64,000 bases of DNA from Candidatus Scalindua sp. SCAELEC01. GTDB lineage: Bacteria > Planctomycetota > Brocadiia > Brocadiales > Scalinduaceae. The DNA is taken from contig SHMT01000008.1 in the NCBI GenBank assembly GCA_004282745.1, forward strand, positions 51,909-115,908, written 5' to 3'. Below the pieces are notes generated by a model. The model did no database searches, had not been told where the DNA came from, and saw only the letters and a list, made by a program, of their open reading frames with translations. The translations under genes and the position numbers were made by a program. This document shows positions 1 through 64,000 of the stretch, piece by piece. How positions within the stretch are numbered: position 1 is the stretch's first letter; each line of letters opens with the position of its first letter.

Positions 1-933
1 TGGGACCGGCAATTGCCCTTCATGAACGGGTTTTTTCCAATCCTTAATACTTCTATTCCAATTCCATTCATTACCCTCGGCCTGATAAATTCTCCCATGG
101 TAGGAGTCAAGCCAGACTTCATAATCATAGTGCTCAATACCAAGATGACAAATTCCGCACGTTTCGGGTTTCCTTGCTTCTACAGAAGAGAATCTATGCC
201 GTGTATGGCAGCCATCGCACCTGTTTTCAGCAATACCATGACATTGCGCACATCCGAACAGCTCCTCAGCAGGAGTATTAATAATCATCGCCTGCTCTTC
301 AACCTGCAGATGAAATGAATGAACATGAGATCCGGGACCTCCATTTTTGTGCTGATCTACCTGCAGGGCATGACATTCTGCACACACAGTATAATCAGGC
401 ATTTTGAGCTTGGTGTGGTCATTACCATGGCACTTGTCGCACGTGACCTTCATATAGAGATCCATAGACGCTGTCTTTGCAGGTTTTGAATGGCTACTCC
501 GCTCCCAATCATTCACAATACCCGGAGTCTGGATCCTATGGCACACAATACACTCTTCACCGGCAAATTCCCCTTTCACACTATCGATTGATTGATAATA
601 GTGTTTTGGATCATACCACCGTATTGCCTGTAAAAAATTGAACAAGTTTTTAAATTTACCTTCTCCAGAAAACAGTTTTTCAGGACCGGTATATTTTGCT
701 GTTAATCCCCATGTATACACTTCACCACTGTTATCATTCCCAATAGCCTCCCCAAATATTTTAGAGGCCTTTTCCTGGATCGTAAGATCTTCACCTACAG
801 ACGTCTTTTCCTGAATAGCGAGTGAATTATCTTCTGCCAAACTACTCACATTACTCAAAAAGAGACTACAACCCGTTCCAAGTAGCACAAAAATCATACT
901 TCCCAATATACCCTCTGGTCTGAACCTTAGCAT
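1..933 (-). CDS. Octahaem HAO-like cytochrome c, 3' end outside window
   Basis: An exported multihaem protein of the hydroxylamine oxidoreductase (HAO) family; 311 residues are visible and the C-terminus lies beyond position 1. An N-terminal hydrophobic segment (residues 9-30) is a signal peptide or anchor. Six CXXCH motifs are visible near residues 128, 165, 184, 228, 239 and 259. The fourth (CAQCH) is at the place of the catalytic P460-type haem of HAO, so that haem is predicted to be present. The order and spacing match the full-length paralogue at 7996-9576, which implies two more haems outside the window. It is the last visible gene of the heptahaem/Rieske/cytochrome b-c cluster, starting 52 nt after the cytochrome b-c stop. 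Whether it oxidises or reduces its nitrogen substrate cannot be decided, because the C-terminal tyrosine region is not in the window. Confidence 0.88.
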   Translation of the reverse strand, partial: MLRFRPEGILGSMIFVLLGTGCSLFLSNVSSLAEDNSLAIQEKTSVGEDLTIQEKASKIFGEAIGNDNSGEVYTWGLTAKYTGPEKLFSGEGKFKNLFNFLQAIRWYDPKHYYQSIDSVKGEFAGEECIVCHRIQTPGIVNDWERSSHSKPAKTASMDLYMKVTCDKCHGNDHTKLKMPDYTVCAECHALQVDQHKNGGPGSHVHSFHLQVEEQAMIINTPAEELFGCAQCHGIAENRCDGCHTRHRFSSVEARKPETCGICHLGIEHYDYEVWLDSYHGRIYQAEGNEWNWNRSIKDWKKPVHEGQLPVP

Positions 934-984
934 CAGTTTTTGCCCCTTTCCAGGAATCGTTTTTCCTCATATTTCGATAAAAAA

Positions 985-2691
985 CTATTCCTGTTCCTCC
1001 TCTGAAGTGGATGTTTTTCGCAAACTTTGGATAAACATGACCAATTTGTCCATATCATCCTTTTCTATCGTATCCTTAAATGCCGGCATCGTATTGTTTT
1101 TACCAAAATACTTCTCCTGTCCGGCATCCTCTATAATGCCCCTCAACCATTCATCAGACGCAAAACCCTCCAGTGTCGGAGCAAATTTGCCCCCTTTCCC
1201 ATTAAACGTATGGCAGTTGTAGCAACCCTCCTGCTCCATAATCGTCTCTCCGATCTCCCTCAATTTCGGATCTACCGGTGTGTCTGGTTCTGACTGCTTC
1301 AGCAAAAAATCTATCAGGTGTGATAATTCCTCCTCTTCCATGGTACTTTCCGGCATCTCCCAGAACTGTGTATTCCCATAATACTTGACCGCATTCGGAT
1401 TCTGAAAAAAACCCCTTAACCATGATCGCGAATTATACCCCGTTAAATCAGGGGCGGAATCCCCCCCTTCCCCTTCGAAACCATGGCACGATATGCAGTG
1501 CTGGCGAAAAAGCTGTTCCCCCACAAACAATGGGTCATTCGCAAACACCGCTGCTCCGCCACTGGTCGGAATTCCAAGTGCAGCCAACTCTATCGCCCGT
1601 TCCGCCATCACTTCAGACTCTTCCTTTTGCGCCAATAGCCGCTCATCTTGCGAATCACCCACCATTGACATGAGCGTCAGGCAGACGATACCCGCCATTG
1701 CTGCTCCAAAAACTCCGATAAAGGGTAACCTTTTGGACGGTGAACGACTCTCACCCCTGTCAAGGAATGGTATTGCCAGCATTAACATTGAGGCAATAGT
1801 GGGAAGGATAATGGCGCCGACAACCTCCATGTCGGCTTCAAAATATTTTAATAACTGAAACAAGAAGAGAAAATACCATTCTGGACGCGCCATATACTGT
1901 GAACTCGGATCGGCCGGAGCTTGTAATTCTGCCCCGTGCCGGTACCAAACGATTGCTGCCATTATAGTAAAGATAATTACGGCTGCCACCACATCCTTAA
2001 ATATCTGGTCCGGCCAAAAGGGTTGTGTCTTCCTCTTGAGTTCCGACTCATCCGGCTTCCAGTGCGGGGTCACCCCGTGCCTCCTGAACAGATAGATGTG
2101 GATAGCCATAAACGTCATCAGCCCGGCAGGAAGAAAGAAGACGTGAAAACTATAAAAACGTGTCAACGTCAGGTTGCCATAATCGTTCCCCCCCTGTACT
2201 ACTCCCTTTAAAAAGTCTCCAATCTCCGGTACCAGCCCCAGGATACTCGTTGCCACCTGCGTCGCCCAGAACCCCTTCTGGTCCCAAGGAAGCAGATAAC
2301 CGGTAAGTCCGAATGCCAGGATGATAAAGAGCATAAAGACCCCGGAAATCCAATTTAACTCGCGTGGCTTCTTATAGGCTCCAAAAATAAATGTTTGCGT
2401 GATATGCAGTATCGCAAGCACCATCATCGCACTCGAACCAATGCTATGCATCCCTCGAACAAACCACCCCGACATCGTACGCTCCTGGATGTAATAGACA
2501 CTTCCCCATGCGTCAGTAGCTGATGCAGAGTAACTGGTAGACAGGATAACGCCCGATACTACTTGCATTAGGAAGACAATAACCAGTGCGCTTCCGAAAA
2601 CATACGACCACTTCGCTCCCCCTTTTACCGGCTCATCCAGAAACTTCTTAACAAGATCTTTAAGGCCTGTTCTATCTTCCAACCATTTCAT
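985..2691 (-). CDS. Cytochrome b fused to dihaem cytochrome c (Rieske/cyt b complex)
   Basis: Membrane subunit of a quinol:cytochrome c oxidoreductase, 568 aa. The N-terminal half is cytochrome b6-like: two His pairs (in GMHSIG...ILH and SFHVFF...AIH) ligate two b haems, and the second pair has the 14-residue spacing of b6. A PEWYFLF segment matches the quinone-site PEWY motif of subunit IV, so the b6 and subunit IV parts are one chain. The C-terminal ~180 residues carry two c-haem motifs, CISCH (about residue 400) and CYNCH (about 491), in two cytochrome c domains. The gene lies downstream of the Rieske gene and upstream of an octahaem HAO-like gene. This fits the anammox bc-type complexes that carry extra cytochromes. 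A role in passing quinol electrons to HAO-like partners is inferred from gene order. Confidence 0.93.
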   Translation of the reverse strand: MKWLEDRTGLKDLVKKFLDEPVKGGAKWSYVFGSALVIVFLMQVVSGVILSTSYSASATDAWGSVYYIQERTMSGWFVRGMHSIGSSAMMVLAILHITQTFIFGAYKKPRELNWISGVFMLFIILAFGLTGYLLPWDQKGFWATQVATSILGLVPEIGDFLKGVVQGGNDYGNLTLTRFYSFHVFFLPAGLMTFMAIHIYLFRRHGVTPHWKPDESELKRKTQPFWPDQIFKDVVAAVIIFTIMAAIVWYRHGAELQAPADPSSQYMARPEWYFLFLFQLLKYFEADMEVVGAIILPTIASMLMLAIPFLDRGESRSPSKRLPFIGVFGAAMAGIVCLTLMSMVGDSQDERLLAQKEESEVMAERAIELAALGIPTSGGAAVFANDPLFVGEQLFRQHCISCHGFEGEGGDSAPDLTGYNSRSWLRGFFQNPNAVKYYGNTQFWEMPESTMEEEELSHLIDFLLKQSEPDTPVDPKLREIGETIMEQEGCYNCHTFNGKGGKFAPTLEGFASDEWLRGIIEDAGQEKYFGKNNTMPAFKDTIEKDDMDKLVMFIQSLRKTSTSEEEQE

Positions 2692-3058
2692 AATAAAATT
2701 ACTCGTATTTAATGTTTGTCCTCATGAGAATGAGGAACGAAGCTGTAGAACCATATACGTTCTTTGAGTTTCAAACCAGTAGCAATTGAGCTACGATATA
2801 GCTTCGTAGGATAAAATTTATAGGTATCTCTGAAATTTTTCAAAAAAAACAGTGCAATGTAGCAATTTTTTACCCTTTATCAGGGAATGTTTGAAAACCG
2901 TAGGTTTTCATTTTATAAACAGGTAGAACCTGAACAGACACAAAACATGCCCGGCTTTACCTACCCGGACAAAAAAACGGTGGAGATTTTAAGGTACCCA
3001 TCATTTTTTGCCCTGACCTGGCCAGTCTGGGTAATATGTTTATGGAAACGCAGGGAAT
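2692..3058. other. 367-bp gap between Rieske and cytochrome b-c genes
   Basis: No convincing gene. An 80-codon plus-strand frame at 2887-3129 overlaps the Rieske gene and has no ribosome-binding site, so it was not called. The only recognisable structure is a short palindromic repeat at 2882-2922, listed separately. The gap is long for a presumed operon and may hold a promoter or processing site for the cytochrome b-c gene. A perfect -35/-10 pair was not found. Confidence 0.5.
2882..2922. repeat. Short palindromic repeat, copy 1 (GAAAACC/GGTTTTC)
   Basis: The core is GAAAACC-GTA-GGTTTTC (2893-2909), a 7-bp inverted repeat with a 3-nt centre. The flanks AGGGAATGTTT and CATTTTATAAACAG are part of the repeat: the reverse complement recurs at 45295-45335 with only a few changes. 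This is a dispersed structured repeat of about 40 bp. Confidence 0.65.
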
Positions 3059-3595
3059 TCAACCAGGTATTTTTTCCGCAATACCCAATTTCATCTTCTG
3101 ATAACGAACAAACAGCTTCCCCTCCTTAATGTCTGTTTCAAGGGTATCCATTGTACGAGGAGATGGCCCGGAGAGAATTCCTCCCTTGATATCAAAATAG
3201 CTATCATGGCAGGGGCAGACGAATCTTCCCGAATCCTTGTCCCAGTCGATGCCACACCCAAGGTGAGGGCATATTACCGAAAATGCCGTAATTTTGTCGT
3301 CCTCTCCACGGACTACCCAGACCGCCCCAATCACCGTTTCCGGGTATTTGGTCCACGCATCATTCCGTGAATCTTTTATCGCCACTTTCCTGGGTACATT
3401 AACCTTGCAATTCTGAATATTTCCAACCTCCACCAAACCCGATGAACTTATAACCGTCTTTTGCAACGCGGGATTGATAAAGGCACGTATAAGAGGTATG
3501 CCATACGCAATACCGATAAGTGAAGTCAAAAAGAGGGAACAGGCCTTGAGAAAGGTTCTCCTACCGTTTCCACACTCGTCTAACTTTTCCTTCAT
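3059..3595 (-). CDS. Rieske [2Fe-2S] protein
   Basis: Iron-sulfur subunit of the Rieske/cytochrome b complex, 178 aa. The two cluster-binding motifs are intact: CPHLGC (Cys and His ligands, disulfide Cys) and CPCH followed by DSYFD. The N-terminus has a twin-arginine stretch, RRTFLK, followed by a hydrophobic segment, the usual Tat-dependent anchor of Rieske proteins. The [2Fe-2S] domain would therefore lie outside the cytoplasm (the anammoxosome lumen or periplasm). It precedes the cytochrome b-c gene by 367 nt and follows the heptahaem HAO-like gene. Electron transfer from quinol to the attached c haems is the family function. Confidence 0.95.
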   Translation of the reverse strand: MKEKLDECGNGRRTFLKACSLFLTSLIGIAYGIPLIRAFINPALQKTVISSSGLVEVGNIQNCKVNVPRKVAIKDSRNDAWTKYPETVIGAVWVVRGEDDKITAFSVICPHLGCGIDWDKDSGRFVCPCHDSYFDIKGGILSGPSPRTMDTLETDIKEGKLFVRYQKMKLGIAEKIPG

Positions 3596-3870
3596 ATTTC
3601 AAACTCCCATTGAATAGTGTTACTCGTCAATTCAGATCCCTCTTTGAAGAGGGACATTTTAGTCTACAGGTACATTCGCATAAGCGTAATCCTGAATGAT
3701 TATCTATACGAGAACAGATTTGGTTTTCGATTTTATTGCCATCATCATAAGATCCAATAGATTCAAATCAAAAAACATAACGCCACCGCAATAAACACCC
3801 GATACCGAGTATCAGGCAAAAATCCAGATGCTGTCCTTTATAACTCTCTCTATACAGAACAAGCCCTATT

Positions 3871-4018
3871 TAGTGCTTGAACGAAAACTACCCATCTACT
3901 ACGTTACTGCAACAATTTCGAAATCCTCAAGTACAATTGTACGTTCCGGTTACGAAATTGTTACGCGCCTTGTACCTAGGCACTTTTCATTCAAACACAG
4001 GTTTTTGTTCAGACACTA
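3871..4018 (-). repeat. Covarying hairpin repeat (family 1), copy A
   Basis: 148 bp, in reverse orientation relative to the copies at 33643 and 40866. Ends are TAGTGCTTGAACGAAAAC and the complementary TTTTTGTTCAGACACTA. Inside lie the two family boxes (the complement of GCCCAGGTACAAGGCGCGTA with one change, and of AGTAGATGGG). The inner arms are CAATTTCG/CGAAATTG around AAGTACAATTGTACG. Its right-hand terminal CTA is the complement of the TAG stop codon of the heptahaem HAO-like gene, so the element supplies that stop. Confidence 0.88.
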
Positions 4019-5362
4019 TTTAACAACCTTCAAGAAATTGGGAAATTCCACCACTTTCCAGAAATCATATTCCTCATACTTCGCTCCGACTTTCTCTTCC
4101 AAAACCTTTAACAGTCCCAGCTTACTGGCTTCTGCTTTTATCCTTGCCAGAGATTGATCCTGTTTATAGGTTCCGAACTCGTTTGTTTGGAGGTTAACAG
4201 ACATATGGAAGACAGACGGAAAAATTGTTTCCGTATGATAGTTATTCATATCAATAAATTCTCGTTCAATCACGGAAACATTATTCAAACGGCCACCAAG
4301 GTCACCCCTGTTTCTCTCGTCAGGGCTTGATGGCAAATGTTTGGGCATAGGATCAAGGCGGCCACTTTTTTGTAACTCTTCTATAATGGTTTTCGCCTCT
4401 TTCACTTTTGCAAAGCTCACCTTCACCGTCTCATCTGCATCGCGTAAATATGCTGAAGCAAATCGGGTAGAATGGCAGTCGTTACAGATGTTTAGCCACG
4501 CCTTCCTTTTCTCCACAAACTCTTTTGCTTTACTATCAACCTCCTCCTGTACACCCTTATTGGCATAAACGGCATTTTCAACTGTATTATGGGTGCCTTT
4601 ATACATGTGACAGTAGGCACACGTGGGCGCACGGTAATTGCCCACTTTCAGCGGTTTGTCCCAGTCCCAATTATCTCCGTCAATCTTGGTAATAGCACCA
4701 TGTGCAGAGGTATTATAGTACTCGGTTTCACGATGCCCCGGTCCATTGTGGCAATAGGAACATGCCTCCGGCTGTCTCGCTTCGGCAGCATCAAAACGGT
4801 GCCTGAAATGGCATGAATCACATTTGTTTTCGATTGCATTTCGCAACGCAAAACCGGCGGTCTCGGGTTGTTGCTTATTGCCCTGCAGCCCTTCATCAAC
4901 TCCATTCGCATGGAAAGCCCTCGCATGCGATGAGTTGTCCGTTTCCTTCTCAGACTTAAAATCTTTAACTTGCTCAGGATGACATTCCGCGCAGTCATCG
5001 GGTGCTGGCATCTCGATCTTTTGATGATCAGACCCATGGCATTTATCACACGTGACACCTGCAAAACTATGGGTGCTCTTCTTCCACTCGTTAGTAATGC
5101 CAGGCGTAACTACCGTATGACAGGTAACACATTTTTCCGCTTCAAAAACACCCTGTACCTTGTTATCCGGTTCAAAATAGTGCGCTGGATCCCACCAGCG
5201 GAACATCTCAATCGGTTTCCAGCGTTCGACCCAATTCCCATCACCCTTTGTCTGTTTAACAAGCGCCTCTTCCGCTTCCAGCGATACGGAACAGAGAAAA
5301 AGAGACAGTATCGTCAAGCATATAAAAAAGCACAGAAACCTATTTTTTAGCGCTAAATTCAT
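4016..5362 (-). CDS. Heptahaem HAO-like cytochrome lacking the haem-4 site
   Basis: Exported HAO-family protein, 448 aa from an ATG with a good ribosome-binding site (GGGGAGG, 7 nt upstream) and a signal peptide. Seven CXXCH motifs are present: CVTCH, CDKCH, CAECH, CDSCH, CSYCH, CAYCH and CNDCH. Aligned by eye with the two octahaem paralogues in the window, the missing one is the fourth. Where they have CAQCH eleven residues before CDGCHTRH, this protein has an FALRN stretch before CDSCHFRH. In HAO the fourth haem is the catalytic P460. The HAO fold is thus retained without the active-site haem, which suggests an electron-transfer or structural partner, perhaps of the octahaem protein at 1-933 or of the Rieske/cytochrome b complex. 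It is the first gene of that cluster. The stop codon lies within a repeat element. Confidence 0.9.
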   Translation of the reverse strand: MNLALKNRFLCFFICLTILSLFLCSVSLEAEEALVKQTKGDGNWVERWKPIEMFRWWDPAHYFEPDNKVQGVFEAEKCVTCHTVVTPGITNEWKKSTHSFAGVTCDKCHGSDHQKIEMPAPDDCAECHPEQVKDFKSEKETDNSSHARAFHANGVDEGLQGNKQQPETAGFALRNAIENKCDSCHFRHRFDAAEARQPEACSYCHNGPGHRETEYYNTSAHGAITKIDGDNWDWDKPLKVGNYRAPTCAYCHMYKGTHNTVENAVYANKGVQEEVDSKAKEFVEKRKAWLNICNDCHSTRFASAYLRDADETVKVSFAKVKEAKTIIEELQKSGRLDPMPKHLPSSPDERNRGDLGGRLNNVSVIEREFIDMNNYHTETIFPSVFHMSVNLQTNEFGTYKQDQSLARIKAEASKLGLLKVLEEKVGAKYEEYDFWKVVEFPNFLKVVK

Positions 5363-5420
5363 TAACAAACCTCCCCTATCATTTATCATATATGGTTTAC
5401 GTAAAAATTCTGATATTAAT

Positions 5421-5569
5421 TAGTGTTTGAACGAAAACTACCCATCTACTACGTTACTGCAACAATTTCGAAATCCTCAAGTACAATTGTACGTTCCGGT
5501 TACGAAATTGTTCCGCGCCTTGTACCTGGGCACTTTTCACTCAAACACAGGATTTTCGTTCAGACACTA
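5421..5569 (-). repeat. Covarying hairpin repeat (family 1), copy B
   Basis: 149 bp, nearly identical to copy A and in the same orientation. Ends TAGTGTTTGAACGAAAAC / TTTTCGTTCAGACACTA; the symmetry extends into the flanks (AATTAGTG...CACTAATT). It lies 58 nt upstream of the heptahaem HAO-like start and 275 nt from the trpA stop, so it could sit in the promoter region of the respiratory cluster. The rest of the 5363-5844 gap shows no gene. Confidence 0.88.
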
Positions 5570-5844
5570 ATTAGCAAGTGAATAACAAATTGTATTGCTT
5601 ACTTCCCAAACGAGTATCCTTGTGTTTATATCAGGCATAGCAAAGGCTGTTTTCTTGCTCCTGTCGAATCCATTCGTACCGTGGCAAAACCACTCTTTTA
5701 GAATAAAATTCTAGGGATTACGCCCAAATATACCACTTACCTGGTGAGGAAATCAAATAAAAAAAGAGATCCGTTCAATTTTATGATTACCATTATGAGT
5801 AAGTTACAGGATAAAGGAAGTTACCATCATTTAAATCCTGAAAA

Positions 5845-6654
5845 TCAGATCCTCCCTTTCGAACTTTCTATAAATTCCCCCAGAAACCTCCCAACACTAT
5901 CAACCAACAACTTCCCTTCACCCTCTGCATACTTATCAATCTCTCTCATAATAGCACTTCCAACGATTACGCCATCGGCAATTTGTCCGGCCACTCTCGC
6001 TTGTTCAGGAGTTGAAATTCCAAATCCTAAAGCCACAGGTAAATCTGTCCTGCTCTTTATTTTCTTGATATTCACCGCAAGATCATCAGAAAGCGTATTC
6101 CTCTCCCCAGTTATACCGACAACAGATATGTAATAAAGAAAACCCTGTGATTTCTCCACAATAATTTTCATACGACTATCAGTCGTTGTCGGTGCAATAA
6201 AACAAACCACTTTAAAACCTACCTGGTTAGCAATCGCAATTATACTCTCTGCCTCTTCGATAGGGAGGTCTGGAATTGTAGCACCATCGATTCCCGCATC
6301 AGCCGCTCTCTCCAGAAATTTTCCACAACCATGCTTATATAAAATGCTGTGTGAAATCATACATACTATCGGAATCTCAGATGTTTTCCGTATCCCTTTT
6401 ACCATCTCCAGAATATCATCAGTTTTGACACCACCTTCCAGTGCCCGAAAATATGAAGACTGAATTACCGGACCATCCGCTATAGGATCAGAAAAAGGAA
6501 AACCCAGCTCTATCAAATCTGCACCCCTATTCTCAAAATCCAGAATCAACGATTTTGTTATTTCTATGCTTGGATCACCTGCCGTAATAAAGGGAATAAA
6601 TGCCGTCTCCCCTCTCTCTTTCAGTTGTTGAAATTTCTTATCTATTCTATTCAT
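5845..6654 (-). CDS. trpA: Tryptophan synthase alpha subunit
   Basis: Cytoplasmic enzyme that cleaves indole-3-glycerol phosphate to indole and glyceraldehyde 3-phosphate, 269 aa. The family motifs are clear: FIPFITAGDP near the N-terminus, LIELGFPFSDPIADGP with the catalytic Glu and Asp, and a C-terminal phosphate-binding GFGIS. The ATG at 6654 (AGGT 8 nt upstream) is preferred over an upstream in-frame GTG that overlaps trpB. The coding regions are 14 nt apart, so the two are coexpressed. trpB upstream supplies the beta subunit. Confidence 0.97.
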   Translation of the reverse strand: MNRIDKKFQQLKERGETAFIPFITAGDPSIEITKSLILDFENRGADLIELGFPFSDPIADGPVIQSSYFRALEGGVKTDDILEMVKGIRKTSEIPIVCMISHSILYKHGCGKFLERAADAGIDGATIPDLPIEEAESIIAIANQVGFKVVCFIAPTTTDSRMKIIVEKSQGFLYYISVVGITGERNTLSDDLAVNIKKIKSRTDLPVALGFGISTPEQARVAGQIADGVIVGSAIMREIDKYAEGEGKLLVDSVGRFLGEFIESSKGRI

Positions 6655-6668
6655 ATTTTTACCTGGTA

Positions 6669-7910
6669 TCACAAACTCATTCCCATCTTTCTTGCCACTT
6701 CCGAAGAATCTTTATCACCGCTTCCCGAAAGATTAACAACAATAATTTTATTTTTGTCAAGTGATGGAGCAAACTTAATTGTATACGCTATCGCATGCGA
6801 GGCCTCAAGTGCGGGAATTATCCCCTCTAATCGTGCACACAGGTTAAATGCTTCAACTGCCTCATCATCAGTAACAGAAACATATTCTGCCCTTTTCTCA
6901 TCCTTTAAATAACTATGCTCCGGACCTACTCCGGGATAATCAAGACCTGCTGAGATTGAATGAACTTTAGATGTTTGGCCATCACTATCTTGTAAAACAT
7001 AACTCAAACTACCGTGCAGAATACCCCTTTCTCCCTTAGAAAGAGATGCAGCATGTTGTCCAACATCATATCCAACTCCACCAGCCTCAACACCGATGAG
7101 CTTCACCTCTTCATTCTCAATAAATGGATAAAAAATACCGATAGCATTACTACCACCACCAACACAGGCAATTATGCAATCGGGTAATCTGTTTTCTAAT
7201 GTAAGAATTTGTTCTTTAGTCTCTCTGCCAATTATCGTCTGAAAGTCCCTCACCATCATTGGATAGGGATGTGGTCCAACGACAGAACCAATAATGTAGT
7301 GTGTCTCTCGTACTGAAGACATCCAATCTCGTAACGCCTCATTCGTTGCATCCTTAAGCGTTTTAGATCCTGTCTTTACCGGTATAACATTTGTTCCCAA
7401 AAGTTTCATTTTAAATAAATTCAAGGACTGACGGCGCATATCCTCCTCACCCATGTATACGTCGCATTTTAGACCAAACATAGCCGCTGCAGTTGCTGTC
7501 GCCACCCCATGCTGCCCTGCTCCAGTCTCAGCAATGATACGTTTCTTGCCCATTCTCATTGCAAGCAATACCTGACCCATGGTATTGTTGATTTTGTGTG
7601 CTCCGGTATGATTGAGGTCCTCTCTCTTTAAATAGATTTTAGGTCCATTTAATTTTTTAGTGAGCCTTTTTGCAAGATAGAGAGGCGAAGGCCTTCCTAC
7701 ATACTCTCTCAAGTAATATTGCAACTCTTCATTAAATTTTGTATCGTTTTTGGCTAGGAGATACTCTCTCTCCAATTGCTCCAAAGCAGGCATGAGGGTT
7801 TCCGGAATAAATTTTCCACCAAATTTACCGAAGTGTCCACTTTTGTCAGGGATAGTACCATCACACTGCATTTCTTGTTGCTCAGTAATATTTTTTGTTT
7901 CTGCCTCCAC
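6669..7910 (-). CDS. trpB: Tryptophan synthase beta subunit
   Basis: PLP enzyme that joins indole and serine to form tryptophan, 413 aa. HTGAHKINN carries the PLP lysine, GGGSNAIG binds the cofactor phosphate and [10 protein letters not shown] is a further family segment. The start is GTG, supported by AGGAGG 7 nt upstream. The gene begins only ~20 nt after the strong terminator of the HAO-like gene. No separate -35/-10 is visible in that space, so expression may come from readthrough or from a promoter within the terminator region. Confidence 0.97.
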
Positions 7911-7931
7911 TTATATCCTCCTTAAAAAAAA

Positions 7932-7967
7932 AAGGGCAGCACAGATTTTAACATCCATGCTGCCCTT
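7932..7967 (-). terminator. Rho-independent terminator of the HAO-like gene
   Basis: On the minus strand the stem AAGGGCAGCA / TGCTGCCCTT encloses a 16-nt loop and is followed by a run of T (complement of the A-run at 7924-7933). It lies 28 nt after the stop of the HAO-like gene at 7996. It is the strongest terminator in the window. Confidence 0.9.
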
Positions 7968-7995
7968 CTACAACTGTTATATCGCAATTAGCAAA

Positions 7996-9576
7996 TCAAT
8001 GCTCTGGCTCATCAAAGCAAGGATGATCACCGTGTCTACACTCACTCTTTGGAAGAACATCGCCCTCTTTTCTCTTCCAACCGGTCAATAAGTCAGTATA
8101 CTCACCATGTTTCCAGAAATCATAAGCCTTATGCTCTATACCAACCTCTTTTTCAAGAGTTGATATCCTTCTCAGCTTAGAAGCTTCAGATTTTATCTCA
8201 ATGAGTTTCCTATCCATTGGGAAAGCACCAGCGTTATAAGATACATCATCAATAGCGAAATGGAATGCAGCCTTATAAACAGCCGTTACCTGGTAAACAA
8301 TCATCTCAATTGCCATTCTTTCAATATCTGACACATTATAGAACCTAGGCGAACCACCTGGCAACAAGCAAAGTGTATGTCCACCGGTCCAGTCAGGTGC
8401 CAAATCAGCTGGCATCGGATCAAGCAAACCTTCAAGGTACAGACCTACGATGATATTTACCGCTTCACGCCACTTAGTAAAGCTGATATGGATCTGTTCG
8501 TCTGCAGCACTTAATTGCTCAGCGGCAAAACGTGGAGAGTGACAACCTTGACATCTCTTAATCCATGCATCTCTCTTAGCTTTATACCGAGGAGCACCTT
8601 TATCTACCTGGAACATACCCATGTGATTGTAAACTGTAGAAACAGCCTGAGTATTGTGATTCCCCTCTTCTCCCATGTGACAATAAGCACAGGTAGGAAC
8701 ACGGTAATTTTTAGGAGTCATCTTCTGATCCCAATCCCATGTATCACCTTCCATCATCAGAATCTTACCATGATATGAGTTGTAATAGAACTCGTATTCA
8801 GCATGGTCAACACCCATATGACAAACACCACAAGTTTCTGGCTTTCTTGCTTCTGACTGTTTGAACTGATGTCTTGTGTGACAACCATCACACCTGTTTG
8901 ATACGATACCATGACACTGCGCACAACTTGCAACCTCTTCACCGGGTTTTCCAATCTGCCAAGCAAACTCGTTAACCTCAATATGCCATGCATGAGCATG
9001 TGAACCCAAACCACCAGTTATGTGGTCAGCTCTCTGCTGCTTATGACATTGTCCACAGACACCGTGGTCAGGCATTACTAATTCTTGATGGTTATTACCA
9101 TGACAAGCATCACAACCAACAACCTGCTCTTCACTCATATCAGATGTTTTTCCACCTTTTGAGTGTTTACTCGCTTTCCAGTCGACTACTATCCTTGGTG
9201 TTTGAATTGAGTGGCACAAAATACACTCTTCAGGTTTAAATTCACCCTCAACCTTTTGGGTTGATACATAGTAATGAGCAGGATCATAATACATTGCTGT
9301 GACTGGCAAAAAATAGAAAATATTTTTAAATTTACCCTCACCAGGCATTACTTCATCTGGTCCTGTATATTTTGCTGTAAGACCAAAAACATATACTTCT
9401 CCACTGTCATCTGGCCCTACTGCCTGGCCGAATATTGATGACGCTACATCCTGAAATGTTGGTGCAGCTTCATCAGCATTTGCATTAGTATTAAAACCTG
9501 TCATGATAACCGTACAGGCAGCAACTAAAGCAAAAATGACCGCACAAATTGCGTACCTCCGTGCAAATTGAATCAT
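7996..9576 (-). CDS. Octahaem HAO-like cytochrome c
   Basis: Full-length HAO-family protein, 526 aa with an N-terminal signal peptide. Eight CXXCH motifs occur in order: CILCH, CDACH, CGQCH, CAQCH, CDGCH, CGVCH, CAYCH and CQGCH. The fourth matches the P460-type catalytic haem. The protein is closely related to the partial paralogue at 1-933, including the shared SGEVY.GLTAKYTGP stretch. In HAO and hydrazine dehydrogenase a C-terminal Tyr crosslinks the catalytic haem of a neighbour. A Tyr is present in the DDVSYNAGAF stretch, but alignment is needed to say whether it is the equivalent residue. The gene has its own consensus promoter and terminator just downstream of hzsA, which suggests strong independent expression. 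Oxidation of hydroxylamine or hydrazine and reduction of nitrite or NO are both possible. Confidence 0.92.
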   Translation of the reverse strand: MIQFARRYAICAVIFALVAACTVIMTGFNTNANADEAAPTFQDVASSIFGQAVGPDDSGEVYVFGLTAKYTGPDEVMPGEGKFKNIFYFLPVTAMYYDPAHYYVSTQKVEGEFKPEECILCHSIQTPRIVVDWKASKHSKGGKTSDMSEEQVVGCDACHGNNHQELVMPDHGVCGQCHKQQRADHITGGLGSHAHAWHIEVNEFAWQIGKPGEEVASCAQCHGIVSNRCDGCHTRHQFKQSEARKPETCGVCHMGVDHAEYEFYYNSYHGKILMMEGDTWDWDQKMTPKNYRVPTCAYCHMGEEGNHNTQAVSTVYNHMGMFQVDKGAPRYKAKRDAWIKRCQGCHSPRFAAEQLSAADEQIHISFTKWREAVNIIVGLYLEGLLDPMPADLAPDWTGGHTLCLLPGGSPRFYNVSDIERMAIEMIVYQVTAVYKAAFHFAIDDVSYNAGAFPMDRKLIEIKSEASKLRRISTLEKEVGIEHKAYDFWKHGEYTDLLTGWKRKEGDVLPKSECRHGDHPCFDEPEH

Positions 9577-9792
9577 ACTTTACTTCTCCTTTCTTTACGC
9601 TCTTACATCATTTGTCTAAAACTATTGATAATGCACTAAAATTAAAATGATTACTCAATGGCTTAATTGCTGCGAAAACCGGATAAATGGCTTAAAACAA
9701 GAAAAGCCATTTTATTTTTTTCTGTTACCATAACTCCAAGATGTTTTCACAATCACAATTAAAAACGCATCACCTCCCTTCATTAATGAGAA

Positions 9793-9820
9793 ATTATACA
9801 ATCAGCCCTAAACTTGTCAA
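9793..9820 (-). promoter_or_regulatory. Consensus sigma-70 promoter for the octahaem HAO-like gene
   Basis: On the minus strand a perfect TTGACA (9815-9820) and a perfect TATAAT (9793-9798) are separated by 16 bp. Transcription would start near 9786 and give a leader of about 210 nt before the ATG at 9576. The leader contains an AAATGGCTT / AAGCCATTT hairpin (about 9685-9715). The surrounding 9577-9917 gap holds no gene. Confidence 0.85.
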
Positions 9821-9846
9821 GTTTTATTTCATCATTATCCATAAAA

Positions 9847-9878
9847 TAAGCTGGCATAGAATCTCCTATGCCAGCTTA
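9847..9878 (-). terminator. Terminator after hzsA
   Basis: Perfect 13-bp inverted repeat TAAGCTGGCATAG / CTATGCCAGCTTA with a 6-nt loop, followed on the minus strand by TTTTAT. It starts 40 nt after the hzsA stop and just upstream of the next promoter, so it closes the hydrazine synthase transcription unit. Confidence 0.88.
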
Positions 9879-9917
9879 CCTGTTACACTATTTTAGATAA
9901 TCGCCAGAATGGCAAAT

Positions 9918-12338
9918 TTATCTTCTGGAAGAATATCCAGGATATGGATCAGGCCCTTGAATATTATCCCATTGAGCTCCTAAGTCTACCCATTCAACAA
10001 ACAAGTATCTTTCTTCAGGAGTTAGGAGTTTATTATGCATTACCCTACCTTCTAATGGGAAAGTATTACTTGTTGTTTCAAACTGTGATAACTGCTCTTC
10101 ATAGAGTCTCCAGATGAGAGGACTATTGATAGCGGCACTTGGATTAACATACCTTCCACCAATGTTCTTATCCTTACCAACATGAGGAGCGAGTAGACTG
10201 TTATAAGACCTGCTGAAGGCAGCAATGCCATCAACAGATACCAACTTTGTACTATTAGCAAAATTTGGTGACTGTCCATCGCTGTGGCAGCCAGCACATT
10301 TCGCATCAATCAATGGTTGAATGTCTCTTCTGAAATCGACAGTCCTCAGCTTATCGATATTCAAACCTTCAACCGGTTGTGAAGTCGTACCTGAAGCACC
10401 ACCGTAGTAAACGTCAGATGGAACAACAACGTCTTCACCATGCTTAACACCTGCGTACTTACCATTCTTGTCCAACCTTAAATTAGCCCACATAAATGGT
10501 GAATCATAATGGCTTAAATCACTATACCACCAGTTATAAAGAGCCTTAGAATGGATATTTTTGTAACCTTTCTTGTCATATGAACCCCAATGACAACCAG
10601 TACAAATCCTTCCGCCATAGGGCCTTACGTATGCCCAAGCAAGTTGTGTCTGCACTGCCATACCTTTATCATCAAGAATTTGAGCACAATACGGCTCGTC
10701 ACCAGGATGAGAACTCACAACAGATGCATCATCTTCAACGTATTGATAACCAAACATACGTCTCTGAGTAAACGCGGTACCAGAGTTACTACTTGATCTC
10801 TCACCACCGAGCAAGTGCCTACCTGCACCAACGATAAACCGAGAATCATCTGGTTCCTTCGTTGTAATTGCATTCAGGGTCCTCATAGCCTTAATATCAC
10901 CGTGCTTCATCTCCTTGGCCCTCTGATGCGGATATGGACCTATTGGAAGATTGGTCAAGGTAGTGTCAAAACAGATCGTAGTACTCCAAGAGTGAGGATA
11001 TCCTTCAACATTAACCTGATCGAAAGGCTGATAGGTCACCGTAGTCACACCAAACTCTTTACCAGCGGTAAATGAGTTAATCCATCTCGGCTTATATCGA
11101 GGATAAACCGGTTGCGGCTGATGATCATTCCATTCAGGATCATCATAAACCTTCTCAGATACGGTACCTTTTGAATGATCAAACCAAAACAGTCCAAAAT
11201 CCTGTCTTTCAGAAGAAGAGACCATCAACCTACCATCCGGCAGAGGAAATGGGCTTCTGTAAAGCCTACCGTCTCTATTGATCCTGGATTGGGTCTTAGC
11301 ATGAGGAGTTGTCCAACTCACCTTTGCAAGATTTCCAACACCCGAATCATAATCCAAAGCTTCGATGTAATAAATATTGCCATCTACCGCTTCTCTTGCT
11401 TGAACCTTGGCTGTGTCAGCCTGCTCATTAGCCTCATTACCGTAAATGTGTCTTGGATAAGAACCGTCCCAGTTATCAACTACAAGACAGATACTTCCCT
11501 TACCACCATTACGCGGACCATTTGCCTGAGTACTACTAAACATTATATTTCCGTCACGAGTTAATGCCGGATCGAAATCTGAACTAACATTATAGTTAAT
11601 CCTATCAACAACAGAATTTGTGCTCGGCATATCAATACCCATAAGTTTGTGACCACAAATCCTGTCCATCATCTTACCACCCTGTGGGTCAAGCCTGTAG
11701 AGGCTATATGAGTAGTTGTTATAATACTCATCCATTGCATCTGCTGGTGAGTAAGCAATGATCAAGAAGCCAGTCTTCTCAACCTCACCCCGAATTTTCC
11801 AGTCACCCTCAAAGTACCTGTCACGCGAAATAACATTACCCTTACCTTCCTCAATTGCACCAGCAGGATAATAGATAGGGGTCCTTGCGCTTCCAGGCAA
11901 ATCGGTCAACTGCCTCACTCCGGATCCATCAATATTCATCTCCCAAATCTGACACCCACCGCCGTTTTTATGAACACCGGCAAATGCGACCTTGGAACAA
12001 TCCCAATTCAGGCAAGGATCGAATGCACTCTTGAAATCCTTCGTTAAAACCTGCAAACTTCTTGACTTCATGTTATATGAAACGATCCTACTAGCATTTG
12101 GAATGTAGTTAGGATACTGATGATACGGATCACCAGCGCTTGTTGGCTTGGACTGAGTAAAGACAACAGATTCTACGGTACCCTGAATCTGTTTTGACAT
12201 ACCCCAATAGTCACCCCATATAGCCGCACCCGGCTTGTGACCACCTACCATTACCTGGGCCTGGCACGTTGAACCAAATAGTCCACCTACTGCCACTGCG
12301 CCAACTAAGGCCATTGTCGCAAAAAATCCCTTTTTCAT
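9918..12338 (-). CDS. hzsA: Hydrazine synthase alpha subunit
   Basis: Catalytic subunit of hydrazine synthase (NO + NH4+ + 3 e- to N2H4), 806 aa, close to the ~809 aa of the Kuenenia protein. A signal peptide precedes a TolB-like propeller region. Two c-haem motifs are seen: CTGCH (His 583) and CAGCH (His 685). The first is followed by WGSY, which puts a Tyr exactly four residues after the CXXCH His. This is the hallmark of haem alpha-I, where in the crystal structure this Tyr ligates the iron and the CXXCH His binds zinc. The ATG at 12338 is chosen because AGGAG lies 11 nt upstream; an upstream in-frame ATG would destroy the signal peptide. It is the last gene of the hzsB-hzsC-hzsA order. 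Confidence 0.97.
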   Translation of the reverse strand: MKKGFFATMALVGAVAVGGLFGSTCQAQVMVGGHKPGAAIWGDYWGMSKQIQGTVESVVFTQSKPTSAGDPYHQYPNYIPNASRIVSYNMKSRSLQVLTKDFKSAFDPCLNWDCSKVAFAGVHKNGGGCQIWEMNIDGSGVRQLTDLPGSARTPIYYPAGAIEEGKGNVISRDRYFEGDWKIRGEVEKTGFLIIAYSPADAMDEYYNNYSYSLYRLDPQGGKMMDRICGHKLMGIDMPSTNSVVDRINYNVSSDFDPALTRDGNIMFSSTQANGPRNGGKGSICLVVDNWDGSYPRHIYGNEANEQADTAKVQAREAVDGNIYYIEALDYDSGVGNLAKVSWTTPHAKTQSRINRDGRLYRSPFPLPDGRLMVSSSERQDFGLFWFDHSKGTVSEKVYDDPEWNDHQPQPVYPRYKPRWINSFTAGKEFGVTTVTYQPFDQVNVEGYPHSWSTTICFDTTLTNLPIGPYPHQRAKEMKHGDIKAMRTLNAITTKEPDDSRFIVGAGRHLLGGERSSSNSGTAFTQRRMFGYQYVEDDASVVSSHPGDEPYCAQILDDKGMAVQTQLAWAYVRPYGGRICTGCHWGSYDKKGYKNIHSKALYNWWYSDLSHYDSPFMWANLRLDKNGKYAGVKHGEDVVVPSDVYYGGASGTTSQPVEGLNIDKLRTVDFRRDIQPLIDAKCAGCHSDGQSPNFANSTKLVSVDGIAAFSRSYNSLLAPHVGKDKNIGGRYVNPSAAINSPLIWRLYEEQLSQFETTSNTFPLEGRVMHNKLLTPEERYLFVEWVDLGAQWDNIQGPDPYPGYSSRR

Positions 12339-12410
12339 AAGTTGGGCTTCTCCTTTCCTCTCGTATAAAAAATTATACAATTTAACATGTCTTCATTATT
12401 TTTAAAATGT

Positions 12411-12432
12411 ATAGCCTCCGGGAGGAGGCTAT
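12411..12432 (-). promoter_or_regulatory. Intercistronic hairpin between hzsC and hzsA
   Basis: ATAGCCTCC / GGAGGCTAT, a perfect 9-bp stem with a 4-nt loop, 20 nt after the hzsC stop and about 70 nt before the hzsA start. It has no clean T-run on the minus strand (ACATTTTAAAAATAATG follows). It may be a weak attenuator or an mRNA-stabilising or processing hairpin rather than a full terminator. Confidence 0.6.
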
Positions 12433-12452
12433 CCCATCCACAAAAACAAACC

Positions 12453-13478
12453 TTAAAGAGCCTTCATAAACTCAACAAGGTCCTGCAATTGCTGATTATT
12501 CAGATGTGATGTAACGCCATGCATATCTTTTGTAGTGCATGTGTTATCAATCGTATTCATCAGAGTTTCAGCACTACCATCATGAAAATAGGTCCCAGAC
12601 GCATAGATATCCCTCAATGTTGGGGTATCAAACTCCTTCACCAAATCCAATCCGATAATTGGAACATCATACTCCTCACCATAAGGATCAACACCAGCCT
12701 CCAACGCAGTTGTGTTAAATACAGCGCCCGGTGTGGTCCTGAATCCATCTTTTCCAACCCTTCCGGTTCCAACATCATGTGTCTGAGCATCACTAAACAA
12801 CGCTCTTGGGTTGTTAGGATCTCCCGGATGACACTCTATGCAACCCACTTTTGGATCACTGAATACCTTCCACCCTCTTTTTTGAGCAGCGGTCAGAGAA
12901 CCATCTTCATTTCTGAAAGGACTACCCGTGAACTCTAATGACCTGATGTAAGCAATCAATGCCTCTAACCTCTCAGGTGAGAAGTTTTCACTTCTAAACA
13001 CAAATCCAGGGTCTCGACCACAAACCCTGTCGATTGATGACGTAGCACCTACGATCTCATCAGGATGACCCGTAAATCCTTCATGTCTGAAAGGGGGAAG
13101 ATACCTGCCACCACGAATATACTTGGTATTCTTCCAGCTACCCCAACCTTCATCACCAAGGTCCCAGATCAAACCGGTAGTCTGACCTCTCTCATAGTGA
13201 CAACTCGCACATGAATACTCACCCTGAAGTGTCCATGAATTTTCGTTGAACTGAAACTGTCCATACCTTACCAATTCGCTCTTGTAAGGTGAATGCTTTA
13301 CCCTGTAATGTACCTCAGGAACAGTCAATGGCTCACCTCTCTCGAGTGGTTCCCATTCTGGCCCTGTCTGTATGGTAGCTATAACCTGAGCCTCACCTGC
13401 ATCAGCAAACTTCACAGTCGCAGTCAGGCTAAAAAGACACAGGGTAGCAATTAAGCTCATGACAAACATCTTCTTCAT
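12453..13478 (-). CDS. hzsC: Hydrazine synthase gamma subunit (dihaem peroxidase-like)
   Basis: Dihaem subunit of hydrazine synthase related to cytochrome c peroxidase and MauG, 341 aa with a signal peptide. Haem motifs are CASCH (followed by YERGQ) and CIECH (followed by PGDP), with the long linker typical of the family. In the known complex this subunit is proposed to make hydroxylamine from NO, which then meets ammonium in the alpha subunit. The ATG at 13478 has a near-perfect AGGAGG 7 nt upstream and gives the signal peptide. A longer frame from further upstream is not supported. It follows hzsB by 64 nt as a separate gene, unlike the hzsBC fusion reported for Scalindua. Confidence 0.96.
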   Translation of the reverse strand: MKKMFVMSLIATLCLFSLTATVKFADAGEAQVIATIQTGPEWEPLERGEPLTVPEVHYRVKHSPYKSELVRYGQFQFNENSWTLQGEYSCASCHYERGQTTGLIWDLGDEGWGSWKNTKYIRGGRYLPPFRHEGFTGHPDEIVGATSSIDRVCGRDPGFVFRSENFSPERLEALIAYIRSLEFTGSPFRNEDGSLTAAQKRGWKVFSDPKVGCIECHPGDPNNPRALFSDAQTHDVGTGRVGKDGFRTTPGAVFNTTALEAGVDPYGEEYDVPIIGLDLVKEFDTPTLRDIYASGTYFHDGSAETLMNTIDNTCTTKDMHGVTSHLNNQQLQDLVEFMKAL

Positions 13479-13542
13479 TACCAACCTCCTAAAAAAAAAC
13501 ACAGTTAAAATAATTCCCACTAACTACATTAGAATTCACTAA

Positions 13543-14679
13543 CTATTCAAGTGGAGTTCTAATTACAGACACATTATTTGAAAAATAGTTTGCAGCATAA
13601 CATATCTTTCCATCAGGAGATAGAGCTACCGAACTTGGCCCAAGACCTACATTCACCCTCGTCACCAAATAGTCTACCATAATAGTTAGATCATCTTTCA
13701 TCGCATCCAACTCACACTGTGAGCTTGACTGAATGATATCTGTCATCTTAGCCAAATCAAGAATGGTAACCCTATGCATACCCCTTACACCGATGTATAC
13801 ATACTTACCCTCTGGGCAGATTGCGATACCATATGGATTACCGTCGTAATTGTTGAGCTCGTCCAATGGAAATTGTGCAACCTTTCCGCCTTTCTTAGTT
13901 TCAACCATTGCAACGTTGTTCGAGAAAATCTGAGCGTTTTCCGCTTCACACACGGGTAGCCAGTTCTTTGGCTGCTCCATGGTAAAGAGAACGTATTGAC
14001 CATCAGGAGTATACTCAACACCTCTAAAATTAGCGCTACCAGGAATTACCCTTGTTTCAGTAACCCTACCGGTTGCAAGGTCGATAAAATCGACACATCT
14101 ATTGATTTTACCCGTAGTATCAAGTACTACTGCTGCAGTCTTACCGTCAGGAGATATTGCAATATCCCTCGGACCATAATCTGATGTCCTAATCTCTCCG
14201 ATTTTATTGTTCATCGCAGTATCGATGATATCAACAGAGTTCCACATACTTCCTGAACAGCAGACATATGCCTTCATACCATCGTTAGAAAGCTTAATGC
14301 TGCATGGCCAATCACCAACCTTTATGGTCTTAATCACAGCCTTGTTGCCAACATCAACTACAGAAACCGTATCGCTTTCAGCATTACAAACGTACAAAGT
14401 TCTCCCATCCTGCGTACAAACCGTAGCTTCAGGCTGCACCTGAACAGGAACTTCGCCAGTTACTTTTCTGGTTCGTGTATCAACAAACGTCACACTATGA
14501 CCTGACTGATTGGCAAGAAACAGCGTACCACCATCAGGAGAAACCGACACGTGAAACGGAGAAGGATGCTCGGTCCTTACCCTTGTACCCTGAATAAAAC
14601 CGGCACTAGCACTCTGTGATATCAATAGAGATACCAAACCGGCCCCAAGGATACTCAAAAATAAACTCCTTTTTTTCAT
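13543..14679 (-). CDS. hzsB: Hydrazine synthase beta subunit (seven-bladed propeller)
   Basis: Non-haem beta-propeller subunit, 378 aa, with a cleavable signal peptide ending near SQSASA. It has repeated YVTN-type blades: SPDGGTLFLANQ, TQDGRTLYVCNA, SNDGMKAYVCC, SPDGKTAAVVL, PDGQYVLF, CPEGKYVYIGV and SPDGKICYAAN. There is no CXXCH. AGGAGGTGA directly precedes the ATG. In the crystal structure this subunit is a scaffold joining the alpha and gamma subunits. It is the second gene after the sigma-54-type promoter, behind the Cys-rich gene. Confidence 0.96.
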   Translation of the reverse strand: MKKRSLFLSILGAGLVSLLISQSASAGFIQGTRVRTEHPSPFHVSVSPDGGTLFLANQSGHSVTFVDTRTRKVTGEVPVQVQPEATVCTQDGRTLYVCNAESDTVSVVDVGNKAVIKTIKVGDWPCSIKLSNDGMKAYVCCSGSMWNSVDIIDTAMNNKIGEIRTSDYGPRDIAISPDGKTAAVVLDTTGKINRCVDFIDLATGRVTETRVIPGSANFRGVEYTPDGQYVLFTMEQPKNWLPVCEAENAQIFSNNVAMVETKKGGKVAQFPLDELNNYDGNPYGIAICPEGKYVYIGVRGMHRVTILDLAKMTDIIQSSSQCELDAMKDDLTIMVDYLVTRVNVGLGPSSVALSPDGKICYAANYFSNNVSVIRTPLE

Positions 14680-14716
14680 TCTTCACCTCCTAAAAGTTAA
14701 CAAAAAAACACTAAAA

Positions 14717-15310
14717 TTAGAAACTTGGAACATGGGGACACTCACCAGACTTTTCACAAACAGTCTCTAGTGGCTTACCACACTCCTCACAACTACCAGG
14801 ATCTTTTAACGTTGGGATATACTCAACTTTTTCATCAAGTTTATGCCCTCTACCTGGATGCTCAAAAGTCTTTCCACAACCCGTACACTTAAAATCAATC
14901 TTCGACCAGACTTTTTTACTGTCTATATCACCCATACACACATCACAACCACCTGGATAGGGCATACATCTTTCATAAGCCTCACACTCTTTCTCAATAC
15001 AGCTAAACTTTATCCTTTCACAGCCCCAAGCCTCAGGCAAATCCTGATGCTTCTTTGCCTCATCATACTCCTCAGAACCTGATTCATATTTCTTAAAGTC
15101 CCAGATGTAATTAATGTTTTTACAATCCTTAAATTCATTAATCTCTTTACATATCGGACAAAAGTAATGCAATTGAATCTTTTTTTGTGGGCATTTTGCC
15201 CCTTCAGCGGCGTACACAGAGCCCATCTGACCAACAGCCAAATTCAACAAAAACAAAAAAGCAAATATCGCAACAAGAATGCGTCCCAACCCTCTTTTTA
15301 CTGTAACCAC
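14717..15310 (-). CDS. Cys-rich exported protein at the head of the hzs operon
   Basis: 197 aa, function not recognised. A signal peptide of ~30 residues is followed by a domain with about 16 Cys in metal-knuckle patterns (CPIC, CDVC, CTGC, CEEC, CEKSGEC) and no haem CXXCH. Zinc-ribbon or rubredoxin-like metal sites are therefore likely. The GTG at 15310 is chosen because GGGGGGTGA lies just upstream, as for hzsB. A longer reading from 15403 would run through the predicted promoter. It starts 38 nt before hzsB's upstream boundary and is the first gene of the unit. An assembly, zinc-delivery or redox-maturation role for hydrazine synthase is an inference from position only. Confidence 0.8.
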   Translation of the reverse strand: MVTVKRGLGRILVAIFAFLFLLNLAVGQMGSVYAAEGAKCPQKKIQLHYFCPICKEINEFKDCKNINYIWDFKKYESGSEEYDEAKKHQDLPEAWGCERIKFSCIEKECEAYERCMPYPGGCDVCMGDIDSKKVWSKIDFKCTGCGKTFEHPGRGHKLDEKVEYIPTLKDPGSCEECGKPLETVCEKSGECPHVPSF

Positions 15311-15384
15311 TTCTTCACCCCCCTTCATAAATAAAAAACGTTCTCGAATTAACACCACAATCGAATAAAACATTTTTATGAATT

Positions 15385-15400
15385 CGCATATAGCATGCCA
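15385..15400 (-). promoter_or_regulatory. Sigma-54-type promoter for the Cys-rich-hzsBCA unit
   Basis: The minus strand reads TGGCATG-CTAT-ATGC, matching the sigma-54 consensus TGGCACG-N4-TTGC at 9 of 11 positions with invariant GG and GC at the right spacing. The start would be near 15374, about 64 nt before the GTG at 15310. A 13-bp dyad TTTGTC-C-GACAAA lies at 15411-15423 and another, TGTTGTCAACA, at 15562-15572; the latter is at a distance suited to an enhancer-binding protein. The gene just upstream encodes such an activator. Confidence 0.75.
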
Positions 15401-15582
15401 CAAACACTAATTTGTCCGACAAAAATATAAAGCCTTACCTTACAACTTGTTATGTAATCCTCGCCACAATCTTACTTACAAAAAAAAAATGGATGATCGG
15501 CGGAAATAGACCAAAGATATCAAGAAACTGCCAGCCGTATAAAGTTACCAAAAGCCCTTAATGTTGTCAACACTTTTATATA

Positions 15583-16974
15583 TTAATTGCTGCAGTACTT
15601 TTCCAATCGATACCTCAAAGTACCACGTGTTAGCCCCAACATTTTAGCAGCTTTTGTCTTATTGTTATCACTTTTTTTCAGTGCTTGCAATACTATCTGC
15701 TTCTCAACTTCCTCCAGGCAAATACCCTCTGGAGGTATTTCAAAATTTATGATACCCTCCTTTTTACCTTTATCTCCAAATTTCCCATTTGAAGAACCTT
15801 GCTTCACGAGGTTTAAAGGCAGATGTTCTTCAGATATCATATTGCCCTTACATAAGATGACGGCCCTCTCAATACAGTTTTTTAACTCACGTATGTTCCC
15901 TTCCCACACATTTGAGATAAGCAATTTCTCTGCATTTTTAGAGATTTTCATCGGACATTTACCCATTTTTGCCGAATAGCGATCAATGAAGGTATTCACT
16001 AGAGACAAAATGTCCTCAGATCTTTCACGAAGAGGTGGTATCTGGATGGGAAACACGTTGATTCGGTAAAAGAGATCTTCCCTGAAATCATTTTTTTTTA
16101 CGAGAAGCGCAAGATCCCTGTTACTGGCACAGATAATCCTCACGTCTACCTTTATCGTTTCAGAACCTCCAAGCCTTTCCAGCTCTCTCTCCTCAACCAC
16201 TCTTAAAACTTTTGCCTGGATAACTGGATTCATCTCCGAAATTTCATCAAGAAAAAGAGTCCCGCCATTTGCCAGCTCAAATCGTCCTTTTTTACTCTTT
16301 TCAGCACCAGTAAAAGCCCCTTTTTCATAACCAAACAGCTCGCTCTCTAACAAGTTTTCGGGCAATGCCGCACAATTTATGGTAATTAATGGACCACTTT
16401 TACGGAGACTATTGAAATGTATCGCCCTGGCAACCAGCTCCTTCCCCGTTCCACTTTCACCAAAAATTGAAACAGTTGAGTCGGTCCTTGAAACATCACC
16501 TGCCAATAGGAGGACCTCTAGCATCTTAGGAGAATTACTAATGATACTCCCAAAATTGTAATGTGACTCTAACTCATGACGGAGGTATCTATTTTCAATA
16601 ATTAGAGACCTGATCTTAATCGCTTTTTTAATTGCAACAGCGAGAGAATTACCTTCAAATGGCCTGGAGATATAATCAAAAGCACCCTCTTTCATTGCTT
16701 CAACTGCTATTTCCACAGAATCATCACCTGTAATGATAATAACAGGCAGCTCTGGATCTTTTGATTTAATACGTTTTAAAAATTCTAGTCGGCCCATCCT
16801 AGAATCCCGAAGATCTGTTATAACCAGATGTACACGCTCACAATCAATCAAATCTAAAACTGATGACTTACTGCCCACTTTAACAAGCTCAGTACCAGCC
16901 ACATCACCAAGAACAACGCCAATATTCCTGATCATTCGTTCTTCATCATCAGCTACTAAAATCCTACTTATCAT
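15583..16974 (-). CDS. Sigma-54-dependent response regulator (NtrC family)
   Basis: 463 aa with an N-terminal receiver domain (1-~120), an AAA+ domain and a C-terminal Fis-type helix-turn-helix. Walker A GESGTGKE (172-179), GAFTGA (219-224, sigma-54 contact) and Walker B GGTLFLDE (237-244) are intact. In the receiver, Asp54 is the likely phosphate acceptor. The conserved Lys before Pro is Arg (ISRPFE), and the usual MP after the Asp is replaced by DS. The helix-turn-helix reads NKTKAAKMLGLTRGTLRYRL. It lies 42 nt downstream of the cytochrome b gene of the electron-transfer module and 183 nt upstream of the predicted sigma-54 promoter, so it probably activates the hydrazine synthase unit. No sensor kinase is nearby. 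Confidence 0.93.
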   Translation of the reverse strand: MISRILVADDEERMIRNIGVVLGDVAGTELVKVGSKSSVLDLIDCERVHLVITDLRDSRMGRLEFLKRIKSKDPELPVIIITGDDSVEIAVEAMKEGAFDYISRPFEGNSLAVAIKKAIKIRSLIIENRYLRHELESHYNFGSIISNSPKMLEVLLLAGDVSRTDSTVSIFGESGTGKELVARAIHFNSLRKSGPLITINCAALPENLLESELFGYEKGAFTGAEKSKKGRFELANGGTLFLDEISEMNPVIQAKVLRVVEERELERLGGSETIKVDVRIICASNRDLALLVKKNDFREDLFYRINVFPIQIPPLRERSEDILSLVNTFIDRYSAKMGKCPMKISKNAEKLLISNVWEGNIRELKNCIERAVILCKGNMISEEHLPLNLVKQGSSNGKFGDKGKKEGIINFEIPPEGICLEEVEKQIVLQALKKSDNNKTKAAKMLGLTRGTLRYRLEKYCSN

Positions 16975-17026
16975 CTTGCTACCACGCTCCCAAAAGTACA
17001 AACAGAAACGTTTATTTTAAATAACA

Positions 17027-17884
17027 CTAACAAATTAACGTAAAAAGAGAGCAAATTAAAGATGCGAGCATAAACCCAACTATGAGCAATCCAACAACAA
17101 GGAATGGTAATCCCATTATCTTAGAAACCAGACTACCCGCACATCCAGAAGGCCTAACTTTCAGCGCTTCCAGCTCTCCACTTTCCTTTAACCTTTCATA
17201 ATAAACCCCTCTCTCGTGCGCCATATGCTCTTCAGAAATTCTTCCCGTAAACATCGCTTCATCAACCGGCATATTTTCAGGAAGCAAATGAGTATGAAAA
17301 AAATGAATGGTGAAGATAAATCCGGCGGCCAAAAGAGCCTCATATCTGTGCCCTACCAAGGCCAAACTCGGCAGATCTATATAATTCGCAAGATTTGCCG
17401 GAACAAAGCTGGTTGCCTGAACAGGAAACCAGAGAACAAACCCGGTAGTAGCCATAACGAAAGTACCCCACATAAGAGAGAGATACTCCATCTTTTCCCA
17501 GTAAATCCACCTATCGTAATTCGGACGGCTGCCCAAACGAAAAAACCACAAAACATCGCCTAAAATATTAAGCAGATCCTTAGGTTGTATCAAAAGTGAA
17601 TCTGGACCCCAAAAAATACCCCTGTCCTTCTTGATCAATGTCTGCACTGACAAATATGCAAAATGCAAAAAGGCGGCAAAAAACGTAATCAAAGCGCATA
17701 TTCTATGAATAATACCCGCCGTTGGATAACCACCCATCACACCATACAACCAATGCGCCCATCCATAATCTTTAAAAACGAGAGGCATCCCCGTTAACAC
17801 CAGCCCAAAAAAACTGATAATAACAAGAAAATGACTAAACCGATGAAACAAGCTAAACCTTAGAAAATGACTATCACTTGCCAT
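17027..17884 (-). CDS. Membrane cytochrome b of the electron-transfer module
   Basis: 285 aa, four predicted membrane helices with a pattern like formate dehydrogenase gamma subunit or Ni-hydrogenase cytochrome b. Candidate haem b ligands are His residues in FHRFSHF, IIHRICA, FLHFAY, VGHRYEA and TIHFFHTH. A C-terminal hydrophobic segment follows. The ATG overlaps the stop of the upstream heptahaem cytochrome gene by 11 nt (translational coupling). It probably takes electrons from quinol and passes them to the c-type partners that feed hydrazine synthase. In Kuenenia a comparable module lies next to the synthase genes. Confidence 0.88.
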   Translation of the reverse strand: MASDSHFLRFSLFHRFSHFLVIISFFGLVLTGMPLVFKDYGWAHWLYGVMGGYPTAGIIHRICALITFFAAFLHFAYLSVQTLIKKDRGIFWGPDSLLIQPKDLLNILGDVLWFFRLGSRPNYDRWIYWEKMEYLSLMWGTFVMATTGFVLWFPVQATSFVPANLANYIDLPSLALVGHRYEALLAAGFIFTIHFFHTHLLPENMPVDEAMFTGRISEEHMAHERGVYYERLKESGELEALKVRPSGCAGSLVSKIMGLPFLVVGLLIVGFMLASLICSLFTLIC

Positions 17885-18869
17885 GTTTTGATTCCTTTCC
17901 CTTACGCTCATCCAATATAGTAGCTAACCATGTAAAAACTGAATGCATACCAAACTGTGAAAATGTCATGACTAAAATACCCACATACATTACAAACAAA
18001 ACCGTAATAAGCGTCTGCGGGCTCTTTACAATACCTATGATCTTTTCACGATCACTACGAGCATCTTTAACAGCACCAAATATCTCCTTGTAATAGCTTA
18101 TATTTTTATATTTTGGATGAGCAACATGCTTCACAAAAGTATCATTTGCACCAGGATGACAAACGCTGCAGGTCTCTATAACATTTTCAGATCCCAAAGT
18201 CGACTCAGGATCAGTTGAATTCAAAATTGTATGCTGGCCATGACAATCGACACAGGTGGCAATATCAGTGCCAACGTAGCCTAAGGCCGTAACTTGACCA
18301 TGTAAATTGTTGCGGTATGAATCAAAATATTCCTTATGACAGCCACCACACTTATCAATCGTGTCCTCCCTATGAGACAGATCGTTTGCACGCGGTGTAT
18401 CACGTTTTGATTTATATCCGGAATGACAGTATTTACAGGTCGGGGGCTGAACATCATTTTCCTTCATTAGTGCCACATGGCTACTTTCAAGAAATTCCTC
18501 AGCCGGATCATCATGACAAAACGTGATACAATCAACTGGCTGCAAATTTGGATAATGCTCGCCCTCTGACTCCTCAAGATCCGCATGACAATCGATACAA
18601 TAAAAATCTTCACCGCCATGGGCAGAAGCGTGAAAGGCCTCTTCGTCAACCAGCATTGACACGATCTCAACCTCACCCGTTACGTGATCAACCCTCACTT
18701 TCACATCCACTTTAGAAGGATCCGTATGACAATCCATGCACTCACTATTTTCCTGAGCATAAAGGCGGTATGAAGAAACAGCGGAAAAGAGAGCAACAAA
18801 GAGTCCCACAATGAGTACCCTTGCTACCTGATTATTGACAACTCCACAAGTGTTGAGAATGGATGCCAC
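17874..18869 (-). CDS. Membrane-anchored multihaem cytochrome c of the electron-transfer module
   Basis: 331 aa, starting at a GTG with AGGAGG 10 nt upstream. An N-terminal signal segment is followed by six canonical c-haem motifs (CMDCH, CIDCH, CKYCH, CGGCH, CVDCH, CSVCH) and one CX3CH (CITFCH), giving six or seven haems. A C-terminal membrane helix (VLFVMYVGILVMTF region) anchors it. The gene overlaps the downstream cytochrome b gene, which suggests a b/c membrane complex. By position it would relay electrons from the b-type subunit to the soluble trihaem protein or to hydrazine synthase. No enzymatic motif was recognised. Confidence 0.88.
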   Translation of the reverse strand: MASILNTCGVVNNQVARVLIVGLFVALFSAVSSYRLYAQENSECMDCHTDPSKVDVKVRVDHVTGEVEIVSMLVDEEAFHASAHGGEDFYCIDCHADLEESEGEHYPNLQPVDCITFCHDDPAEEFLESSHVALMKENDVQPPTCKYCHSGYKSKRDTPRANDLSHREDTIDKCGGCHKEYFDSYRNNLHGQVTALGYVGTDIATCVDCHGQHTILNSTDPESTLGSENVIETCSVCHPGANDTFVKHVAHPKYKNISYYKEIFGAVKDARSDREKIIGIVKSPQTLITVLFVMYVGILVMTFSQFGMHSVFTWLATILDERKGKESKHGK

Positions 18870-19062
18870 TTTTATATTCCCTCCTTTTGCTAAAAAAGGT
18901 TGTATCTAACTAACCTAAATGGGCATACTTTTACACGACAAACGACCGAATAAAACCTTTGCAATAGCTACAGCACTGAAAACCGATTTCACCATTTGCC
19001 GGACATGTCCAATACACGTATACTTTAGAGCGGTCTAAATAATTCTCAATAAAAATAAACTA

Positions 19063-19106
19063 TTGGGTGGAGAGTCAGCCTATAGCAGAACCTCTCTTCC
19101 ACCCAA
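19063..19106 (-). terminator. Terminator after the trihaem cytochrome gene
   Basis: Inverted repeat TTGGGTGGAGAG / CTCT(T)CCACCCAA with a loop of about 19 nt, followed on the minus strand by TAGTTTATTTTTATT. It separates the trihaem gene from the heptahaem/cytochrome b/regulator unit, which then needs its own promoter in 18870-19060. There I see only a 10-bp palindrome GGACATGTCC at 19001-19010 and no consensus promoter. Confidence 0.75.
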
Positions 19107-19179
19107 CAATTATAACCCTCTAACTAAAAGCTACCTAAAACATTATAATAAAGATCAGACAACAACTAAACCAACCCCA

Positions 19180-19935
19180 TCAATGCTTCGCATTGCTTGG
19201 CTTAGTTTTAAACAGAGGATCCTTCTCGATATACCCCGCCCACTTCTTCTTATCCACTGTCGGCAATACATCGTCTATCGGATCATGGTCTCTATGATCG
19301 TCTAACTTGAAATACTTCTTAAAATCCATGACCTTAGGCTTTCCTGTCTTCTCGTCATTACCCACCTTTGGACACTTGTTTTTATCTTTTTCATCTTCCC
19401 AGTGACACTCCAAACACTGCTCTTTAATAGTGTCGTACTTATTGATACCAGCCACAATCAAGCCTGCATCAAACTGCACTTTCCTCGCCATCATAGGATC
19501 TTCTTTCAAGAGCTTCTTAAATGCATCCTTCCCCTTTTTATTGTAATTCTTTTTTACATTAACATATGCTTCCCCTGGACCATGACACGCTTCACAGGTA
19601 ACGTTCTCCAGGAAGTTACCATGTTTGGATTTCCCTTTTTTAATCTTCATATCAAACGCCGTGGCATGACACCTCAAACACTCCGGATTTGTCTTCTCTT
19701 CATCAGTCAACAACCTCTTATTAAATGTTTTTGAATGCAACCTCGCCTTATACTCTTCACCTTCAAAGCACCCCTTAGAAAGATGACACTTACAGCCTGA
19801 ATTACTCATATATTTGTATTTCTGCTTCTCAGCCCCAAAACTTTGAGACCCCTGAAAAACAGAGACCGACGATACAGCCACTACAGCAAAAACAATCATA
19901 AACACCCTCAAGCTTCGACTTAACATGATCCTCAT
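19180..19935 (-). CDS. Soluble trihaem cytochrome c (c554-like)
   Basis: 251 aa with an N-terminal signal peptide. Three canonical haem motifs (CLRCH, CEACH, CLECH) are present, plus an N-terminal GCKCH that has a single residue between the cysteines and may or may not carry a haem. Many Lys residues make it basic. The layout resembles cytochrome c554 family proteins. Position next to the membrane heptahaem and cytochrome b genes matches the trihaem component proposed as an electron donor to hydrazine synthase. It has its own sigma-70 promoter and terminator. Confidence 0.87.
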   Translation of the reverse strand: MRIMLSRSLRVFMIVFAVVAVSSVSVFQGSQSFGAEKQKYKYMSNSGCKCHLSKGCFEGEEYKARLHSKTFNKRLLTDEEKTNPECLRCHATAFDMKIKKGKSKHGNFLENVTCEACHGPGEAYVNVKKNYNKKGKDAFKKLLKEDPMMARKVQFDAGLIVAGINKYDTIKEQCLECHWEDEKDKNKCPKVGNDEKTGKPKVMDFKKYFKLDDHRDHDPIDDVLPTVDKKKWAGYIEKDPLFKTKPSNAKH

Positions 19936-20123
19936 AACTCCTTCCTCCTATTTTAACCTAATAGAATCCCACTCAAATATCAAAAATTTTAACTAATACA
20001 CCTCATCCAAAAAGAACACAACTTCAGCCGCACAACGAAAACAAACAGGTGCTAAAGGCAATACGCTTAAACCATCGCAAGGGCAAATTCCAGACGGGCA
20101 AACAGCACAACAGAAACGATGGA

Positions 20124-20152
20124 ATTTTATCAAGAGGGAAATATCCTGTCAA
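20124..20152 (-). promoter_or_regulatory. Sigma-70 promoter for the trihaem cytochrome
   Basis: The minus strand shows TTGACA (20147-20152), a 17-bp spacer and TAAAAT (20124-20129). The leader to the ATG at 19935 is about 180 nt. Confidence 0.8.
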
Positions 20153-20203
20153 GTAAAATTTAAGCACCCATCGGCCCAAAAAAGCAGGCTAAGACTAACC
20201 TCC

Positions 20204-21553
20204 TCACTCCTTTTCGTTCAAGAGTTTTTCCACAAAAAGCGTATCAATATCACCACTGAGAAACCGAGAATCGGTGATAATGTTCATATGAAGAGGTATC
20301 GTTGTCTTCACCCCTTCAATCTTATACTCACTTAACGCCCTCTTCATACAGGCAATCGCCTCTTCTCTCGTTTTCTGAAAGACGATCAATTTGCCCAAAA
20401 GTGAATCGTAATATGGTGGAATCTCATATCCTGAATAGATATGCGAATCCAACCTTACACCTAAGCCACCCGGAGGACTACACAGTGAGATTTTGCCAAT
20501 TGATGGCCGGAAATCGTTATCAGGGTCTTCAGCATTAATCCTGCACTCAATTGACACACCCTCTCTCTTCACTTTCTTCTGCCGCAAACCAAGCCTCTCG
20601 CCACAGGCAACCTTTAACTGCTCCTTTACAAGATCAACACCGGTTACCATCTCTGTCACTGGATGCTCAACCTGGAGGCGTGTATTCATCTCAATAAAAT
20701 AAAACTTACCTTCCCTATCAACTAAAAATTCGACGGTCCCAACACTCGCATATTTGACCGCTTTTGCCAGTTTTATGGCCGCCTTACATATATCTTCACG
20801 TAATTGATTTGAAATGTTCGGTGAAGGGGCCTCCTCCAAGAGTTTTTGATGTCTCCTTTGAATGGTACAATCTCTCTCCCCGAGATGCACAACATTTCCA
20901 TAATTGTCTGCAACGATCTGTACTTCTATATGCCGCGAATGCTCAACATATTTTTCTATATAGATCGATGAATCCTTAAATGCGACCTCCGCCTCACGTT
21001 GAGCAATCGCAAACGAATTAACCAGACTAATATCATTATGAGCCACCCTCATCCCCCTGCCACCACCCCCAAATGAGGCTTTTATTAACACGGGATAACC
21101 TAGTTCATGTGCTACGTCCAACGCATGTTGCTGGTTCTTTAACGCAGAATCGCTACCCGGGATAATGGGAATTTTATTTTCACTCGCTATTTTCTTCGCA
21201 ATAGTTTTATCACCCATCTTTCTCATAACATCCGATGGTGGCCCGACAAAAACAATATTGGAAGATTCGCAAACTTCAGCAAAATGGCTGTCTTCTGCTA
21301 AAAAACCGTACCCCGGATGAATAGCCTCAATATCCGTTATCTCAGCGGCGCTAATGATACTTGGAATGTTCAAATAACTTTCTGCGGCATCAGCTGGGCC
21401 AACACAAACGTGAGCATCCGCATAGGTTAAATAGTGCGCATTTTTATCAGCCTGAGAGCATATGGCGACAGTTTCAATGCCCAATTCTTTACAGGCACGA
21501 ATTATGCGTAATGCTATCTCACCTCTATTTGCAATTAAAATCCGCGAAAACAT
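20204..21553 (-). CDS. accC: Biotin carboxylase subunit of acetyl-CoA carboxylase
   Basis: 449 aa, ATP-grasp enzyme that carboxylates the biotin carrier using bicarbonate and ATP, the first half of malonyl-CoA synthesis. Typical elements: the N-terminus [16 protein letters not shown], the ATP-loop FGGGGRGMR, the [20 protein letters not shown] segment and [16 protein letters not shown]. Length equals the usual ~450 aa. It follows accB by 223 nt and is probably cotranscribed from the promoter ahead of accB. Confidence 0.97.
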
Positions 21554-21776
21554 TATACCCTTACTTTCCTCTCTCTGTTACAAGCTCCTCTGGAAACCCA
21601 CAAGATTTACCCCACACGTTTGAAAAAATATGAGACACAAACTACACAAGAAATGATTACAAGAAGGATTTTTTGACAGACCGACATGAAAACAGGGATA
21701 AAAAGCTATCACTCTGACAGGTCAAGTGCATGAAATCTTATCTGGGGGTTTTAGGCACATAATCCTGATCTCAAAC

Positions 21777-22232
21777 TCAACTATCCCCTTCCAATTCAAT
21801 AGTAAAAAGCGCTTGTCCGTACTCAACAGCGCCTCCATTTTCAACCAAAATTTCGACGACTTTTCCCTTTGCTTCAGCCTTTACCTCATTCATAATCTTC
21901 ATCGCTTCAAGTATACAAACAACCGTCTCCTCATCAACAACATCGCCTACTCCTACATACGGTTCAGCCCCTGGAGCACTACTATAATAGGTACCCACCA
22001 TCGGAGCTACAATTTCTGAAAAACTATCACTCTTTTTGGCAGGGAAATATTTCGTAGTACCCTCTTGAAGCGGGACCTGAAGCGCGGTGGACATATGAAC
22101 GCTAGCAGATGCAGGATTTGTCTCACTTTTTTTGAGGCGAATCTTTGTGCCGTCTTCCTCTATCTCAATTTCAGCAAGATTGTTTTCATTCATCAACGAT
22201 ATTAGACTATCTACTTTTTCTATGAGGTCCAT
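21777..22232 (-). CDS. accB: Biotin carboxyl carrier protein
   Basis: 151 aa. The C-terminal biotinyl domain carries EAMKIMNEV with the biotinylated Lys, preceded by an Ala/Pro-poor linker (residues ~40-75). The N-terminal domain is typical (IEKVDSLISLMNENNLAEIEIEEDGTKI region). An in-frame GTG two codons earlier is an alternative start. It partners with accC downstream. Confidence 0.95.
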   Translation of the reverse strand: MDLIEKVDSLISLMNENNLAEIEIEEDGTKIRLKKSETNPASASVHMSTALQVPLQEGTTKYFPAKKSDSFSEIVAPMVGTYYSSAPGAEPYVGVGDVVDEETVVCILEAMKIMNEVKAEAKGKVVEILVENGGAVEYGQALFTIELEGDS

Positions 22233-22356
22233 TTTCACACCAAACTGTTTTAGAAATCTTTATTGTTATTGAGATTTTGTTAAGGTTGTGTAGGTGCTAC
22301 AAGTGACGATGCTCAGAGGACTATACTAATTGGTTCACGTCTGTACCAATCGAAAC

Positions 22357-22384
22357 ATTTTAGCATTTACGCCAATCCTGTCAA
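22357..22384 (-). promoter_or_regulatory. Sigma-70 promoter for accBC
   Basis: The minus strand has TTGACA (22379-22384), a 16-bp spacer and TAAAAT (22357-22362), about 125 nt upstream of accB. Confidence 0.8.
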
Positions 22385-22440
22385 GTCTAGAATGTAATTA
22401 TTTCACCATATAGATGAAATGAATGTACACACCAACTCTT

Positions 22441-23001
22441 TTACGAAAGCTCAGACCTTTCTCGAATCATCATAAACGCTTTATCAACCGCCTCTTTAGC
22501 ATTTATACATTTTATTACACTTTTATCGTAGTCGTTTCCGCCTGGATACTGTTGTCCCGAAGGGAACTTGTCGGTATATCGCTTATACGCCAAAACAGGT
22601 AAATCCCAAGTATCTATGCCAATTACGGGCTTCTCTTTTATGAGTGCAAAACTAATTTCAGAAAGCGTTCCCAGACTTCCACTTAAGGCTATCACAGCAT
22701 CTCCGGAATAGGCAACTAATACATTCCTCGCATGCCCCATCCCCGTTGGCAAGGAAATATCTATATACGAATTTGCGCTATCAGGATTTTCCCCTGGTAC
22801 CAAACCAACGGTTATACCTCCCACTTCTTTGGCACCTTTTGCCGCCGCTAACATAATACCGCCCAATCCACCACAGACCAATACAGCACCTCTCAATGCA
22901 ATCTCTCTCCCCACCGCTTGAGCGAGTTTTGATATATCCGAATTCAAATCTCCCTCATTACTACCACTACCAATGACCGCTATACACGTTTTCCTGGGCA
23001 T
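22441..23001 (-). CDS. LOG/TIGR00725-family nucleotide-binding protein
   Basis: 186 aa Rossmann-like protein of the lysine-decarboxylase-like (SLOG) superfamily. It shows IAVIGSGS at the N-terminus, the glycine-rich CGGLGGIMLAAAKGA, and a serine/glycine loop ALSGSLGTLSEI in place of the PGGxGTxxE of cytokinin-activating LOG enzymes. This matches the TIGR00725 group, whose substrate is not established. It lies between accB and a short gene with no clear functional link. Confidence 0.85.
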   Translation of the reverse strand: MPRKTCIAVIGSGSNEGDLNSDISKLAQAVGREIALRGAVLVCGGLGGIMLAAAKGAKEVGGITVGLVPGENPDSANSYIDISLPTGMGHARNVLVAYSGDAVIALSGSLGTLSEISFALIKEKPVIGIDTWDLPVLAYKRYTDKFPSGQQYPGGNDYDKSVIKCINAKEAVDKAFMMIRERSELS

Positions 23002-23047
23002 ACCATCTCTTTTCTCTTATGGACAAAGAAACCTGAAAATATGATTC

Positions 23048-23091
23048 CCCCGCCCGGTGCCAGTCCACTTCTGTACCGGCACCGGGCGGGG
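23048..23091. terminator. GC-rich hairpin between small gene and LOG-like gene
   Basis: A perfect 14-bp stem, CCCCGCCCGGTGCC / GGCACCGGGCGGGG, with a 16-nt loop. There is no T-run on either side, so termination is only possible, not certain. It is far more GC-rich than its surroundings. Confidence 0.55.
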
Positions 23092-23128
23092 ACAGCGGAG
23101 AAAACCTTGTTTTTTTCGGTTCCCGTAG

Positions 23129-23308
23129 CTATCCCTCTCCCGCAATAATATCCGTAAGTTCAATAAAATCAAGATCTGTTAATATTTCAAGGCCAAACAG
23201 AACACTCACGTTACTCTCTTTCAGCACTTTTGCAAGTTTGGCCGCTTCCTTTTTTGTCAACCCAATAGTTACATCCGGCAGCAACTTCCTCTTGTTTATT
23301 ACCTGCAT
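23129..23308 (-). CDS. Small hypothetical protein
   Basis: 59 aa, starting at an ATG with AAGGAGGGAGAA directly upstream, a very good ribosome-binding site. The sequence is a single small alpha/beta-looking domain with LTKKEAAKLAKVLKES and a C-terminal acidic end. No family is recognised. It lies 34 nt after the aldehyde dehydrogenase start region in the same direction and may be cotranscribed with it. Confidence 0.65.
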   Translation of the reverse strand: MQVINKRKLLPDVTIGLTKKEAAKLAKVLKESNVSVLFGLEILTDLDFIELTDIIAGEG

Positions 23309-23342
23309 TTCTCCCTCCTTGTGAGCTAGCAATCAAATCCCC

Positions 23343-24806
23343 TCAAATACCGAGATTTACCCAAACACTCTTCACCTGTGTATACAACTCTAGCGAATGC
23401 ATACCCAATTCTCTACCAAAACCACTCTGCTTGTACCCACCGAATGGGGAGGCAGCATCAAACATATTATACGTATTCATCCAAATTGTACCCGCCTTTA
23501 ACTCTCGGGCAAGTTTGTGGGCTTTGCTTATATCACGAGTCCATACTGCCGCAGCCAAACCATAAGGAGATCCATTGCTCTGCTTCACCATTTCATCCAA
23601 ATCTTCAAATGCAATCGCAGACACAACCGGACCAAAGATCTCCTCTTTTGCAATCTTCATGGTATTGTTTACCTCGTCAAATATGGTAGGTTTCACGAAA
23701 TACCCTTTGTTACCACTTCTTTCACCACCAGTTACGATCTTCGCACCCTCTTGTTTTCCACTATCGATATAACTTAATATCTTATCAAATTGCTCTTTTG
23801 ATACCTGTGCACCCATTTGAGTATTAGGGTCTTGCGGGTCTCCAACAGATAAACGATTAGCCCTGTCAGACAGCTTTTCCAAAAATTCGTCATGAATCTT
23901 CTTCTCAAGGAACAGACGAGAACCAGCACAACACACCTCACCCTGGTTAAAAAAAATACCTGTCATAGCTCCATTCACCGCACTGTCAAGATCAGAATCT
24001 GCAAATACTATATTAGGAGACTTACCGCCCAGTTCGAGCGATATTCGTTTTAAATTACCCGCTGCCGCCCGCATAACCAGCCGTCCCGTTGTATTTTCTC
24101 CTGTAAAGGCAACCTTGTCTACATCCATATGTGCAGCGAGTGCTGCCCCCGCCGTCGGACCATAACCTGGAACTATATTCAGCACCCCATCCGGCAAACC
24201 CGCTTCTTGACAAATCTCTCCAAACTTTAATGCCGATAGCGGTGTCTGCTCAGCAGGTTTCAGAACAACGGTATTGCCACAGGCTAACGCTGGTGCAATC
24301 TTCCATACCGCCATCAACAACGGAAAGTTCCAGGGTATTATCTGCCCAACTACACCCACTGGCTCTCTGATTGTATAGTTAAAAAATTCTCCTCTTACGG
24401 GAATAGTTTCACCATGAATCTTATCTGTCCACCCAGCATAATAGAGCAGACAGTCAATTGCCAGCGGAAGATCTACGTTTGTTGTTTCACTTATCGGCTT
24501 CCCATTATCCACGGTATCCAACCAAGCAAGCTCATCTCTGTTTTCCCCGACCAATTCCATTATCTTTAATAGTATCAACCCCCTATCGCGTGCATCAATC
24601 TTTCGCCATGGCCCCTTTTCAAATGCTTTGCGAGCAGCTGCCACTGCAAGGTCTATATCCTCCTTATCACCCTCAGCTACCGTCGTAATCTCCTCTTCAG
24701 TTGCAGGATTTATGGTCCGAAATAACTTTCCGGAAACAGAATCAACCCATTTCCCGTCTATCAACAACTTTTGCGATTTTATCACTCTGTCCATTTTTCT
24801 AACCAT
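23343..24806 (-). CDS. NAD(P)-dependent aldehyde dehydrogenase
   Basis: 487 aa, class of betaine/broad-range aldehyde dehydrogenases. Catalytic features: [11 protein letters not shown] with the nucleophile Cys, [11 protein letters not shown] with the general-base Glu, PWNFPLLMA in the cofactor region, and the C-terminal [14 protein letters not shown]. The ATG at 24806 (GGAG 9 nt upstream) avoids overlap with greA, unlike an upstream ATG at 24851. The actual substrate cannot be told from sequence. Confidence 0.93.
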
Positions 24807-24840
24807 ACCGTTAACTCCAATTTTATGGTACATACAAACT

Positions 24841-25311
24841 TCAATATTCAATCCTCAATACTTTATAACGCAACTTCCCCACAGGAACATCAACTTCTAA
24901 GATTTCATCTATTTTTCCTCCCAGTAATGCTTTCGCTACTGGTGAACTCACCAATATCTTCCCATTCATTGGATCATCATCACCTGCCCCAACCAATTGA
25001 TAGTTTTCAATGTCACCCGTCTCCAAATCTTCCAGTTCAACCTTCGCACCAAAACAGATTGTGTCTTTGGGGATTTTAGAAGAATCTACAATCTCTGCCC
25101 TCGCAAGCTCATCCTCAAGTTTTCGGATCTTTGCCTCAAGTAATCCTTGCGCCTCCCTTGCTGCATCATACTCAGCATTTTCACGAAGGTCTCCATGCGC
25201 CCTCGCTGTTCCTATTGCAGCCTGAATTTCCATCCTTTTGTCAGTCTTTAAGTACTCCAATTCGCTTTTCAGCTTATCATAACTATCTTTTACCATATAC
25301 ACCTTTTCCAC
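24841..25311 (-). CDS. greA: Transcript cleavage factor GreA
   Basis: 156 aa, full length. The N-terminal coiled coil includes the conserved tip [20 protein letters not shown] with the acidic residues that stimulate RNA polymerase hydrolysis. The C-terminal FKBP-like domain ends in [17 protein letters not shown] start with GAGGTTATT immediately upstream. Confidence 0.95.
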
Positions 25312-25374
25312 AATAACCTCCTCTCTATTATAAGATTGACTCTATTGGGTTTATTAGACTCATTAAATCGTACT

Positions 25375-25455
25375 TCTCACCAATTCAACTCCCCCTTTGA
25401 AGGGGGGGAGGTTTTGCCTTCAGGCGGAACCTGGGGGATGTCTTTCTCAATTCCC
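25375..25455. repeat. CCCCCTTTGAAGGGGG repeat (family 3), copy 1
   Basis: Contains TCCCCCTTTGAAGGGGG followed by a GGGGGATGTCTTTCTC block. The arrangement recurs at 42717-42775 (TCACCAATCC, palindrome, GGGGGATGTTCTTCACAATT). It sits between greA and the VWA gene and could act as a bidirectional terminator. Confidence 0.7.
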
Positions 25456-25469
25456 GCTACTTATATTGA

Positions 25470-26483
25470 TCAGAGCAACAGGAATAGTACCAAAAAGAGT
25501 AACGCTCCCCCCAAAAAATGTTGGGAAACATCCTTCACCACATTCCTCTTCTTTACGCCTATTATTTTCTTATGTCTCTCTACCAATCCAAGAAAAATCT
25601 CTTTTAGCTCTTCACCACTTTCATCATGGATGTATTGGCCACCCGTTAATTTTGCAATCTCCTTTAACAAGGTTGGATCAGGCCGTGTTTTAATAATTTC
25701 TCCATCCATATCAAGCTCATAGTCTACCGTTCTCCCATATTTATCCTTCTTTGGAATTGATGAGAATTCGTGAGTATCTCCCACACCAATGAGATAAACA
25801 GAGATATCCTTCCTCTCCATTAACATTCGTACCGCCTCACCCACCTGACTTCGAACGGCCAATCGCTCTTCCCCATCCGTAAGGAAGATCAGGATCTTTT
25901 CTCTCTCCTCTACCTTACTAAAAGATGATATCGCAACTAAAAGTGCATTTCCAACGTTTGTACCATAGGGGATGAAGCGTGCATAATTCTCGTTAACCAT
26001 ATGCAATATACGCAGAAAAATCTTATCATAGTCAGTGGTTAAATAGGGAAGCATCGCATACGCACGCCCTGCAAACACCACCAACCCCACATAATCGTTT
26101 TCCAACTCCCTTAATAAATTTTCAATCTCTATCTTTGCCCTTTGCAGTCTATTCGGTTTGACATCTTCCGCTAACATACTCAAGGATACATCAATAACAA
26201 ACACAAGCTCCAGCCCTTCTGTTTCGTAGTACTCTTCAGTAGTCTGCCACTTTGGAATTAACAGCACTAAGCCGAGGCAGCATAAGGCACAACTAACCGC
26301 TCCCCCTTTACATACGTTACGTAGGGTACGGGGAATCTTACTAAACGTTTCCAGCATACCCAACCTGCCAAAACCCTTCAACCAACTTCGTTTCCTTATT
26401 GACGAATAGACATAAAAAAGGAAAACAGCTATGGCTGCAACATATATATAGGCCTTATACTGTTCGTATGAAAAGAAAAGCAT
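25470..26483 (-). CDS. BatA/BatB-like von Willebrand factor A membrane protein
   Basis: 337 aa. N-terminal membrane helices are followed by a VWA domain with an intact metal site, DVSLSM (DxSxS), T in the GTNVG stretch, and TDGEE. A C-terminal hydrophobic segment closes the protein. This is the BatB-like architecture, paralogous to the VWA gene at 36167-37189 in the MoxR operon, but it lies alone here. Bat proteins are linked to stress tolerance and to MoxR-assisted assembly, but the exact function is unknown. Confidence 0.85.
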   Translation of the reverse strand: MLFFSYEQYKAYIYVAAIAVFLFYVYSSIRKRSWLKGFGRLGMLETFSKIPRTLRNVCKGGAVSCALCCLGLVLLIPKWQTTEEYYETEGLELVFVIDVSLSMLAEDVKPNRLQRAKIEIENLLRELENDYVGLVVFAGRAYAMLPYLTTDYDKIFLRILHMVNENYARFIPYGTNVGNALLVAISSFSKVEEREKILIFLTDGEERLAVRSQVGEAVRMLMERKDISVYLIGVGDTHEFSSIPKKDKYGRTVDYELDMDGEIIKTRPDPTLLKEIAKLTGGQYIHDESGEELKEIFLGLVERHKKIIGVKKRNVVKDVSQHFLGGALLFLVLFLLL

Positions 26484-26829
26484 CTTTTATCTAAAACCAC
26501 AACCTTTCTGAAGCCTGAAGGTACCTACGTGACTGTTTACAGCGAGATTATATAGTATTGGTGAGGAATGTTTCAACAGTTTTGTTAACAATCTTACCAA
26601 ATTTTACTTTTTCAATTTTGTCAATCCAACCAAAAGCTTAATCGCCTTGGATATCGGATAAACAGTGATCTTTTCGCTTACGGGCAAATTTTTTCCTCCG
26701 GAATAGACGATAATGGTTTTAGAAATTTCTGGGCCGGAGTTTACTTGAAATTTTGATTTTCGATTAAACGAATACAGATGGTGGATCGGTGTGTTCAACA
26801 TGCCGACATTAGGGTTCAGGAAAATCTGC

Positions 26830-26880
26830 TTGACAGAGAAAATAAATAAGACTAGAGTGATTAAACAAACGTTTAGTTAA
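26830..26880 (+). promoter_or_regulatory. Promoter and operator of the TetR-RND operon
   Basis: TTGACA (26830-26835), 17-bp spacer and TAGAGT (26853-26858). Immediately downstream is an imperfect palindrome, 26861-26880, with core AAACGTTT and TTAA ends, placed at the expected start of transcription. This is the usual form of a TetR/AcrR operator, so autoregulation is likely. The rest of 26484-26829 has no supported gene. Confidence 0.72.
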
Positions 26881-26935
26881 TTAGATATTACTATTAAAGT
26901 CTGAATTATTTGAAAAACGTACAAGGAGTTAGAAG

Positions 26936-27556
26936 GTGGCGGATAAAAAAAGTAAGAAGATCAAAAAAAATAGTAAGGAAATTATCCTTATGTCTGCCAA
27001 AGTACTGTTTGCAAAGCAGGGTTTTGAATTGACCACGGTAAGGGAAATCGCCGGGAAAGCTGGTATTAATGTTGCAATGGTCTATTATTACTTCAACACC
27101 AAGGAAGAACTCCATCAGAATATTATTGATGATGCTTTCAAAAGTTTTTTCCTGTCCCTGAAGGAAGGAGTTGGTCAAGGAAAAGGACCGAAAGAGAAAA
27201 TATACGATGTCATAAAGGTATATATTACCTTCCTTCACCACCATAAGGACCTGCACCGGATTATTCTGAGAGAGACGATATCACAATCAAAGCACATTGA
27301 TATGATTGTAAAAAAATATATTTCAAGAAATTTCGACCTTGTACATAGCATAATCAAGGAGGGAGTACAGAAAGGGGCCTTCAGGGAGCACGACACAACG
27401 CTTTCAACATTCAGCTTGATAGGTATGATCCTCTACTATTTTACCTATGAACCCATATTTACCAGACTGATCTCACCGGAGAAAAGGAAAAAATCTATTA
27501 CTGAATTTCTTCCCGACCATATCTTTAACTTGTTTATGGAAGGAGTAAACGGTTGA
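26936..27556 (+). CDS. TetR/AcrR-family repressor
   Basis: 206 aa, GTG start with GGAG 9 nt upstream. The N-terminal helix-turn-helix is typical: TTVREIAGKAGINVAMVYYYFNTKEEL. The C-terminal ligand domain is unlike those recognised by eye. It leads an operon with an RND efflux system, and a TetR-type palindrome sits at its own promoter, so it probably represses its own operon until a drug or toxic metabolite binds. Confidence 0.92.
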   Translation: MADKKSKKIKKNSKEIILMSAKVLFAKQGFELTTVREIAGKAGINVAMVYYYFNTKEELHQNIIDDAFKSFFLSLKEGVGQGKGPKEKIYDVIKVYITFLHHHKDLHRIILRETISQSKHIDMIVKKYISRNFDLVHSIIKEGVQKGAFREHDTTLSTFSLIGMILYYFTYEPIFTRLISPEKRKKSITEFLPDHIFNLFMEGVNG

Positions 27557-27621
27557 AACAATTCATAAAAAATATTTCATGTTGTGTAAATTTTCACCGG
27601 GATAACGTCGGGGAGGCATTC

Positions 27622-28770
27622 ATGCTGAGAGCTTTCATTAGCAAGACGTCGATTGCACTGTCAGTGATAACCTGCACAATTCTCTTCGCAACTGTCACCT
27701 TCGCTCAGGAACAGATTCCTAAAGTAAGAGTCAAACCGGTAGAATTTAAAAATGCCGAAATACGTCGTATTGTTACCGGAAGCCTGCGCGCTTACCAACG
27801 CTCAGATGTTGCAAGCCAGGAGTCAGGTCTTGTTATCACTGCTGAGAGGAGAGAGGGACAGGTAGTAAAAAAGGGTGATATATTGGCAGAGCTCGATGCC
27901 CGCAGGCTCAAGCTTGAGGTTGAGCAGGCAGAACATGACGTTCAAATAAAACTAGCCACCATCGAACAGCGAAAAGCCGAGCTTGCAACCTACCAGGAGG
28001 AATTAAACCGGAGAACTAAATCACAGGAATTGGCGGCAGGAGCAGTAAGCAAAGAGGATATTCGACGCGCAAAAATGGTCCTTGCCGTTGCAGAATCAGC
28101 GCAAATAACTGCGGAAAGTGATTATGAACTTGCCTGCGCGCGACTTTCTCTCCTTAAGGTCAGACTGGATGATACCGTGATACGCGCGCCCTTTAACGGA
28201 AATATTGTCAGAAAACATGCGGAAACAGGCGAGTGGATTAGTCCAGGCAGTCCCATCGTTACGCTAATTTCAAGCGGTGTTATTGAAGCCTTCTTCGATG
28301 TGTCTGAGGATTTTTCAATGCAACGGCTTCGATCATTAAAAACAATTACCGTTAATTTGAAAGAACAGAATATTCACGTTGAATCAGAGAATATCAGAGT
28401 CGTTCCGGATGTTGACCCCCGTTCAAGACGTTACATTCTGATAGCCGTGCTGAAATTGAAAGAACACTTTCTAACTCCGGGGATGAGCGTAACCGCCACA
28501 ATTCCAACAAATGAAAAGGGTGATTACCTGGTTATTCCCACCGACTCTGTTATGAGGGATTCGGGAGGCGAGTTTGCGTACAAGATAGGCAGGGAACGCG
28601 ATGGAAATTCTATCGCCGTTCCTGTTTCTCTACGCGTGCATTTTGCAATAGATGATGGCCTCTGTATTGAATCAAGCGATCTCAGGGAGGGCGACCTGAT
28701 TGTAGTGGAAGGCAACGAACGTTTGCGTCCCCTGTCGCCTGTGATCATCTTAAAATCGGATAAATCATGA
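27622..28770 (+). CDS. RND efflux periplasmic adaptor (membrane fusion protein)
   Basis: 382 aa from the ATG preceded by GGGGAGG. An upstream in-frame TTG start is less likely. Signal peptide, then a split lipoyl domain (VASQESGLV...VKKGDILAELD and later VIRAPFNGNIV...TGEWISPG), an alpha-helical hairpin between them, and a beta-barrel domain. It overlaps the pump gene by 4 nt (ATGA), so synthesis is coupled. It connects the inner-membrane pump and the outer channel. Confidence 0.92.
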   Translation: MLRAFISKTSIALSVITCTILFATVTFAQEQIPKVRVKPVEFKNAEIRRIVTGSLRAYQRSDVASQESGLVITAERREGQVVKKGDILAELDARRLKLEVEQAEHDVQIKLATIEQRKAELATYQEELNRRTKSQELAAGAVSKEDIRRAKMVLAVAESAQITAESDYELACARLSLLKVRLDDTVIRAPFNGNIVRKHAETGEWISPGSPIVTLISSGVIEAFFDVSEDFSMQRLRSLKTITVNLKEQNIHVESENIRVVPDVDPRSRRYILIAVLKLKEHFLTPGMSVTATIPTNEKGDYLVIPTDSVMRDSGGEFAYKIGRERDGNSIAVPVSLRVHFAIDDGLCIESSDLREGDLIVVEGNERLRPLSPVIILKSDKS

Positions 28771-31700
28771 ATCTTATTAAAAAAGCAATTGAACAACCGA
28801 TTACCGTTGCCGTTGGTATTATACTGATAATCATTGCGGGTATTATTGCGATTACAAGAGTTCCTGTTCAGATGACTCCGGAAGTGGAGGATACCGTCAT
28901 TGCAGTCACTACCCGCTGGGAGAACGCAAGTCCCCAGGAGGTCGAATCGGAGATCATTGATGATCAGGAGGAAAAACTCCAGGGATTGTCAAATTTGCGG
29001 AGTATGAGCAGTCTCAGTCAACGGGGACAGGGACAAATTCGTCTGGAGTTCGCGACAGGCGTTGACAAAGACGCTGCCCTACGTGAGGTAAGTGACAAGT
29101 TACGAGAGGTTCCCGATTATCCGGAGGACGTTCTTGAACCTGTTATTGATGACACAGATCCTGAAAGCAACGACTACATCGCATGGTTTCTGATTAGAAC
29201 CCCTGACCCTGATTTTGATATACAATCCCTGCAGGATTTTATTGAAGACAGGGTACAGCCCATCCTGGACAGAGTACCCGGACTCTCAGAAAGCAATGTT
29301 CTGGGGGGAAGAGAACGGGAAACCCAGATTCACTTTGATCCGGTGTTGATGGCTCAACGGCGGATAACCGTTCCGGACTTTATTCGCACGATACAGGCGA
29401 CAAATTTCAACTTTTCAGCAGGCGCCATGGCGCAAGGTAAATTGGATATCCGTGTTCGCGCCCTGGGCAGGTTCAGTTCACCTGATCAGATTCTCGATAC
29501 GATAATAAGACAGGATGAATCGGGGCCGGTTTACGTGCGGGATGTTGCGACGGTAGAAGAAACGCTTAAAGAGGAGACAGGTTTTATCCGGTCCAACGGG
29601 CAAAATGTACTGGCTATGAATTTCCAGAAAGAGCCGGGCGCCAACGTGATAGAGGTAATGGAAAAGCTGAAAGAAGAGGCAGGAAGGGTGAGAGCTGAAG
29701 GCGGAATTCTGGACAGCTATGCAAAAGCGCATGGAATTAAAGGCGGGTTAGAGTTCTTTCAAGTCTACGATCAAACCGATTACATCAATCAAGCGCTTGC
29801 TCTTGTCAAAAACAATATTGTTTTTGGCGGAATACTTGCCGTAATTGTCCTGATCACCTTCCTGAGGTCTCTTCGATCGATTGGCATTATCGCCATCGCA
29901 ATTCCCATTTCAATAGTTGGCACCATTGTAATTATGGTAGCTCTGGGCCGCAGTGTTAATGTTATAAGTCTGGCGGGAATGGCCTTTGCCGTCGGGATGG
30001 TTGTCGATAACTCTATCGTTGTGCTGGAGAACATCTACCGGCATATGGAAATGGGAAAACCGAAAATCAACGCTGCGCTGGACGGCGCGGTGGAGGTCAG
30101 CGGCGCTGTATTGGCGTCTACGCTTACAACCCTGCTGGTATTTATCCCCATCCTTTTAATCCAGGAAGCCTCAGGACAGCTTCTGCGAGACATTGCATTA
30201 GCCATTATTGCAGCGGTAGGGCTCAGCTACATAGTGTCAATTACCGTGGTACCAAGCGGCGCAGCGCTGTTTTTGAACGTGAATGGCAAAAAACGACTGA
30301 AACAGGAAAAAATACAGAGCGGAAAAACGACGGACGTCTCAACAGGAAAACTTGCGGGGATTATTCACCCTTTCAGGACCGCCCACTACTATCTCTCTCA
30401 TTTTCCCCAATATCTGTACAGACTGGTATATTGGTTGAACGGAAGCATGATAAGAAGGGGTTTGATTATTTCTGTTTTCATCATTACGACTTTTCTGGGA
30501 ATCATTGTAACGATACCCCCGATTGATTATTTGCCTTACGGAAACAGAAATTTAACCTTCGGGCTTATGATACCGCCTCCAGGATATAATGTAACACAAC
30601 TCAAAGAACTTGGTAAGCGTGTCGAAAAAAAAATACGCCCTTTTTGGGAAGCGAACGAAAATCCGAATGGCATGGACAATCACCTGTATGAAGTGCCCTC
30701 AGATACGTCTCCAAATTCTCCCCTCATCACCCCTCCGCCGATCAAGCATTACTTCCAGGGGGGAGGAAGAAACGGAGCGACCCTTTTTCACGGGTGTATC
30801 AGCGCTGATCCCAGACGTGTCACGGATCTGGTAGCACTATTTAAGACATCGACAACACAGGAGACGCTTCCGGGTGTATACTCCTTTGCGTTTCAAAGTC
30901 CGTTATTCCGTATTGGCGGCAGAACGGGAGGCGCTGTAAAGATTGATCTGACCGGCTTTGATCAGGAAGACATCAGTCAGTCCGCGTCAGCTTTGTATGG
31001 GACATTGGTTCAGGAGTACGGATCTACTGCCGTTCGTCCGGATCCGGCAAATTTTAATGTGCTGGCGCCAGAGCTGCAGATAATACCTGATCTTGACCGG
31101 TTGACAGACCTTAATCTGACCACTGAAGATCTTGGCCTGACAGTTCAGGCAAACGGCGACGGAGTGCTTTTTCGTAAAGATTATCACCTTGGCGGAGATA
31201 TCATTGATTTAAAATTGATTTCCAGGGATGCGGTCGGCCAGACCACGATTACAAATTTTGGCGATGCGAAAATGGCTACTTCTGACGGGGTTATCATGGG
31301 ACTGAACACGGTATCAGATTTTAAATGGGTAAGGGAGCCAGAAGAAATCAAGCGGGTAGACCGGCAGAGAGCCGTAACGCTGGAGTTTACCCCGCCGAAA
31401 GGGCTGCCGCTTCAGAAGGCAATCAACGGGATAAACCAGAAGGTTTCTGAATTAAAGCAGACAAATGCTATTCTGCCCGGTGTAGAGATTCAACTGGCCG
31501 GTTCCGCAAGCAAGTTGACCGAAGTGAAGGAGGCGCTACTTGGAGACGGAAGCGTGCTGGGTACGCTGACAAGCGCGTTATTTCTCTCAATAGTGATTGT
31601 ATACTTGCTCATGTGTATTTTATTCCAGAGCTGGATATATCCATTCGTCATTATGTTCAGTGTTCCGTTAGCCACTCTTGGCGGATTCCTGGGCTTAGCG

Positions 31701-33542
31701 CTGGTTCACTACTGGAGCGTAGTTAACCGCTACATGCCGGCACAAAATCTGGATGTTCTCACGATTATCGGATTCGTCATCCTGGCAGGTGTTGTTGTCA
31801 ACAATGCGATCTTAATTGTTGCCCAGACATTGAACTTATTACGATATGACAGGGAACTGGAACCGAACAAGGCGATTTCAATGGCGGTTGAAAGCCGTGT
31901 CCGCCCCATCTTCATGAGTATGTTAACTTCGGTGGGCGGCATGCTGCCATTGGTTTTAATGCCAGGTTCAGGAGCAGAACTTTACCGCGGTCTGGGAGCT
32001 GTTGTGGTGGGAGGGTTGTTTGTTTCCACTATTTTTACCTTGATCTTTGTTCCGGTTCTGTTAGGCCTGGTGTTTGATCTGAAAGGCAAATTACGATCGA
32101 TAACACGTATTCAGCACGTCATGGGGGCATTGCTGCTCATATTCGTTTTCAGCGGCTGTGCGGTGGGAAAAAATTACATTCAACCTCACACTATGGTGAG
32201 TGAGGATTGGCAGACCGGCCTGGAACGCGGATTGGTCTCAAAGCACTCTGAACTGAAACAGTGGTGGACAAGTTTTGAAGACACGCAACTAAATGAATTG
32301 ATAGGAGATGTGGTTGACGGAAATTACGATATAAAAATCGCGGTTGCCAGAGTAAGAGAGGCACGAGCCCGGCGTGGCGTCGCCATCGCTAATCTGTTTC
32401 CGTTAATTGATGCGTTAGGGTCGTACTCAAAAAGCAGAAATTCAGAGACTACAGATACAGGCATTAAGAATGTCTCTTTTAACAAGAGACAAACGGTTCC
32501 CATAGAGATCTATTCTACCGGATTCGATTCCTCGTGGGAACTTGATATATTTGGAGGCGTAAGACGTTCCGTTGAAGCGGCCTCTGCGGAAGTGGACGCG
32601 ATCCATGCCGAGCTGCACGATATTATGGTAACCCTGCTTTCGGAGCTTGCGGTAAATTATATAGAGTTAAGAAACATTCAGAATCGTTTAGGGATTGCCA
32701 AGGCCAATGTCAATATCCAGGAAGAGACCTTGAAACTGACAAGGGCGAGGTTTGATTCGGGGCTTACGGATGAACTTGATATCGCGCAGGCTGAAACAAA
32801 TCTGGAAAACACACGCGCAGAAATCCCTGCTCTTGAGGAACAACAGAATCAGGCATTAAATCGGATAGCCGTCTTAACGGGAAAACAACCAGGGACGTTA
32901 CAGGCGCAATTATCCCGGGTGAAGCCAATTCCGGTGCCACCAAATGACGTTGCGATTGGCCTGCCTGCCGCACTTTTGCTAAGAAGGCCTGATATCCGTG
33001 TGGCTGAACGAGTTTTAGCAGCGGAAACGGCTCGTATTGGAGTGGCTGAATCTGATCTCTATCCAAAGTTCTTTCTCAAAAATTCCTTTGGATTTAGCGC
33101 GTCTAATGGAGGAGATGTCTTTAAACCGGGGAGTCAGACCTTCGGAGTTGGCCCGTCAGTGACATGGCGTTTATTCTCTTCCGGTCAAATTAGAAATAAC
33201 ATTAAGGCTCAAAATGAGCGGGAAAAGCAGGCCCTCTATCGTTTCCACAATACAGTTCTTTCTGCCCTGGAAGAGGTTGAAAATGCCATTATCTCATATT
33301 CTCGTGAAATGAACCGAAGATATATTCTTCAAAGAGCGGTTCAGGCCGCCGAAAAAACGGTAAAACTGGCAAAGATTCAGTACACAAACGGGTTGACCGA
33401 TTTTAACAACCTCTTGCTTGCGGAACGATCTTTATTTATCTCTCAGGATCAGCTTTCCATTAGCGAAGCACGGGTAAGCAAGAACCTTATCTCATTGTAT
33501 AAGGCGCTAGGCGGTGGCTGGGACTTAGACCGCCAGGGATGA
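28767..33542 (+). CDS. RND efflux pump fused to outer-membrane channel
   Basis: A single 1591-aa frame. Residues 1 to ~1118 are an RND pump: first helix near 15-30, TM4 with GMVVDNSIVVLENIYRH and the usual second half ending in LGLVFDLKG. Residues 1119-1591 form a complete NodT/OprM-type outer-membrane factor, starting MGALLLIFVFSGC, a lipoprotein-type signal with a lipobox-like FSGC (Cys at 1131), then two efflux repeats (RRPDIRVAERVLAAETARIGVAES and the later coiled parts). No stop codon and no ribosome-binding site separates the two. Such modules are normally adjacent genes. Cleavage at the internal signal could release the channel. Substrate unknown. Confidence 0.9.
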   Translation: MNLIKKAIEQPITVAVGIILIIIAGIIAITRVPVQMTPEVEDTVIAVTTRWENASPQEVESEIIDDQEEKLQGLSNLRSMSSLSQRGQGQIRLEFATGVDKDAALREVSDKLREVPDYPEDVLEPVIDDTDPESNDYIAWFLIRTPDPDFDIQSLQDFIEDRVQPILDRVPGLSESNVLGGRERETQIHFDPVLMAQRRITVPDFIRTIQATNFNFSAGAMAQGKLDIRVRALGRFSSPDQILDTIIRQDESGPVYVRDVATVEETLKEETGFIRSNGQNVLAMNFQKEPGANVIEVMEKLKEEAGRVRAEGGILDSYAKAHGIKGGLEFFQVYDQTDYINQALALVKNNIVFGGILAVIVLITFLRSLRSIGIIAIAIPISIVGTIVIMVALGRSVNVISLAGMAFAVGMVVDNSIVVLENIYRHMEMGKPKINAALDGAVEVSGAVLASTLTTLLVFIPILLIQEASGQLLRDIALAIIAAVGLSYIVSITVVPSGAALFLNVNGKKRLKQEKIQSGKTTDVSTGKLAGIIHPFRTAHYYLSHFPQYLYRLVYWLNGSMIRRGLIISVFIITTFLGIIVTIPPIDYLPYGNRNLTFGLMIPPPGYNVTQLKELGKRVEKKIRPFWEANENPNGMDNHLYEVPSDTSPNSPLITPPPIKHYFQGGGRNGATLFHGCISADPRRVTDLVALFKTSTTQETLPGVYSFAFQSPLFRIGGRTGGAVKIDLTGFDQEDISQSASALYGTLVQEYGSTAVRPDPANFNVLAPELQIIPDLDRLTDLNLTTEDLGLTVQANGDGVLFRKDYHLGGDIIDLKLISRDAVGQTTITNFGDAKMATSDGVIMGLNTVSDFKWVREPEEIKRVDRQRAVTLEFTPPKGLPLQKAINGINQKVSELKQTNAILPGVEIQLAGSASKLTEVKEALLGDGSVLGTLTSALFLSIVIVYLLMCILFQSWIYPFVIMFSVPLATLGGFLGLALVHYWSVVNRYMPAQNLDVLTIIGFVILAGVVVNNAILIVAQTLNLLRYDRELEPNKAISMAVESRVRPIFMSMLTSVGGMLPLVLMPGSGAELYRGLGAVVVGGLFVSTIFTLIFVPVLLGLVFDLKGKLRSITRIQHVMGALLLIFVFSGCAVGKNYIQPHTMVSEDWQTGLERGLVSKHSELKQWWTSFEDTQLNELIGDVVDGNYDIKIAVARVREARARRGVAIANLFPLIDALGSYSKSRNSETTDTGIKNVSFNKRQTVPIEIYSTGFDSSWELDIFGGVRRSVEAASAEVDAIHAELHDIMVTLLSELAVNYIELRNIQNRLGIAKANVNIQEETLKLTRARFDSGLTDELDIAQAETNLENTRAEIPALEEQQNQALNRIAVLTGKQPGTLQAQLSRVKPIPVPPNDVAIGLPAALLLRRPDIRVAERVLAAETARIGVAESDLYPKFFLKNSFGFSASNGGDVFKPGSQTFGVGPSVTWRLFSSGQIRNNIKAQNEREKQALYRFHNTVLSALEEVENAIISYSREMNRRYILQRAVQAAEKTVKLAKIQYTNGLTDFNNLLLAERSLFISQDQLSISEARVSKNLISLYKALGGGWDLDRQG

Positions 33543-33591
33543 TTACTTATGGAGAGCTTGAAGAGTCGTCCCTCGCATCTTGGCAGGTTCT

Positions 33592-33632
33592 CAGGGTGCA
33601 GAAAAAAATAACTTGTTGTTCTTTCCTGGGCC
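33592..33632. repeat. Family 2 terminal-repeat remnant (internal deletion)
   Basis: AGGGTGCAGAAAAAAATAAC joined to TTGTTGTTCTTTCCTGGGCC. These are the left and right ends of the 189-bp element at 41252-41440 with the interior removed. Confidence 0.7.
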
Positions 33633-33642
33633 ATTAACTAAC

Positions 33643-33791
33643 TAGTGTCTGAACGAAAACCCTGTGTTTGAATGAAAAGTGCCCAGGTACAAGGCGCGTA
33701 ACAATATCGTAACCGGAACGTACAATTGTACTTGAGGATTTCGAAATTGTTGCAGCAACGTAGTAGATGGGTAGTTTTCGTTCAAACACTA
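33643..33791 (+). repeat. Covarying hairpin repeat (family 1), copy C
   Basis: 149 bp with ends TAGTGTCTGAACGAAAAC / GTTTTCGTTCAAACACTA. A second, tandem arm, TGTGTTTGAATGAAAAGT, follows the left end. Boxes GCCCAGGTACAAGGCGCGTA and CAACGTAGTAGATGGG are present. Inner arms: GTAACAAT / ATTGTTGC. It ends 1 nt from the vapC stop codon (33793-33795). Confidence 0.88.
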
Positions 33792-33792
33792 A

Positions 33793-34188
33793 CTATACTT
33801 TATAAAGCGCCAAGCCTTGAATCAGATTGAAATGCTTGTCCTCAGTCAGGATAGAGAGGTTGTTTTGGATTGCGATAGCGGAGATGAGGATGTCTGAAAA
33901 TGGCAGCGTCAGCCCCTTTTTTCTCAAGGCAGAGGAGAGATAGCCTGCTTTTAGCCAGAGACGCTCAGTCATTTCAACATAATGAAGAGCCATGATAGAA
34001 TCGAGTATTTTACTCCTCTCTTTGTCTGATCTAACGCCCTGAGTAAGTTCGTAAAGGACAGGCCCGCAGATAAAAACTTCATTTTCAATCAGTAGCCTTT
34101 CAACTACTTGCCCAAAGTCAGAAGGAGATTTTGGTCTGAAGTAATCAATCCATGCACATGTGTCAGGCAAAACGGCGCTACTTTTCAA
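33793..34188 (-). CDS. vapC: PIN-domain ribonuclease toxin
   Basis: 131 aa. Acidic residues of the PIN active site are visible: Asp in LPDTCAWIDYF near the N-terminus, Glu in LYELTQGVRS, and Asp in LPFSDILISAIAI. It overlaps the vapB antitoxin gene by 11 nt. Probably a VapBC-type toxin-antitoxin pair that cleaves RNA when the antitoxin is lost. A repeat element begins 1 nt beyond the stop. Confidence 0.9.
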   Translation of the reverse strand: MKSSAVLPDTCAWIDYFRPKSPSDFGQVVERLLIENEVFICGPVLYELTQGVRSDKERSKILDSIMALHYVEMTERLWLKAGYLSSALRKKGLTLPFSDILISAIAIQNNLSILTEDKHFNLIQGLALYKV

Positions 34189-34411
34189 TAGCCTTTTCCC
34201 TCTCCTTCTGTGCGGTCAACTCCCGCTCTTCCTCTTTTTTCCAATCATAATCTATCTGTACCTTGCCTTTCAGTGAAAGAAGGGCTTCAAGCTTTTCCTT
34301 ACGAAGGTACTCTTCCATGGCTCTAACTATAGCCTTTGTTTTTGACTTTTCCCCCGTAATTCTCTGCACTTCTGACACAAGCTTGTCTGGTATGTTTAAT
34401 GTCGCACGCAT
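34178..34411 (-). CDS. vapB: VapB-type antitoxin
   Basis: 77 aa, ATG at 34411 with AAGGTGA upstream. The N-terminal region RATLNIPDKLVSEVQRITGEKSKTKAIVRAMEEYL is the DNA-binding ribbon-helix-helix region, followed by a charged C-terminus that should bind the toxin. Overlap with vapC gives coupled synthesis. Confidence 0.88.
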   Translation of the reverse strand: MRATLNIPDKLVSEVQRITGEKSKTKAIVRAMEEYLRKEKLEALLSLKGKVQIDYDWKKEEERELTAQKEREKAIEK

Positions 34412-34528
34412 GTTAATCACCTTTTTAATATGCTTTCATCTTATATTTAAAGACTCGACTTGTCAAGAAGTTGTTTTTTAATAGGAAAATAGGGGTCAAA
34501 AATAGGGTCCATTCTTGGCTACATACTT

Positions 34529-34837
34529 TCACGTATCCACCTTATTTAGGTTCAATCCTTTTTCTTTGGCGTATAAAGCAGCTTTGCGGTGGAGATCACG
34601 TACAGTACGTACGTTGAAGCTTCTACGAAAGGATTGATCTGGTTCAATACCTTCGTTTTGACAGAGCTTTAGATAATCCTCAACAGCTTCTTCAAAAGCG
34701 CGTTTTAAATTTTCTACCGTTGTACCTTCATAATTTACAAGGCTTCTAATATATTCAATCTTTCCAAAAAATACTTGATCTTCATCACTATAGTGCGCTG
34801 ATCCATGATATCCCTTATAATGAATCATGTCCTTCAT
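34529..34837 (-). CDS. hicB: HicB-like antitoxin
   Basis: 102 aa. The N-terminal part (MIHYKGYHGSAHYSDEDQVFFGKIEY) and the segment AFEEAVEDYLKLC match the RNase H-like HicB fold, and the C-terminus should bind DNA. GGAGG precedes the ATG by 7 nt. No HicA toxin gene is found next to it: the 34838-34962 upstream stretch has no start-to-stop frame with a HicA His motif. It looks like an orphan antitoxin. Confidence 0.75.
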   Translation of the reverse strand: MKDMIHYKGYHGSAHYSDEDQVFFGKIEYIRSLVNYEGTTVENLKRAFEEAVEDYLKLCQNEGIEPDQSFRRSFNVRTVRDLHRKAALYAKEKGLNLNKVDT

Positions 34838-34962
34838 ATCATATCCTCCGGTTCTAACACATCTAATTTCTGGTCTATGGCATATCGCTTTAAGACATTT
34901 TGGGGATGAGGTTTGGGGTGATAAACTCTAACACTACAGGTGACACAAATAACAGAGGCCGG

Positions 34963-35184
34963 TCAACCATTTACTTTCTCCTCCTCTTTTATAAGTTGTT
35001 GATAAAGTCCCCCTATTTGTTCAATACATTTTTCCAAAGTTTTTGTTGGATTCGGTGCATCTTTTACATGGCTTTTAATTGCGTTATGCAAATTAATGAT
35101 TGTTGCATTAATTGAATGTGCTTGTTCTTCGTGGGTAAGTTCTTCAAAAGTTTTTGTGTCTCCTTTATGGCGTGGTTTTGACAT
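34963..35184 (-). CDS. Small hypothetical protein
   Basis: 73 aa, alpha-helical, highly charged, with no recognised family. The ribosome-binding site is an AAGAGAGAG stretch ahead of the ATG. It belongs to the small-gene region with vapBC and hicB. Confidence 0.5.
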   Translation of the reverse strand: MSKPRHKGDTKTFEELTHEEQAHSINATIINLHNAIKSHVKDAPNPTKTLEKCIEQIGGLYQQLIKEEEKVNG

Positions 35185-35416
35185 AACTTTTTTCTCTCTC
35201 TTTGTAATAAGGTTTTAACTGCCAATAATAACCGATTCTAAAATGTTATTGGATTAACGCTAAGACGATTGGACTATATTCAGGCACCTAAAGCAATAAA
35301 AAAAGGCTCATTTATCAACGGCTGTCTTTAACGCGTTGAATAATCATAATCGTAATCAACCAAAGGGGATTAAGATTATGAGATCAATTTTGAATATGAT
35401 GAAAAGGTAAAACCAG

Positions 35417-35544
35417 CCAGTGGTTGAACCAACTGCCCAGGTACAAGGCGCGTAGAAACTCCAGAACCGGAGCGTACTCAAGTACGTGAGGATTCCGGGA
35501 TTTCTACAGCAACGCCGTAGATGGGTAGTTGGTTCAACCACTGG
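35417..35544 (+). repeat. Covarying hairpin repeat (family 1), copy D
   Basis: 128 bp. The outer arms are a perfect 18-bp pair, CCAGTGGTTGAACCAACT / AGTTGGTTCAACCACTGG, different in sequence from those of copies A-C. The boxes ACTGCCCAGGTACAAGGCGC and CAACGCCGTAGATGGGTAGT are conserved. Inner arms GTAGAAA / TTTCTAC. It abuts the TAA stop of the TPR gene (35545-35547) with no spacer. Confidence 0.9.
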
Positions 35545-36129
35545 TTACCACCGAACCTTCTGATTCCCACTGTATCGATATTTATTTCCCCACGGAAGGA
35601 GCTTGAGCGATTGCACCCTCTCCTCCCTCTCTTGTTTGACGGGACTAAACAAGGTTGAGAGTTGTTTCTGCCCCAAACGCATTCTCTCTAGATTCTTCTT
35701 TGCCTTAAAATCTTCAGGATCTATTTTTAAAGCCTTTGTATACTCTTCCGCAGCACTGATAAAGTCCATTTCCGTTGCAATCAAATTGGCCTTATTGTAA
35801 ATTGCATACTCTTTTATAACGAGCTTGTCAGATTGTGCTGCTTTTTTGAATTCTCCCTTGGCCCTCTCCTCATCTCCCAGGAGCATCAGGACAACCCCCG
35901 TATTATAGGCAATGTAGGGGTCTTCAATTCCCAATAGTTTTGAGAACTGATAAAATTTTGAGTTCCTGGCCTCTTCAAGATTATCCATAGCACTCATATA
36001 TCTCCCCATGGACACATCCCTGTCCGCATTTTTAACGAGTGTGCTTTGATTCCAAAAACCCCTGCCATAAGCAATGAAAACAATTGCCAGGATAAGGAGC
36101 AACATCTTTAACAACATAGTTTTATTCAT
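35545..36129 (-). CDS. BatC-like TPR protein
   Basis: 194 aa from the ATG with a likely signal anchor, followed by about three TPR motifs (AYNTGVVLMLLGDEERAKGEFKKA and IYNKANLIATEMDFISAAEEY). It is the last gene of the MoxR/DUF58/BatD/VWA cluster, 37 nt after the VWA gene. Family proteins assist Bat complexes. The chain stops exactly at the repeat element. Confidence 0.8.
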   Translation of the reverse strand: MNKTMLLKMLLLILAIVFIAYGRGFWNQSTLVKNADRDVSMGRYMSAMDNLEEARNSKFYQFSKLLGIEDPYIAYNTGVVLMLLGDEERAKGEFKKAAQSDKLVIKEYAIYNKANLIATEMDFISAAEEYTKALKIDPEDFKAKKNLERMRLGQKQLSTLFSPVKQEREERVQSLKLLPWGNKYRYSGNQKVRW

Positions 36130-36166
36130 CTCTTTTCTCCTCAAATTCTTTGCTAGACCCTTTGTT

Positions 36167-37189
36167 TCAGGGAAATTTCAACCAGACATTTTCAATCAGA
36201 ACCATCCCGAAAAGGAAACAGATACTCACCGCTGTAGGAATAAAGAATAGATCTCTTTTCTTCAACACCTTCTCGGCGATAATCCTCTCTTTCTCAATCT
36301 CATTTATCTCTTCATAAAACGCTTCAACCTCTTCATAATCCTCTGCCTCAAAATATTTCCCTCCGGTTGATTCTACCCCTTCCTTCAAAGATGCTACCCT
36401 TTCTGCTGCCTGCTCATATTCAACACCGGTTTCACCAGATGCAGGTACAGAGATTACGTATGTCTTGATCCCCAACCTTTTCGCAAACCGAAGAGGCCTG
36501 ACAGGTTTTATCCCAACATTATAAATCCCGTCAGTAAATAAAACTATTACCTTGTTCTTCATAGTCCCCTTTTTCTCAACCATCTTTACAAAATCAATGG
36601 CATACTTCCCAAGCCCACTTACCTTGTTTATGCTCTTTCTGATTTTGTCAATTTCAAAGGTTTGCCCCAATTCCCCTTCAATGAGAGCAAGAGTAGAGGT
36701 GAAAATCCCTTCACCAATTGCAGTCCTGACCCCAACAAGCTGGGGCTTAATACGGTCTAACGACTTTTCCAAAAGCGGTGTCTCCCATGTAGGTAAGACA
36801 ATAAGGGCCGCATCCGTACCATAAATCGTTATACCTATCATGTCGTTAGCTCTTTTTTTAATAAAATCTTTTGCAATATCCTTTATTTTCTCCATTGCTT
36901 CCCCCGTCATACTAAACGAAGTATCAATTGAAAGCATTATTTCACGCCCTTGAAATGTTGTCTCGGTCTCGTAATAATCCGACTGGGGTTTAGAAAAGGC
37001 AAGGGTTGCAAAAAAGATAGAAAAAAAACAGAGGTACCGAGGTACGTGTATAAAAAACGATTTAATGCTTGTTGCGCCCTTCAAGTGATAAATACTCGAA
37101 TACCCGAGATATTTTCTCTCCCTCTTAAAAAATAGAAGAAAAACAAAGGGAATGAGAGCTAACAGGAAGATGGGATATTCAAAATTCAA
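36167..37189 (-). CDS. BatA-like von Willebrand factor A membrane protein
   Basis: 340 aa. N-terminal membrane helices, a VWA domain with SIDTSFSMT (DxSxS metal site) and TDGIYNVG, and a C-terminal helix. It lies 12 nt after the BatD-like gene and belongs to the MoxR operon. Paralogue at 25470-26483. Confidence 0.87.
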   Translation of the reverse strand: MNFEYPIFLLALIPFVFLLFFKRERKYLGYSSIYHLKGATSIKSFFIHVPRYLCFFSIFFATLAFSKPQSDYYETETTFQGREIMLSIDTSFSMTGEAMEKIKDIAKDFIKKRANDMIGITIYGTDAALIVLPTWETPLLEKSLDRIKPQLVGVRTAIGEGIFTSTLALIEGELGQTFEIDKIRKSINKVSGLGKYAIDFVKMVEKKGTMKNKVIVLFTDGIYNVGIKPVRPLRFAKRLGIKTYVISVPASGETGVEYEQAAERVASLKEGVESTGGKYFEAEDYEEVEAFYEEINEIEKERIIAEKVLKKRDLFFIPTAVSICFLFGMVLIENVWLKFP

Positions 37190-37201
37190 TAGAGTACTCT
37201 T

Positions 37202-38626
37202 TTAATAATAACCGCGCCTTTTCGCTTCTTTTAAAAGATCTTTTATCTCACTGACAACTTTTTGCAACTCGGCCTTATCAACATCTCCAAAGATCGCTAA
37301 ATCAAAAGTTTTCAAAACATAAAATGATGATTCAATGAGTATGTTTGCCAACTTTTGACCCTTCAGGACATTGATCATTTTCGTCGTCGTAAACGAAAGT
37401 ACCTTTTCCTTTGGAAGCTCCACTAAAGAACCCAAAAACACTCTCAAGGCATAACCGGCATTAACCACCCACTTCCTTAATACCTGCTCCTCCGCTTCCA
37501 AACTAAACCCATCCACAAGCGCTTCAAGTCTTTCTGCATGAACCATTGGTGACTCAGCTACCTTCTCTTTCACCACCCTTGAGACCCTGCTAACATATTT
37601 TTTACCCTCTAGTACACCTAAAAAAACTATTACTATTCCACCAAGAAGAATGGGAAGGTATCCCCTTAACCAGATAATTATTTGAGGATAGGTTACCGGC
37701 CCCTTAATGCTCTCAAGGGGCACATCAACCTTTTTCAGCACGCTATTTATCAAAATCGGGATAGCTGGGGCATTTATCTGTTGTGTTTCGAACAACGCTT
37801 CACCGTCTTCCTGTACCAATAACTCTTCAGTTTTCTTGTAATAGAGAATAGGCAATGAGGGGATCTCAAGCGTATGCTCTTCTTCCGCCAAATCATACAC
37901 AGAAATTCCGTAATCAACTATTAACTTTTTCAACCTACCATCAACCTCTTCTACCTGTTTACAATCAAGGAGTGTAAATGGATCAATTTTACATGTCGTC
38001 AAATTCTCTTTTAAAATCTCTAGATCTTTTTCATGCCAAACCGTTAATTGATAGTGGACCCTGTCCCCAAGGTTTATTACGTCTTTGTCTACAACTGCTT
38101 CTAACATAATTGGAACCTTTTTCAAGGCGACAGGACTCGTTTTTGCCGTTCCTTCAATGTCATTCACCTCATCCTTATAAGGAATAGTAAAGGAGGGGAT
38201 TGTATACACCCCCTCCTCTTCTTCATCAGGCAAGGATAGCATGAATGTAATGAGTTGGTAGTCTCTATCATTATTAAAAATTTCTCTCTCTCCAATGGTA
38301 ACTTTCTCAACCTTAAATGGAGAGAGGTCCACCTCTTTAAACTGCTCAGTGTCCACGTTAATCCCTAATTTCCACAAAAGCTGTACCGTCAAATGTATCA
38401 TTTTACCGGATAGAAATCGGTAGTTTTCAACAAAGGTCCACAGCTCGACTGGCGCACTGATCTCAACGGTTTCGCTCTCTGCCTGCTGCCCATAGCCAAT
38501 GACATTGGAATCTGAAGCAGTATCCTTTCCACCGGAATCAGCCTCTTGAGCCCAACATTGCCAACAGGAAAGGAGGAAAACCGTGAAACAAAAATATGTA
38601 ATGAAAAGCTTCTTTACCTTTTTAAT
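37202..38626 (-). CDS. BatD-like protein with probable ATT start
   Basis: 474 aa if translation begins at ATT 38626, 8 nt after an AGGAG site inside the end of the DUF58 gene. This reading yields a signal peptide (KKVKKLFITYFCFTVFLLSC) and then the mature BatD-like N-terminus (ETVEISAPVELWTFVENY). Using the first ATG (38401) would lose 75 residues, including the signal. Between 38626 and the ATG there is no ATG, GTG or TTG in frame. The protein continues with immunoglobulin-like stretches, a membrane helix (YLPILLGGIVIVFLG) and a cytoplasmic domain. It could be a real non-AUG start or a sequence artefact. Confidence 0.75.
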   Translation of the reverse strand: MKKVKKLFITYFCFTVFLLSCWQCWAQEADSGGKDTASDSNVIGYGQQAESETVEISAPVELWTFVENYRFLSGKMIHLTVQLLWKLGINVDTEQFKEVDLSPFKVEKVTIGEREIFNNDRDYQLITFMLSLPDEEEEGVYTIPSFTIPYKDEVNDIEGTAKTSPVALKKVPIMLEAVVDKDVINLGDRVHYQLTVWHEKDLEILKENLTTCKIDPFTLLDCKQVEEVDGRLKKLIVDYGISVYDLAEEEHTLEIPSLPILYYKKTEELLVQEDGEALFETQQINAPAIPILINSVLKKVDVPLESIKGPVTYPQIIIWLRGYLPILLGGIVIVFLGVLEGKKYVSRVSRVVKEKVAESPMVHAERLEALVDGFSLEAEEQVLRKWVVNAGYALRVFLGSLVELPKEKVLSFTTTKMINVLKGQKLANILIESSFYVLKTFDLAIFGDVDKAELQKVVSEIKDLLKEAKRRGYY

Positions 38627-39468
38627 CGGCTTCTTCTCCTCAATTTATTATCAAAAAAATTCAACAACAACCTTGCCCATTGATCCTCATCCTCGTCTGT
38701 CCTGAGGGTAAGGTATTCAAGGTTAAGTCTGTGAAACAGATCTCTATTTTGCTGGTTTGATACGAGTCCCTGAGATAAGTCCAAATACATCAACTCATCG
38801 GACTCCAGGTCCCTTACTGCCATAAATCCACGAGCCTTTGGAAGTGTCTCCTCCCTAATATCTGAAATAATTATGGGAACAATGTCATGCTTACCGACCA
38901 ACAATTTAAAAGAGCTTTCATAATTAAAGGGTGCGAGAAAATCAGACAGGACAAAGACGAGCGAAGTCGTAGTGTGTAATGTATTCAAGAACTCAAAAGC
39001 GCAATTGAGATCAGTGAACCCGCCACGAGTTTTGTCATTGTTAAGACTTTCAACAACCTTGAGATTCTCTTTTTGCCCCGATTGCGGAGGTACATATCTT
39101 TCAACCCTATCGGTAAATGTTATAAAACTGACCTGATTTCCTGCCTCTGTGGCCGATTTTACCAAGAGATATAAGAGAGAGGTTTGAATATCCCTCTTCG
39201 TAAAACGTGAAGAACCAAATTTCTTTGATCCGCTCTTATCGACTAAGAAAAAGATGCAGGTCCTTCTATCCACCAATTTCAATCTAACATGCAAAAGGCC
39301 TGTCCTTGTCGTCGTCTTCCAATCTATTGACCGAAATTCATCGCCTGGTTGATACTGCCTCAACTCATCAAGTTCAACACCCCTGGTAGTCCTTACATAA
39401 CTATAAAAGACACCTTCAAAAAGGTTTGAAACTAATTTTTGCATGTGGAAACGAATTCGACGTCTCAT
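38614..39468 (-). CDS. DUF58 protein of the MoxR operon
   Basis: 284 aa. The signature YQPGDEFRSIDWKTTTRTG and the VWA-like C-terminal half (ILFLVDKSGSKKFG region) place it in the DUF58 family that accompanies MoxR ATPases. Its last codons overlap the BatD-like start by 13 nt. Confidence 0.9.
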   Translation of the reverse strand: MRRRIRFHMQKLVSNLFEGVFYSYVRTTRGVELDELRQYQPGDEFRSIDWKTTTRTGLLHVRLKLVDRRTCIFFLVDKSGSKKFGSSRFTKRDIQTSLLYLLVKSATEAGNQVSFITFTDRVERYVPPQSGQKENLKVVESLNNDKTRGGFTDLNCAFEFLNTLHTTTSLVFVLSDFLAPFNYESSFKLLVGKHDIVPIIISDIREETLPKARGFMAVRDLESDELMYLDLSQGLVSNQQNRDLFHRLNLEYLTLRTDEDEDQWARLLLNFFDNKLRRRSRLKR

Positions 39469-39661
39469 TATGATTTCAGATTTGGGATTTAAAATTTAAG
39501 ATTTTTTAATGCTTTTTGCAGCAGCAAAAATAGAAACAAACTCACTCGCCCCTTTAATCAAATTCTTCGAAAGTTCCTTATGAGAGTAAAACTTTTTGTC
39601 CTATTCTGTAATTGAACTTTATCCAAAACGTAATCCCCAAAGGGAAACAGTTACCATGATC

Positions 39662-39790
39662 TGGTGGTTGAGCGCAAACTGCCCAGATACAAGGCGCGTA
39701 ATAAATCGTAACCGGAGCGTACTCAAGTACGTGAGGATTACGAATTTATTACAGCAACGCAGTAGATGGATAGTTTGCGCTCAACCACCA
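39662..39790 (+). repeat. Covarying hairpin repeat (family 1), copy E
   Basis: 129 bp with a perfect 19-bp outer pair, TGGTGGTTGAGCGCAAACT / AGTTTGCGCTCAACCACCA, again different in sequence from other copies. Conserved boxes, with AAGGCGCGTA and CAACGCAGTAGATGG. Inner arms GTAATAAAT / ATTTATTAC. It ends 2 nt from the moxR TAA stop (39793-39795). The remaining 39469-39661 has no gene. Confidence 0.9.
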
Positions 39791-39792
39791 CC

Positions 39793-40836
39793 TTATTGTT
39801 CTGGTTCCAGAATAGGTACCCTATTCAGAACATCCTCGATAACATCGTCTGGATCTATACCCTGTGATTCTGCCTCGTGCGTCAAGATTATCCTGTGCCT
39901 TAACACAGGATACGCCATTTTGTGAATATGCTCTGGCAGTATAACATCACTCCCCGTTAAAAATGCGCAGACTCGTGCAGCTTTCGCTAGATAAATCGAA
40001 GCGCGAGGTGACGCTCCGTACATTACCACCCTGTTGACATCCAGTTCATTAACCGCAAACGTACCACGGCCAAAACCATTGTCTCTCAAATTCGGCCTTG
40101 TCTCTCTTACAATTCGCGTTGTGTACTTTAAGATTGGCGATTCTCTGTGTAGTGGAATCTTGTTTGCAATAAAGTGTCTTAACGAAATTATTTCCTCCGG
40201 GTTCAAAACAGCCTCCAGCCTGACATCTTCATCCTTTACCTGTTTTTCCGTTATCTCATTCTCTTCATGAAACGAGGGATAATCAATCTTAATTTTAAAC
40301 ATAAATCTATCGATTTCTGCCTCAGGCAAGAGGTATGTACCTGAAATTTCTATAGGATTTTGTGTTGCAAGAACAATAAACAGCTCTTCCAGCTTAAAAG
40401 TATCTCTCCCGATGGTCACCTGTTTTTCCTGCATACTTTCGAGCAAAGCACTTTGGACTTTAGCAGGCGCCCGGTTAATCTCATCTGCAAGGAGTAAATT
40501 GGTAAATACGGGGCCTTTTTGAACGCTGGTTTTCCGTGTTTCCGGATCGCACAGTTCAAATCCCGTAATATCACTCGGTATCAGATCTGGTGTAAACTGG
40601 ACCCGCTGGAATTTCGCATCGATCACCTTTGATAAGGTTTTAACCGTTATCGTCTTTCCTAAACCGGGAAAGCCTTCTAAAAGAATGTGACCATCAGAAA
40701 AAATGGCAATAACGATTGTATCAACCATCTCTTCCTGCCCCACGATAACCTTGCCAACTTCCTTTTTCACCTTCAGAAACTTCTCGTTGACGTATCGTAT
40801 ATCTTCAAAATCTTTCGTTAGAACTCCATTTTTCAA
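39793..40836 (-). CDS. moxR: MoxR-family AAA+ ATPase
   Basis: 347 aa from a TTG with CAGGAG 8 nt upstream. The longer reading from 41010 begins inside repeat copy F and is rejected. Walker A-like GFPGLGKT, Walker B LLADEINRAP, and the sensor region ATQNPIE are intact. Family members are chaperones for assembly of metalloprotein or VWA-containing complexes. Here it leads an operon with DUF58, BatD-like, VWA and TPR genes. Confidence 0.94.
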   Translation of the reverse strand: MKNGVLTKDFEDIRYVNEKFLKVKKEVGKVIVGQEEMVDTIVIAIFSDGHILLEGFPGLGKTITVKTLSKVIDAKFQRVQFTPDLIPSDITGFELCDPETRKTSVQKGPVFTNLLLADEINRAPAKVQSALLESMQEKQVTIGRDTFKLEELFIVLATQNPIEISGTYLLPEAEIDRFMFKIKIDYPSFHEENEITEKQVKDEDVRLEAVLNPEEIISLRHFIANKIPLHRESPILKYTTRIVRETRPNLRDNGFGRGTFAVNELDVNRVVMYGASPRASIYLAKAARVCAFLTGSDVILPEHIHKMAYPVLRHRIILTHEAESQGIDPDDVIEDVLNRVPILEPEQ

Positions 40837-40865
40837 TGTTAGATTCTCCTGTAGTTCCCCGTAAT

Positions 40866-41016
40866 TAGTGCTTGAACGGAAACCCTGTGTTTGAGCCAAA
40901 ACTGCCCAGGTACAAGGCGCGTAACAATTTCGTAACCGGAACGTACCCTTGTACTTGAGGATTACGTAATTGTTACAGTAACGCAGTAGAATTGGGTAGT
41001 TTTCGTTCAAACACTA
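40866..41016 (+). repeat. Covarying hairpin repeat (family 1), copy F
   Basis: 151 bp. Ends TAGTGCTTGAACGGAAAC / GTTTTCGTTCAAACACTA; symmetry extends into the flank (GTAAT...ATTAC). Inner arms GTAACAAT / ATTGTTAC. It ends ~30 nt upstream of the moxR start. Confidence 0.88.
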
Positions 41017-41251
41017 ATTACCGCAGTAAGAACAGTAAGGGAAATCCCCCTGTCCTTGGTTCCGGAAAAAGACAACGTGGTATTTTACCCAGAGCCCTTA
41101 ATCATTTTTGATACTATTCATAAATTCAAAATTCCAAGAAAGCCCCAGCCCTGAAATTCATAAACCACTACTTTGGAATTATAAAGTGAGTTCGACCGTC
41201 AAGCAAGATTAAATTTTTCTCAAAGAACGAGAAAAAACCCGTATCTACTCA

Positions 41252-41440
41252 CTTAGGGTGCAGGAAAGAATAACTTGTTGTTTTATCGCGCTCAGTTTTG
41301 GGTCAGATTTGGTCGATCTGATCGAGCAAGACCACAGGCGTAGCCTGAGCTACAGCGAGGATACTGCGAGTGAAGAGCGGCCTAAGGTGGCCTGAAAATG
41401 AGATGCGAGAACTACAAGTTATTCTTTCCTGGGCCCTTAG
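41252..41440. repeat. Terminal-inverted-repeat element (family 2)
   Basis: 189 bp. The ends AGGGTGCAGGAAAGAATAAC and its near-complement GTTATTCTTTCCTGGGCCCT pair over about 24 bp. The interior shows no gene. Remnants of the ends occur at 33592-33632 and 59548-59575, so this is a mobile-type repeat. Its right end merges directly into hairpin copy G. Confidence 0.78.
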
Positions 41441-41618
41441 GGCCCAGGTACAAGGCGCGTAAAAACTGCGAAACCAGAGAGTACTCAAGTACGCAAGGTG
41501 CGTAAAAACTGCGGAATCCTCACGTACTCAGGTGATTAAGCATTTAAGCACGCGTACGCTCCGATTCCGCAGTTTTTACAGTAACGCAGTAGATGGGTAG
41601 TTTTCATTCAAACACAGG
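41441..41618 (+). repeat. Covarying hairpin repeat (family 1), copy G, rearranged
   Basis: Starts at GGGCCCAGGTACAAGGCGCG and ends at GTAGATGGGTAGTTTTCATT...CACAGG. The inner arms are long and perfect (GTAAAAACTGCGGAATC / GATTCCGCAGTTTTTAC). A partial tandem copy of the left inner arm (about 41458-41500) is inserted, and the left outer arm is replaced by the end of the family 2 element. Confidence 0.78.
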
Positions 41619-41629
41619 GAAATTTTTTC

Positions 41630-41657
41630 TTGACGGTTCCCAAACCATTGTTAGAAT
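41630..41657 (+). promoter_or_regulatory. Sigma-70 promoter for mtnP
   Basis: TTGACG (41630-41635), 16-bp spacer and TAGAAT (41652-41657), 40 nt upstream of the ATG. The promoter begins 12 nt after the copy G repeat. Confidence 0.72.
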
Positions 41658-41697
41658 GACCTCCTTTAATTCTCAACACTTATAAAGGGTATTTACT

Positions 41698-42558
41698 ATG
41701 TCTTATGCAAAAATTGGCATAATAGGGGGAAGTGGTCTATATAATATTGAGGGGCTCACAGAGGTCGAAAAAATTACCGTCGATACCCCTTTTGGCAAAG
41801 CATCGGATCAGTTTACCGTTGGAATTCTTGAAGGAAAGAGAGTCGCATTCCTTCCGCGTCACGGAAGCACACACAATATACTACCGGGTGAGCTAAACTT
41901 CCGAGCAAACATCTTCGGCATGAAGAAACTGGGAGTAGAACAGATAATTGCTGTGAGCGCTGTTGGAAGCATGAAAGAGGAGATTAAGCCTCTTGATATG
42001 GTAATCCCTGACCAGTTTATTGACAGAACAAGGGGGAGGATTGACACCTTTTTTGGAAATGGGATTGTTGGACATGTCAGCGTCGCTGACCCCGTTTGCC
42101 CCTGCCTTGCAAATACCCTTTACGAAGCGGCAAAAAAAGCGGGTGCAACCGTACACAAAGGTGGCACCTACCTCTGTATGGAAGGTCCTCAATTCTCAAC
42201 AAGAGCAGAGTCTCGAACGTACCGACAATGGGACGTAAGCGTAATCGGCATGACAAACCTGCAAGAGGCAAAACTTGCCCGTGAAGCAGAGATCTGTTAC
42301 AGCACACTTGCACTCTCCACCGACTATGATTGCTGGTACGAAGAGGAGGAGGACGTTACGGTAGAAATGGTCATCCAAAACCTTCGCAAAAACGTTGATA
42401 CCGCCAAGGCCATTATCAAGTGCGCCCTCCCCGACATTACCGAAGAGAGAAAGTGTCTATGCGTTAATGCGGCACAATATGCCATTTTAACCCAAAAAGA
42501 GAGCGTACCAGATGCGGTAAAGGAGAAATTGATCGTTATCTTTGGGAAATATCTCTAG
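41698..42558 (+). CDS. mtnP: S-methyl-5'-thioadenosine phosphorylase
   Basis: 286 aa, cleaves methylthioadenosine to adenine and methylthioribose 1-phosphate (methionine salvage). Diagnostic motifs: IGIIGGSGLY, LPRHGSTHNILPGELNFRAN (phosphate and base sites), YLCMEGPQFSTRAES and ALSTDYDCW. AAAGGG precedes the ATG by about 8 nt. Length is normal. A purine nucleoside phosphorylase activity is an alternative. Confidence 0.95.
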   Translation: MSYAKIGIIGGSGLYNIEGLTEVEKITVDTPFGKASDQFTVGILEGKRVAFLPRHGSTHNILPGELNFRANIFGMKKLGVEQIIAVSAVGSMKEEIKPLDMVIPDQFIDRTRGRIDTFFGNGIVGHVSVADPVCPCLANTLYEAAKKAGATVHKGGTYLCMEGPQFSTRAESRTYRQWDVSVIGMTNLQEAKLAREAEICYSTLALSTDYDCWYEEEEDVTVEMVIQNLRKNVDTAKAIIKCALPDITEERKCLCVNAAQYAILTQKESVPDAVKEKLIVIFGKYL

Positions 42559-42891
42559 AGGCTTTAAAGAAACAAGGGCAATTCTCCTCTTATTTTCTTT
42601 ACAATTGCTGTCTGACAACTCCAAAAATAGACACCATCGAGTAAGAGTTACGAGTGCAAGCTACCCGCCTGTGCATTAGCACGTAGACAAGCACACGTCT
42701 TTCAAAATTAGTAATCCTCACCAATCCAAATTCCCCCTTTGAAGGGGGAACCAGGGGGATGTTCTTCACAATTGCTTCTATTTATTTACACAACTTCAGG
42801 CAACGTACTGCTTCATCATAAAAATTCCGCAATTTCCCCTTCTAAGGAGAAGGGCTAAATCCAAATTGAAGTTCTGCGGTAAACGCTTACG
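42559..42891. other. 333-bp gap with family 3 repeat
   Basis: No gene. It holds the family 3 palindrome at 42717-42775 and a CCCTTCT-AAG-AGAAGGG palindrome at about 42838-42855. Both may serve as terminators between the convergent mtnP and SemiSWEET genes. Confidence 0.5.
42717..42775. repeat. CCCCCTTTGAAGGGGG repeat (family 3), copy 2
   Basis: TTCCCCCTTTGAAGGGGGAA palindrome plus AGGGGGATGTTCTTCACAAT, with the flank shared by copy 1 at 25375-25455. A related but shorter stem occurs near 3640. Confidence 0.7.
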
Positions 42892-43158
42892 TTATTTACC
42901 TCCCAACTTTGAGTACTTATAACGCAAAATAAGGATAAAAGCACTAAATGAGAGGGCGGCCGCGTTAGCCCCAATGATTATGAAATCCCTCAGATGTATG
43001 CCATATGCGAGCCATAACGTAAACCCACAAAGCATAAAAGTGTACATCATCGGAGAGACATCCTCCAGCTTTTTTGTCCGCATACCCTTTAATACCTGAG
43101 GAATAAAGCCTGAAGTAGTCCCTATCGCTGCAATAATACCGATAACCTTCCATTCCAT
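42892..43158 (-). CDS. SemiSWEET-type small membrane transporter
   Basis: 88 aa with three membrane helices and the PQ-loop motif in TSGFIPQVLKG. SemiSWEETs form dimers and move small sugars down a gradient. The ATG at 43158 gives the usual length; an earlier ATG adds an unlikely extension. The substrate in this organism is unknown. Confidence 0.9.
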   Translation of the reverse strand: MEWKVIGIIAAIGTTSGFIPQVLKGMRTKKLEDVSPMMYTFMLCGFTLWLAYGIHLRDFIIIGANAAALSFSAFILILRYKYSKLGGK

Positions 43159-43644
43159 GTAAATCAACTCCCACCCTTCCATAACCCACAACAGAAGAAC
43201 CACCTTCCATGAAGGTCAAAAAGCTCTGCCCTTCCGTTCATTCAAACATTTTACTAGAGTTCTGTTTCAACATCAAAAGGATTATGGTTATCAAAGGAGG
43301 TATTTTTGTATTGAAATGGTAATTACAAATTGAGTCTCTATTTTGGAGAAAAACATTGGTCTGTTATCAGCAAAATTCTATCGCCCTCCACCTAAAAAGA
43401 CAACGCTCCCATATTTTTATTCCTTCCTGTCTAACGCTCCAATTTATTGAAACTTAATAATAATTCAAAGACTTCATTAAAAAAATATTATTCCTATCAC
43501 ACTTTTGAGAATATAAGTAATCAAAATTTGGGCACTAATATACCCAATTATTTAATTATTTATTTTTAAAAAAATATATAAGCTCCGCCACAATCATTAC
43601 ATACATTATTTGGCACATATTTTGTTTTGAAAAAACTCAGATGC

Positions 43645-43824
43645 GTCTGGTTAGGTTTTTGCGTTTTTAATTTATTGCCCCAAAACGTGTCATTCCCGCA
43701 TATTTCCCGCTTTAAGCATGCGGGAACGAGCTTCAGCGGGAATCAATGATGAAACGAGTCTCTGGATACCCGATAAAGGCGTTCGGGTATGACGAAAGCC
43801 ACCTAAGCAAAAACCTAACCAGAC
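43645..43824. repeat. 180-bp element with perfect 18-bp inverted ends (family 4)
   Basis: The ends GTCTGGTTAGGTTTTTGC and GCAAAAACCTAACCAGAC are exact inverted repeats. The interior contains CATTCCCGC / GCGGGAA palindromic blocks of the common TCATTCCCGC repeat type. No gene within. It looks like a miniature inverted-repeat element; only one copy was seen in this window. Confidence 0.72.
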
Positions 43825-43877
43825 AATGATGAAAAAGCCTGGTAAGAAAAGAGATATTTTAAAAAAGTGAAAATTTG

Positions 43878-43905
43878 TTGACGTATCGGCTTATTTTATT
43901 ATATG
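43878..43905 (+). promoter_or_regulatory. Possible promoter of the heat-shock genes
   Basis: TTGACG (43878-43883), 16-bp spacer, TATATG (43900-43905), ~28 nt before the ATG of the remnant gene. Confidence 0.5.
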
Positions 43906-43932
43906 TACACTATATTTTGAAAGGAGGTTAAC

Positions 43933-44081
43933 ATGGTTTTACGAGACGTAATAACATGGAACAGAAAAGAAACAGGAAAAAGAGAGAAAAAGACAAGAGT
44001 CTAAGTAAACTTTTTGAAGATTTCTATAACAGAGGTTTTGTATATAAGGTACTTATCAGAAAAGGATATTTGAAATGTTAA
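43933..44081 (+). pseudogene. Remnant of a cytosolic small heat-shock protein gene
   Basis: AAAGGAGG precedes an ATG that opens a frame reading VLRDVITWNRKETGK, similar to the N-terminus of bacterial Hsp20 proteins (LRDLIPWNR-type), but it stops after 23 codons at 44002. In another frame the following stretch reads KDKSLSKLFEDFYNRGF, like the LFDDFF region of the same family. A frameshift near 43990 would join them. The alpha-crystallin domain is absent, and the frame ends at the start of the next gene. A genuine small leader peptide is an alternative. Confidence 0.45.
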
Positions 44082-44677
44082 AATACCAGATAATTATCGG
44101 TGTATTATGTTTTGCCCTTGGTGCAACAGTTTTCCTTGCAGTTCAAAACTTTAGAAACGATGAGAAACACGACATTAATTCAAATGATAAATTATTCGAT
44201 CATACAGGAAACATGGACAAAACATTTGATTCCTTTTTTAACGATGATTTTTTCAGATCCAACAAATCCCCTTTTGAAGAAATGGAGAGAATGCAGGAGA
44301 GCATGATGAGGCAATTCGGTCAACTTGGCGATGATCCAAGTGGTGGAATGTTTGGTTCTTGGTTTAAAAAGAGGTTTGGCGGGGGCAAACCTGAAGATAT
44401 ACAAACGAGAGAGGATGATGATTTTATCTACTATGATGTTGTTATCAAAGACCTTTCCAATAAGAAACTTGAAATAAAGGTAGAAGGAGGACAGATAAGA
44501 ATTTCCGGTACAACAGAAACAAGATCCGATAATAAAGAAAAGGATGCAACTTCCCGTCAGTTTTATAGCTCAACATTCCATCGATCATTTCCTGTTCCCA
44601 ATGGAGTCGATGGTGATAGGGTACAGATGGAACAGGAAGGAGAGAAAATGATTATCAAATTTCCAAAGATCAAGTAA
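44075..44677 (+). CDS. Exported Hsp20/alpha-crystallin-like protein
   Basis: 200 aa. An N-terminal hydrophobic segment (IIIGVLCFALGATVFLAV) is a signal anchor. The C-terminal half is an alpha-crystallin domain (EDDDFIYYDVVIKDLSNKKLEIKVEGGQI, SSTFHRSFPVP, MIIKFPKIK). The middle is rich in Phe, Asp and Met. Small heat-shock proteins are normally cytosolic, so the anchor is unusual. AAAGGA lies 8 nt before the ATG. Confidence 0.88.
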   Translation: MLKYQIIIGVLCFALGATVFLAVQNFRNDEKHDINSNDKLFDHTGNMDKTFDSFFNDDFFRSNKSPFEEMERMQESMMRQFGQLGDDPSGGMFGSWFKKRFGGGKPEDIQTREDDDFIYYDVVIKDLSNKKLEIKVEGGQIRISGTTETRSDNKEKDATSRQFYSSTFHRSFPVPNGVDGDRVQMEQEGEKMIIKFPKIK

Positions 44678-44698
44678 GAGGCCGCAGAAGAGAACTTA

Positions 44699-44845
44699 AT
44701 GCCTGTTCGAATCAAGGTGAAAAGCGCTGCCGAGTTTAAGGGTGCAGTTGAGAAGAGCAGCGGTGACAAGGGTGCACTGTGTTGCCCATTCAGAGAGGAG
44801 AGATGCACAGTATGTGGTGTTGAGTGTAAGCCTTACAAAGTATGA
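44699..44845 (+). CDS. 48-aa Cys-rich small protein
   Basis: A short frame, 21 nt after the Hsp20 stop, with the C-terminal pattern CCPFREERCTVCGVECK (five Cys, including CTVC), which suggests a metal-binding knuckle. The ribosome-binding site is weak (AGAAGAGAAC). No family recognised. It may be cotranscribed with the Hsp20 gene. Confidence 0.45.
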   Translation: MPVRIKVKSAAEFKGAVEKSSGDKGALCCPFREERCTVCGVECKPYKV

Positions 44846-44886
44846 CCGTTACTTCTATGTGATCAACGATATGACAAATTTAACAA

Positions 44887-45261
44887 CTACATATTACCAT
44901 TTTCTTGAATATAATCAGACAACTTCTCTCTTTCCTCTTCCTCTATCTCACTAAAGAATATGGCAATATGATACTCCGTAATTCCACGTGATTTTGACAA
45001 GACCTTTTCCACCCTTACCACTACCCCATAACACTCAACACAGATGTCCTCTTTTTTTTCATCAGAACAAGGCAACCTCAAAACAATCTTAAGCCTTGTC
45101 ATAAAGGGGATCTTATCTTTTATCTGACACGACACCCCTATACAACTTAAATTGATAGATTCCGTCACAACTACAAAATCGTCGGTCCTAATTTTAAATT
45201 GTAAACGTTTTTTAATTCGAGGGTATTTTCTATTTTCTATACCTGTATTTCGATGTTCCAT
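44887..45261 (-). CDS. PilZ-domain protein
   Basis: 124 aa, single PilZ domain, likely c-di-GMP binding: RKYPRIKKR carries the RxxxR motif and NLSCIGVSC is the NxSxxG motif. The upstream part of the longer frame (from 45318) is the short palindromic repeat read as protein, so ATG 45261 is chosen. Confidence 0.82.
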   Translation of the reverse strand: MEHRNTGIENRKYPRIKKRLQFKIRTDDFVVVTESINLSCIGVSCQIKDKIPFMTRLKIVLRLPCSDEKKEDICVECYGVVVRVEKVLSKSRGITEYHIAIFFSEIEEEEREKLSDYIQENGNM

Positions 45262-45294
45262 GTTCGATACCCCAACCTGACTCAGCCAGATTGC

Positions 45295-45335
45295 AAAATG
45301 AAAACCTACGGTTTTCAAACTTTCCCTTTACTGTT
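45295..45335. repeat. Short palindromic repeat, copy 2 (GAAAACC/GGTTTTC)
   Basis: GAAAACC-TAC-GGTTTTC at 45300-45316, with flanks matching the reverse complement of 2882-2922. It lies 34 nt upstream of the PilZ start. Confidence 0.65.
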
Positions 45336-45456
45336 TAAATGAGTAGCTAAATATCCTTTCAGTAACGTTTAAGCAAAAACACCTATATATGCCATTAATA
45401 AGCTAATTATGCTGTTTTGTCAAGAATAATACAGAGGATTGTCAATGTACCATTAA

Positions 45457-45496
45457 CCAGCGCTAGAACGGAAACCCTGTGTTTGAACGAAAACCA
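45457..45496 (+). repeat. Covarying hairpin repeat (family 1), truncated copy H
   Basis: Only the left double arm remains: AGCGCTAGAACGGAAACCCT then GTGTTTGAACGAAAACC. The boxes and right arm are gone. It lies 34 nt beyond the stop of the DHH gene (45531). Confidence 0.6.
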
Positions 45497-45530
45497 GAAG
45501 AATGCAGCGGTTGGAAGGAGCGTTCTTGTT

Positions 45531-46493
45531 TTATTGAATAAAATGGCACCGAAATTGGTCAATAAATTTTGACAACTGATCACCCGGTAACATATTTATT
45601 CCAGCGGCTTTGGGTCTACCGCCTCCCGTTTCAAACGAAGAGCACAAAACATCCGCTCCCACCGGATTTAATTCCGGGGCCCGAACACTTACCAGCCAAC
45701 CATCTCTCTTTTTTCGCAATATTGCATGTGGACGGTTTGGGGATTGAGAGGACAACTGATTCGCATAGGTACCGATTAATCTCCTGGCCCATTTTTCATC
45801 GGGGAGATAGGCTATCGCCCCATTCGATTCAAAATCATCCATTCGAATGTCCACTAAGTGTGAAAAATCATCCTTAAACCCCAACCTTAAACCTTTAAAT
45901 ATCTGGGAAGATTGACAAAAACCGGAAGGATCGACAAAATCCTGCATCTCCTGGTACACCTGTAAAGGCTGAAAGTGTAAATCTTCAAGAGAATCGCCAT
46001 ATGCGTTATAGTTAATAAGCGTTCCTAACTCCTCCAACTCTTGTCTCTCAGATTCAGTGCAACCTGCCTTCTTGGCAAGTTCAACACCGAGTTCATACAA
46101 GCTGTCGCCAAAAGCCCCGACAACAGCCCATTTTAGATATTTACCTCCTAACAAGCGATTTACGATGTTACTCGTACAGGTATTTGGAGTCTGGTCTAGA
46201 TGTAAGGTAAGATATTGATGTTCTGGAAGTGGGGTTCCCGGCTGATGGTGGTCAAACCAGGTAATACGACTTTTAAGCCTTAAGTGGTCATCTAAAAATT
46301 TACGATTAGATTTTAGCGATATATCAAATACCGTGAGCTCTTGATTATTTTTTGCCGGAATGTTTTCCAATAACTGGATATCCCGCTTCACTCCTGTAAT
46401 CAGAGTTGATTCTGCAGGATATGCCAAACGCCACTGATGAAGTGCTGTAATACCATCAGCGTCACCATTAAAGACATCTATATACTCTATCAC
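45531..46493 (-). CDS. DHH-family phosphoesterase
   Basis: 320 aa. The N-terminal DHH domain has FNGDADGITALHQ and WFDHHQP metal-binding motifs; the C-terminal DHHA1-type part ends in GGGRPKAAG. It overlaps cysNC by 4 nt, so it is part of the sulfate-activation operon. Some DHH enzymes hydrolyse 3'-phosphoadenosine 5'-phosphate (pAp), the by-product of PAPS use. That role here is an inference from the operon. Confidence 0.85.
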   Translation of the reverse strand: MIEYIDVFNGDADGITALHQWRLAYPAESTLITGVKRDIQLLENIPAKNNQELTVFDISLKSNRKFLDDHLRLKSRITWFDHHQPGTPLPEHQYLTLHLDQTPNTCTSNIVNRLLGGKYLKWAVVGAFGDSLYELGVELAKKAGCTESERQELEELGTLINYNAYGDSLEDLHFQPLQVYQEMQDFVDPSGFCQSSQIFKGLRLGFKDDFSHLVDIRMDDFESNGAIAYLPDEKWARRLIGTYANQLSSQSPNRPHAILRKKRDGWLVSVRAPELNPVGADVLCSSFETGGGRPKAAGINMLPGDQLSKFIDQFRCHFIQ

Positions 46494-48457
46494 TCCTTTA
46501 ATATCCCTTCACTCTGTAACTTTTCTATGATCTTATTGAGATTTTCTTCAACAGACCTATGCTCAGAATCGATAATCAACTCAGGGCTAAGAGGCTCTTC
46601 GTATGGAGAACTGATTCCCGTAAACTCAGGTATTTCACCATCAATGGCCTTCTGGTAGAGTCCTTTCGGATCCCGTTTTACACATGTTTTCAAACTGCAG
46701 TGAATAAATACTTCAAAGAATTTTCCCTCTGGTATCAATGCTCTGACCTGTTCCCGTTGGCTTCTTAACGGAGAAATAAAGGTACATATAACAAGAGAAC
46801 CTTGCTCACAAAAGGCCTTGGCAACTTCCCCAACACGTCTTATGTTCTCACTTCTCTCCTCTCCTGAAAAACCGAGATCTTTACAAAGACCATGACGTAA
46901 GTTGTCTCCGTCCAACGCAGCAGTACTGCAACCCATATTGAAAAGAGCACGCTCAAGTTTCTTAGCAATTGTTGATTTTCCAGCTCCTGATAAACCCGTC
47001 AACCAAATAACCGCGGATTTATGATTGTTTTTTTCCTCCCGTTCTTCAAGAGTGATGAACGATTTTTCCGGGGTAATATTCATCGCCTTGGTGACGGCGT
47101 CCGACACTTTCCGCTCCACATGTATCGTCTCTTCAATGCTCCGCACAACACCCCGAATCATTCCGGCCCCAACGGTAAAATTGGTATCAGGGTCGATAAT
47201 GATAAAGCTACCGGTCTCCCGGTTTTTATTATACTGATCAAAAATGATTGGTTGGGTAACTTCGATTTCTGCACGCCCTATCTCGTTCAGCATCAAGGTT
47301 TCCACATCGGTTTTATGTAATGTTTTTACCAACTCGCAGAAAGGATTGTGTTCAGTTGCATCGGTACGATGTAGAGTGTTTACGTCAAACATGTATACCA
47401 GTTTTTTTATAGAGCCCGTTACGACCCTCGAAGTATGTTTGATGAAATAGTTTTTGCCAATCACAAGAGGATCTTCTGCCATCCAGCAGAGGATGACATC
47501 TATCTTTCTTTCAACGAGAGGAAGGTTTTGCCGTCTTACTATCATATCTCCCCGGCTAATGTCTATCTCATCTTCAAGTGATAAGACAACCGATTCAGGT
47601 GCTCCTGCTTCACTCAGATCACCATCCATGGTAGTAATCGTTTTCACTTTGGAAGTCAAGCCAGAAGGAAGCACAACCACCTCTTCACCGGGATAAATGG
47701 TGCCGGTAACAATCTTCCCTGCATACCCTCGAAAATTGAGGTCTGGTCGTATAACGTATTGGACGGGAAATCTAAAGTCATGGAGATTCAGATCCGAACC
47801 AATATGAACATTTTCAAGCACATGCAATACTGTAGAACCTTCATACCAAGGAGTACGCTCACTCTTTGATACAACATTGTCTCCTTCGAGTGCTGAAACA
47901 GGAATATAGGTAATATCCCTAATATCGAGTTTCCGTGAATATTCATCGTATTCGGTAACTATTGATTGAAATATCTCTTGCGAATAATCAACTAAATCAA
48001 TCTTATTAACGGCAACGATCATGTGGGAAACCTGCAAAAGACTGGCAATAAAACCATGCCTCCTTGATTGTTCAAGTATTCCTTTCCGTGCATCAATAAG
48101 TATTATGGCCAAATTCGCTGTTGAGGCTCCCGTAACCATGTTCCTCGTGTACTGGACATGACCTGGAGTATCAGCAATGATAAATTTCCGCTTTGAAGTC
48201 TGAAAATAACGATAGGCAACATCAATCGTAATGCCTTGCTCTCGCTCAGCAGCCAGACCGTCAGTTAAGAGGGACAAATCTATCCCTTCTTCACCTTTAC
48301 GTTTTGCAATTTTTTCTACTGCTTCAATCTGGTCATCAAATACATTGTTCGTCTCCATAAGGAGTCTCCCAATAAGCGTAGATTTTCCATCATCTACGCT
48401 ACCAACGGTTGTAAACCGTAGCAAGTTTGTATTTCCCCCGGTTTTGCGTAAATTCAT
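46490..48457 (-). CDS. cysNC: Sulfate adenylyltransferase subunit 1 / APS kinase fusion
   Basis: 655 aa. The N-terminal GTPase CysN has GSVDDGKSTLIGRL (G1), DTPGH (G3) and NKIDL (G4). The C-terminal APS kinase has GLSGAGKSTIAKKLE and DGDNLRHGL. CysN energises sulfate adenylation by GTP, and CysC phosphorylates APS to PAPS. cysD lies 2 nt upstream. Confidence 0.96.
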   Translation of the reverse strand: MNLRKTGGNTNLLRFTTVGSVDDGKSTLIGRLLMETNNVFDDQIEAVEKIAKRKGEEGIDLSLLTDGLAAEREQGITIDVAYRYFQTSKRKFIIADTPGHVQYTRNMVTGASTANLAIILIDARKGILEQSRRHGFIASLLQVSHMIVAVNKIDLVDYSQEIFQSIVTEYDEYSRKLDIRDITYIPVSALEGDNVVSKSERTPWYEGSTVLHVLENVHIGSDLNLHDFRFPVQYVIRPDLNFRGYAGKIVTGTIYPGEEVVVLPSGLTSKVKTITTMDGDLSEAGAPESVVLSLEDEIDISRGDMIVRRQNLPLVERKIDVILCWMAEDPLVIGKNYFIKHTSRVVTGSIKKLVYMFDVNTLHRTDATEHNPFCELVKTLHKTDVETLMLNEIGRAEIEVTQPIIFDQYNKNRETGSFIIIDPDTNFTVGAGMIRGVVRSIEETIHVERKVSDAVTKAMNITPEKSFITLEEREEKNNHKSAVIWLTGLSGAGKSTIAKKLERALFNMGCSTAALDGDNLRHGLCKDLGFSGEERSENIRRVGEVAKAFCEQGSLVICTFISPLRSQREQVRALIPEGKFFEVFIHCSLKTCVKRDPKGLYQKAIDGEIPEFTGISSPYEEPLSPELIIDSEHRSVEENLNKIIEKLQSEGILKE

Positions 48458-48459
48458 AG

Positions 48460-49362
48460 CTAGAAGTATCCCTCCTTTTTCTTATCTTCCATAGAGCTAT
48501 CAGTAGTAAGATCTATGATGCGATTTTCCCTCTCCGACTTAGTCGCACCGTCAACCTCGGCAATTATATCATCAATGGTCGTCGCATCTGACCTAACTGC
48601 TCCGGTACAGGGACTACAACCCAAGCTTCTAAATCGACACATAATTCTTTCAACCTTCTCACCAGGTTTAAGATTCACCAAATCGTCATAGGGAACCAGA
48701 ATACCATCCCGATCGACCACATCTCTCTCTTGCGCGTAATAAATTGGTACGATAGGTATCTTCTCATTTTTCAAGTAATACCAGACATCCATCTCCGTCC
48801 AATTACTTAAAGGAAAGACCCTGATAGATTCACCTTCATTGATACGGCAATTATAGAGGTTCCAGAGTTCCGGTCTCTGAGATTTTGGGTCCCACTGCCC
48901 AAATTCATCTCTAAAAGAGAAGATCCTCTCTTTGGCCCTTGACTTCTCTTCATCCCTGCGAGCCCCACCAAAGGCAGCATCAAATTTGTGCTTCTTTATC
49001 CCACCCAACAAACCTTGAGTCTTTAGCTTGGCACAACATTTGTCAACACCGAGCTTTTGAGGATGTGCTCCTTTGCTGATCCACTCCTCATTTCGCTCAA
49101 CAATGAGCCGACACCCTATTTCCTTAATAAACCAATCACGAAACTTAATCATCTCCGGAAATTTATATCCGGTATCAATATGCATGAGGGGAAACGGAAT
49201 CCGACCGGGATAAAAGGCCTTTTGGGCCAGACGAACCATAACTGCCGAATCCTTTCCTATCGAATAAAGCATGACAGGATTTTTAAACTCGGCGACCACC
49301 TCACGAATGATATGGATGGATTCTGACTCAAGTTGTTTAAGATAGGGAAGATTATTATTCAA
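48460..49362 (-). CDS. cysD: Sulfate adenylyltransferase subunit 2
   Basis: 300 aa of the PAPS reductase-like ATP pyrophosphatase fold, with [18 protein letters not shown] (PP motif, SxGKDS) and the C-terminal [14 protein letters not shown]. It catalyses adenylation of sulfate with CysN. First gene of the operon cysD-cysNC-DHH. Confidence 0.97.
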
Positions 49363-49619
49363 AACAGTTCTCCAAAATTAAAAATAGTTATTCCTGGATT
49401 GATATCGTCAAGAATTGTTCAGGATCTCAAACCAATAGAGCAAAACATCATCGTAGTGAGCATGAATAGCATCACAATTCATGCCAAATCTGGTGTGAAA
49501 AAAAAATATGTTGCAATATTACTATACGACAAAGTTTACAACATTTTCCTCATAAAACGCCTATGCAATAGAACACTCTTTTTTTCTAAAATATTCAACA
49601 TTTGTCGAAAAAAACAACT

Positions 49620-51191
49620 TTAGTGCTTAAAGTGTCGCTCTCCAGCAAATATCATTGCTATACCATTTTCGTCTGCAGCCTTAATAACTTCATCATCTTT
49701 TTTAGATCCACCAGGTTGGATTATGGCAAAAACGCCATTCTTGGCCGCAATGTCAACACTGTCTCGAAAGGGGAAAAATGCGTCTGACGCCAAAACAGTG
49801 CCGGATGGTAGCGTTCCAGCCTTTTGTATTGCAATATTGGTAGAGTCTACGCGGCTCATCTGTCCAGCACCAACTCCAACAACCATCTTATTATGGGAAA
49901 GAACTATGGCATTTGACTTAACATGTTTGCACACCTTCCAAGCAAAGAGCATCTCCTCTATTTCACCTTCAGAAGGACTCTTTTTTGTCACCACTTTGAG
50001 CTTATCCCTTTGACCGGAAAGATCATCTTTGCCTTGAACCAACATACCACCCGTAACCCCTCTCAAAACCTTCGATCCCGTTTTGGCCGTTTGGCTACGG
50101 AACGAAACGAGTTTTAACAATCGAAGATCCTGCCCCCACTTTCGTTTTTTTGTTAAAATCTCGAATGCTTTATCCTCAAATCCCGGCGCCGCAATAGCCT
50201 CCACAAAATGACCCGACTCTGTAATGGCCTCTGCAGTCTTCTCGTCTATTACCCGATTAATGCCGACGATGCATCCAAACGCTGATATGGGATCAGATTG
50301 ATATGCCTTTGAAAACGCTTCATTCAGGGTTTCTGCAGAAGCTACACCGCACGGGTTTGTGTGTTTGATTAAAACGGCTGATGGCTCTTCAAATTCCTTG
50401 ACGATCTCTATCGCGACATCAACATCGATAATGTTATTATAAGAGAGATCCTTACCGTTCAGCTGTTCTGCATTTGAAACAGACGATTCTTCAAAATCTT
50501 TATGTACATAAAATGCGGAAGATTGGTGAGGGTTCTCACCATATCGTAACTCTTGTTTTTTATAAAATTCAAGGCTCAATATCTCCGGGTATTCAGTCTC
50601 ATGAACCTTCTCAAAAAATTTGGCAATTACTCTGTCGTAGTGGCTCGTTTGCTTAAACGCCTCCAGAACCAATTGTTGTCGGGTTTCAAGTGTAAGGTCA
50701 CCATCGTTATCGTTGAGCTCCCGTAACAATGATTCATAGCGTCCCGGATTAACGACTACGGCAACATGTTTAAAGTTTTTAGCTGCGGACCGAATCATCG
50801 ATGGTCCGCCAATATCAATATTTTCGATCGCCTGTTCCTGCGTTACATTATCAGCACTAACCGTCTTCTCAAAAGGATACAGATTAACCACTACAAGATC
50901 AATGGTCCCGATACCCAAATTTTCTATCTGGTTCATATGATCTTCATTATCTCTTACGGCCAATAACCCACCATGAATCTTCGGGTGCAAAGTTTTCACT
51001 CTCCCCCCCATTATTTCAGGAAAACCCGTATAATCAGATACCTCTATTACATCAACACCGCTCTCTCTTAATAGTTTTGCAGTGCCACCGGTAGAAAGTA
51101 TCTCTATGCTGTGATTCTTTAACCCCTTTGCCAAATTTGCTATCCCTGTCTTATCTGATACGCTTATTAAGGCCCTCTTTATCTTAGCCAT
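49620..51191 (-). CDS. purH: Bifunctional AICAR transformylase / IMP cyclohydrolase
   Basis: 523 aa from ATG 51191 (AGGGGG upstream). The N-terminal MGS-like cyclohydrolase domain contains ALISVSDKTGI and STGGTAKLL; the transformylase domain contains LRYGENPHQ and KHTNPCGVA with catalytic Lys-His. It performs the last two steps of IMP synthesis. Stands alone. Confidence 0.96.
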   Translation of the reverse strand: MAKIKRALISVSDKTGIANLAKGLKNHSIEILSTGGTAKLLRESGVDVIEVSDYTGFPEIMGGRVKTLHPKIHGGLLAVRDNEDHMNQIENLGIGTIDLVVVNLYPFEKTVSADNVTQEQAIENIDIGGPSMIRSAAKNFKHVAVVVNPGRYESLLRELNDNDGDLTLETRQQLVLEAFKQTSHYDRVIAKFFEKVHETEYPEILSLEFYKKQELRYGENPHQSSAFYVHKDFEESSVSNAEQLNGKDLSYNNIIDVDVAIEIVKEFEEPSAVLIKHTNPCGVASAETLNEAFSKAYQSDPISAFGCIVGINRVIDEKTAEAITESGHFVEAIAAPGFEDKAFEILTKKRKWGQDLRLLKLVSFRSQTAKTGSKVLRGVTGGMLVQGKDDLSGQRDKLKVVTKKSPSEGEIEEMLFAWKVCKHVKSNAIVLSHNKMVVGVGAGQMSRVDSTNIAIQKAGTLPSGTVLASDAFFPFRDSVDIAAKNGVFAIIQPGGSKKDDEVIKAADENGIAMIFAGERHFKH

Positions 51192-51485
51192 AAACCACCA
51201 ATCCCCCTCACTCGACTCTCGTCTGTACAATGTTTACCAATATCATCCTAACCAACCACATACTACACAATTGAATGGATTTACCCTACAGGACACAATA
51301 CATATGTCGAAAATAGAAACAATGATATGAAAGGTTGATGCTATCAAATCACAGGCTTTATGTCAAAAAAATAAACACAATAATTTGCTTGCTGGAGATT
51401 TATTGGTTTGCTATCATTAAAAGTTTGGGGCGCTCAATCAATGAGCGAATCTACGTAATGTCAAACACACAGAGGAGATATGATT

Positions 51486-54239
51486 ATGAAGAGGAAGTAT
51501 GTATTCTTTTTTGGTGACGGGCACGCTGACGGCAATGCCTCGATGAAGGAGTTGCTAGGTGGTAAAGGCGCCAATCTGGCTGAAATGACGAATTTAGCTA
51601 TTCCTGTACCTCCCGGTTTTACCATTACGACAGAAGCTTGCAACGATTACTACAACAATAATAAGTCATTCCCTACGGGTCTTCAAAGTGAAATCGATAA
51701 CAATCTCTCCTCTTTAGAACGTCTGATGGGAGCCAAATTGGGTGATCCCAAAAACCCCTTACTGGTATCTGTCCGAAGTGGTGCTGCCGCATCTATGCCA
51801 GGAATGATGGATACTGTCTTAAACTTAGGCTTAAACCCTAAGTGTGTTGAAGGTCTTATAAAGAAAAACAATAGCGATAGATTTGCATGGGATGCATACA
51901 GACGTTTTGTCTCTATGTTTGGTAATGTAGTTATGGGTATGCAACATCACCATTTTGAAGAGATACTTGACGAATACAAGAGAAAGGCATGCGTAAAAAA
52001 TGATACCGAGCTTACAACGGATCAGTTAAAAGATATCTGTAACGATTTTATATCTATTTACAAAAAACAGACAAAAACCGTTTTTCCCGTAAACCCAAAA
52101 GAGCAATTGCGCAAATCGATCATTGCGGTTTTTGAATCATGGAATAATCCAAGAGCTATCAAATATAGAGAAATTTATGATATCAAGGGATTGAGTGGCA
52201 CTGCGGTAAATATTCAGGCGATGGTCTTTGGAAATCGGGGCAATGATTCAGCAACGGGAGTCTGTTTTACCAGAAACCCCTCAACCGGAGAAAATAAATT
52301 TTACGGTGAGTATTTACTCAATGCACAAGGAGAAGATGTCGTAGCGGGGATTCGCACACCGGAACCGATAAAAACTCTACAAAAGAGAATGCCATTAGTC
52401 TACAGACAGCTAGTTACGATAAAAAATAATTTAGAAAAACACTACAAAGATCTCCAGGATATGGAATTTACTGTCCAGGACAAAAAGTTATTTATGCTTC
52501 AGACAAGAAACGGAAAACGCACGGCCCATGCCGCGGTAAAGATCGCTGTCGATATGGTGAGGGAAAAACTCATCGATAAAAAAACAGCCATTAATAGAGT
52601 TATACCCGATGAACTGGACCAACTTCTCCACCCCACATTTGATCCAAAAGCCAAAAAGGTTGTAATCGCTCATGGCCTTCCTGCTTCACCGGGTGCTGCA
52701 ACAGGCAAAGTGGTATTTAATGCAGAGGATGCAGAAAAGTATGCGGCCAGGAAAGAGCCCGTTATCCTCGTAAGAATCGAGACTTCTCCCGAGGATATCG
52801 GAGGAATGCATGTCTCAAAGGGGATCCTTACCTCCCGGGGAGGAATGACATCACACGCAGCGGTAGTAGCAAGGGGAATGGGGACTTGCTGCGTAGCCGG
52901 ATGCGGTCACCTCCATATCGATTACAACAAAGAGGAGTTTGTCGTAGACGGTAAAACGGTTAAGAAAGGTGACTATATCTCTCTAGACGGTTCTCTTGGA
53001 GAAGTTATTTTAGGAAAAACACCAACTGTTGAACCCACTCTCAGTGGCAGTTTTAACACTCTCATGAAATGGGCCGATGAATACCGCAAGCTTAAGGTTA
53101 GAACAAACGCTGATACACCTGAAGATGCTAAACGAGCAAGAAGTTTTGGTGCTGAGGGTATTGGACTGTGTCGAACGGAACACATGTTTTTTGATGAGAG
53201 CAGGATAGATTATGTACGACAAATGATACTCGTTGCTGGTGATGTGGATAATCTAAAAACAGCAGTTGACGATCTAAAGGCTGATCTCGACAAAATACCA
53301 GGTAAAATACCGGCTGCGTTAGAGGGTAAACTGAAAAAGGCAATTAAGAGCAAAAATAAAGCAGATAGTCTCTACAAAAACGCATTAAAAAAACTGCTTC
53401 CTATGCAAAGAGGAGATTTTGAAAAAATTTTTACCGTTATGAAAGGCCTTCCCGTAACCATACGACTTCTTGACCCACCTTTGCACGAGTTTTTACCAAA
53501 AGAAAACTCTTTGCTTAAGAAAATAGCACAAAAAATAGGGATAACTCTCTCTTCCATAAAAGAGAAAGTTGAGAATCTTCAGGAAGTTAACCCAATGCTG
53601 GGATTGAGAGGTTGCCGTTTGGGTATCGTCTACCCCGATATTTATAAAATGCAGGTACAGGCAATAATCGAAGCTGCCCTTAGTACAAAGAAGAAGGGTA
53701 TCAAAGTTCTTCCGGAGATAATGATTCCCCTTGTCGGAACCGTTGGAGAGATGGAGATCCTCAAGAGTGACGTGGTTGAGGTAGCAAATACCATTTTGAA
53801 GAAAAAGGGTTCCGAAATGAATTTCAAGGTCGGCACAATGATAGAGATACCGAGAGCCGCCTTAACCGCTGATCAGATTGCCAAACATGCGGAATTTTTC
53901 TCTTTTGGAACAAACGATTTGACGCAAATGGCATTTGGATTTAGCAGAGATGATGTTGGCTCATTCATACCACAGTATACCCAACGAGGCATTCTCGAAA
54001 ATGACCCTTTTCAGGTCCTCGATCAATCGGGCATAGGACAGTTAGTGCAGATTGGCATTGAAAAAGGGCGGCAAACAAGACCTAACATAAAGATCGGCAT
54101 ATGTGGAGAACATGGTGGAGAACCATCCTCAATCGAGTTTTGTCATAAAAACAAGATGGATTACGTAAGCTGTTCCCCCTTTCGGGTACCTATTGCACGT
54201 TTAGCAGCAGCCCAAGCGGCAATGAAGGAAGTAAAATAA
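51486..54239 (+). CDS. ppdK: Pyruvate phosphate dikinase
   Basis: 917 aa. ATP-grasp N-terminal domain (LLGGKGANLAEM), central phosphohistidine domain with GGMTSHAAVVARGMG (catalytic His), and a C-terminal PEP/pyruvate domain with GLRGCRLG and the GTNDLTQMAFGFSRDD segment. It interconverts pyruvate and PEP, useful for gluconeogenesis from fixed acetyl-CoA. Of two close ATGs, the second (51486) has the better distance to GAGGAG. Confidence 0.96.
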   Translation: MKRKYVFFFGDGHADGNASMKELLGGKGANLAEMTNLAIPVPPGFTITTEACNDYYNNNKSFPTGLQSEIDNNLSSLERLMGAKLGDPKNPLLVSVRSGAAASMPGMMDTVLNLGLNPKCVEGLIKKNNSDRFAWDAYRRFVSMFGNVVMGMQHHHFEEILDEYKRKACVKNDTELTTDQLKDICNDFISIYKKQTKTVFPVNPKEQLRKSIIAVFESWNNPRAIKYREIYDIKGLSGTAVNIQAMVFGNRGNDSATGVCFTRNPSTGENKFYGEYLLNAQGEDVVAGIRTPEPIKTLQKRMPLVYRQLVTIKNNLEKHYKDLQDMEFTVQDKKLFMLQTRNGKRTAHAAVKIAVDMVREKLIDKKTAINRVIPDELDQLLHPTFDPKAKKVVIAHGLPASPGAATGKVVFNAEDAEKYAARKEPVILVRIETSPEDIGGMHVSKGILTSRGGMTSHAAVVARGMGTCCVAGCGHLHIDYNKEEFVVDGKTVKKGDYISLDGSLGEVILGKTPTVEPTLSGSFNTLMKWADEYRKLKVRTNADTPEDAKRARSFGAEGIGLCRTEHMFFDESRIDYVRQMILVAGDVDNLKTAVDDLKADLDKIPGKIPAALEGKLKKAIKSKNKADSLYKNALKKLLPMQRGDFEKIFTVMKGLPVTIRLLDPPLHEFLPKENSLLKKIAQKIGITLSSIKEKVENLQEVNPMLGLRGCRLGIVYPDIYKMQVQAIIEAALSTKKKGIKVLPEIMIPLVGTVGEMEILKSDVVEVANTILKKKGSEMNFKVGTMIEIPRAALTADQIAKHAEFFSFGTNDLTQMAFGFSRDDVGSFIPQYTQRGILENDPFQVLDQSGIGQLVQIGIEKGRQTRPNIKIGICGEHGGEPSSIEFCHKNKMDYVSCSPFRVPIARLAAAQAAMKEVK

Positions 54240-56582
54240 ATGGAAAATTTGTCCTCAGAAAAAATTAGGAATTTTTTGATTTTTACGAAAGACGTTTATG
54301 TAGCCAAACCGTTCAGGTATGTAATCAATTTTTTCTCCTGGTACTTTTATCAAAAGGAGACCCTTGAGGATAAATTAAAACAAAAAGATACGCAAATTGA
54401 TAATCTAAAGACACAATTAAATGTGGTCAATCATATGTATGAAGAGGGGAGAAATCTTTTAAAAGAACAGAAGAAAGATTTAGAGGAGATGCTCAAGATA
54501 GAGCGGAAAAGTGCAACTATTCCTTCGATAATAGAGATAAGAGAGGAGAAGATCGAGGTCTCCCAGATGTCATGGGTTAAGATTAACAAATTAAAGGCTA
54601 AAATAGAGAGATTGACCAATGCAGGGATCCCTACTACACCTGAGGGGTATTATGAGCTTGGCCTTATAGCGTATGGCAATGGAAAATATGACGAAGCTAT
54701 AAAACTTTGGGAAACGGTTCTTAAACTGGACAAAAACAGTCTGGATACCAGCCACAATCTTGGAATAGTCTATTATCATGTGGGCCTGTACGATGAAACC
54801 ATTTCTCTACTCAACAAAGTTATCAAGGTTAACCCGAAAGATTCTTCCGCACACTATTGTCTCGGTCTTGCTCATACAGAGAAAGAAAACTTCGATACGG
54901 CAATTTATGAATTTAAGAAGGCCTCTCTTTACGATCAAGACAATAACGAACAAATTCGTTACCATCTTGGCCTATCTTACGAAAGAAATGGAGAAGTGAA
55001 TGAGGCAATAGAGACTTACAATTCAGTCCTTGAATCAAATCCGAAACATACGAATGCAGCGTATCATGTTGGGGTAATTTATAGAAAAAAAGGGTTGTTT
55101 GATATGGCAATTTCTCAGTTTCAGACGGTTTTGGAATTGACCCCACAGTGTGTTGGCGCTTACTATAATCTTGGTATCTGCTACAAAGAGAAAAATATGA
55201 TACCAACGGCAAAAAAACAGTTTGAACATGCACTAAATATCAACCCTGAACATGTAGAAACGCTCTACAACCTTGCCCTTATCTTTAAAGAAGAAAATAA
55301 CCATGGAGAAGCTATTTCCCATTTAAGAAAAATCTGCGAAATGGTTCCGAAACACCAGGGTTCACATTATATTCTGGGACTCATATGGTATAAAGAGGAA
55401 AAATTTACAGATGCAATTTCAGAATTTAAAATAGCACTAGATATTGATGAAGGTAACGCCAACGTTCATTACCATCTTGGTCGGACGTACCTAAAGAAGA
55501 AACAGCTTTATGAGGCAATCACTTCTTATCAGAATGCTATACGGTTTGATAACACACACGTTAATGCACTGTTAGAGTTGGGGATTTCTTATAACAGCAT
55601 CCTGAAACACGGAAAGGCCATTTCTCTGTTTGAAAAAGTCTTGAGACTGGAGCCAAACTGTGCGCCATGTCATTACAACTTGGGAATTGCATACAAATCT
55701 AAAAACAAGTTATACGAATCATGTACATCATACAAGAAGGCCCTTGAAATCAATCCCCATTATGCAGAGGCCTGGAATAGTATTGGTACTGTCTATAAGG
55801 AGATGGGAAAAAGAGCCGAAGCTATTTCTGCACACAAGCAAGCTCTGCAAATTAATCCCTCTTATTCAGAAGCACATAATAATCTCGGCATTATATACGA
55901 TGATAATGGAAGATTAGAAGAGGCCATATTCCATTATAATCAGGCCCTCAAGATAAGCCCCGGTTTTGCCGAAGTATACAACAATCTTGGTGTAACCTAC
56001 TCGAAGCAAAATGATGTCGATAAAGCGGTACGACACTATAAAGCAGCCCTTGACTTAAACCCGAGATATGCTGAGGCATTCAACAATTTAGGAGTAGCTT
56101 ATGTTTCCAAAGAGATGATTGAGGAAGCTGTCGAGCAGTACAAAATGGCAATTGACATTAACCCAAACTATGCCGAGGCACACAATAATCTTGGAATTAC
56201 ATACACAAAGAAAGCGAAGTTTACCCAGGCTATTTCACACTACAAAGAAGCAATAAAAATAAATCCTGGTTACGTAGCCGCTTATTACAACATTGGCATT
56301 ACCTATACGAAAAAGAAGATGTACGACCACGCCATAGAATCACTGAAAAAGACGATAGAGCTAAATCCTGATGACGAATCTGCCCATTACAATTTAGGAA
56401 TCGTCTATAGCAAGAAGCGAATGTACGATGATGCAATACTCGAATTCCAAAAGGTAATAGACGCCAATCCAAACTCACCAAGCGTCCACTATAATCTCGG
56501 GGTAGCGTATCGTGAAAAGGGTATGTTGCTGCAGGCAAAAAGAGAGATATACTTGTATAAGAAATTAAATAGCCGAAGATAG
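54240..56582 (+). CDS. Large TPR-repeat protein
   Basis: 780 aa that starts at the base right after the ppdK stop. An N-terminal coiled coil (about residues 35-85) is followed by about 17 consecutive 34-residue TPR units (repeating YNLGI.Y...A...Y..AL..NP). The repeats become nearly identical between residues 500 and 700. There is no signal peptide. It is probably a protein-interaction scaffold. Immediate adjacency to ppdK suggests translational coupling, but partners are not known. Confidence 0.88.
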   Translation: MENLSSEKIRNFLIFTKDVYVAKPFRYVINFFSWYFYQKETLEDKLKQKDTQIDNLKTQLNVVNHMYEEGRNLLKEQKKDLEEMLKIERKSATIPSIIEIREEKIEVSQMSWVKINKLKAKIERLTNAGIPTTPEGYYELGLIAYGNGKYDEAIKLWETVLKLDKNSLDTSHNLGIVYYHVGLYDETISLLNKVIKVNPKDSSAHYCLGLAHTEKENFDTAIYEFKKASLYDQDNNEQIRYHLGLSYERNGEVNEAIETYNSVLESNPKHTNAAYHVGVIYRKKGLFDMAISQFQTVLELTPQCVGAYYNLGICYKEKNMIPTAKKQFEHALNINPEHVETLYNLALIFKEENNHGEAISHLRKICEMVPKHQGSHYILGLIWYKEEKFTDAISEFKIALDIDEGNANVHYHLGRTYLKKKQLYEAITSYQNAIRFDNTHVNALLELGISYNSILKHGKAISLFEKVLRLEPNCAPCHYNLGIAYKSKNKLYESCTSYKKALEINPHYAEAWNSIGTVYKEMGKRAEAISAHKQALQINPSYSEAHNNLGIIYDDNGRLEEAIFHYNQALKISPGFAEVYNNLGVTYSKQNDVDKAVRHYKAALDLNPRYAEAFNNLGVAYVSKEMIEEAVEQYKMAIDINPNYAEAHNNLGITYTKKAKFTQAISHYKEAIKINPGYVAAYYNIGITYTKKKMYDHAIESLKKTIELNPDDESAHYNLGIVYSKKRMYDDAILEFQKVIDANPNSPSVHYNLGVAYREKGMLLQAKREIYLYKKLNSRR

Positions 56583-56584
56583 CG

Positions 56585-56610
56585 GCGATTCCGATAGAGA
56601 TCGGAATCGC
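56585..56610 (+). terminator. Hairpin after the ppdK-TPR unit
   Basis: GCGATTCCGAT / ATCGGAATCGC, perfect 11-bp stem with an AGAG loop, 3 nt after the TPR stop. The T-run is weak, so termination strength is uncertain. Confidence 0.65.
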
Positions 56611-56700
56611 TTAGTAATTGGGTCCACAAAACCCCACTTATCAATGTAAAGTGAACGCATTAAAAATATCGGAGATTTTTAGCTGATCCACAACAACAAA

Positions 56701-57096
56701 TCACTTGTCACCTTTCTCTCGGTAGACTTTAATTGCAGCCTCGATAGCTTCTTGCGCCAAAACGGAACAGTGCATCTTATTTGCAGGCAAACCATCTAAG
56801 GCTTCAGCCACAGCTTCATTTGTAACCTGCAAAGCATCTTCTGTCGTCTTGTCCTTAATCATCTCAGTTGCCATGCTGCTTGTAGCAATAGCCGCACCAC
56901 AACCAAAAGTCTTAAATTTAGCCTCGGTAATTTTATTATCGTCCACTTTTATGTAGAGCCTCATCACATCACCACAAGCCGGATTACCTACTGTTCCTAC
57001 TGCATCAGCATCCGTTATTTCACCCATGTTTCGGGGGTTCATAAAGTGGTCCATCACTTTCTCACTATAAGGTCCAGCCATATCTTCATTTGCCAT
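56701..57096 (-). CDS. IscU/NifU-type iron-sulfur scaffold
   Basis: 131 aa. The three cluster-ligand Cys are present in NPACGD, FGCGAA and MHCSVLA. The ATG 57096 has GAAGGGAG 9 nt upstream. No cysteine desulfurase gene is adjacent, so the sulfur donor must be encoded elsewhere. It would supply clusters to the many Fe-S proteins here (Rieske, CO dehydrogenase, GlcF-like). Confidence 0.93.
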   Translation of the reverse strand: MANEDMAGPYSEKVMDHFMNPRNMGEITDADAVGTVGNPACGDVMRLYIKVDDNKITEAKFKTFGCGAAIATSSMATEMIKDKTTEDALQVTNEAVAEALDGLPANKMHCSVLAQEAIEAAIKVYREKGDK

Positions 57097-57411
57097 AAAC
57101 ATTACTCCCTTCAATCAACAAAAACGCACATTAACGAGCTCAGCGCATCCAGCGCAACTCTTTCAAAATCCCTACTACAGCCTTCATGTGTTGCTTAATA
57201 CCTCTTCCGGTAACCTGCCCGCCTAACATCTGACCAACCATTCCGACTTGCCCGACTATTTTTTGTTCAGGCGGGAGCACTAACGCACAAAAAAAAACTT
57301 TCAAATTCCAATGCAGAAATTGATGCCGCACACCTTAGGTCATTCGATTGCGACAAAACGAGTCCTAAGAACTACTCATGTCTCCTTTATCTGACCAGAA
57401 AACATGTCACC

Positions 57412-58206
57412 CTAATCCAAAAAGTCACATACAGCTCTTTCTCTTTGCTCAAAGGTAACATAGCCCTTATAACCACATTGCCTTGCAACAAGCACAGCCT
57501 TATCAAAATCTTTGCCAACTTCATCTGGCGCATGCGCATCGGAACCAAAAACAATCGGTATGTTGTACTTTTGATAAATAGTGAGAATCTCTTTAGAAGG
57601 ATACATCTCTTTTACCGGTTTTCTTAAACCAGATGTGTTTATCTCTACCGCAACGTCATGCTTTGCAAAGACTTGAGCGGTATCATTCAACTCATTTGAG
57701 AGATCGGCTTCGCAGCGGTGCCCAAATTTTTTGACAAGATCGCTATGCCCTATTATATCAAAAAGACCGGAACGAGCAGATTGTCTCAATAAATCAAAAT
57801 AGTTCGCATAAACATTGTCAACATCGGTACTGTCCCATCTATCTCTCTCGTCCGGATGGTCAAATGCCCAAGTTCCGATAGAGTGCACAGACCCTATTAC
57901 GTAATCAAATTGATATCGTGCCAGAATTTCTCGTAAAGAGGATTCGTTACCGGGAACATAATCTGCTTCTATCCCCAATTTAATACAAATATCAGGAAAA
58001 CTCCTACGTAGCCGCTCAACCTCACCGACATAATCGGGTAACTCTTCCAATGTCATTGAAAGGTTATTTTTTTTACCACCTTTCATTGGCAAATGGTCAC
58101 TAAAACCTAATTCATCAAGTCCGCACTGTACAGCCTCTTTCACGTAATCTTCCATTTTTCCAGAGGCGTGTCCACATAAGCTTGTATGTGTGTGATAGTC
58201 AATCAT
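57412..58206 (-). CDS. PHP-family phosphatase (histidinol-phosphatase type)
   Basis: 264 aa with metal-binding HTHTSLCGHASG at the N-terminus, GFSDHLP, EADYVPG, GSVHSIG, IGHSDLVKKFG and GSDAHAPDEV. This pattern matches HisK/HisJ-type histidinol-phosphatases of the PHP superfamily. A nucleotide or sugar phosphatase role is also possible. No his gene is adjacent. Confidence 0.88.
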   Translation of the reverse strand: MIDYHTHTSLCGHASGKMEDYVKEAVQCGLDELGFSDHLPMKGGKKNNLSMTLEELPDYVGEVERLRRSFPDICIKLGIEADYVPGNESSLREILARYQFDYVIGSVHSIGTWAFDHPDERDRWDSTDVDNVYANYFDLLRQSARSGLFDIIGHSDLVKKFGHRCEADLSNELNDTAQVFAKHDVAVEINTSGLRKPVKEMYPSKEILTIYQKYNIPIVFGSDAHAPDEVGKDFDKAVLVARQCGYKGYVTFEQRERAVCDFLD

Positions 58207-58263
58207 AAAATATAATTAGAACCCAACAATCATATATGTTCTCATCCAAGAAGTTTCCAATTA

Positions 58264-58330
58264 TCTAGTTTTTGAACGAAAACTACCTAGGTACTTTTCA
58301 TTCAAACACAGGGTTTTCGTTCAGACACTA
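58264..58330 (-). repeat. Covarying hairpin repeat (family 1), deletion copy I
   Basis: 67 bp: TAGTTTTTGAACGAAAACTACC joined to TAGGTACTTTTCATTCAAAC and the end TTTTCGTTCAGACACTA. The inner stem and both central boxes are deleted, leaving the outer arms. It ends 27 nt from the stop of the ferritin-like gene. Confidence 0.75.
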
Positions 58331-58357
58331 TCTAGTAAAACCGAACCCTAACTATCT

Positions 58358-58819
58358 TTAAAACTCCTTGTAGATCACATCGTCGTACTCCGTTTCAATC
58401 CTCACCTTGTGGCTCAACTCTTCAGCAGCTAACGCTTCAAAAAGGTTCTTTATTTCGATACTGGTAACAACTTTTGCCATATCGTTATAAAAGTGATAAG
58501 CAGACTCTTCCCTCTTCATTGCGTGTATCATCACACCCTGGACAGTAGAGTCTGGCGTGATCTCTTTGTCAACAAGATATTGACTTATATTGAAGTCGTG
58601 TTGTGGGTGATGCACCGTATGATGCTCATCACCAATTCCACTCAACTCAAAGTTTTCAAGCTTGATTTTATGCTTCAATTCAATTTCCGCAAATTCCTTG
58701 AGCATAACCTTTGCTCCAGGATCTTTTACCACATCTACAGCATGTAAATAAAATTCATAGGCATCCTTTTCCTGTTGTATAGCCGTATCCATGACCTCTC
58801 TCAACGTATTAGTTGCCAT
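58358..58819 (-). CDS. Ferritin-like / rubrerythrin-type protein
   Basis: 153 aa, two-helix repeat with two copies of an Ex...ExxH-like set: QQEKDAYEFYLHA...EFAEIELKHK and REESAYHFYND...AAEELSHKVRIE. A di-iron carboxylate site is likely. No rubredoxin domain follows. It is 24 nt downstream of the thioredoxin-like gene and probably acts in oxidative or iron stress. Confidence 0.85.
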   Translation of the reverse strand: MATNTLREVMDTAIQQEKDAYEFYLHAVDVVKDPGAKVMLKEFAEIELKHKIKLENFELSGIGDEHHTVHHPQHDFNISQYLVDKEITPDSTVQGVMIHAMKREESAYHFYNDMAKVVTSIEIKNLFEALAAEELSHKVRIETEYDDVIYKEF

Positions 58820-58843
58820 ATTTCCTTTCCCCCTTTTCAGCAT

Positions 58844-59356
58844 TTAATTGACAAATAGGTTCTTTATAAAATCTTTGTCAGGCGGTGCGTTATCTCGGTA
58901 AATTATTATGCCGCTCTTATTCAGGACAATATTGAGAGGTATACCGGTGACCTGAAAAATTTTCGTCACCTCCGCCATTTCATCGAGAATAACATTATAG
59001 TTTAACTCTCTCTTCTTTACAAATGATTTCACTTTTGATCTATGTTCTCCAACGTCAACAACTACTATTTCAAGCCCATCATCCTTAAATTCATCGTAAT
59101 AGTTTTTAATAAGCGGTATCTCATTCCTGCAAGCATGACACCATGTTGCACTGAAAACCAATAATACGTTCTTATCTTTTCCAAAAGTCCGGAGTGTGAA
59201 TTCGCTACCATCGACATTCGGCAAGGTAAAAGTCGGAGCTTTTTGACCTACATTTACCCCCACTTCTGTTCCAGCTGATACCATCTGTTTTTCATGGCAA
59301 AAATTAAATAGGATTGTTGTAACAACAAACAATAATAAAACATTAAGTTTCCGCAT
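58844..59356 (-). CDS. TlpA/ResA-like exported thioredoxin
   Basis: 170 aa with a signal peptide and a thioredoxin fold. The active site WCHAC is preceded by VFSATW, and cis-Pro lies in GIPLNIVL. Such proteins reduce disulfides in apocytochromes before haem attachment, which would suit a multihaem-rich cell, but a peroxide-related role is possible. Confidence 0.88.
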   Translation of the reverse strand: MRKLNVLLLFVVTTILFNFCHEKQMVSAGTEVGVNVGQKAPTFTLPNVDGSEFTLRTFGKDKNVLLVFSATWCHACRNEIPLIKNYYDEFKDDGLEIVVVDVGEHRSKVKSFVKKRELNYNVILDEMAEVTKIFQVTGIPLNIVLNKSGIIIYRDNAPPDKDFIKNLFVN

Positions 59357-59547
59357 GGTAATTCTCGTTCCCTTCGTCTATCCTAAAAAGCCCCCAAACA
59401 CAACTACCTGTTTTCTCTTGATTGTTTCAGGCTATTTTTTTTCGTCAGCGTTCGGTGTTAATTTTTCCCGTTGACCTTATTCGTCTACGCCGAATGATCG
59501 CCGCCCGGTTTACCGGCTATTCGAACAGGCTACCATGGCTTTCTGGC

Positions 59548-59575
59548 CAGCAAGTTACTCTTTCCTGGACCCTTA
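59548..59575. repeat. Family 2 repeat, solitary right end
   Basis: CCAGCAAGTTACTCTTTCCT then GGACCCTTAG, matching the right terminal repeat of the element at 41252-41440. The left end was not found nearby. Confidence 0.6.
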
Positions 59576-59616
59576 GTGGTTCATTATGGCAAAATCCGGA
59601 TTCGTCTTCAACCAAA

Positions 59617-59656
59617 AAAAGAAGGGCAACAATGTGTAAATCGTTGCCCTTCTTTT
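59617..59656. terminator. Bidirectional terminator after cooS
   Basis: AAAAGAAGGGCAAC / GTTGCCCTTCTTTT, a 14-bp stem with a 12-nt loop and T-runs on both strands. On the minus strand it lies 16 nt after the cooS stop. Confidence 0.9.
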
Positions 59657-59671
59657 TCTCTACTCATCTAA

Positions 59672-61681
59672 TTAATCTTTTTTTCTGTGTTCGTGAGCAA
59701 GACCGGGCTCGCATCCGGCATGGACATCTGAACCATCAACCGCAAGCTGACGCCTGTCTTCCATATCGTACAGCTTCCTCTCCTTCTTGACGTTGATGCC
59801 CAACGCATCCCTCTTCTTCTCTATATGGTCAATAATCAGCTTCGCCATCACCTTCAAATCGGGCTCAAATGACCACTTACCACCCACCAACTCCTCTAAC
59901 TCTTCACTTAAAAATTTATCAACATCCGGTGCTCCACTCGCCGGAGACTTTGTCCCAAACAACGTATACACTCCACTCGTAACAAAATAGTGACCAATTG
60001 CCAACGCCTTCTCATGCATCCAGTCGAGGCATACTCCCGCAACCGGAAGCTCACTGATATCATTACCAAGGCCGCCCTCCTTCACCATCTCAGAGCACGA
60101 TATCAGTATCCTACTATTGTCTACACACGATCCTGCATGAAGGACCGGCGGCATTCCCACCGCCTCACAAACCTCTCTTAACCCCTCTCCTGCATTTTTC
60201 ATATGCTCGGGAACCATCATACCCTCTCGTGCACACTCCGCCGCCGCACAACCCGTCTGCACAACCAAGATATTATTTGCTATCAACTCGTTCACCAAAT
60301 CCATATAGGGCATCTGATCCGGCCACAGTATTGAACTTGTGCAACCTACTACGCCAACGACACCACGGATCCTACCGTTCATGATATTGTCATTTAACGG
60401 CCTATATGATGCCCTGTACGTGCCTCCCAACATATACTTGATGGTCTCATGGGTAAAACCTACAACCACATCAGACTTCTTACCCTTTGGGATATAAACC
60501 CTACTCCTGTCTCGGTTTGGATAATTATCTATCGCAATCTTTACAATTTCCTTCGCCTTCTCGTAGGCATTCTCGTCATTGATCTCTATATGCTGCGTTC
60601 CCGCTATCTTCGCCTTGGGTGATGTCGTTATCATCTTCGTATGAAAATGGCTTGCAACCTCTTCATCTCCCTGCATCACACACTGGATATCCACTGTTAT
60701 CGCCTCTATCGCACCCGTCGCCAACGCCATCTCCTGCATCTTCATATGGCCTGCAAGCGGAATCCCATGTCTCATCAGCATCTCATTCGCCGTACAACAT
60801 ATCCCTGCAAGACTAATCCCTTTTGCTCCTACCGCCTCCGCCGCTTTTAACATCTCCGGATCCTGTGATGCAACCGCTACCATCTCAGACATCTGCGGTT
60901 CGTGGCCATGTACGAGAATATTTACCTCATCTTCCCGGATCACCCCAAGATTCGCAGTCCCACGCTTTGGCTTTGGTGTACCAAAAAGGATATCCTGGAG
61001 TTCGGTAGCTATCATCGCCCCACCCCAACCATCCGCCAACGATGTCCTGCACGCATGCAGAATCAGATTCTTATAATCCTGGTCAGTACCCATCCCGGTT
61101 CGATGCATGGACTCGGTAACCTCCCTATCTATCGCCCTTGGAGTCACATCAAGCTTTTCCCACACCTTCTGCCTGTTAATGGGCGCTTTCTTTGCGAACG
61201 CCTGTGTACCATACGCCTTACCAAACTCCGCAAGTGCCATCTCACCAACTTCCTCCGCTATCTCCTCAACCTTACGTCCTTCAGTAGAGACCTCAAACAG
61301 CGCTGCAACCTCATGGAGCTTTTTGATGTCCGTTATCTTGTACCCTTTGGCCTCACCCCTAGCCGTTGCAATAAGGAGATGGGCCACCGATCTACCATGG
61401 TCCGAGTGAGCGGCGGTTCCCGCTGCAACGTACCGGACAAAGTGCCTCGCTGCAATCGTGTTTGCATCCGCACCACATACCCCCTTCTTTGGCCCCCTGC
61501 CAAACGGATCTACATTACAGGGACCCATCTGACAATGTCTACAGCAGAGCCCGATCTTACCAAACCCGCATTGTGGCTGCTGCGCATCGTATCTATCATA
61601 CGAACTCTCTATGCCTCCCTCTTCCATCTTTTTTAGTAGTTCCAAAGACTCTCTATCTGCTCCTTCATAATTACGAGCCAT
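59672..61681 (-). CDS. cooS: CO dehydrogenase catalytic subunit
   Basis: 669 aa Ni-Fe-S enzyme that reduces CO2 to CO in the Wood-Ljungdahl pathway. N-terminal Cys clusters are FGKIGLCCRHCQMGPC and DPFGRGPKKGVCGAD; later GICCTANEMLMRHG, VVGCTS and the C-terminal CSEMVKEGG and AGVCLDW segments give the C-cluster ligands. TTTGGAGG precedes the ATG. No acetyl-CoA synthase gene is adjacent in the window. Length is typical of the catalytic subunit. Confidence 0.95.
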   Translation of the reverse strand: MARNYEGADRESLELLKKMEEGGIESSYDRYDAQQPQCGFGKIGLCCRHCQMGPCNVDPFGRGPKKGVCGADANTIAARHFVRYVAAGTAAHSDHGRSVAHLLIATARGEAKGYKITDIKKLHEVAALFEVSTEGRKVEEIAEEVGEMALAEFGKAYGTQAFAKKAPINRQKVWEKLDVTPRAIDREVTESMHRTGMGTDQDYKNLILHACRTSLADGWGGAMIATELQDILFGTPKPKRGTANLGVIREDEVNILVHGHEPQMSEMVAVASQDPEMLKAAEAVGAKGISLAGICCTANEMLMRHGIPLAGHMKMQEMALATGAIEAITVDIQCVMQGDEEVASHFHTKMITTSPKAKIAGTQHIEINDENAYEKAKEIVKIAIDNYPNRDRSRVYIPKGKKSDVVVGFTHETIKYMLGGTYRASYRPLNDNIMNGRIRGVVGVVGCTSSILWPDQMPYMDLVNELIANNILVVQTGCAAAECAREGMMVPEHMKNAGEGLREVCEAVGMPPVLHAGSCVDNSRILISCSEMVKEGGLGNDISELPVAGVCLDWMHEKALAIGHYFVTSGVYTLFGTKSPASGAPDVDKFLSEELEELVGGKWSFEPDLKVMAKLIIDHIEKKRDALGINVKKERKLYDMEDRRQLAVDGSDVHAGCEPGLAHEHRKKD

Positions 61682-61767
61682 TTTATTTATCCTCCAAAAA
61701 ATTTTGGCCAGAAAAAAAGGACACCCGTCCTCTTCATGTTACCAAAAGCCTCTGATCAAGAGGACTT

Positions 61768-61795
61768 TTTTGTAACTTCCGACCTAGTTACAAAA
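61768..61795. promoter_or_regulatory. Palindromic operator-like site upstream of cooS
   Basis: TTTTGTAACT-N8-AGTTACAAAA is a perfect 10-bp inverted repeat, 87 nt upstream of the cooS start. A second short hairpin, CCTCT-TGATC-AGAGG, lies at about 61749-61763. The pattern could bind a dimeric regulator. The identity is not recognised. A Fur-family gene lies just upstream. Confidence 0.55.
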
Positions 61796-61921
61796 GTTAT
61801 CCGAACCTTACTGTAGGTTCACTCCAAACGGGCACAATTACAAAGTATAAGAACAAACCAAACCATCTGGAACACTCATGAAAACGGGAAACACCTAAAC
61901 GATTGAAATCTCGTTCGTAGC

Positions 61922-62335
61922 TTAAGCACATTGTTTACACGTTCCATAGAACGATATATCATACCGGGAAGGTGTAAATTTATCAAGTATTTCATTTGGA
62001 AGTTTAAGCTCTTCTAAGCCTTCATTAACATCGGCAATCATATTGCACTGTGAACAGATGATATGATGGTGCGGTATTGTATTTGGATCAAAATATTTTC
62101 TTCCAGCGTCTATAGTGATCTTCAGTATCTCACCCAACGATTCCAAGACCTCCAAGGTCTTATAAACCGTGGTAAATGAGATCGTTGGATACACCTGTCT
62201 TATTTCATTATAGATGCTCTCTGCCGATGGATGTGTCGCGTTTCCCTCAAGAACCTTAAATATACCTAAACGCTGCGGCGTAATCTTAAGATCTTTACTC
62301 TTAAAAAGTTTAATTAGCTCTTCTACTTTTTTCAT
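61922..62335 (-). CDS. Fur-family regulator (PerR-like)
   Basis: 137 aa. The winged-helix region (KITPQRLGIFKVLEGNATHPSAESIYNEIRQVYPTISFTTVYKTLEVLESLG) is followed by a dimer domain with HHHIICSQC and a terminal CKQC, giving the structural zinc site. Its targets may include cooS, 240 nt downstream. Iron and peroxide sensing are both possible. Confidence 0.92.
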   Translation of the reverse strand: MKKVEELIKLFKSKDLKITPQRLGIFKVLEGNATHPSAESIYNEIRQVYPTISFTTVYKTLEVLESLGEILKITIDAGRKYFDPNTIPHHHIICSQCNMIADVNEGLEELKLPNEILDKFTPSRYDISFYGTCKQCA

Positions 62336-62652
62336 TAAAAATTGTCCTAACAAAGCAATTAAAAACTGTATGTATTATTAAACTAAAATGATTACACATA
62401 GTCAAGGTTTTTTTAAAAAGAAAAACTTTTTTTATCATATACAAATCTTTAACACGGATAAACATTTTTGAGTTCCCCCTCTCCATCAGTTTCAATTGAT
62501 TGTCTGGCGTATATATCCAGCATCCAGAATTCAGGAGACAGAATTCTGTTTTGTAATTCGCTAAATAATTACTGTCTGGCAATCTTCTCCTAACTTCCGG
62601 CGATAAAACAATAAAAATGCACATTAACGGAAATGGGGGAAAAGGTCTCTTT
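62336..62652. other. 317-bp gap upstream of the Fur-like gene
   Basis: No gene supported. It holds an 8-bp inverted repeat CAGAATTC / GAATTCTG at 62525-62548 with an 8-nt loop, and A/T-rich sequence near 62370-62420 that may be the promoter region. Confidence 0.5.
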
Positions 62653-63954
62653 TTATCTCTTAGTCTCACTCTCTCTTAATGCCTCTTGAAGTATCTGTAT
62701 TGAGTGTGTCGTTTTTATTTGAGAATTTTTACTTGCCAACCCATCAGCAATCTGCATGACACAACCGGGACAGTTCGTTGCAACGGTAGCGGCGCCACTC
62801 CTTTCAATCGAATCTACCTTTCTCTCCAACATCTTTAAGGTGAGATCGTAATGAATTATCGTAAAAATCCCTCCTCCTCCGCAACAGCCATCTGCCTTAT
62901 CCATTTCGACAAAGCGAGAAGATTTTTTCAGGACACTCCTGGGCTCTTCAGATATATTGCGTACCCATGCAAGGTGGCAGGGGTCATGATAGGTCACCTT
63001 CTCTTCCAGTGGTTTCACTCCGGGCATGTCACCAATAAATGTATCAATGAACTCGGAAATATCATAGATTTTATCTGACATATGCTTCCACGAGGGTCCA
63101 AGGGTACGAAGGTAATCCTTTTTTATAGACTTTGTACAGGTAGCACAAGCACTGACAATTGCATCGAGTTCTAATGATTCAAAGACTTTCCTGTTCTCTT
63201 CCGCAAGTCTTTTACTCGACTTCACATCACCCATAGTCGAAGAGGGGGTACCACAACACAATTGCCTTTGCGGCACTACCACCTCTATGTCCATCTTATT
63301 CAGGACTTCTATTACCGCTTCAGCAACATCTACGTAGATATAGTTTATTAAACAGCCCGTAAAAAAACCTACCCGCATTCTTGGGTTTTTTATTTTTTTT
63401 GTTTTCCGGAATTTCTGTAAAGCACTCTTCTTCGCTAATGTGGGTATCCACCTTTTCCCCATGAATAAAAGAGGAAGATGGCGCATTTGACCTCTCTTCT
63501 TCATCGGTATAAATCTTTGCAATTTTGAACTTACTTTCAGTAAGGTATCAAAGAGTATCCTCCTTGGCAAGATATACCGAAAGATAATCTTTGGCAAAAG
63601 AGGTATTCCCATATTCTCGGCTACTCCGTGAAGCAGTGCCGAAATAATCTTTTCATACTCTACATCGGAAGGGCACACCTTGCTACACCTCATACACTTT
63701 TTGCAGGTATATACATAATCACGCAATTTTCCTGTATACACTATCTGCTGATCCCGAAGGGCCTCTGCAAGGCTAATGCGACCGCGGGCAACCGAAGATT
63801 CATCGTGTGTTTCCAGAAATACTGGACACACGGTATGACATTTTCCACATTTGGAGCACTTACTTACCTCCTCTTTCCAATCATCACTCATTAAAAGCCT
63901 TAACCCTTTCAACCTCAAGTCCCTCTTTGAAGGGAAATATTTTTTCATATACAA
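62653..63954 (-). CDS. GlcF-like iron-sulfur oxidoreductase subunit
   Basis: 433 aa; an ATG at 63891 (MSDDW) is an alternative start giving 412 aa. Two [4Fe-4S] ferredoxin motifs, CSKCGKCHTVCPV and CKKCMRCSKVCPS, are followed by two CCG domains (CCGTPSS and CCGGGGIF regions). This is the architecture of glycolate oxidase iron-sulfur subunits and related lactate or heterodisulfide reductase-like proteins. The adjacent partial upstream gene looks like GlcD, so a GlcDF-type 2-hydroxyacid dehydrogenase is likely. Confidence 0.9.
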   Translation of the reverse strand: MYMKKYFPSKRDLRLKGLRLLMSDDWKEEVSKCSKCGKCHTVCPVFLETHDESSVARGRISLAEALRDQQIVYTGKLRDYVYTCKKCMRCSKVCPSDVEYEKIISALLHGVAENMGIPLLPKIIFRYILPRRILFDTLLKVSSKLQRFIPMKKRGQMRHLPLLFMGKRWIPTLAKKSALQKFRKTKKIKNPRMRVGFFTGCLINYIYVDVAEAVIEVLNKMDIEVVVPQRQLCCGTPSSTMGDVKSSKRLAEENRKVFESLELDAIVSACATCTKSIKKDYLRTLGPSWKHMSDKIYDISEFIDTFIGDMPGVKPLEEKVTYHDPCHLAWVRNISEEPRSVLKKSSRFVEMDKADGCCGGGGIFTIIHYDLTLKMLERKVDSIERSGAATVATNCPGCVMQIADGLASKNSQIKTTHSIQILQEALRESETKR

Positions 63955-63960
63955 AATAGG

Positions 63961-64000
63961 CTATGTAGAGGGGAACAATTTACCGGGATTCATTATCCCT
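63961..64000 (-). CDS. GlcD-like FAD-linked oxidase, C-terminal end only
   Basis: The last 12 codons read GIMNPGKLFPST and stop at TAG, the characteristic C-terminus of GlcD/FAD-binding oxidases (GxMNPGKxFP). The rest lies beyond the right window edge. It is directly upstream of the GlcF-like gene. Confidence 0.7.
   Translation of the reverse strand, partial: GIMNPGKLFPST

Follow-up and report, generated by a model that had tools for sequence, protein, structure and literature searches.

Genes and promoter elements at the locus

The window, that is the whole stretch of 64,000 nucleotides that was analysed, carries the genes of hydrazine synthase (HZS) on its minus strand, together with a gene for a small Cys-rich protein that is separated from hzsB by 37 nt (Table 1). 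On the other side of this gene lie a sigma54-dependent regulator and the cytochrome genes of an electron-transfer module.

Table 1. Positions of the genes and the sigma54-type element around the hzs operon in the window
Feature	Position	Strand	Remarks
Octahaem HAO-like gene	7996..9576	(-)	downstream of hzsA
hzsA, hydrazine synthase alpha	9918..12338	(-)	above the NCBIfam cut-off; position 303 is Glu; H587, S590 and Y591 kept
hzsC, hydrazine synthase gamma, unfused	12453..13481	(-)	NF052341, 732 bits against a cut-off of 625
hzsB, hydrazine synthase beta	13543..14679	(-)	NF052340, 692 bits against a cut-off of 560
Exported Cys-rich protein, kuste2858 orthologue	14717..15310	(-)	197 aa, GTG start, 16 Cys
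Sigma54-type -24/-12 element, TGGCATGCTATATGCG	15385..15400	(-)	90 nt before the start codon of the Cys-rich gene
NtrC-type sigma54-dependent response regulator, kuste2857 orthologue	15583..17001	(-)	
Membrane cytochrome b, kuste2856 orthologue	17027..17911	(-)	electron-transfer module
Multihaem cytochrome c, kuste2855 orthologue	17874..18869	(-)	electron-transfer module
Trihaem cytochrome c, kuste2854 orthologue	19180..19935	(-)	

The coordinates given for the Cys-rich gene in the original prediction are correct and the strand is minus: the GTG codon stands at 15310 and the stop at 14717, and the plus-strand frame is interrupted by stops. A ribosome-binding-like stretch, GGGGGGTGA, precedes the start. 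Read by eye, the N-terminus consists of a KR n-region, the core ILVAIFAFLFLLNLAVG and a VYA/A cleavage region, which together form a signal peptide. The translation holds exactly 16 Cys and four CXXC motifs, and a test for a c-type cytochrome returned no CXXCH motif, so that the signal peptide, the roughly 16 Cys, the CXXC knuckles and the missing haem motif were all found as predicted. Judged from this signal peptide, the protein is probably exported, and its destination would be the anammoxosome lumen or the periplasm. The mature part contains zinc-ribbon-like CxxC..CxxC modules and ends in SGECPH, a tail that reads SGTCPH in most anammox members.

The same slot is occupied in Kuenenia stuttgartiensis by kuste2858 (KsCSTR_28180), within the order kuste2854 (trihaem), 2855 (multihaem), 2856 (cytochrome b), 2857 (sigma54 regulator), 2858 and hzsBCA. 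A homologue of the kuste2858 type was recovered in a genome whose HZS-alpha matches the Kuenenia numbering exactly; kuste2858 and the window protein are approximately 45% identical overall and differ in the tail (SGTCPH versus SGECPH). Published work lists kuste2858 as an “unknown protein” of the HZS cluster, kuste2854-2861 (PMC6423088; PMC12053348), and none of the papers covered by the literature search is devoted to it.

The sigma54-type element lies between the Cys-rich gene and the regulator gene upstream. Where the regulator gene is present, the element is found 64-110 nt before the start in 38 of 40 loci, and it is absent from all nine loci without that gene (Fisher p=3e-8, shared ancestry uncorrected); neither of the two family-level groups without the regulator has the element. 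The NtrC-type regulator is likely to be the activator of the hzs operon. As the element stands between the module and regulator on one side and the Cys-rich gene on the other, the latter would be transcribed with hzs, and this supports the earlier claim that it is the first gene of the transcription unit. Further downstream, a perfect sigma70-type consensus (TTGACA, 16 nt, TATAAT) is found at window positions 9820-9793 of the minus strand, just upstream of the HAO-like gene, which suggests that this gene has a promoter of its own.

Distribution in anammox bacteria and other Planctomycetota

The Cys-rich gene was detected in 49 of 62 Brocadiales genomes and HZS-alpha in 40. As hzs is often duplicated, this mismatch is mostly a matter of assembly breaks. 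In the loci read, which cover five family-level groups, the next gene upstream of an hzsB linked to the electron-transfer module is always the Cys-rich gene where the contig reaches that far, and the predicted adjacency to hzs across anammox bacteria is borne out to this extent. Two of the groups, f2 and f3, are missing the regulator but still have the Cys-rich gene, flanked by cytochrome b and hzsB. As neighbours, the electron-transfer genes are conserved to the same degree.

Five genomes have HZS-alpha and no match to the Cys-rich protein, and in four of them (G057, G006, G038 and G054) the contig ends inside hzs. In the fifth, G037, the 4 kb upstream of an hzsC-hzsA copy (L115, 10873-14863) contain neither hzsB nor the Cys-rich gene, and the latter was not found anywhere in the assembly of 400 contigs; this hzsC-hzsA copy may be a secondary one. 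Brocadiaceae with two hzs operons hold a single Cys-rich gene, and their secondary operons (n=6, L118-L123) are without both the Cys-rich gene and the electron-transfer genes. These secondary operons carry a sigma54-like element in six of six cases, with a different sigma54 regulator (approximately 43% identity) upstream in five. An apparent partial second copy of the gene in G027 is in fact one copy cut by a contig end. In G045, the reading frames of hzsB, hzsC and the first part of hzsA are disrupted many times on one contig (C26; L064, 9100-11700) beside an intact Cys-rich gene, through either genuine decay or an error of assembly. Elsewhere in the same genome (C22; L193), hzsB and hzsC form an intact pair accompanied by a different sigma54 regulator.

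The tree indicates that two tandem copies of the Cys-rich gene, A and B, are ancestral in Scalinduaceae, and the gene in the window corresponds to copy B. Genomes with a fused hzsBC gene (G046, G048, G050, G052 and G055) have copy A only, while copy B is found in all those with separate beta and gamma genes (the window, G045, G049, G058, G059 and G060). A single branch carries both the loss of copy B and the fusion, which thus count as one event; this is a hint, and not proof, that copy B is concerned with beta-gamma pairing.

Beyond the order, the two other genomes of the same class gave no match to the anammox profile. Searched with the anammox-only profile, 392 planctomycetal genomes outside Brocadiales yielded one convincing homologue (G105, E 3e-7) and two partial ones. 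A mixed profile recovered about two dozen relatives in Planctomycetota, exported, Cys-rich and of the same layout. Alignment with hhalign of anammox and non-anammox profiles without shared rows gave E 3e-20 and a probability of 99.3%, and a profile without anammox rows returned the window gene as the top match of its genome (E 2e-7). The pattern of the non-anammox members is CDL-x-W/Y-CxxC ... CVK-x-x-Y-x-C ... GxCxxC ... AxVxYxCxxCG ... CxxSGxFPH. They have the full-length layout, the signal peptide and the SGxxPH tail in common with the anammox branch, but lack its YIWD insertion and its tail Cys; that position is F, Y, A, W or P in 23 of 23 complete relatives and Cys in every anammox protein. 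In the tree, the anammox proteins fall on one side of a branch with a support of 99 and a long stem. The neighbours of the relatives are unrelated to the hzs context. HZS-like clades have been described (PMC12758564); HZS-like subunits are encoded at none of the loci where homologues occur outside Brocadiales.

On these sequence comparisons, the Cys-rich gene represents a branch, specific to anammox bacteria, of an undescribed family of predicted exported proteins that is general in Planctomycetota. The occurrence of distant homologues in planctomycetes without hzs implies that the ancestral function was not HZS assembly. The original prediction had the gene absent outside anammox bacteria and held that orthologues elsewhere in unrelated contexts would speak against it. 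Its absence stands for orthologues and fails for homologues; what was found in unrelated contexts in other Planctomycetota are distant homologues and not orthologues, so the objection applies in part. Several paralogues per genome occur among the relatives (L139-L141, L163-L181), including four in G215 and three in tandem in G140, and one relative (L163) appears by eye to be fused to an SGNH-type hydrolase domain. Outside Planctomycetota, coverage consisted of one contig scan with the window protein, sensitive to close relatives only; a match in Odoribacter (L004) was dropped as it spans only 43 residues. Weak hydrazine_alpha matches in other planctomycetes were likewise set aside, being mostly short cytochrome or propeller matches.

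Probable metal ligands and fold

The Cys are kept across 53 anammox homologues, barring lineage-specific ligand swaps, and 12 of the 23 invariant columns in a 32-row anammox alignment are Cys. Ratios of dN/dS between 0.03 and 0.19 in five pairs indicate purifying selection; dS is saturated between the window gene and its nearest relative, and that pair has no value. Together, the conserved Cys and these ratios place the gene far from a chance reading frame. In the swaps, the second Cys of a CXXC motif becomes His in group f3 (CPDGH) and Asp in f2, f5 and one Scalindua (CPDDG); in a third pair it becomes Asp or Gly in f3, and EDDG is among the swapped forms. A metal site survives such changes, whereas a redox pair would not, and the Cys are therefore read as metal ligands. 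The arrangement in ligand pairs, with C->D and C->H substitutions of the ligand type, is that of a zinc ribbon, and the metal would most likely be zinc.

The AlphaFold2 model of the window protein (pLDDT 84, pTM 0.72) is beta-rich with the last ten residues unordered, and the model of a Kuenenia-type member gives the same picture. Foldseek searches of the PDB with both models found no match below E 0.5, and the overlaps with DUF35 ribbons are local and non-significant. The helix and sheet model contains no recognised client-binding fold. A PDB sequence search with the anammox profile returned chance zinc fingers only, and Pfam and NCBIfam assigned the window protein to no family, with CxxC_Se_CxxC as the best NCBIfam match (E 0.0065, below the cut-off). 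Rfam and plasmid searches gave no match.

Two known families show some likeness. Zn_ribbon_6 (PF07191), a zinc ribbon or double zinc ribbon, has [F/Y]xCxxC...GxCxxCGxxL pairs in common with anammox and distant members; weak matches are seen in 4 of the 32 anammox members, the best at E 1e-5, and in 7 of the 19 distant ones. The window protein gives no match, however, and differs by its extra Cys and its tail from a family that is cytoplasmic in name. The Y-x-C..PG-x-C-x-x-C-G spacing of the heavy-metal-binding domain HMBD (PF19335; LpCopA, 8ovl) is seen in distant members, with E of approximately 2e-4 in 2 of 19 and E 0.003 for 8ovl. At the Pfam cut-off the window protein and the anammox members are unmatched, and the HMBD is one short module, unlike the anammox protein.

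Possible roles in the assembly of hydrazine synthase

A label-free proteome of Kuenenia gave values for kuste2858 of 144,710, 178,908 and not detected, compared with 16-37 million for the HZS subunits; this corresponds to 0.5-0.9% of the subunits with no detection in one reactor (PMC6423088), and peptide detectability blurs such figures, but hardly by a factor of 100. On hydrazine exposure, the kuste2858 transcript falls together with hzs (PMC12053348). At less than 1% of HZS, the protein is too scarce for a subunit or for an electron carrier in stoichiometric amounts, and the published abundance fits the predicted helper rather than a subunit. A small fourth subunit would be exported and encoded in the same operon, as is the case here. 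This reading is very improbable, and published data have largely refuted it: the proteome signal is below 1% of that of HZS subunits (PMC6423088), and kuste2858 is absent from the crystallised enzyme, a dimer of alpha-beta-gamma heterotrimers (PMC12607021).

The haem alpha-I of hydrazine synthase is unusual in that the His of its CXXCH motif sits on zinc and a Tyr on iron. Delivery of zinc to the site beside this haem was among the roles originally proposed, and a metallochaperone of this kind would be Cys-rich, exported and encoded next to hzs; the CPH tail could pass on a metal, and distant members weakly resemble the HMBD. The zinc site itself varies. Position 303, the zinc ligand in Kuenenia together with H587, is held by Cys in 17 of 33 HZS-alpha sequences, by Glu in 12 and by Tyr in 4; H587, S590 and Y591 are invariant in all of these sequences. 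Glu is found in the window and in all Scalinduaceae, a family in which the C303 ligand has been described as absent (PMC12758564). The Cys-rich protein is conserved throughout these lineages. The variation at position 303 weakens the case for zinc delivery, and most of the Cys stand in ribbon-type pairs that would hold structural zinc; we regard this role as decidedly unlikely. A thiol-redox factor, acting as a disulfide isomerase or as a reductant of CXXCH before haem attachment, would agree with the four CXXC motifs, the export and the tetrahaem enzyme subunits nearby. The second Cys is, however, variable in three of the pairs (CPDDG, CPDGH, EDDG in some lineages) and no thioredoxin-type fold, Pfam or other family match was found. 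The proposed disulfide role is thus disfavoured and highly unlikely.

The strongest rival, although still an unlikely one, is that the protein serves as an accessory or assembly factor of the upstream electron-transfer module (trihaem, multihaem and cytochrome b, feeding electrons to HZS) and not of HZS. The module genes are always its upstream neighbours, and the second hzs copies are without both. In abundance, kuste2858 lies within the same order of magnitude as kuste2854 and kuste2856 and roughly 100-fold below HZS, the electron-transfer gene products reaching 217,000-411,000 in the same proteome (PMC6423088). Against this stands the sigma54 element, which separates the module and regulator from the Cys-rich gene and would place its transcription with hzs. 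It also counts against this rival that no quinol-cytochrome module is known to need such a protein.

The reading that we favour, although tentatively, is that of a sub-stoichiometric zinc-ribbon helper in the assembly or maturation of HZS. No better candidate for a helper dedicated to building HZS has so far emerged than the Cys-rich protein, which probably binds zinc. The small exported protein would fold around its zinc-ribbon-like Cys sites and act in sub-stoichiometric amounts. As the first product of a sigma54-driven operon, it would be present when the HZS subunits emerge. The CPH tail may be the working site that touches the client, either an apo-subunit or a haem or metal site; the SGTCPH tail is a candidate for this as it is invariant, flexible and has a Cys found only in anammox members. 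A single copy in genomes with two hzs operons is as expected of a trans-acting helper. The helper reading has to contend with the second hzs copies, which work without an adjacent Cys-rich gene, and with the hzsC-hzsA copy of G037, whose assembly has no match. A more specific proposal, in which the protein is a maturase that helps to install haem alpha-I, with the tail as its active part, and in which a general exported zinc protein of Planctomycetota was recruited to this task, seems rather unlikely.

That the gene is listed as unknown in the HZS cluster was already known. New are the family to which it belongs, the logic of its ligands, the tail Cys that only anammox members have, and the sigma54 element, together with the evidence that speaks against zinc delivery and against a subunit role. 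Much of the nitrogen lost globally is lost through anammox, whose defining enzyme is hydrazine synthase, which makes rocket fuel inside the cell. The HZS preparations in the literature covered were all purified from anammox biomass. The Cys-rich gene offers a near-universal, single, small and expressible candidate at the first position of the hzs transcription unit, and a single residue, the tail Cys of SGTCPH, separates the anammox members from all relatives seen. The sigma54 element, as the target for the regulator, would provide a concrete handle on the regulation of the hzs operon. If the proposal of a haem alpha-I maturase is true, the protein would be the first maturation factor dedicated to an enzyme that forms hydrazine.
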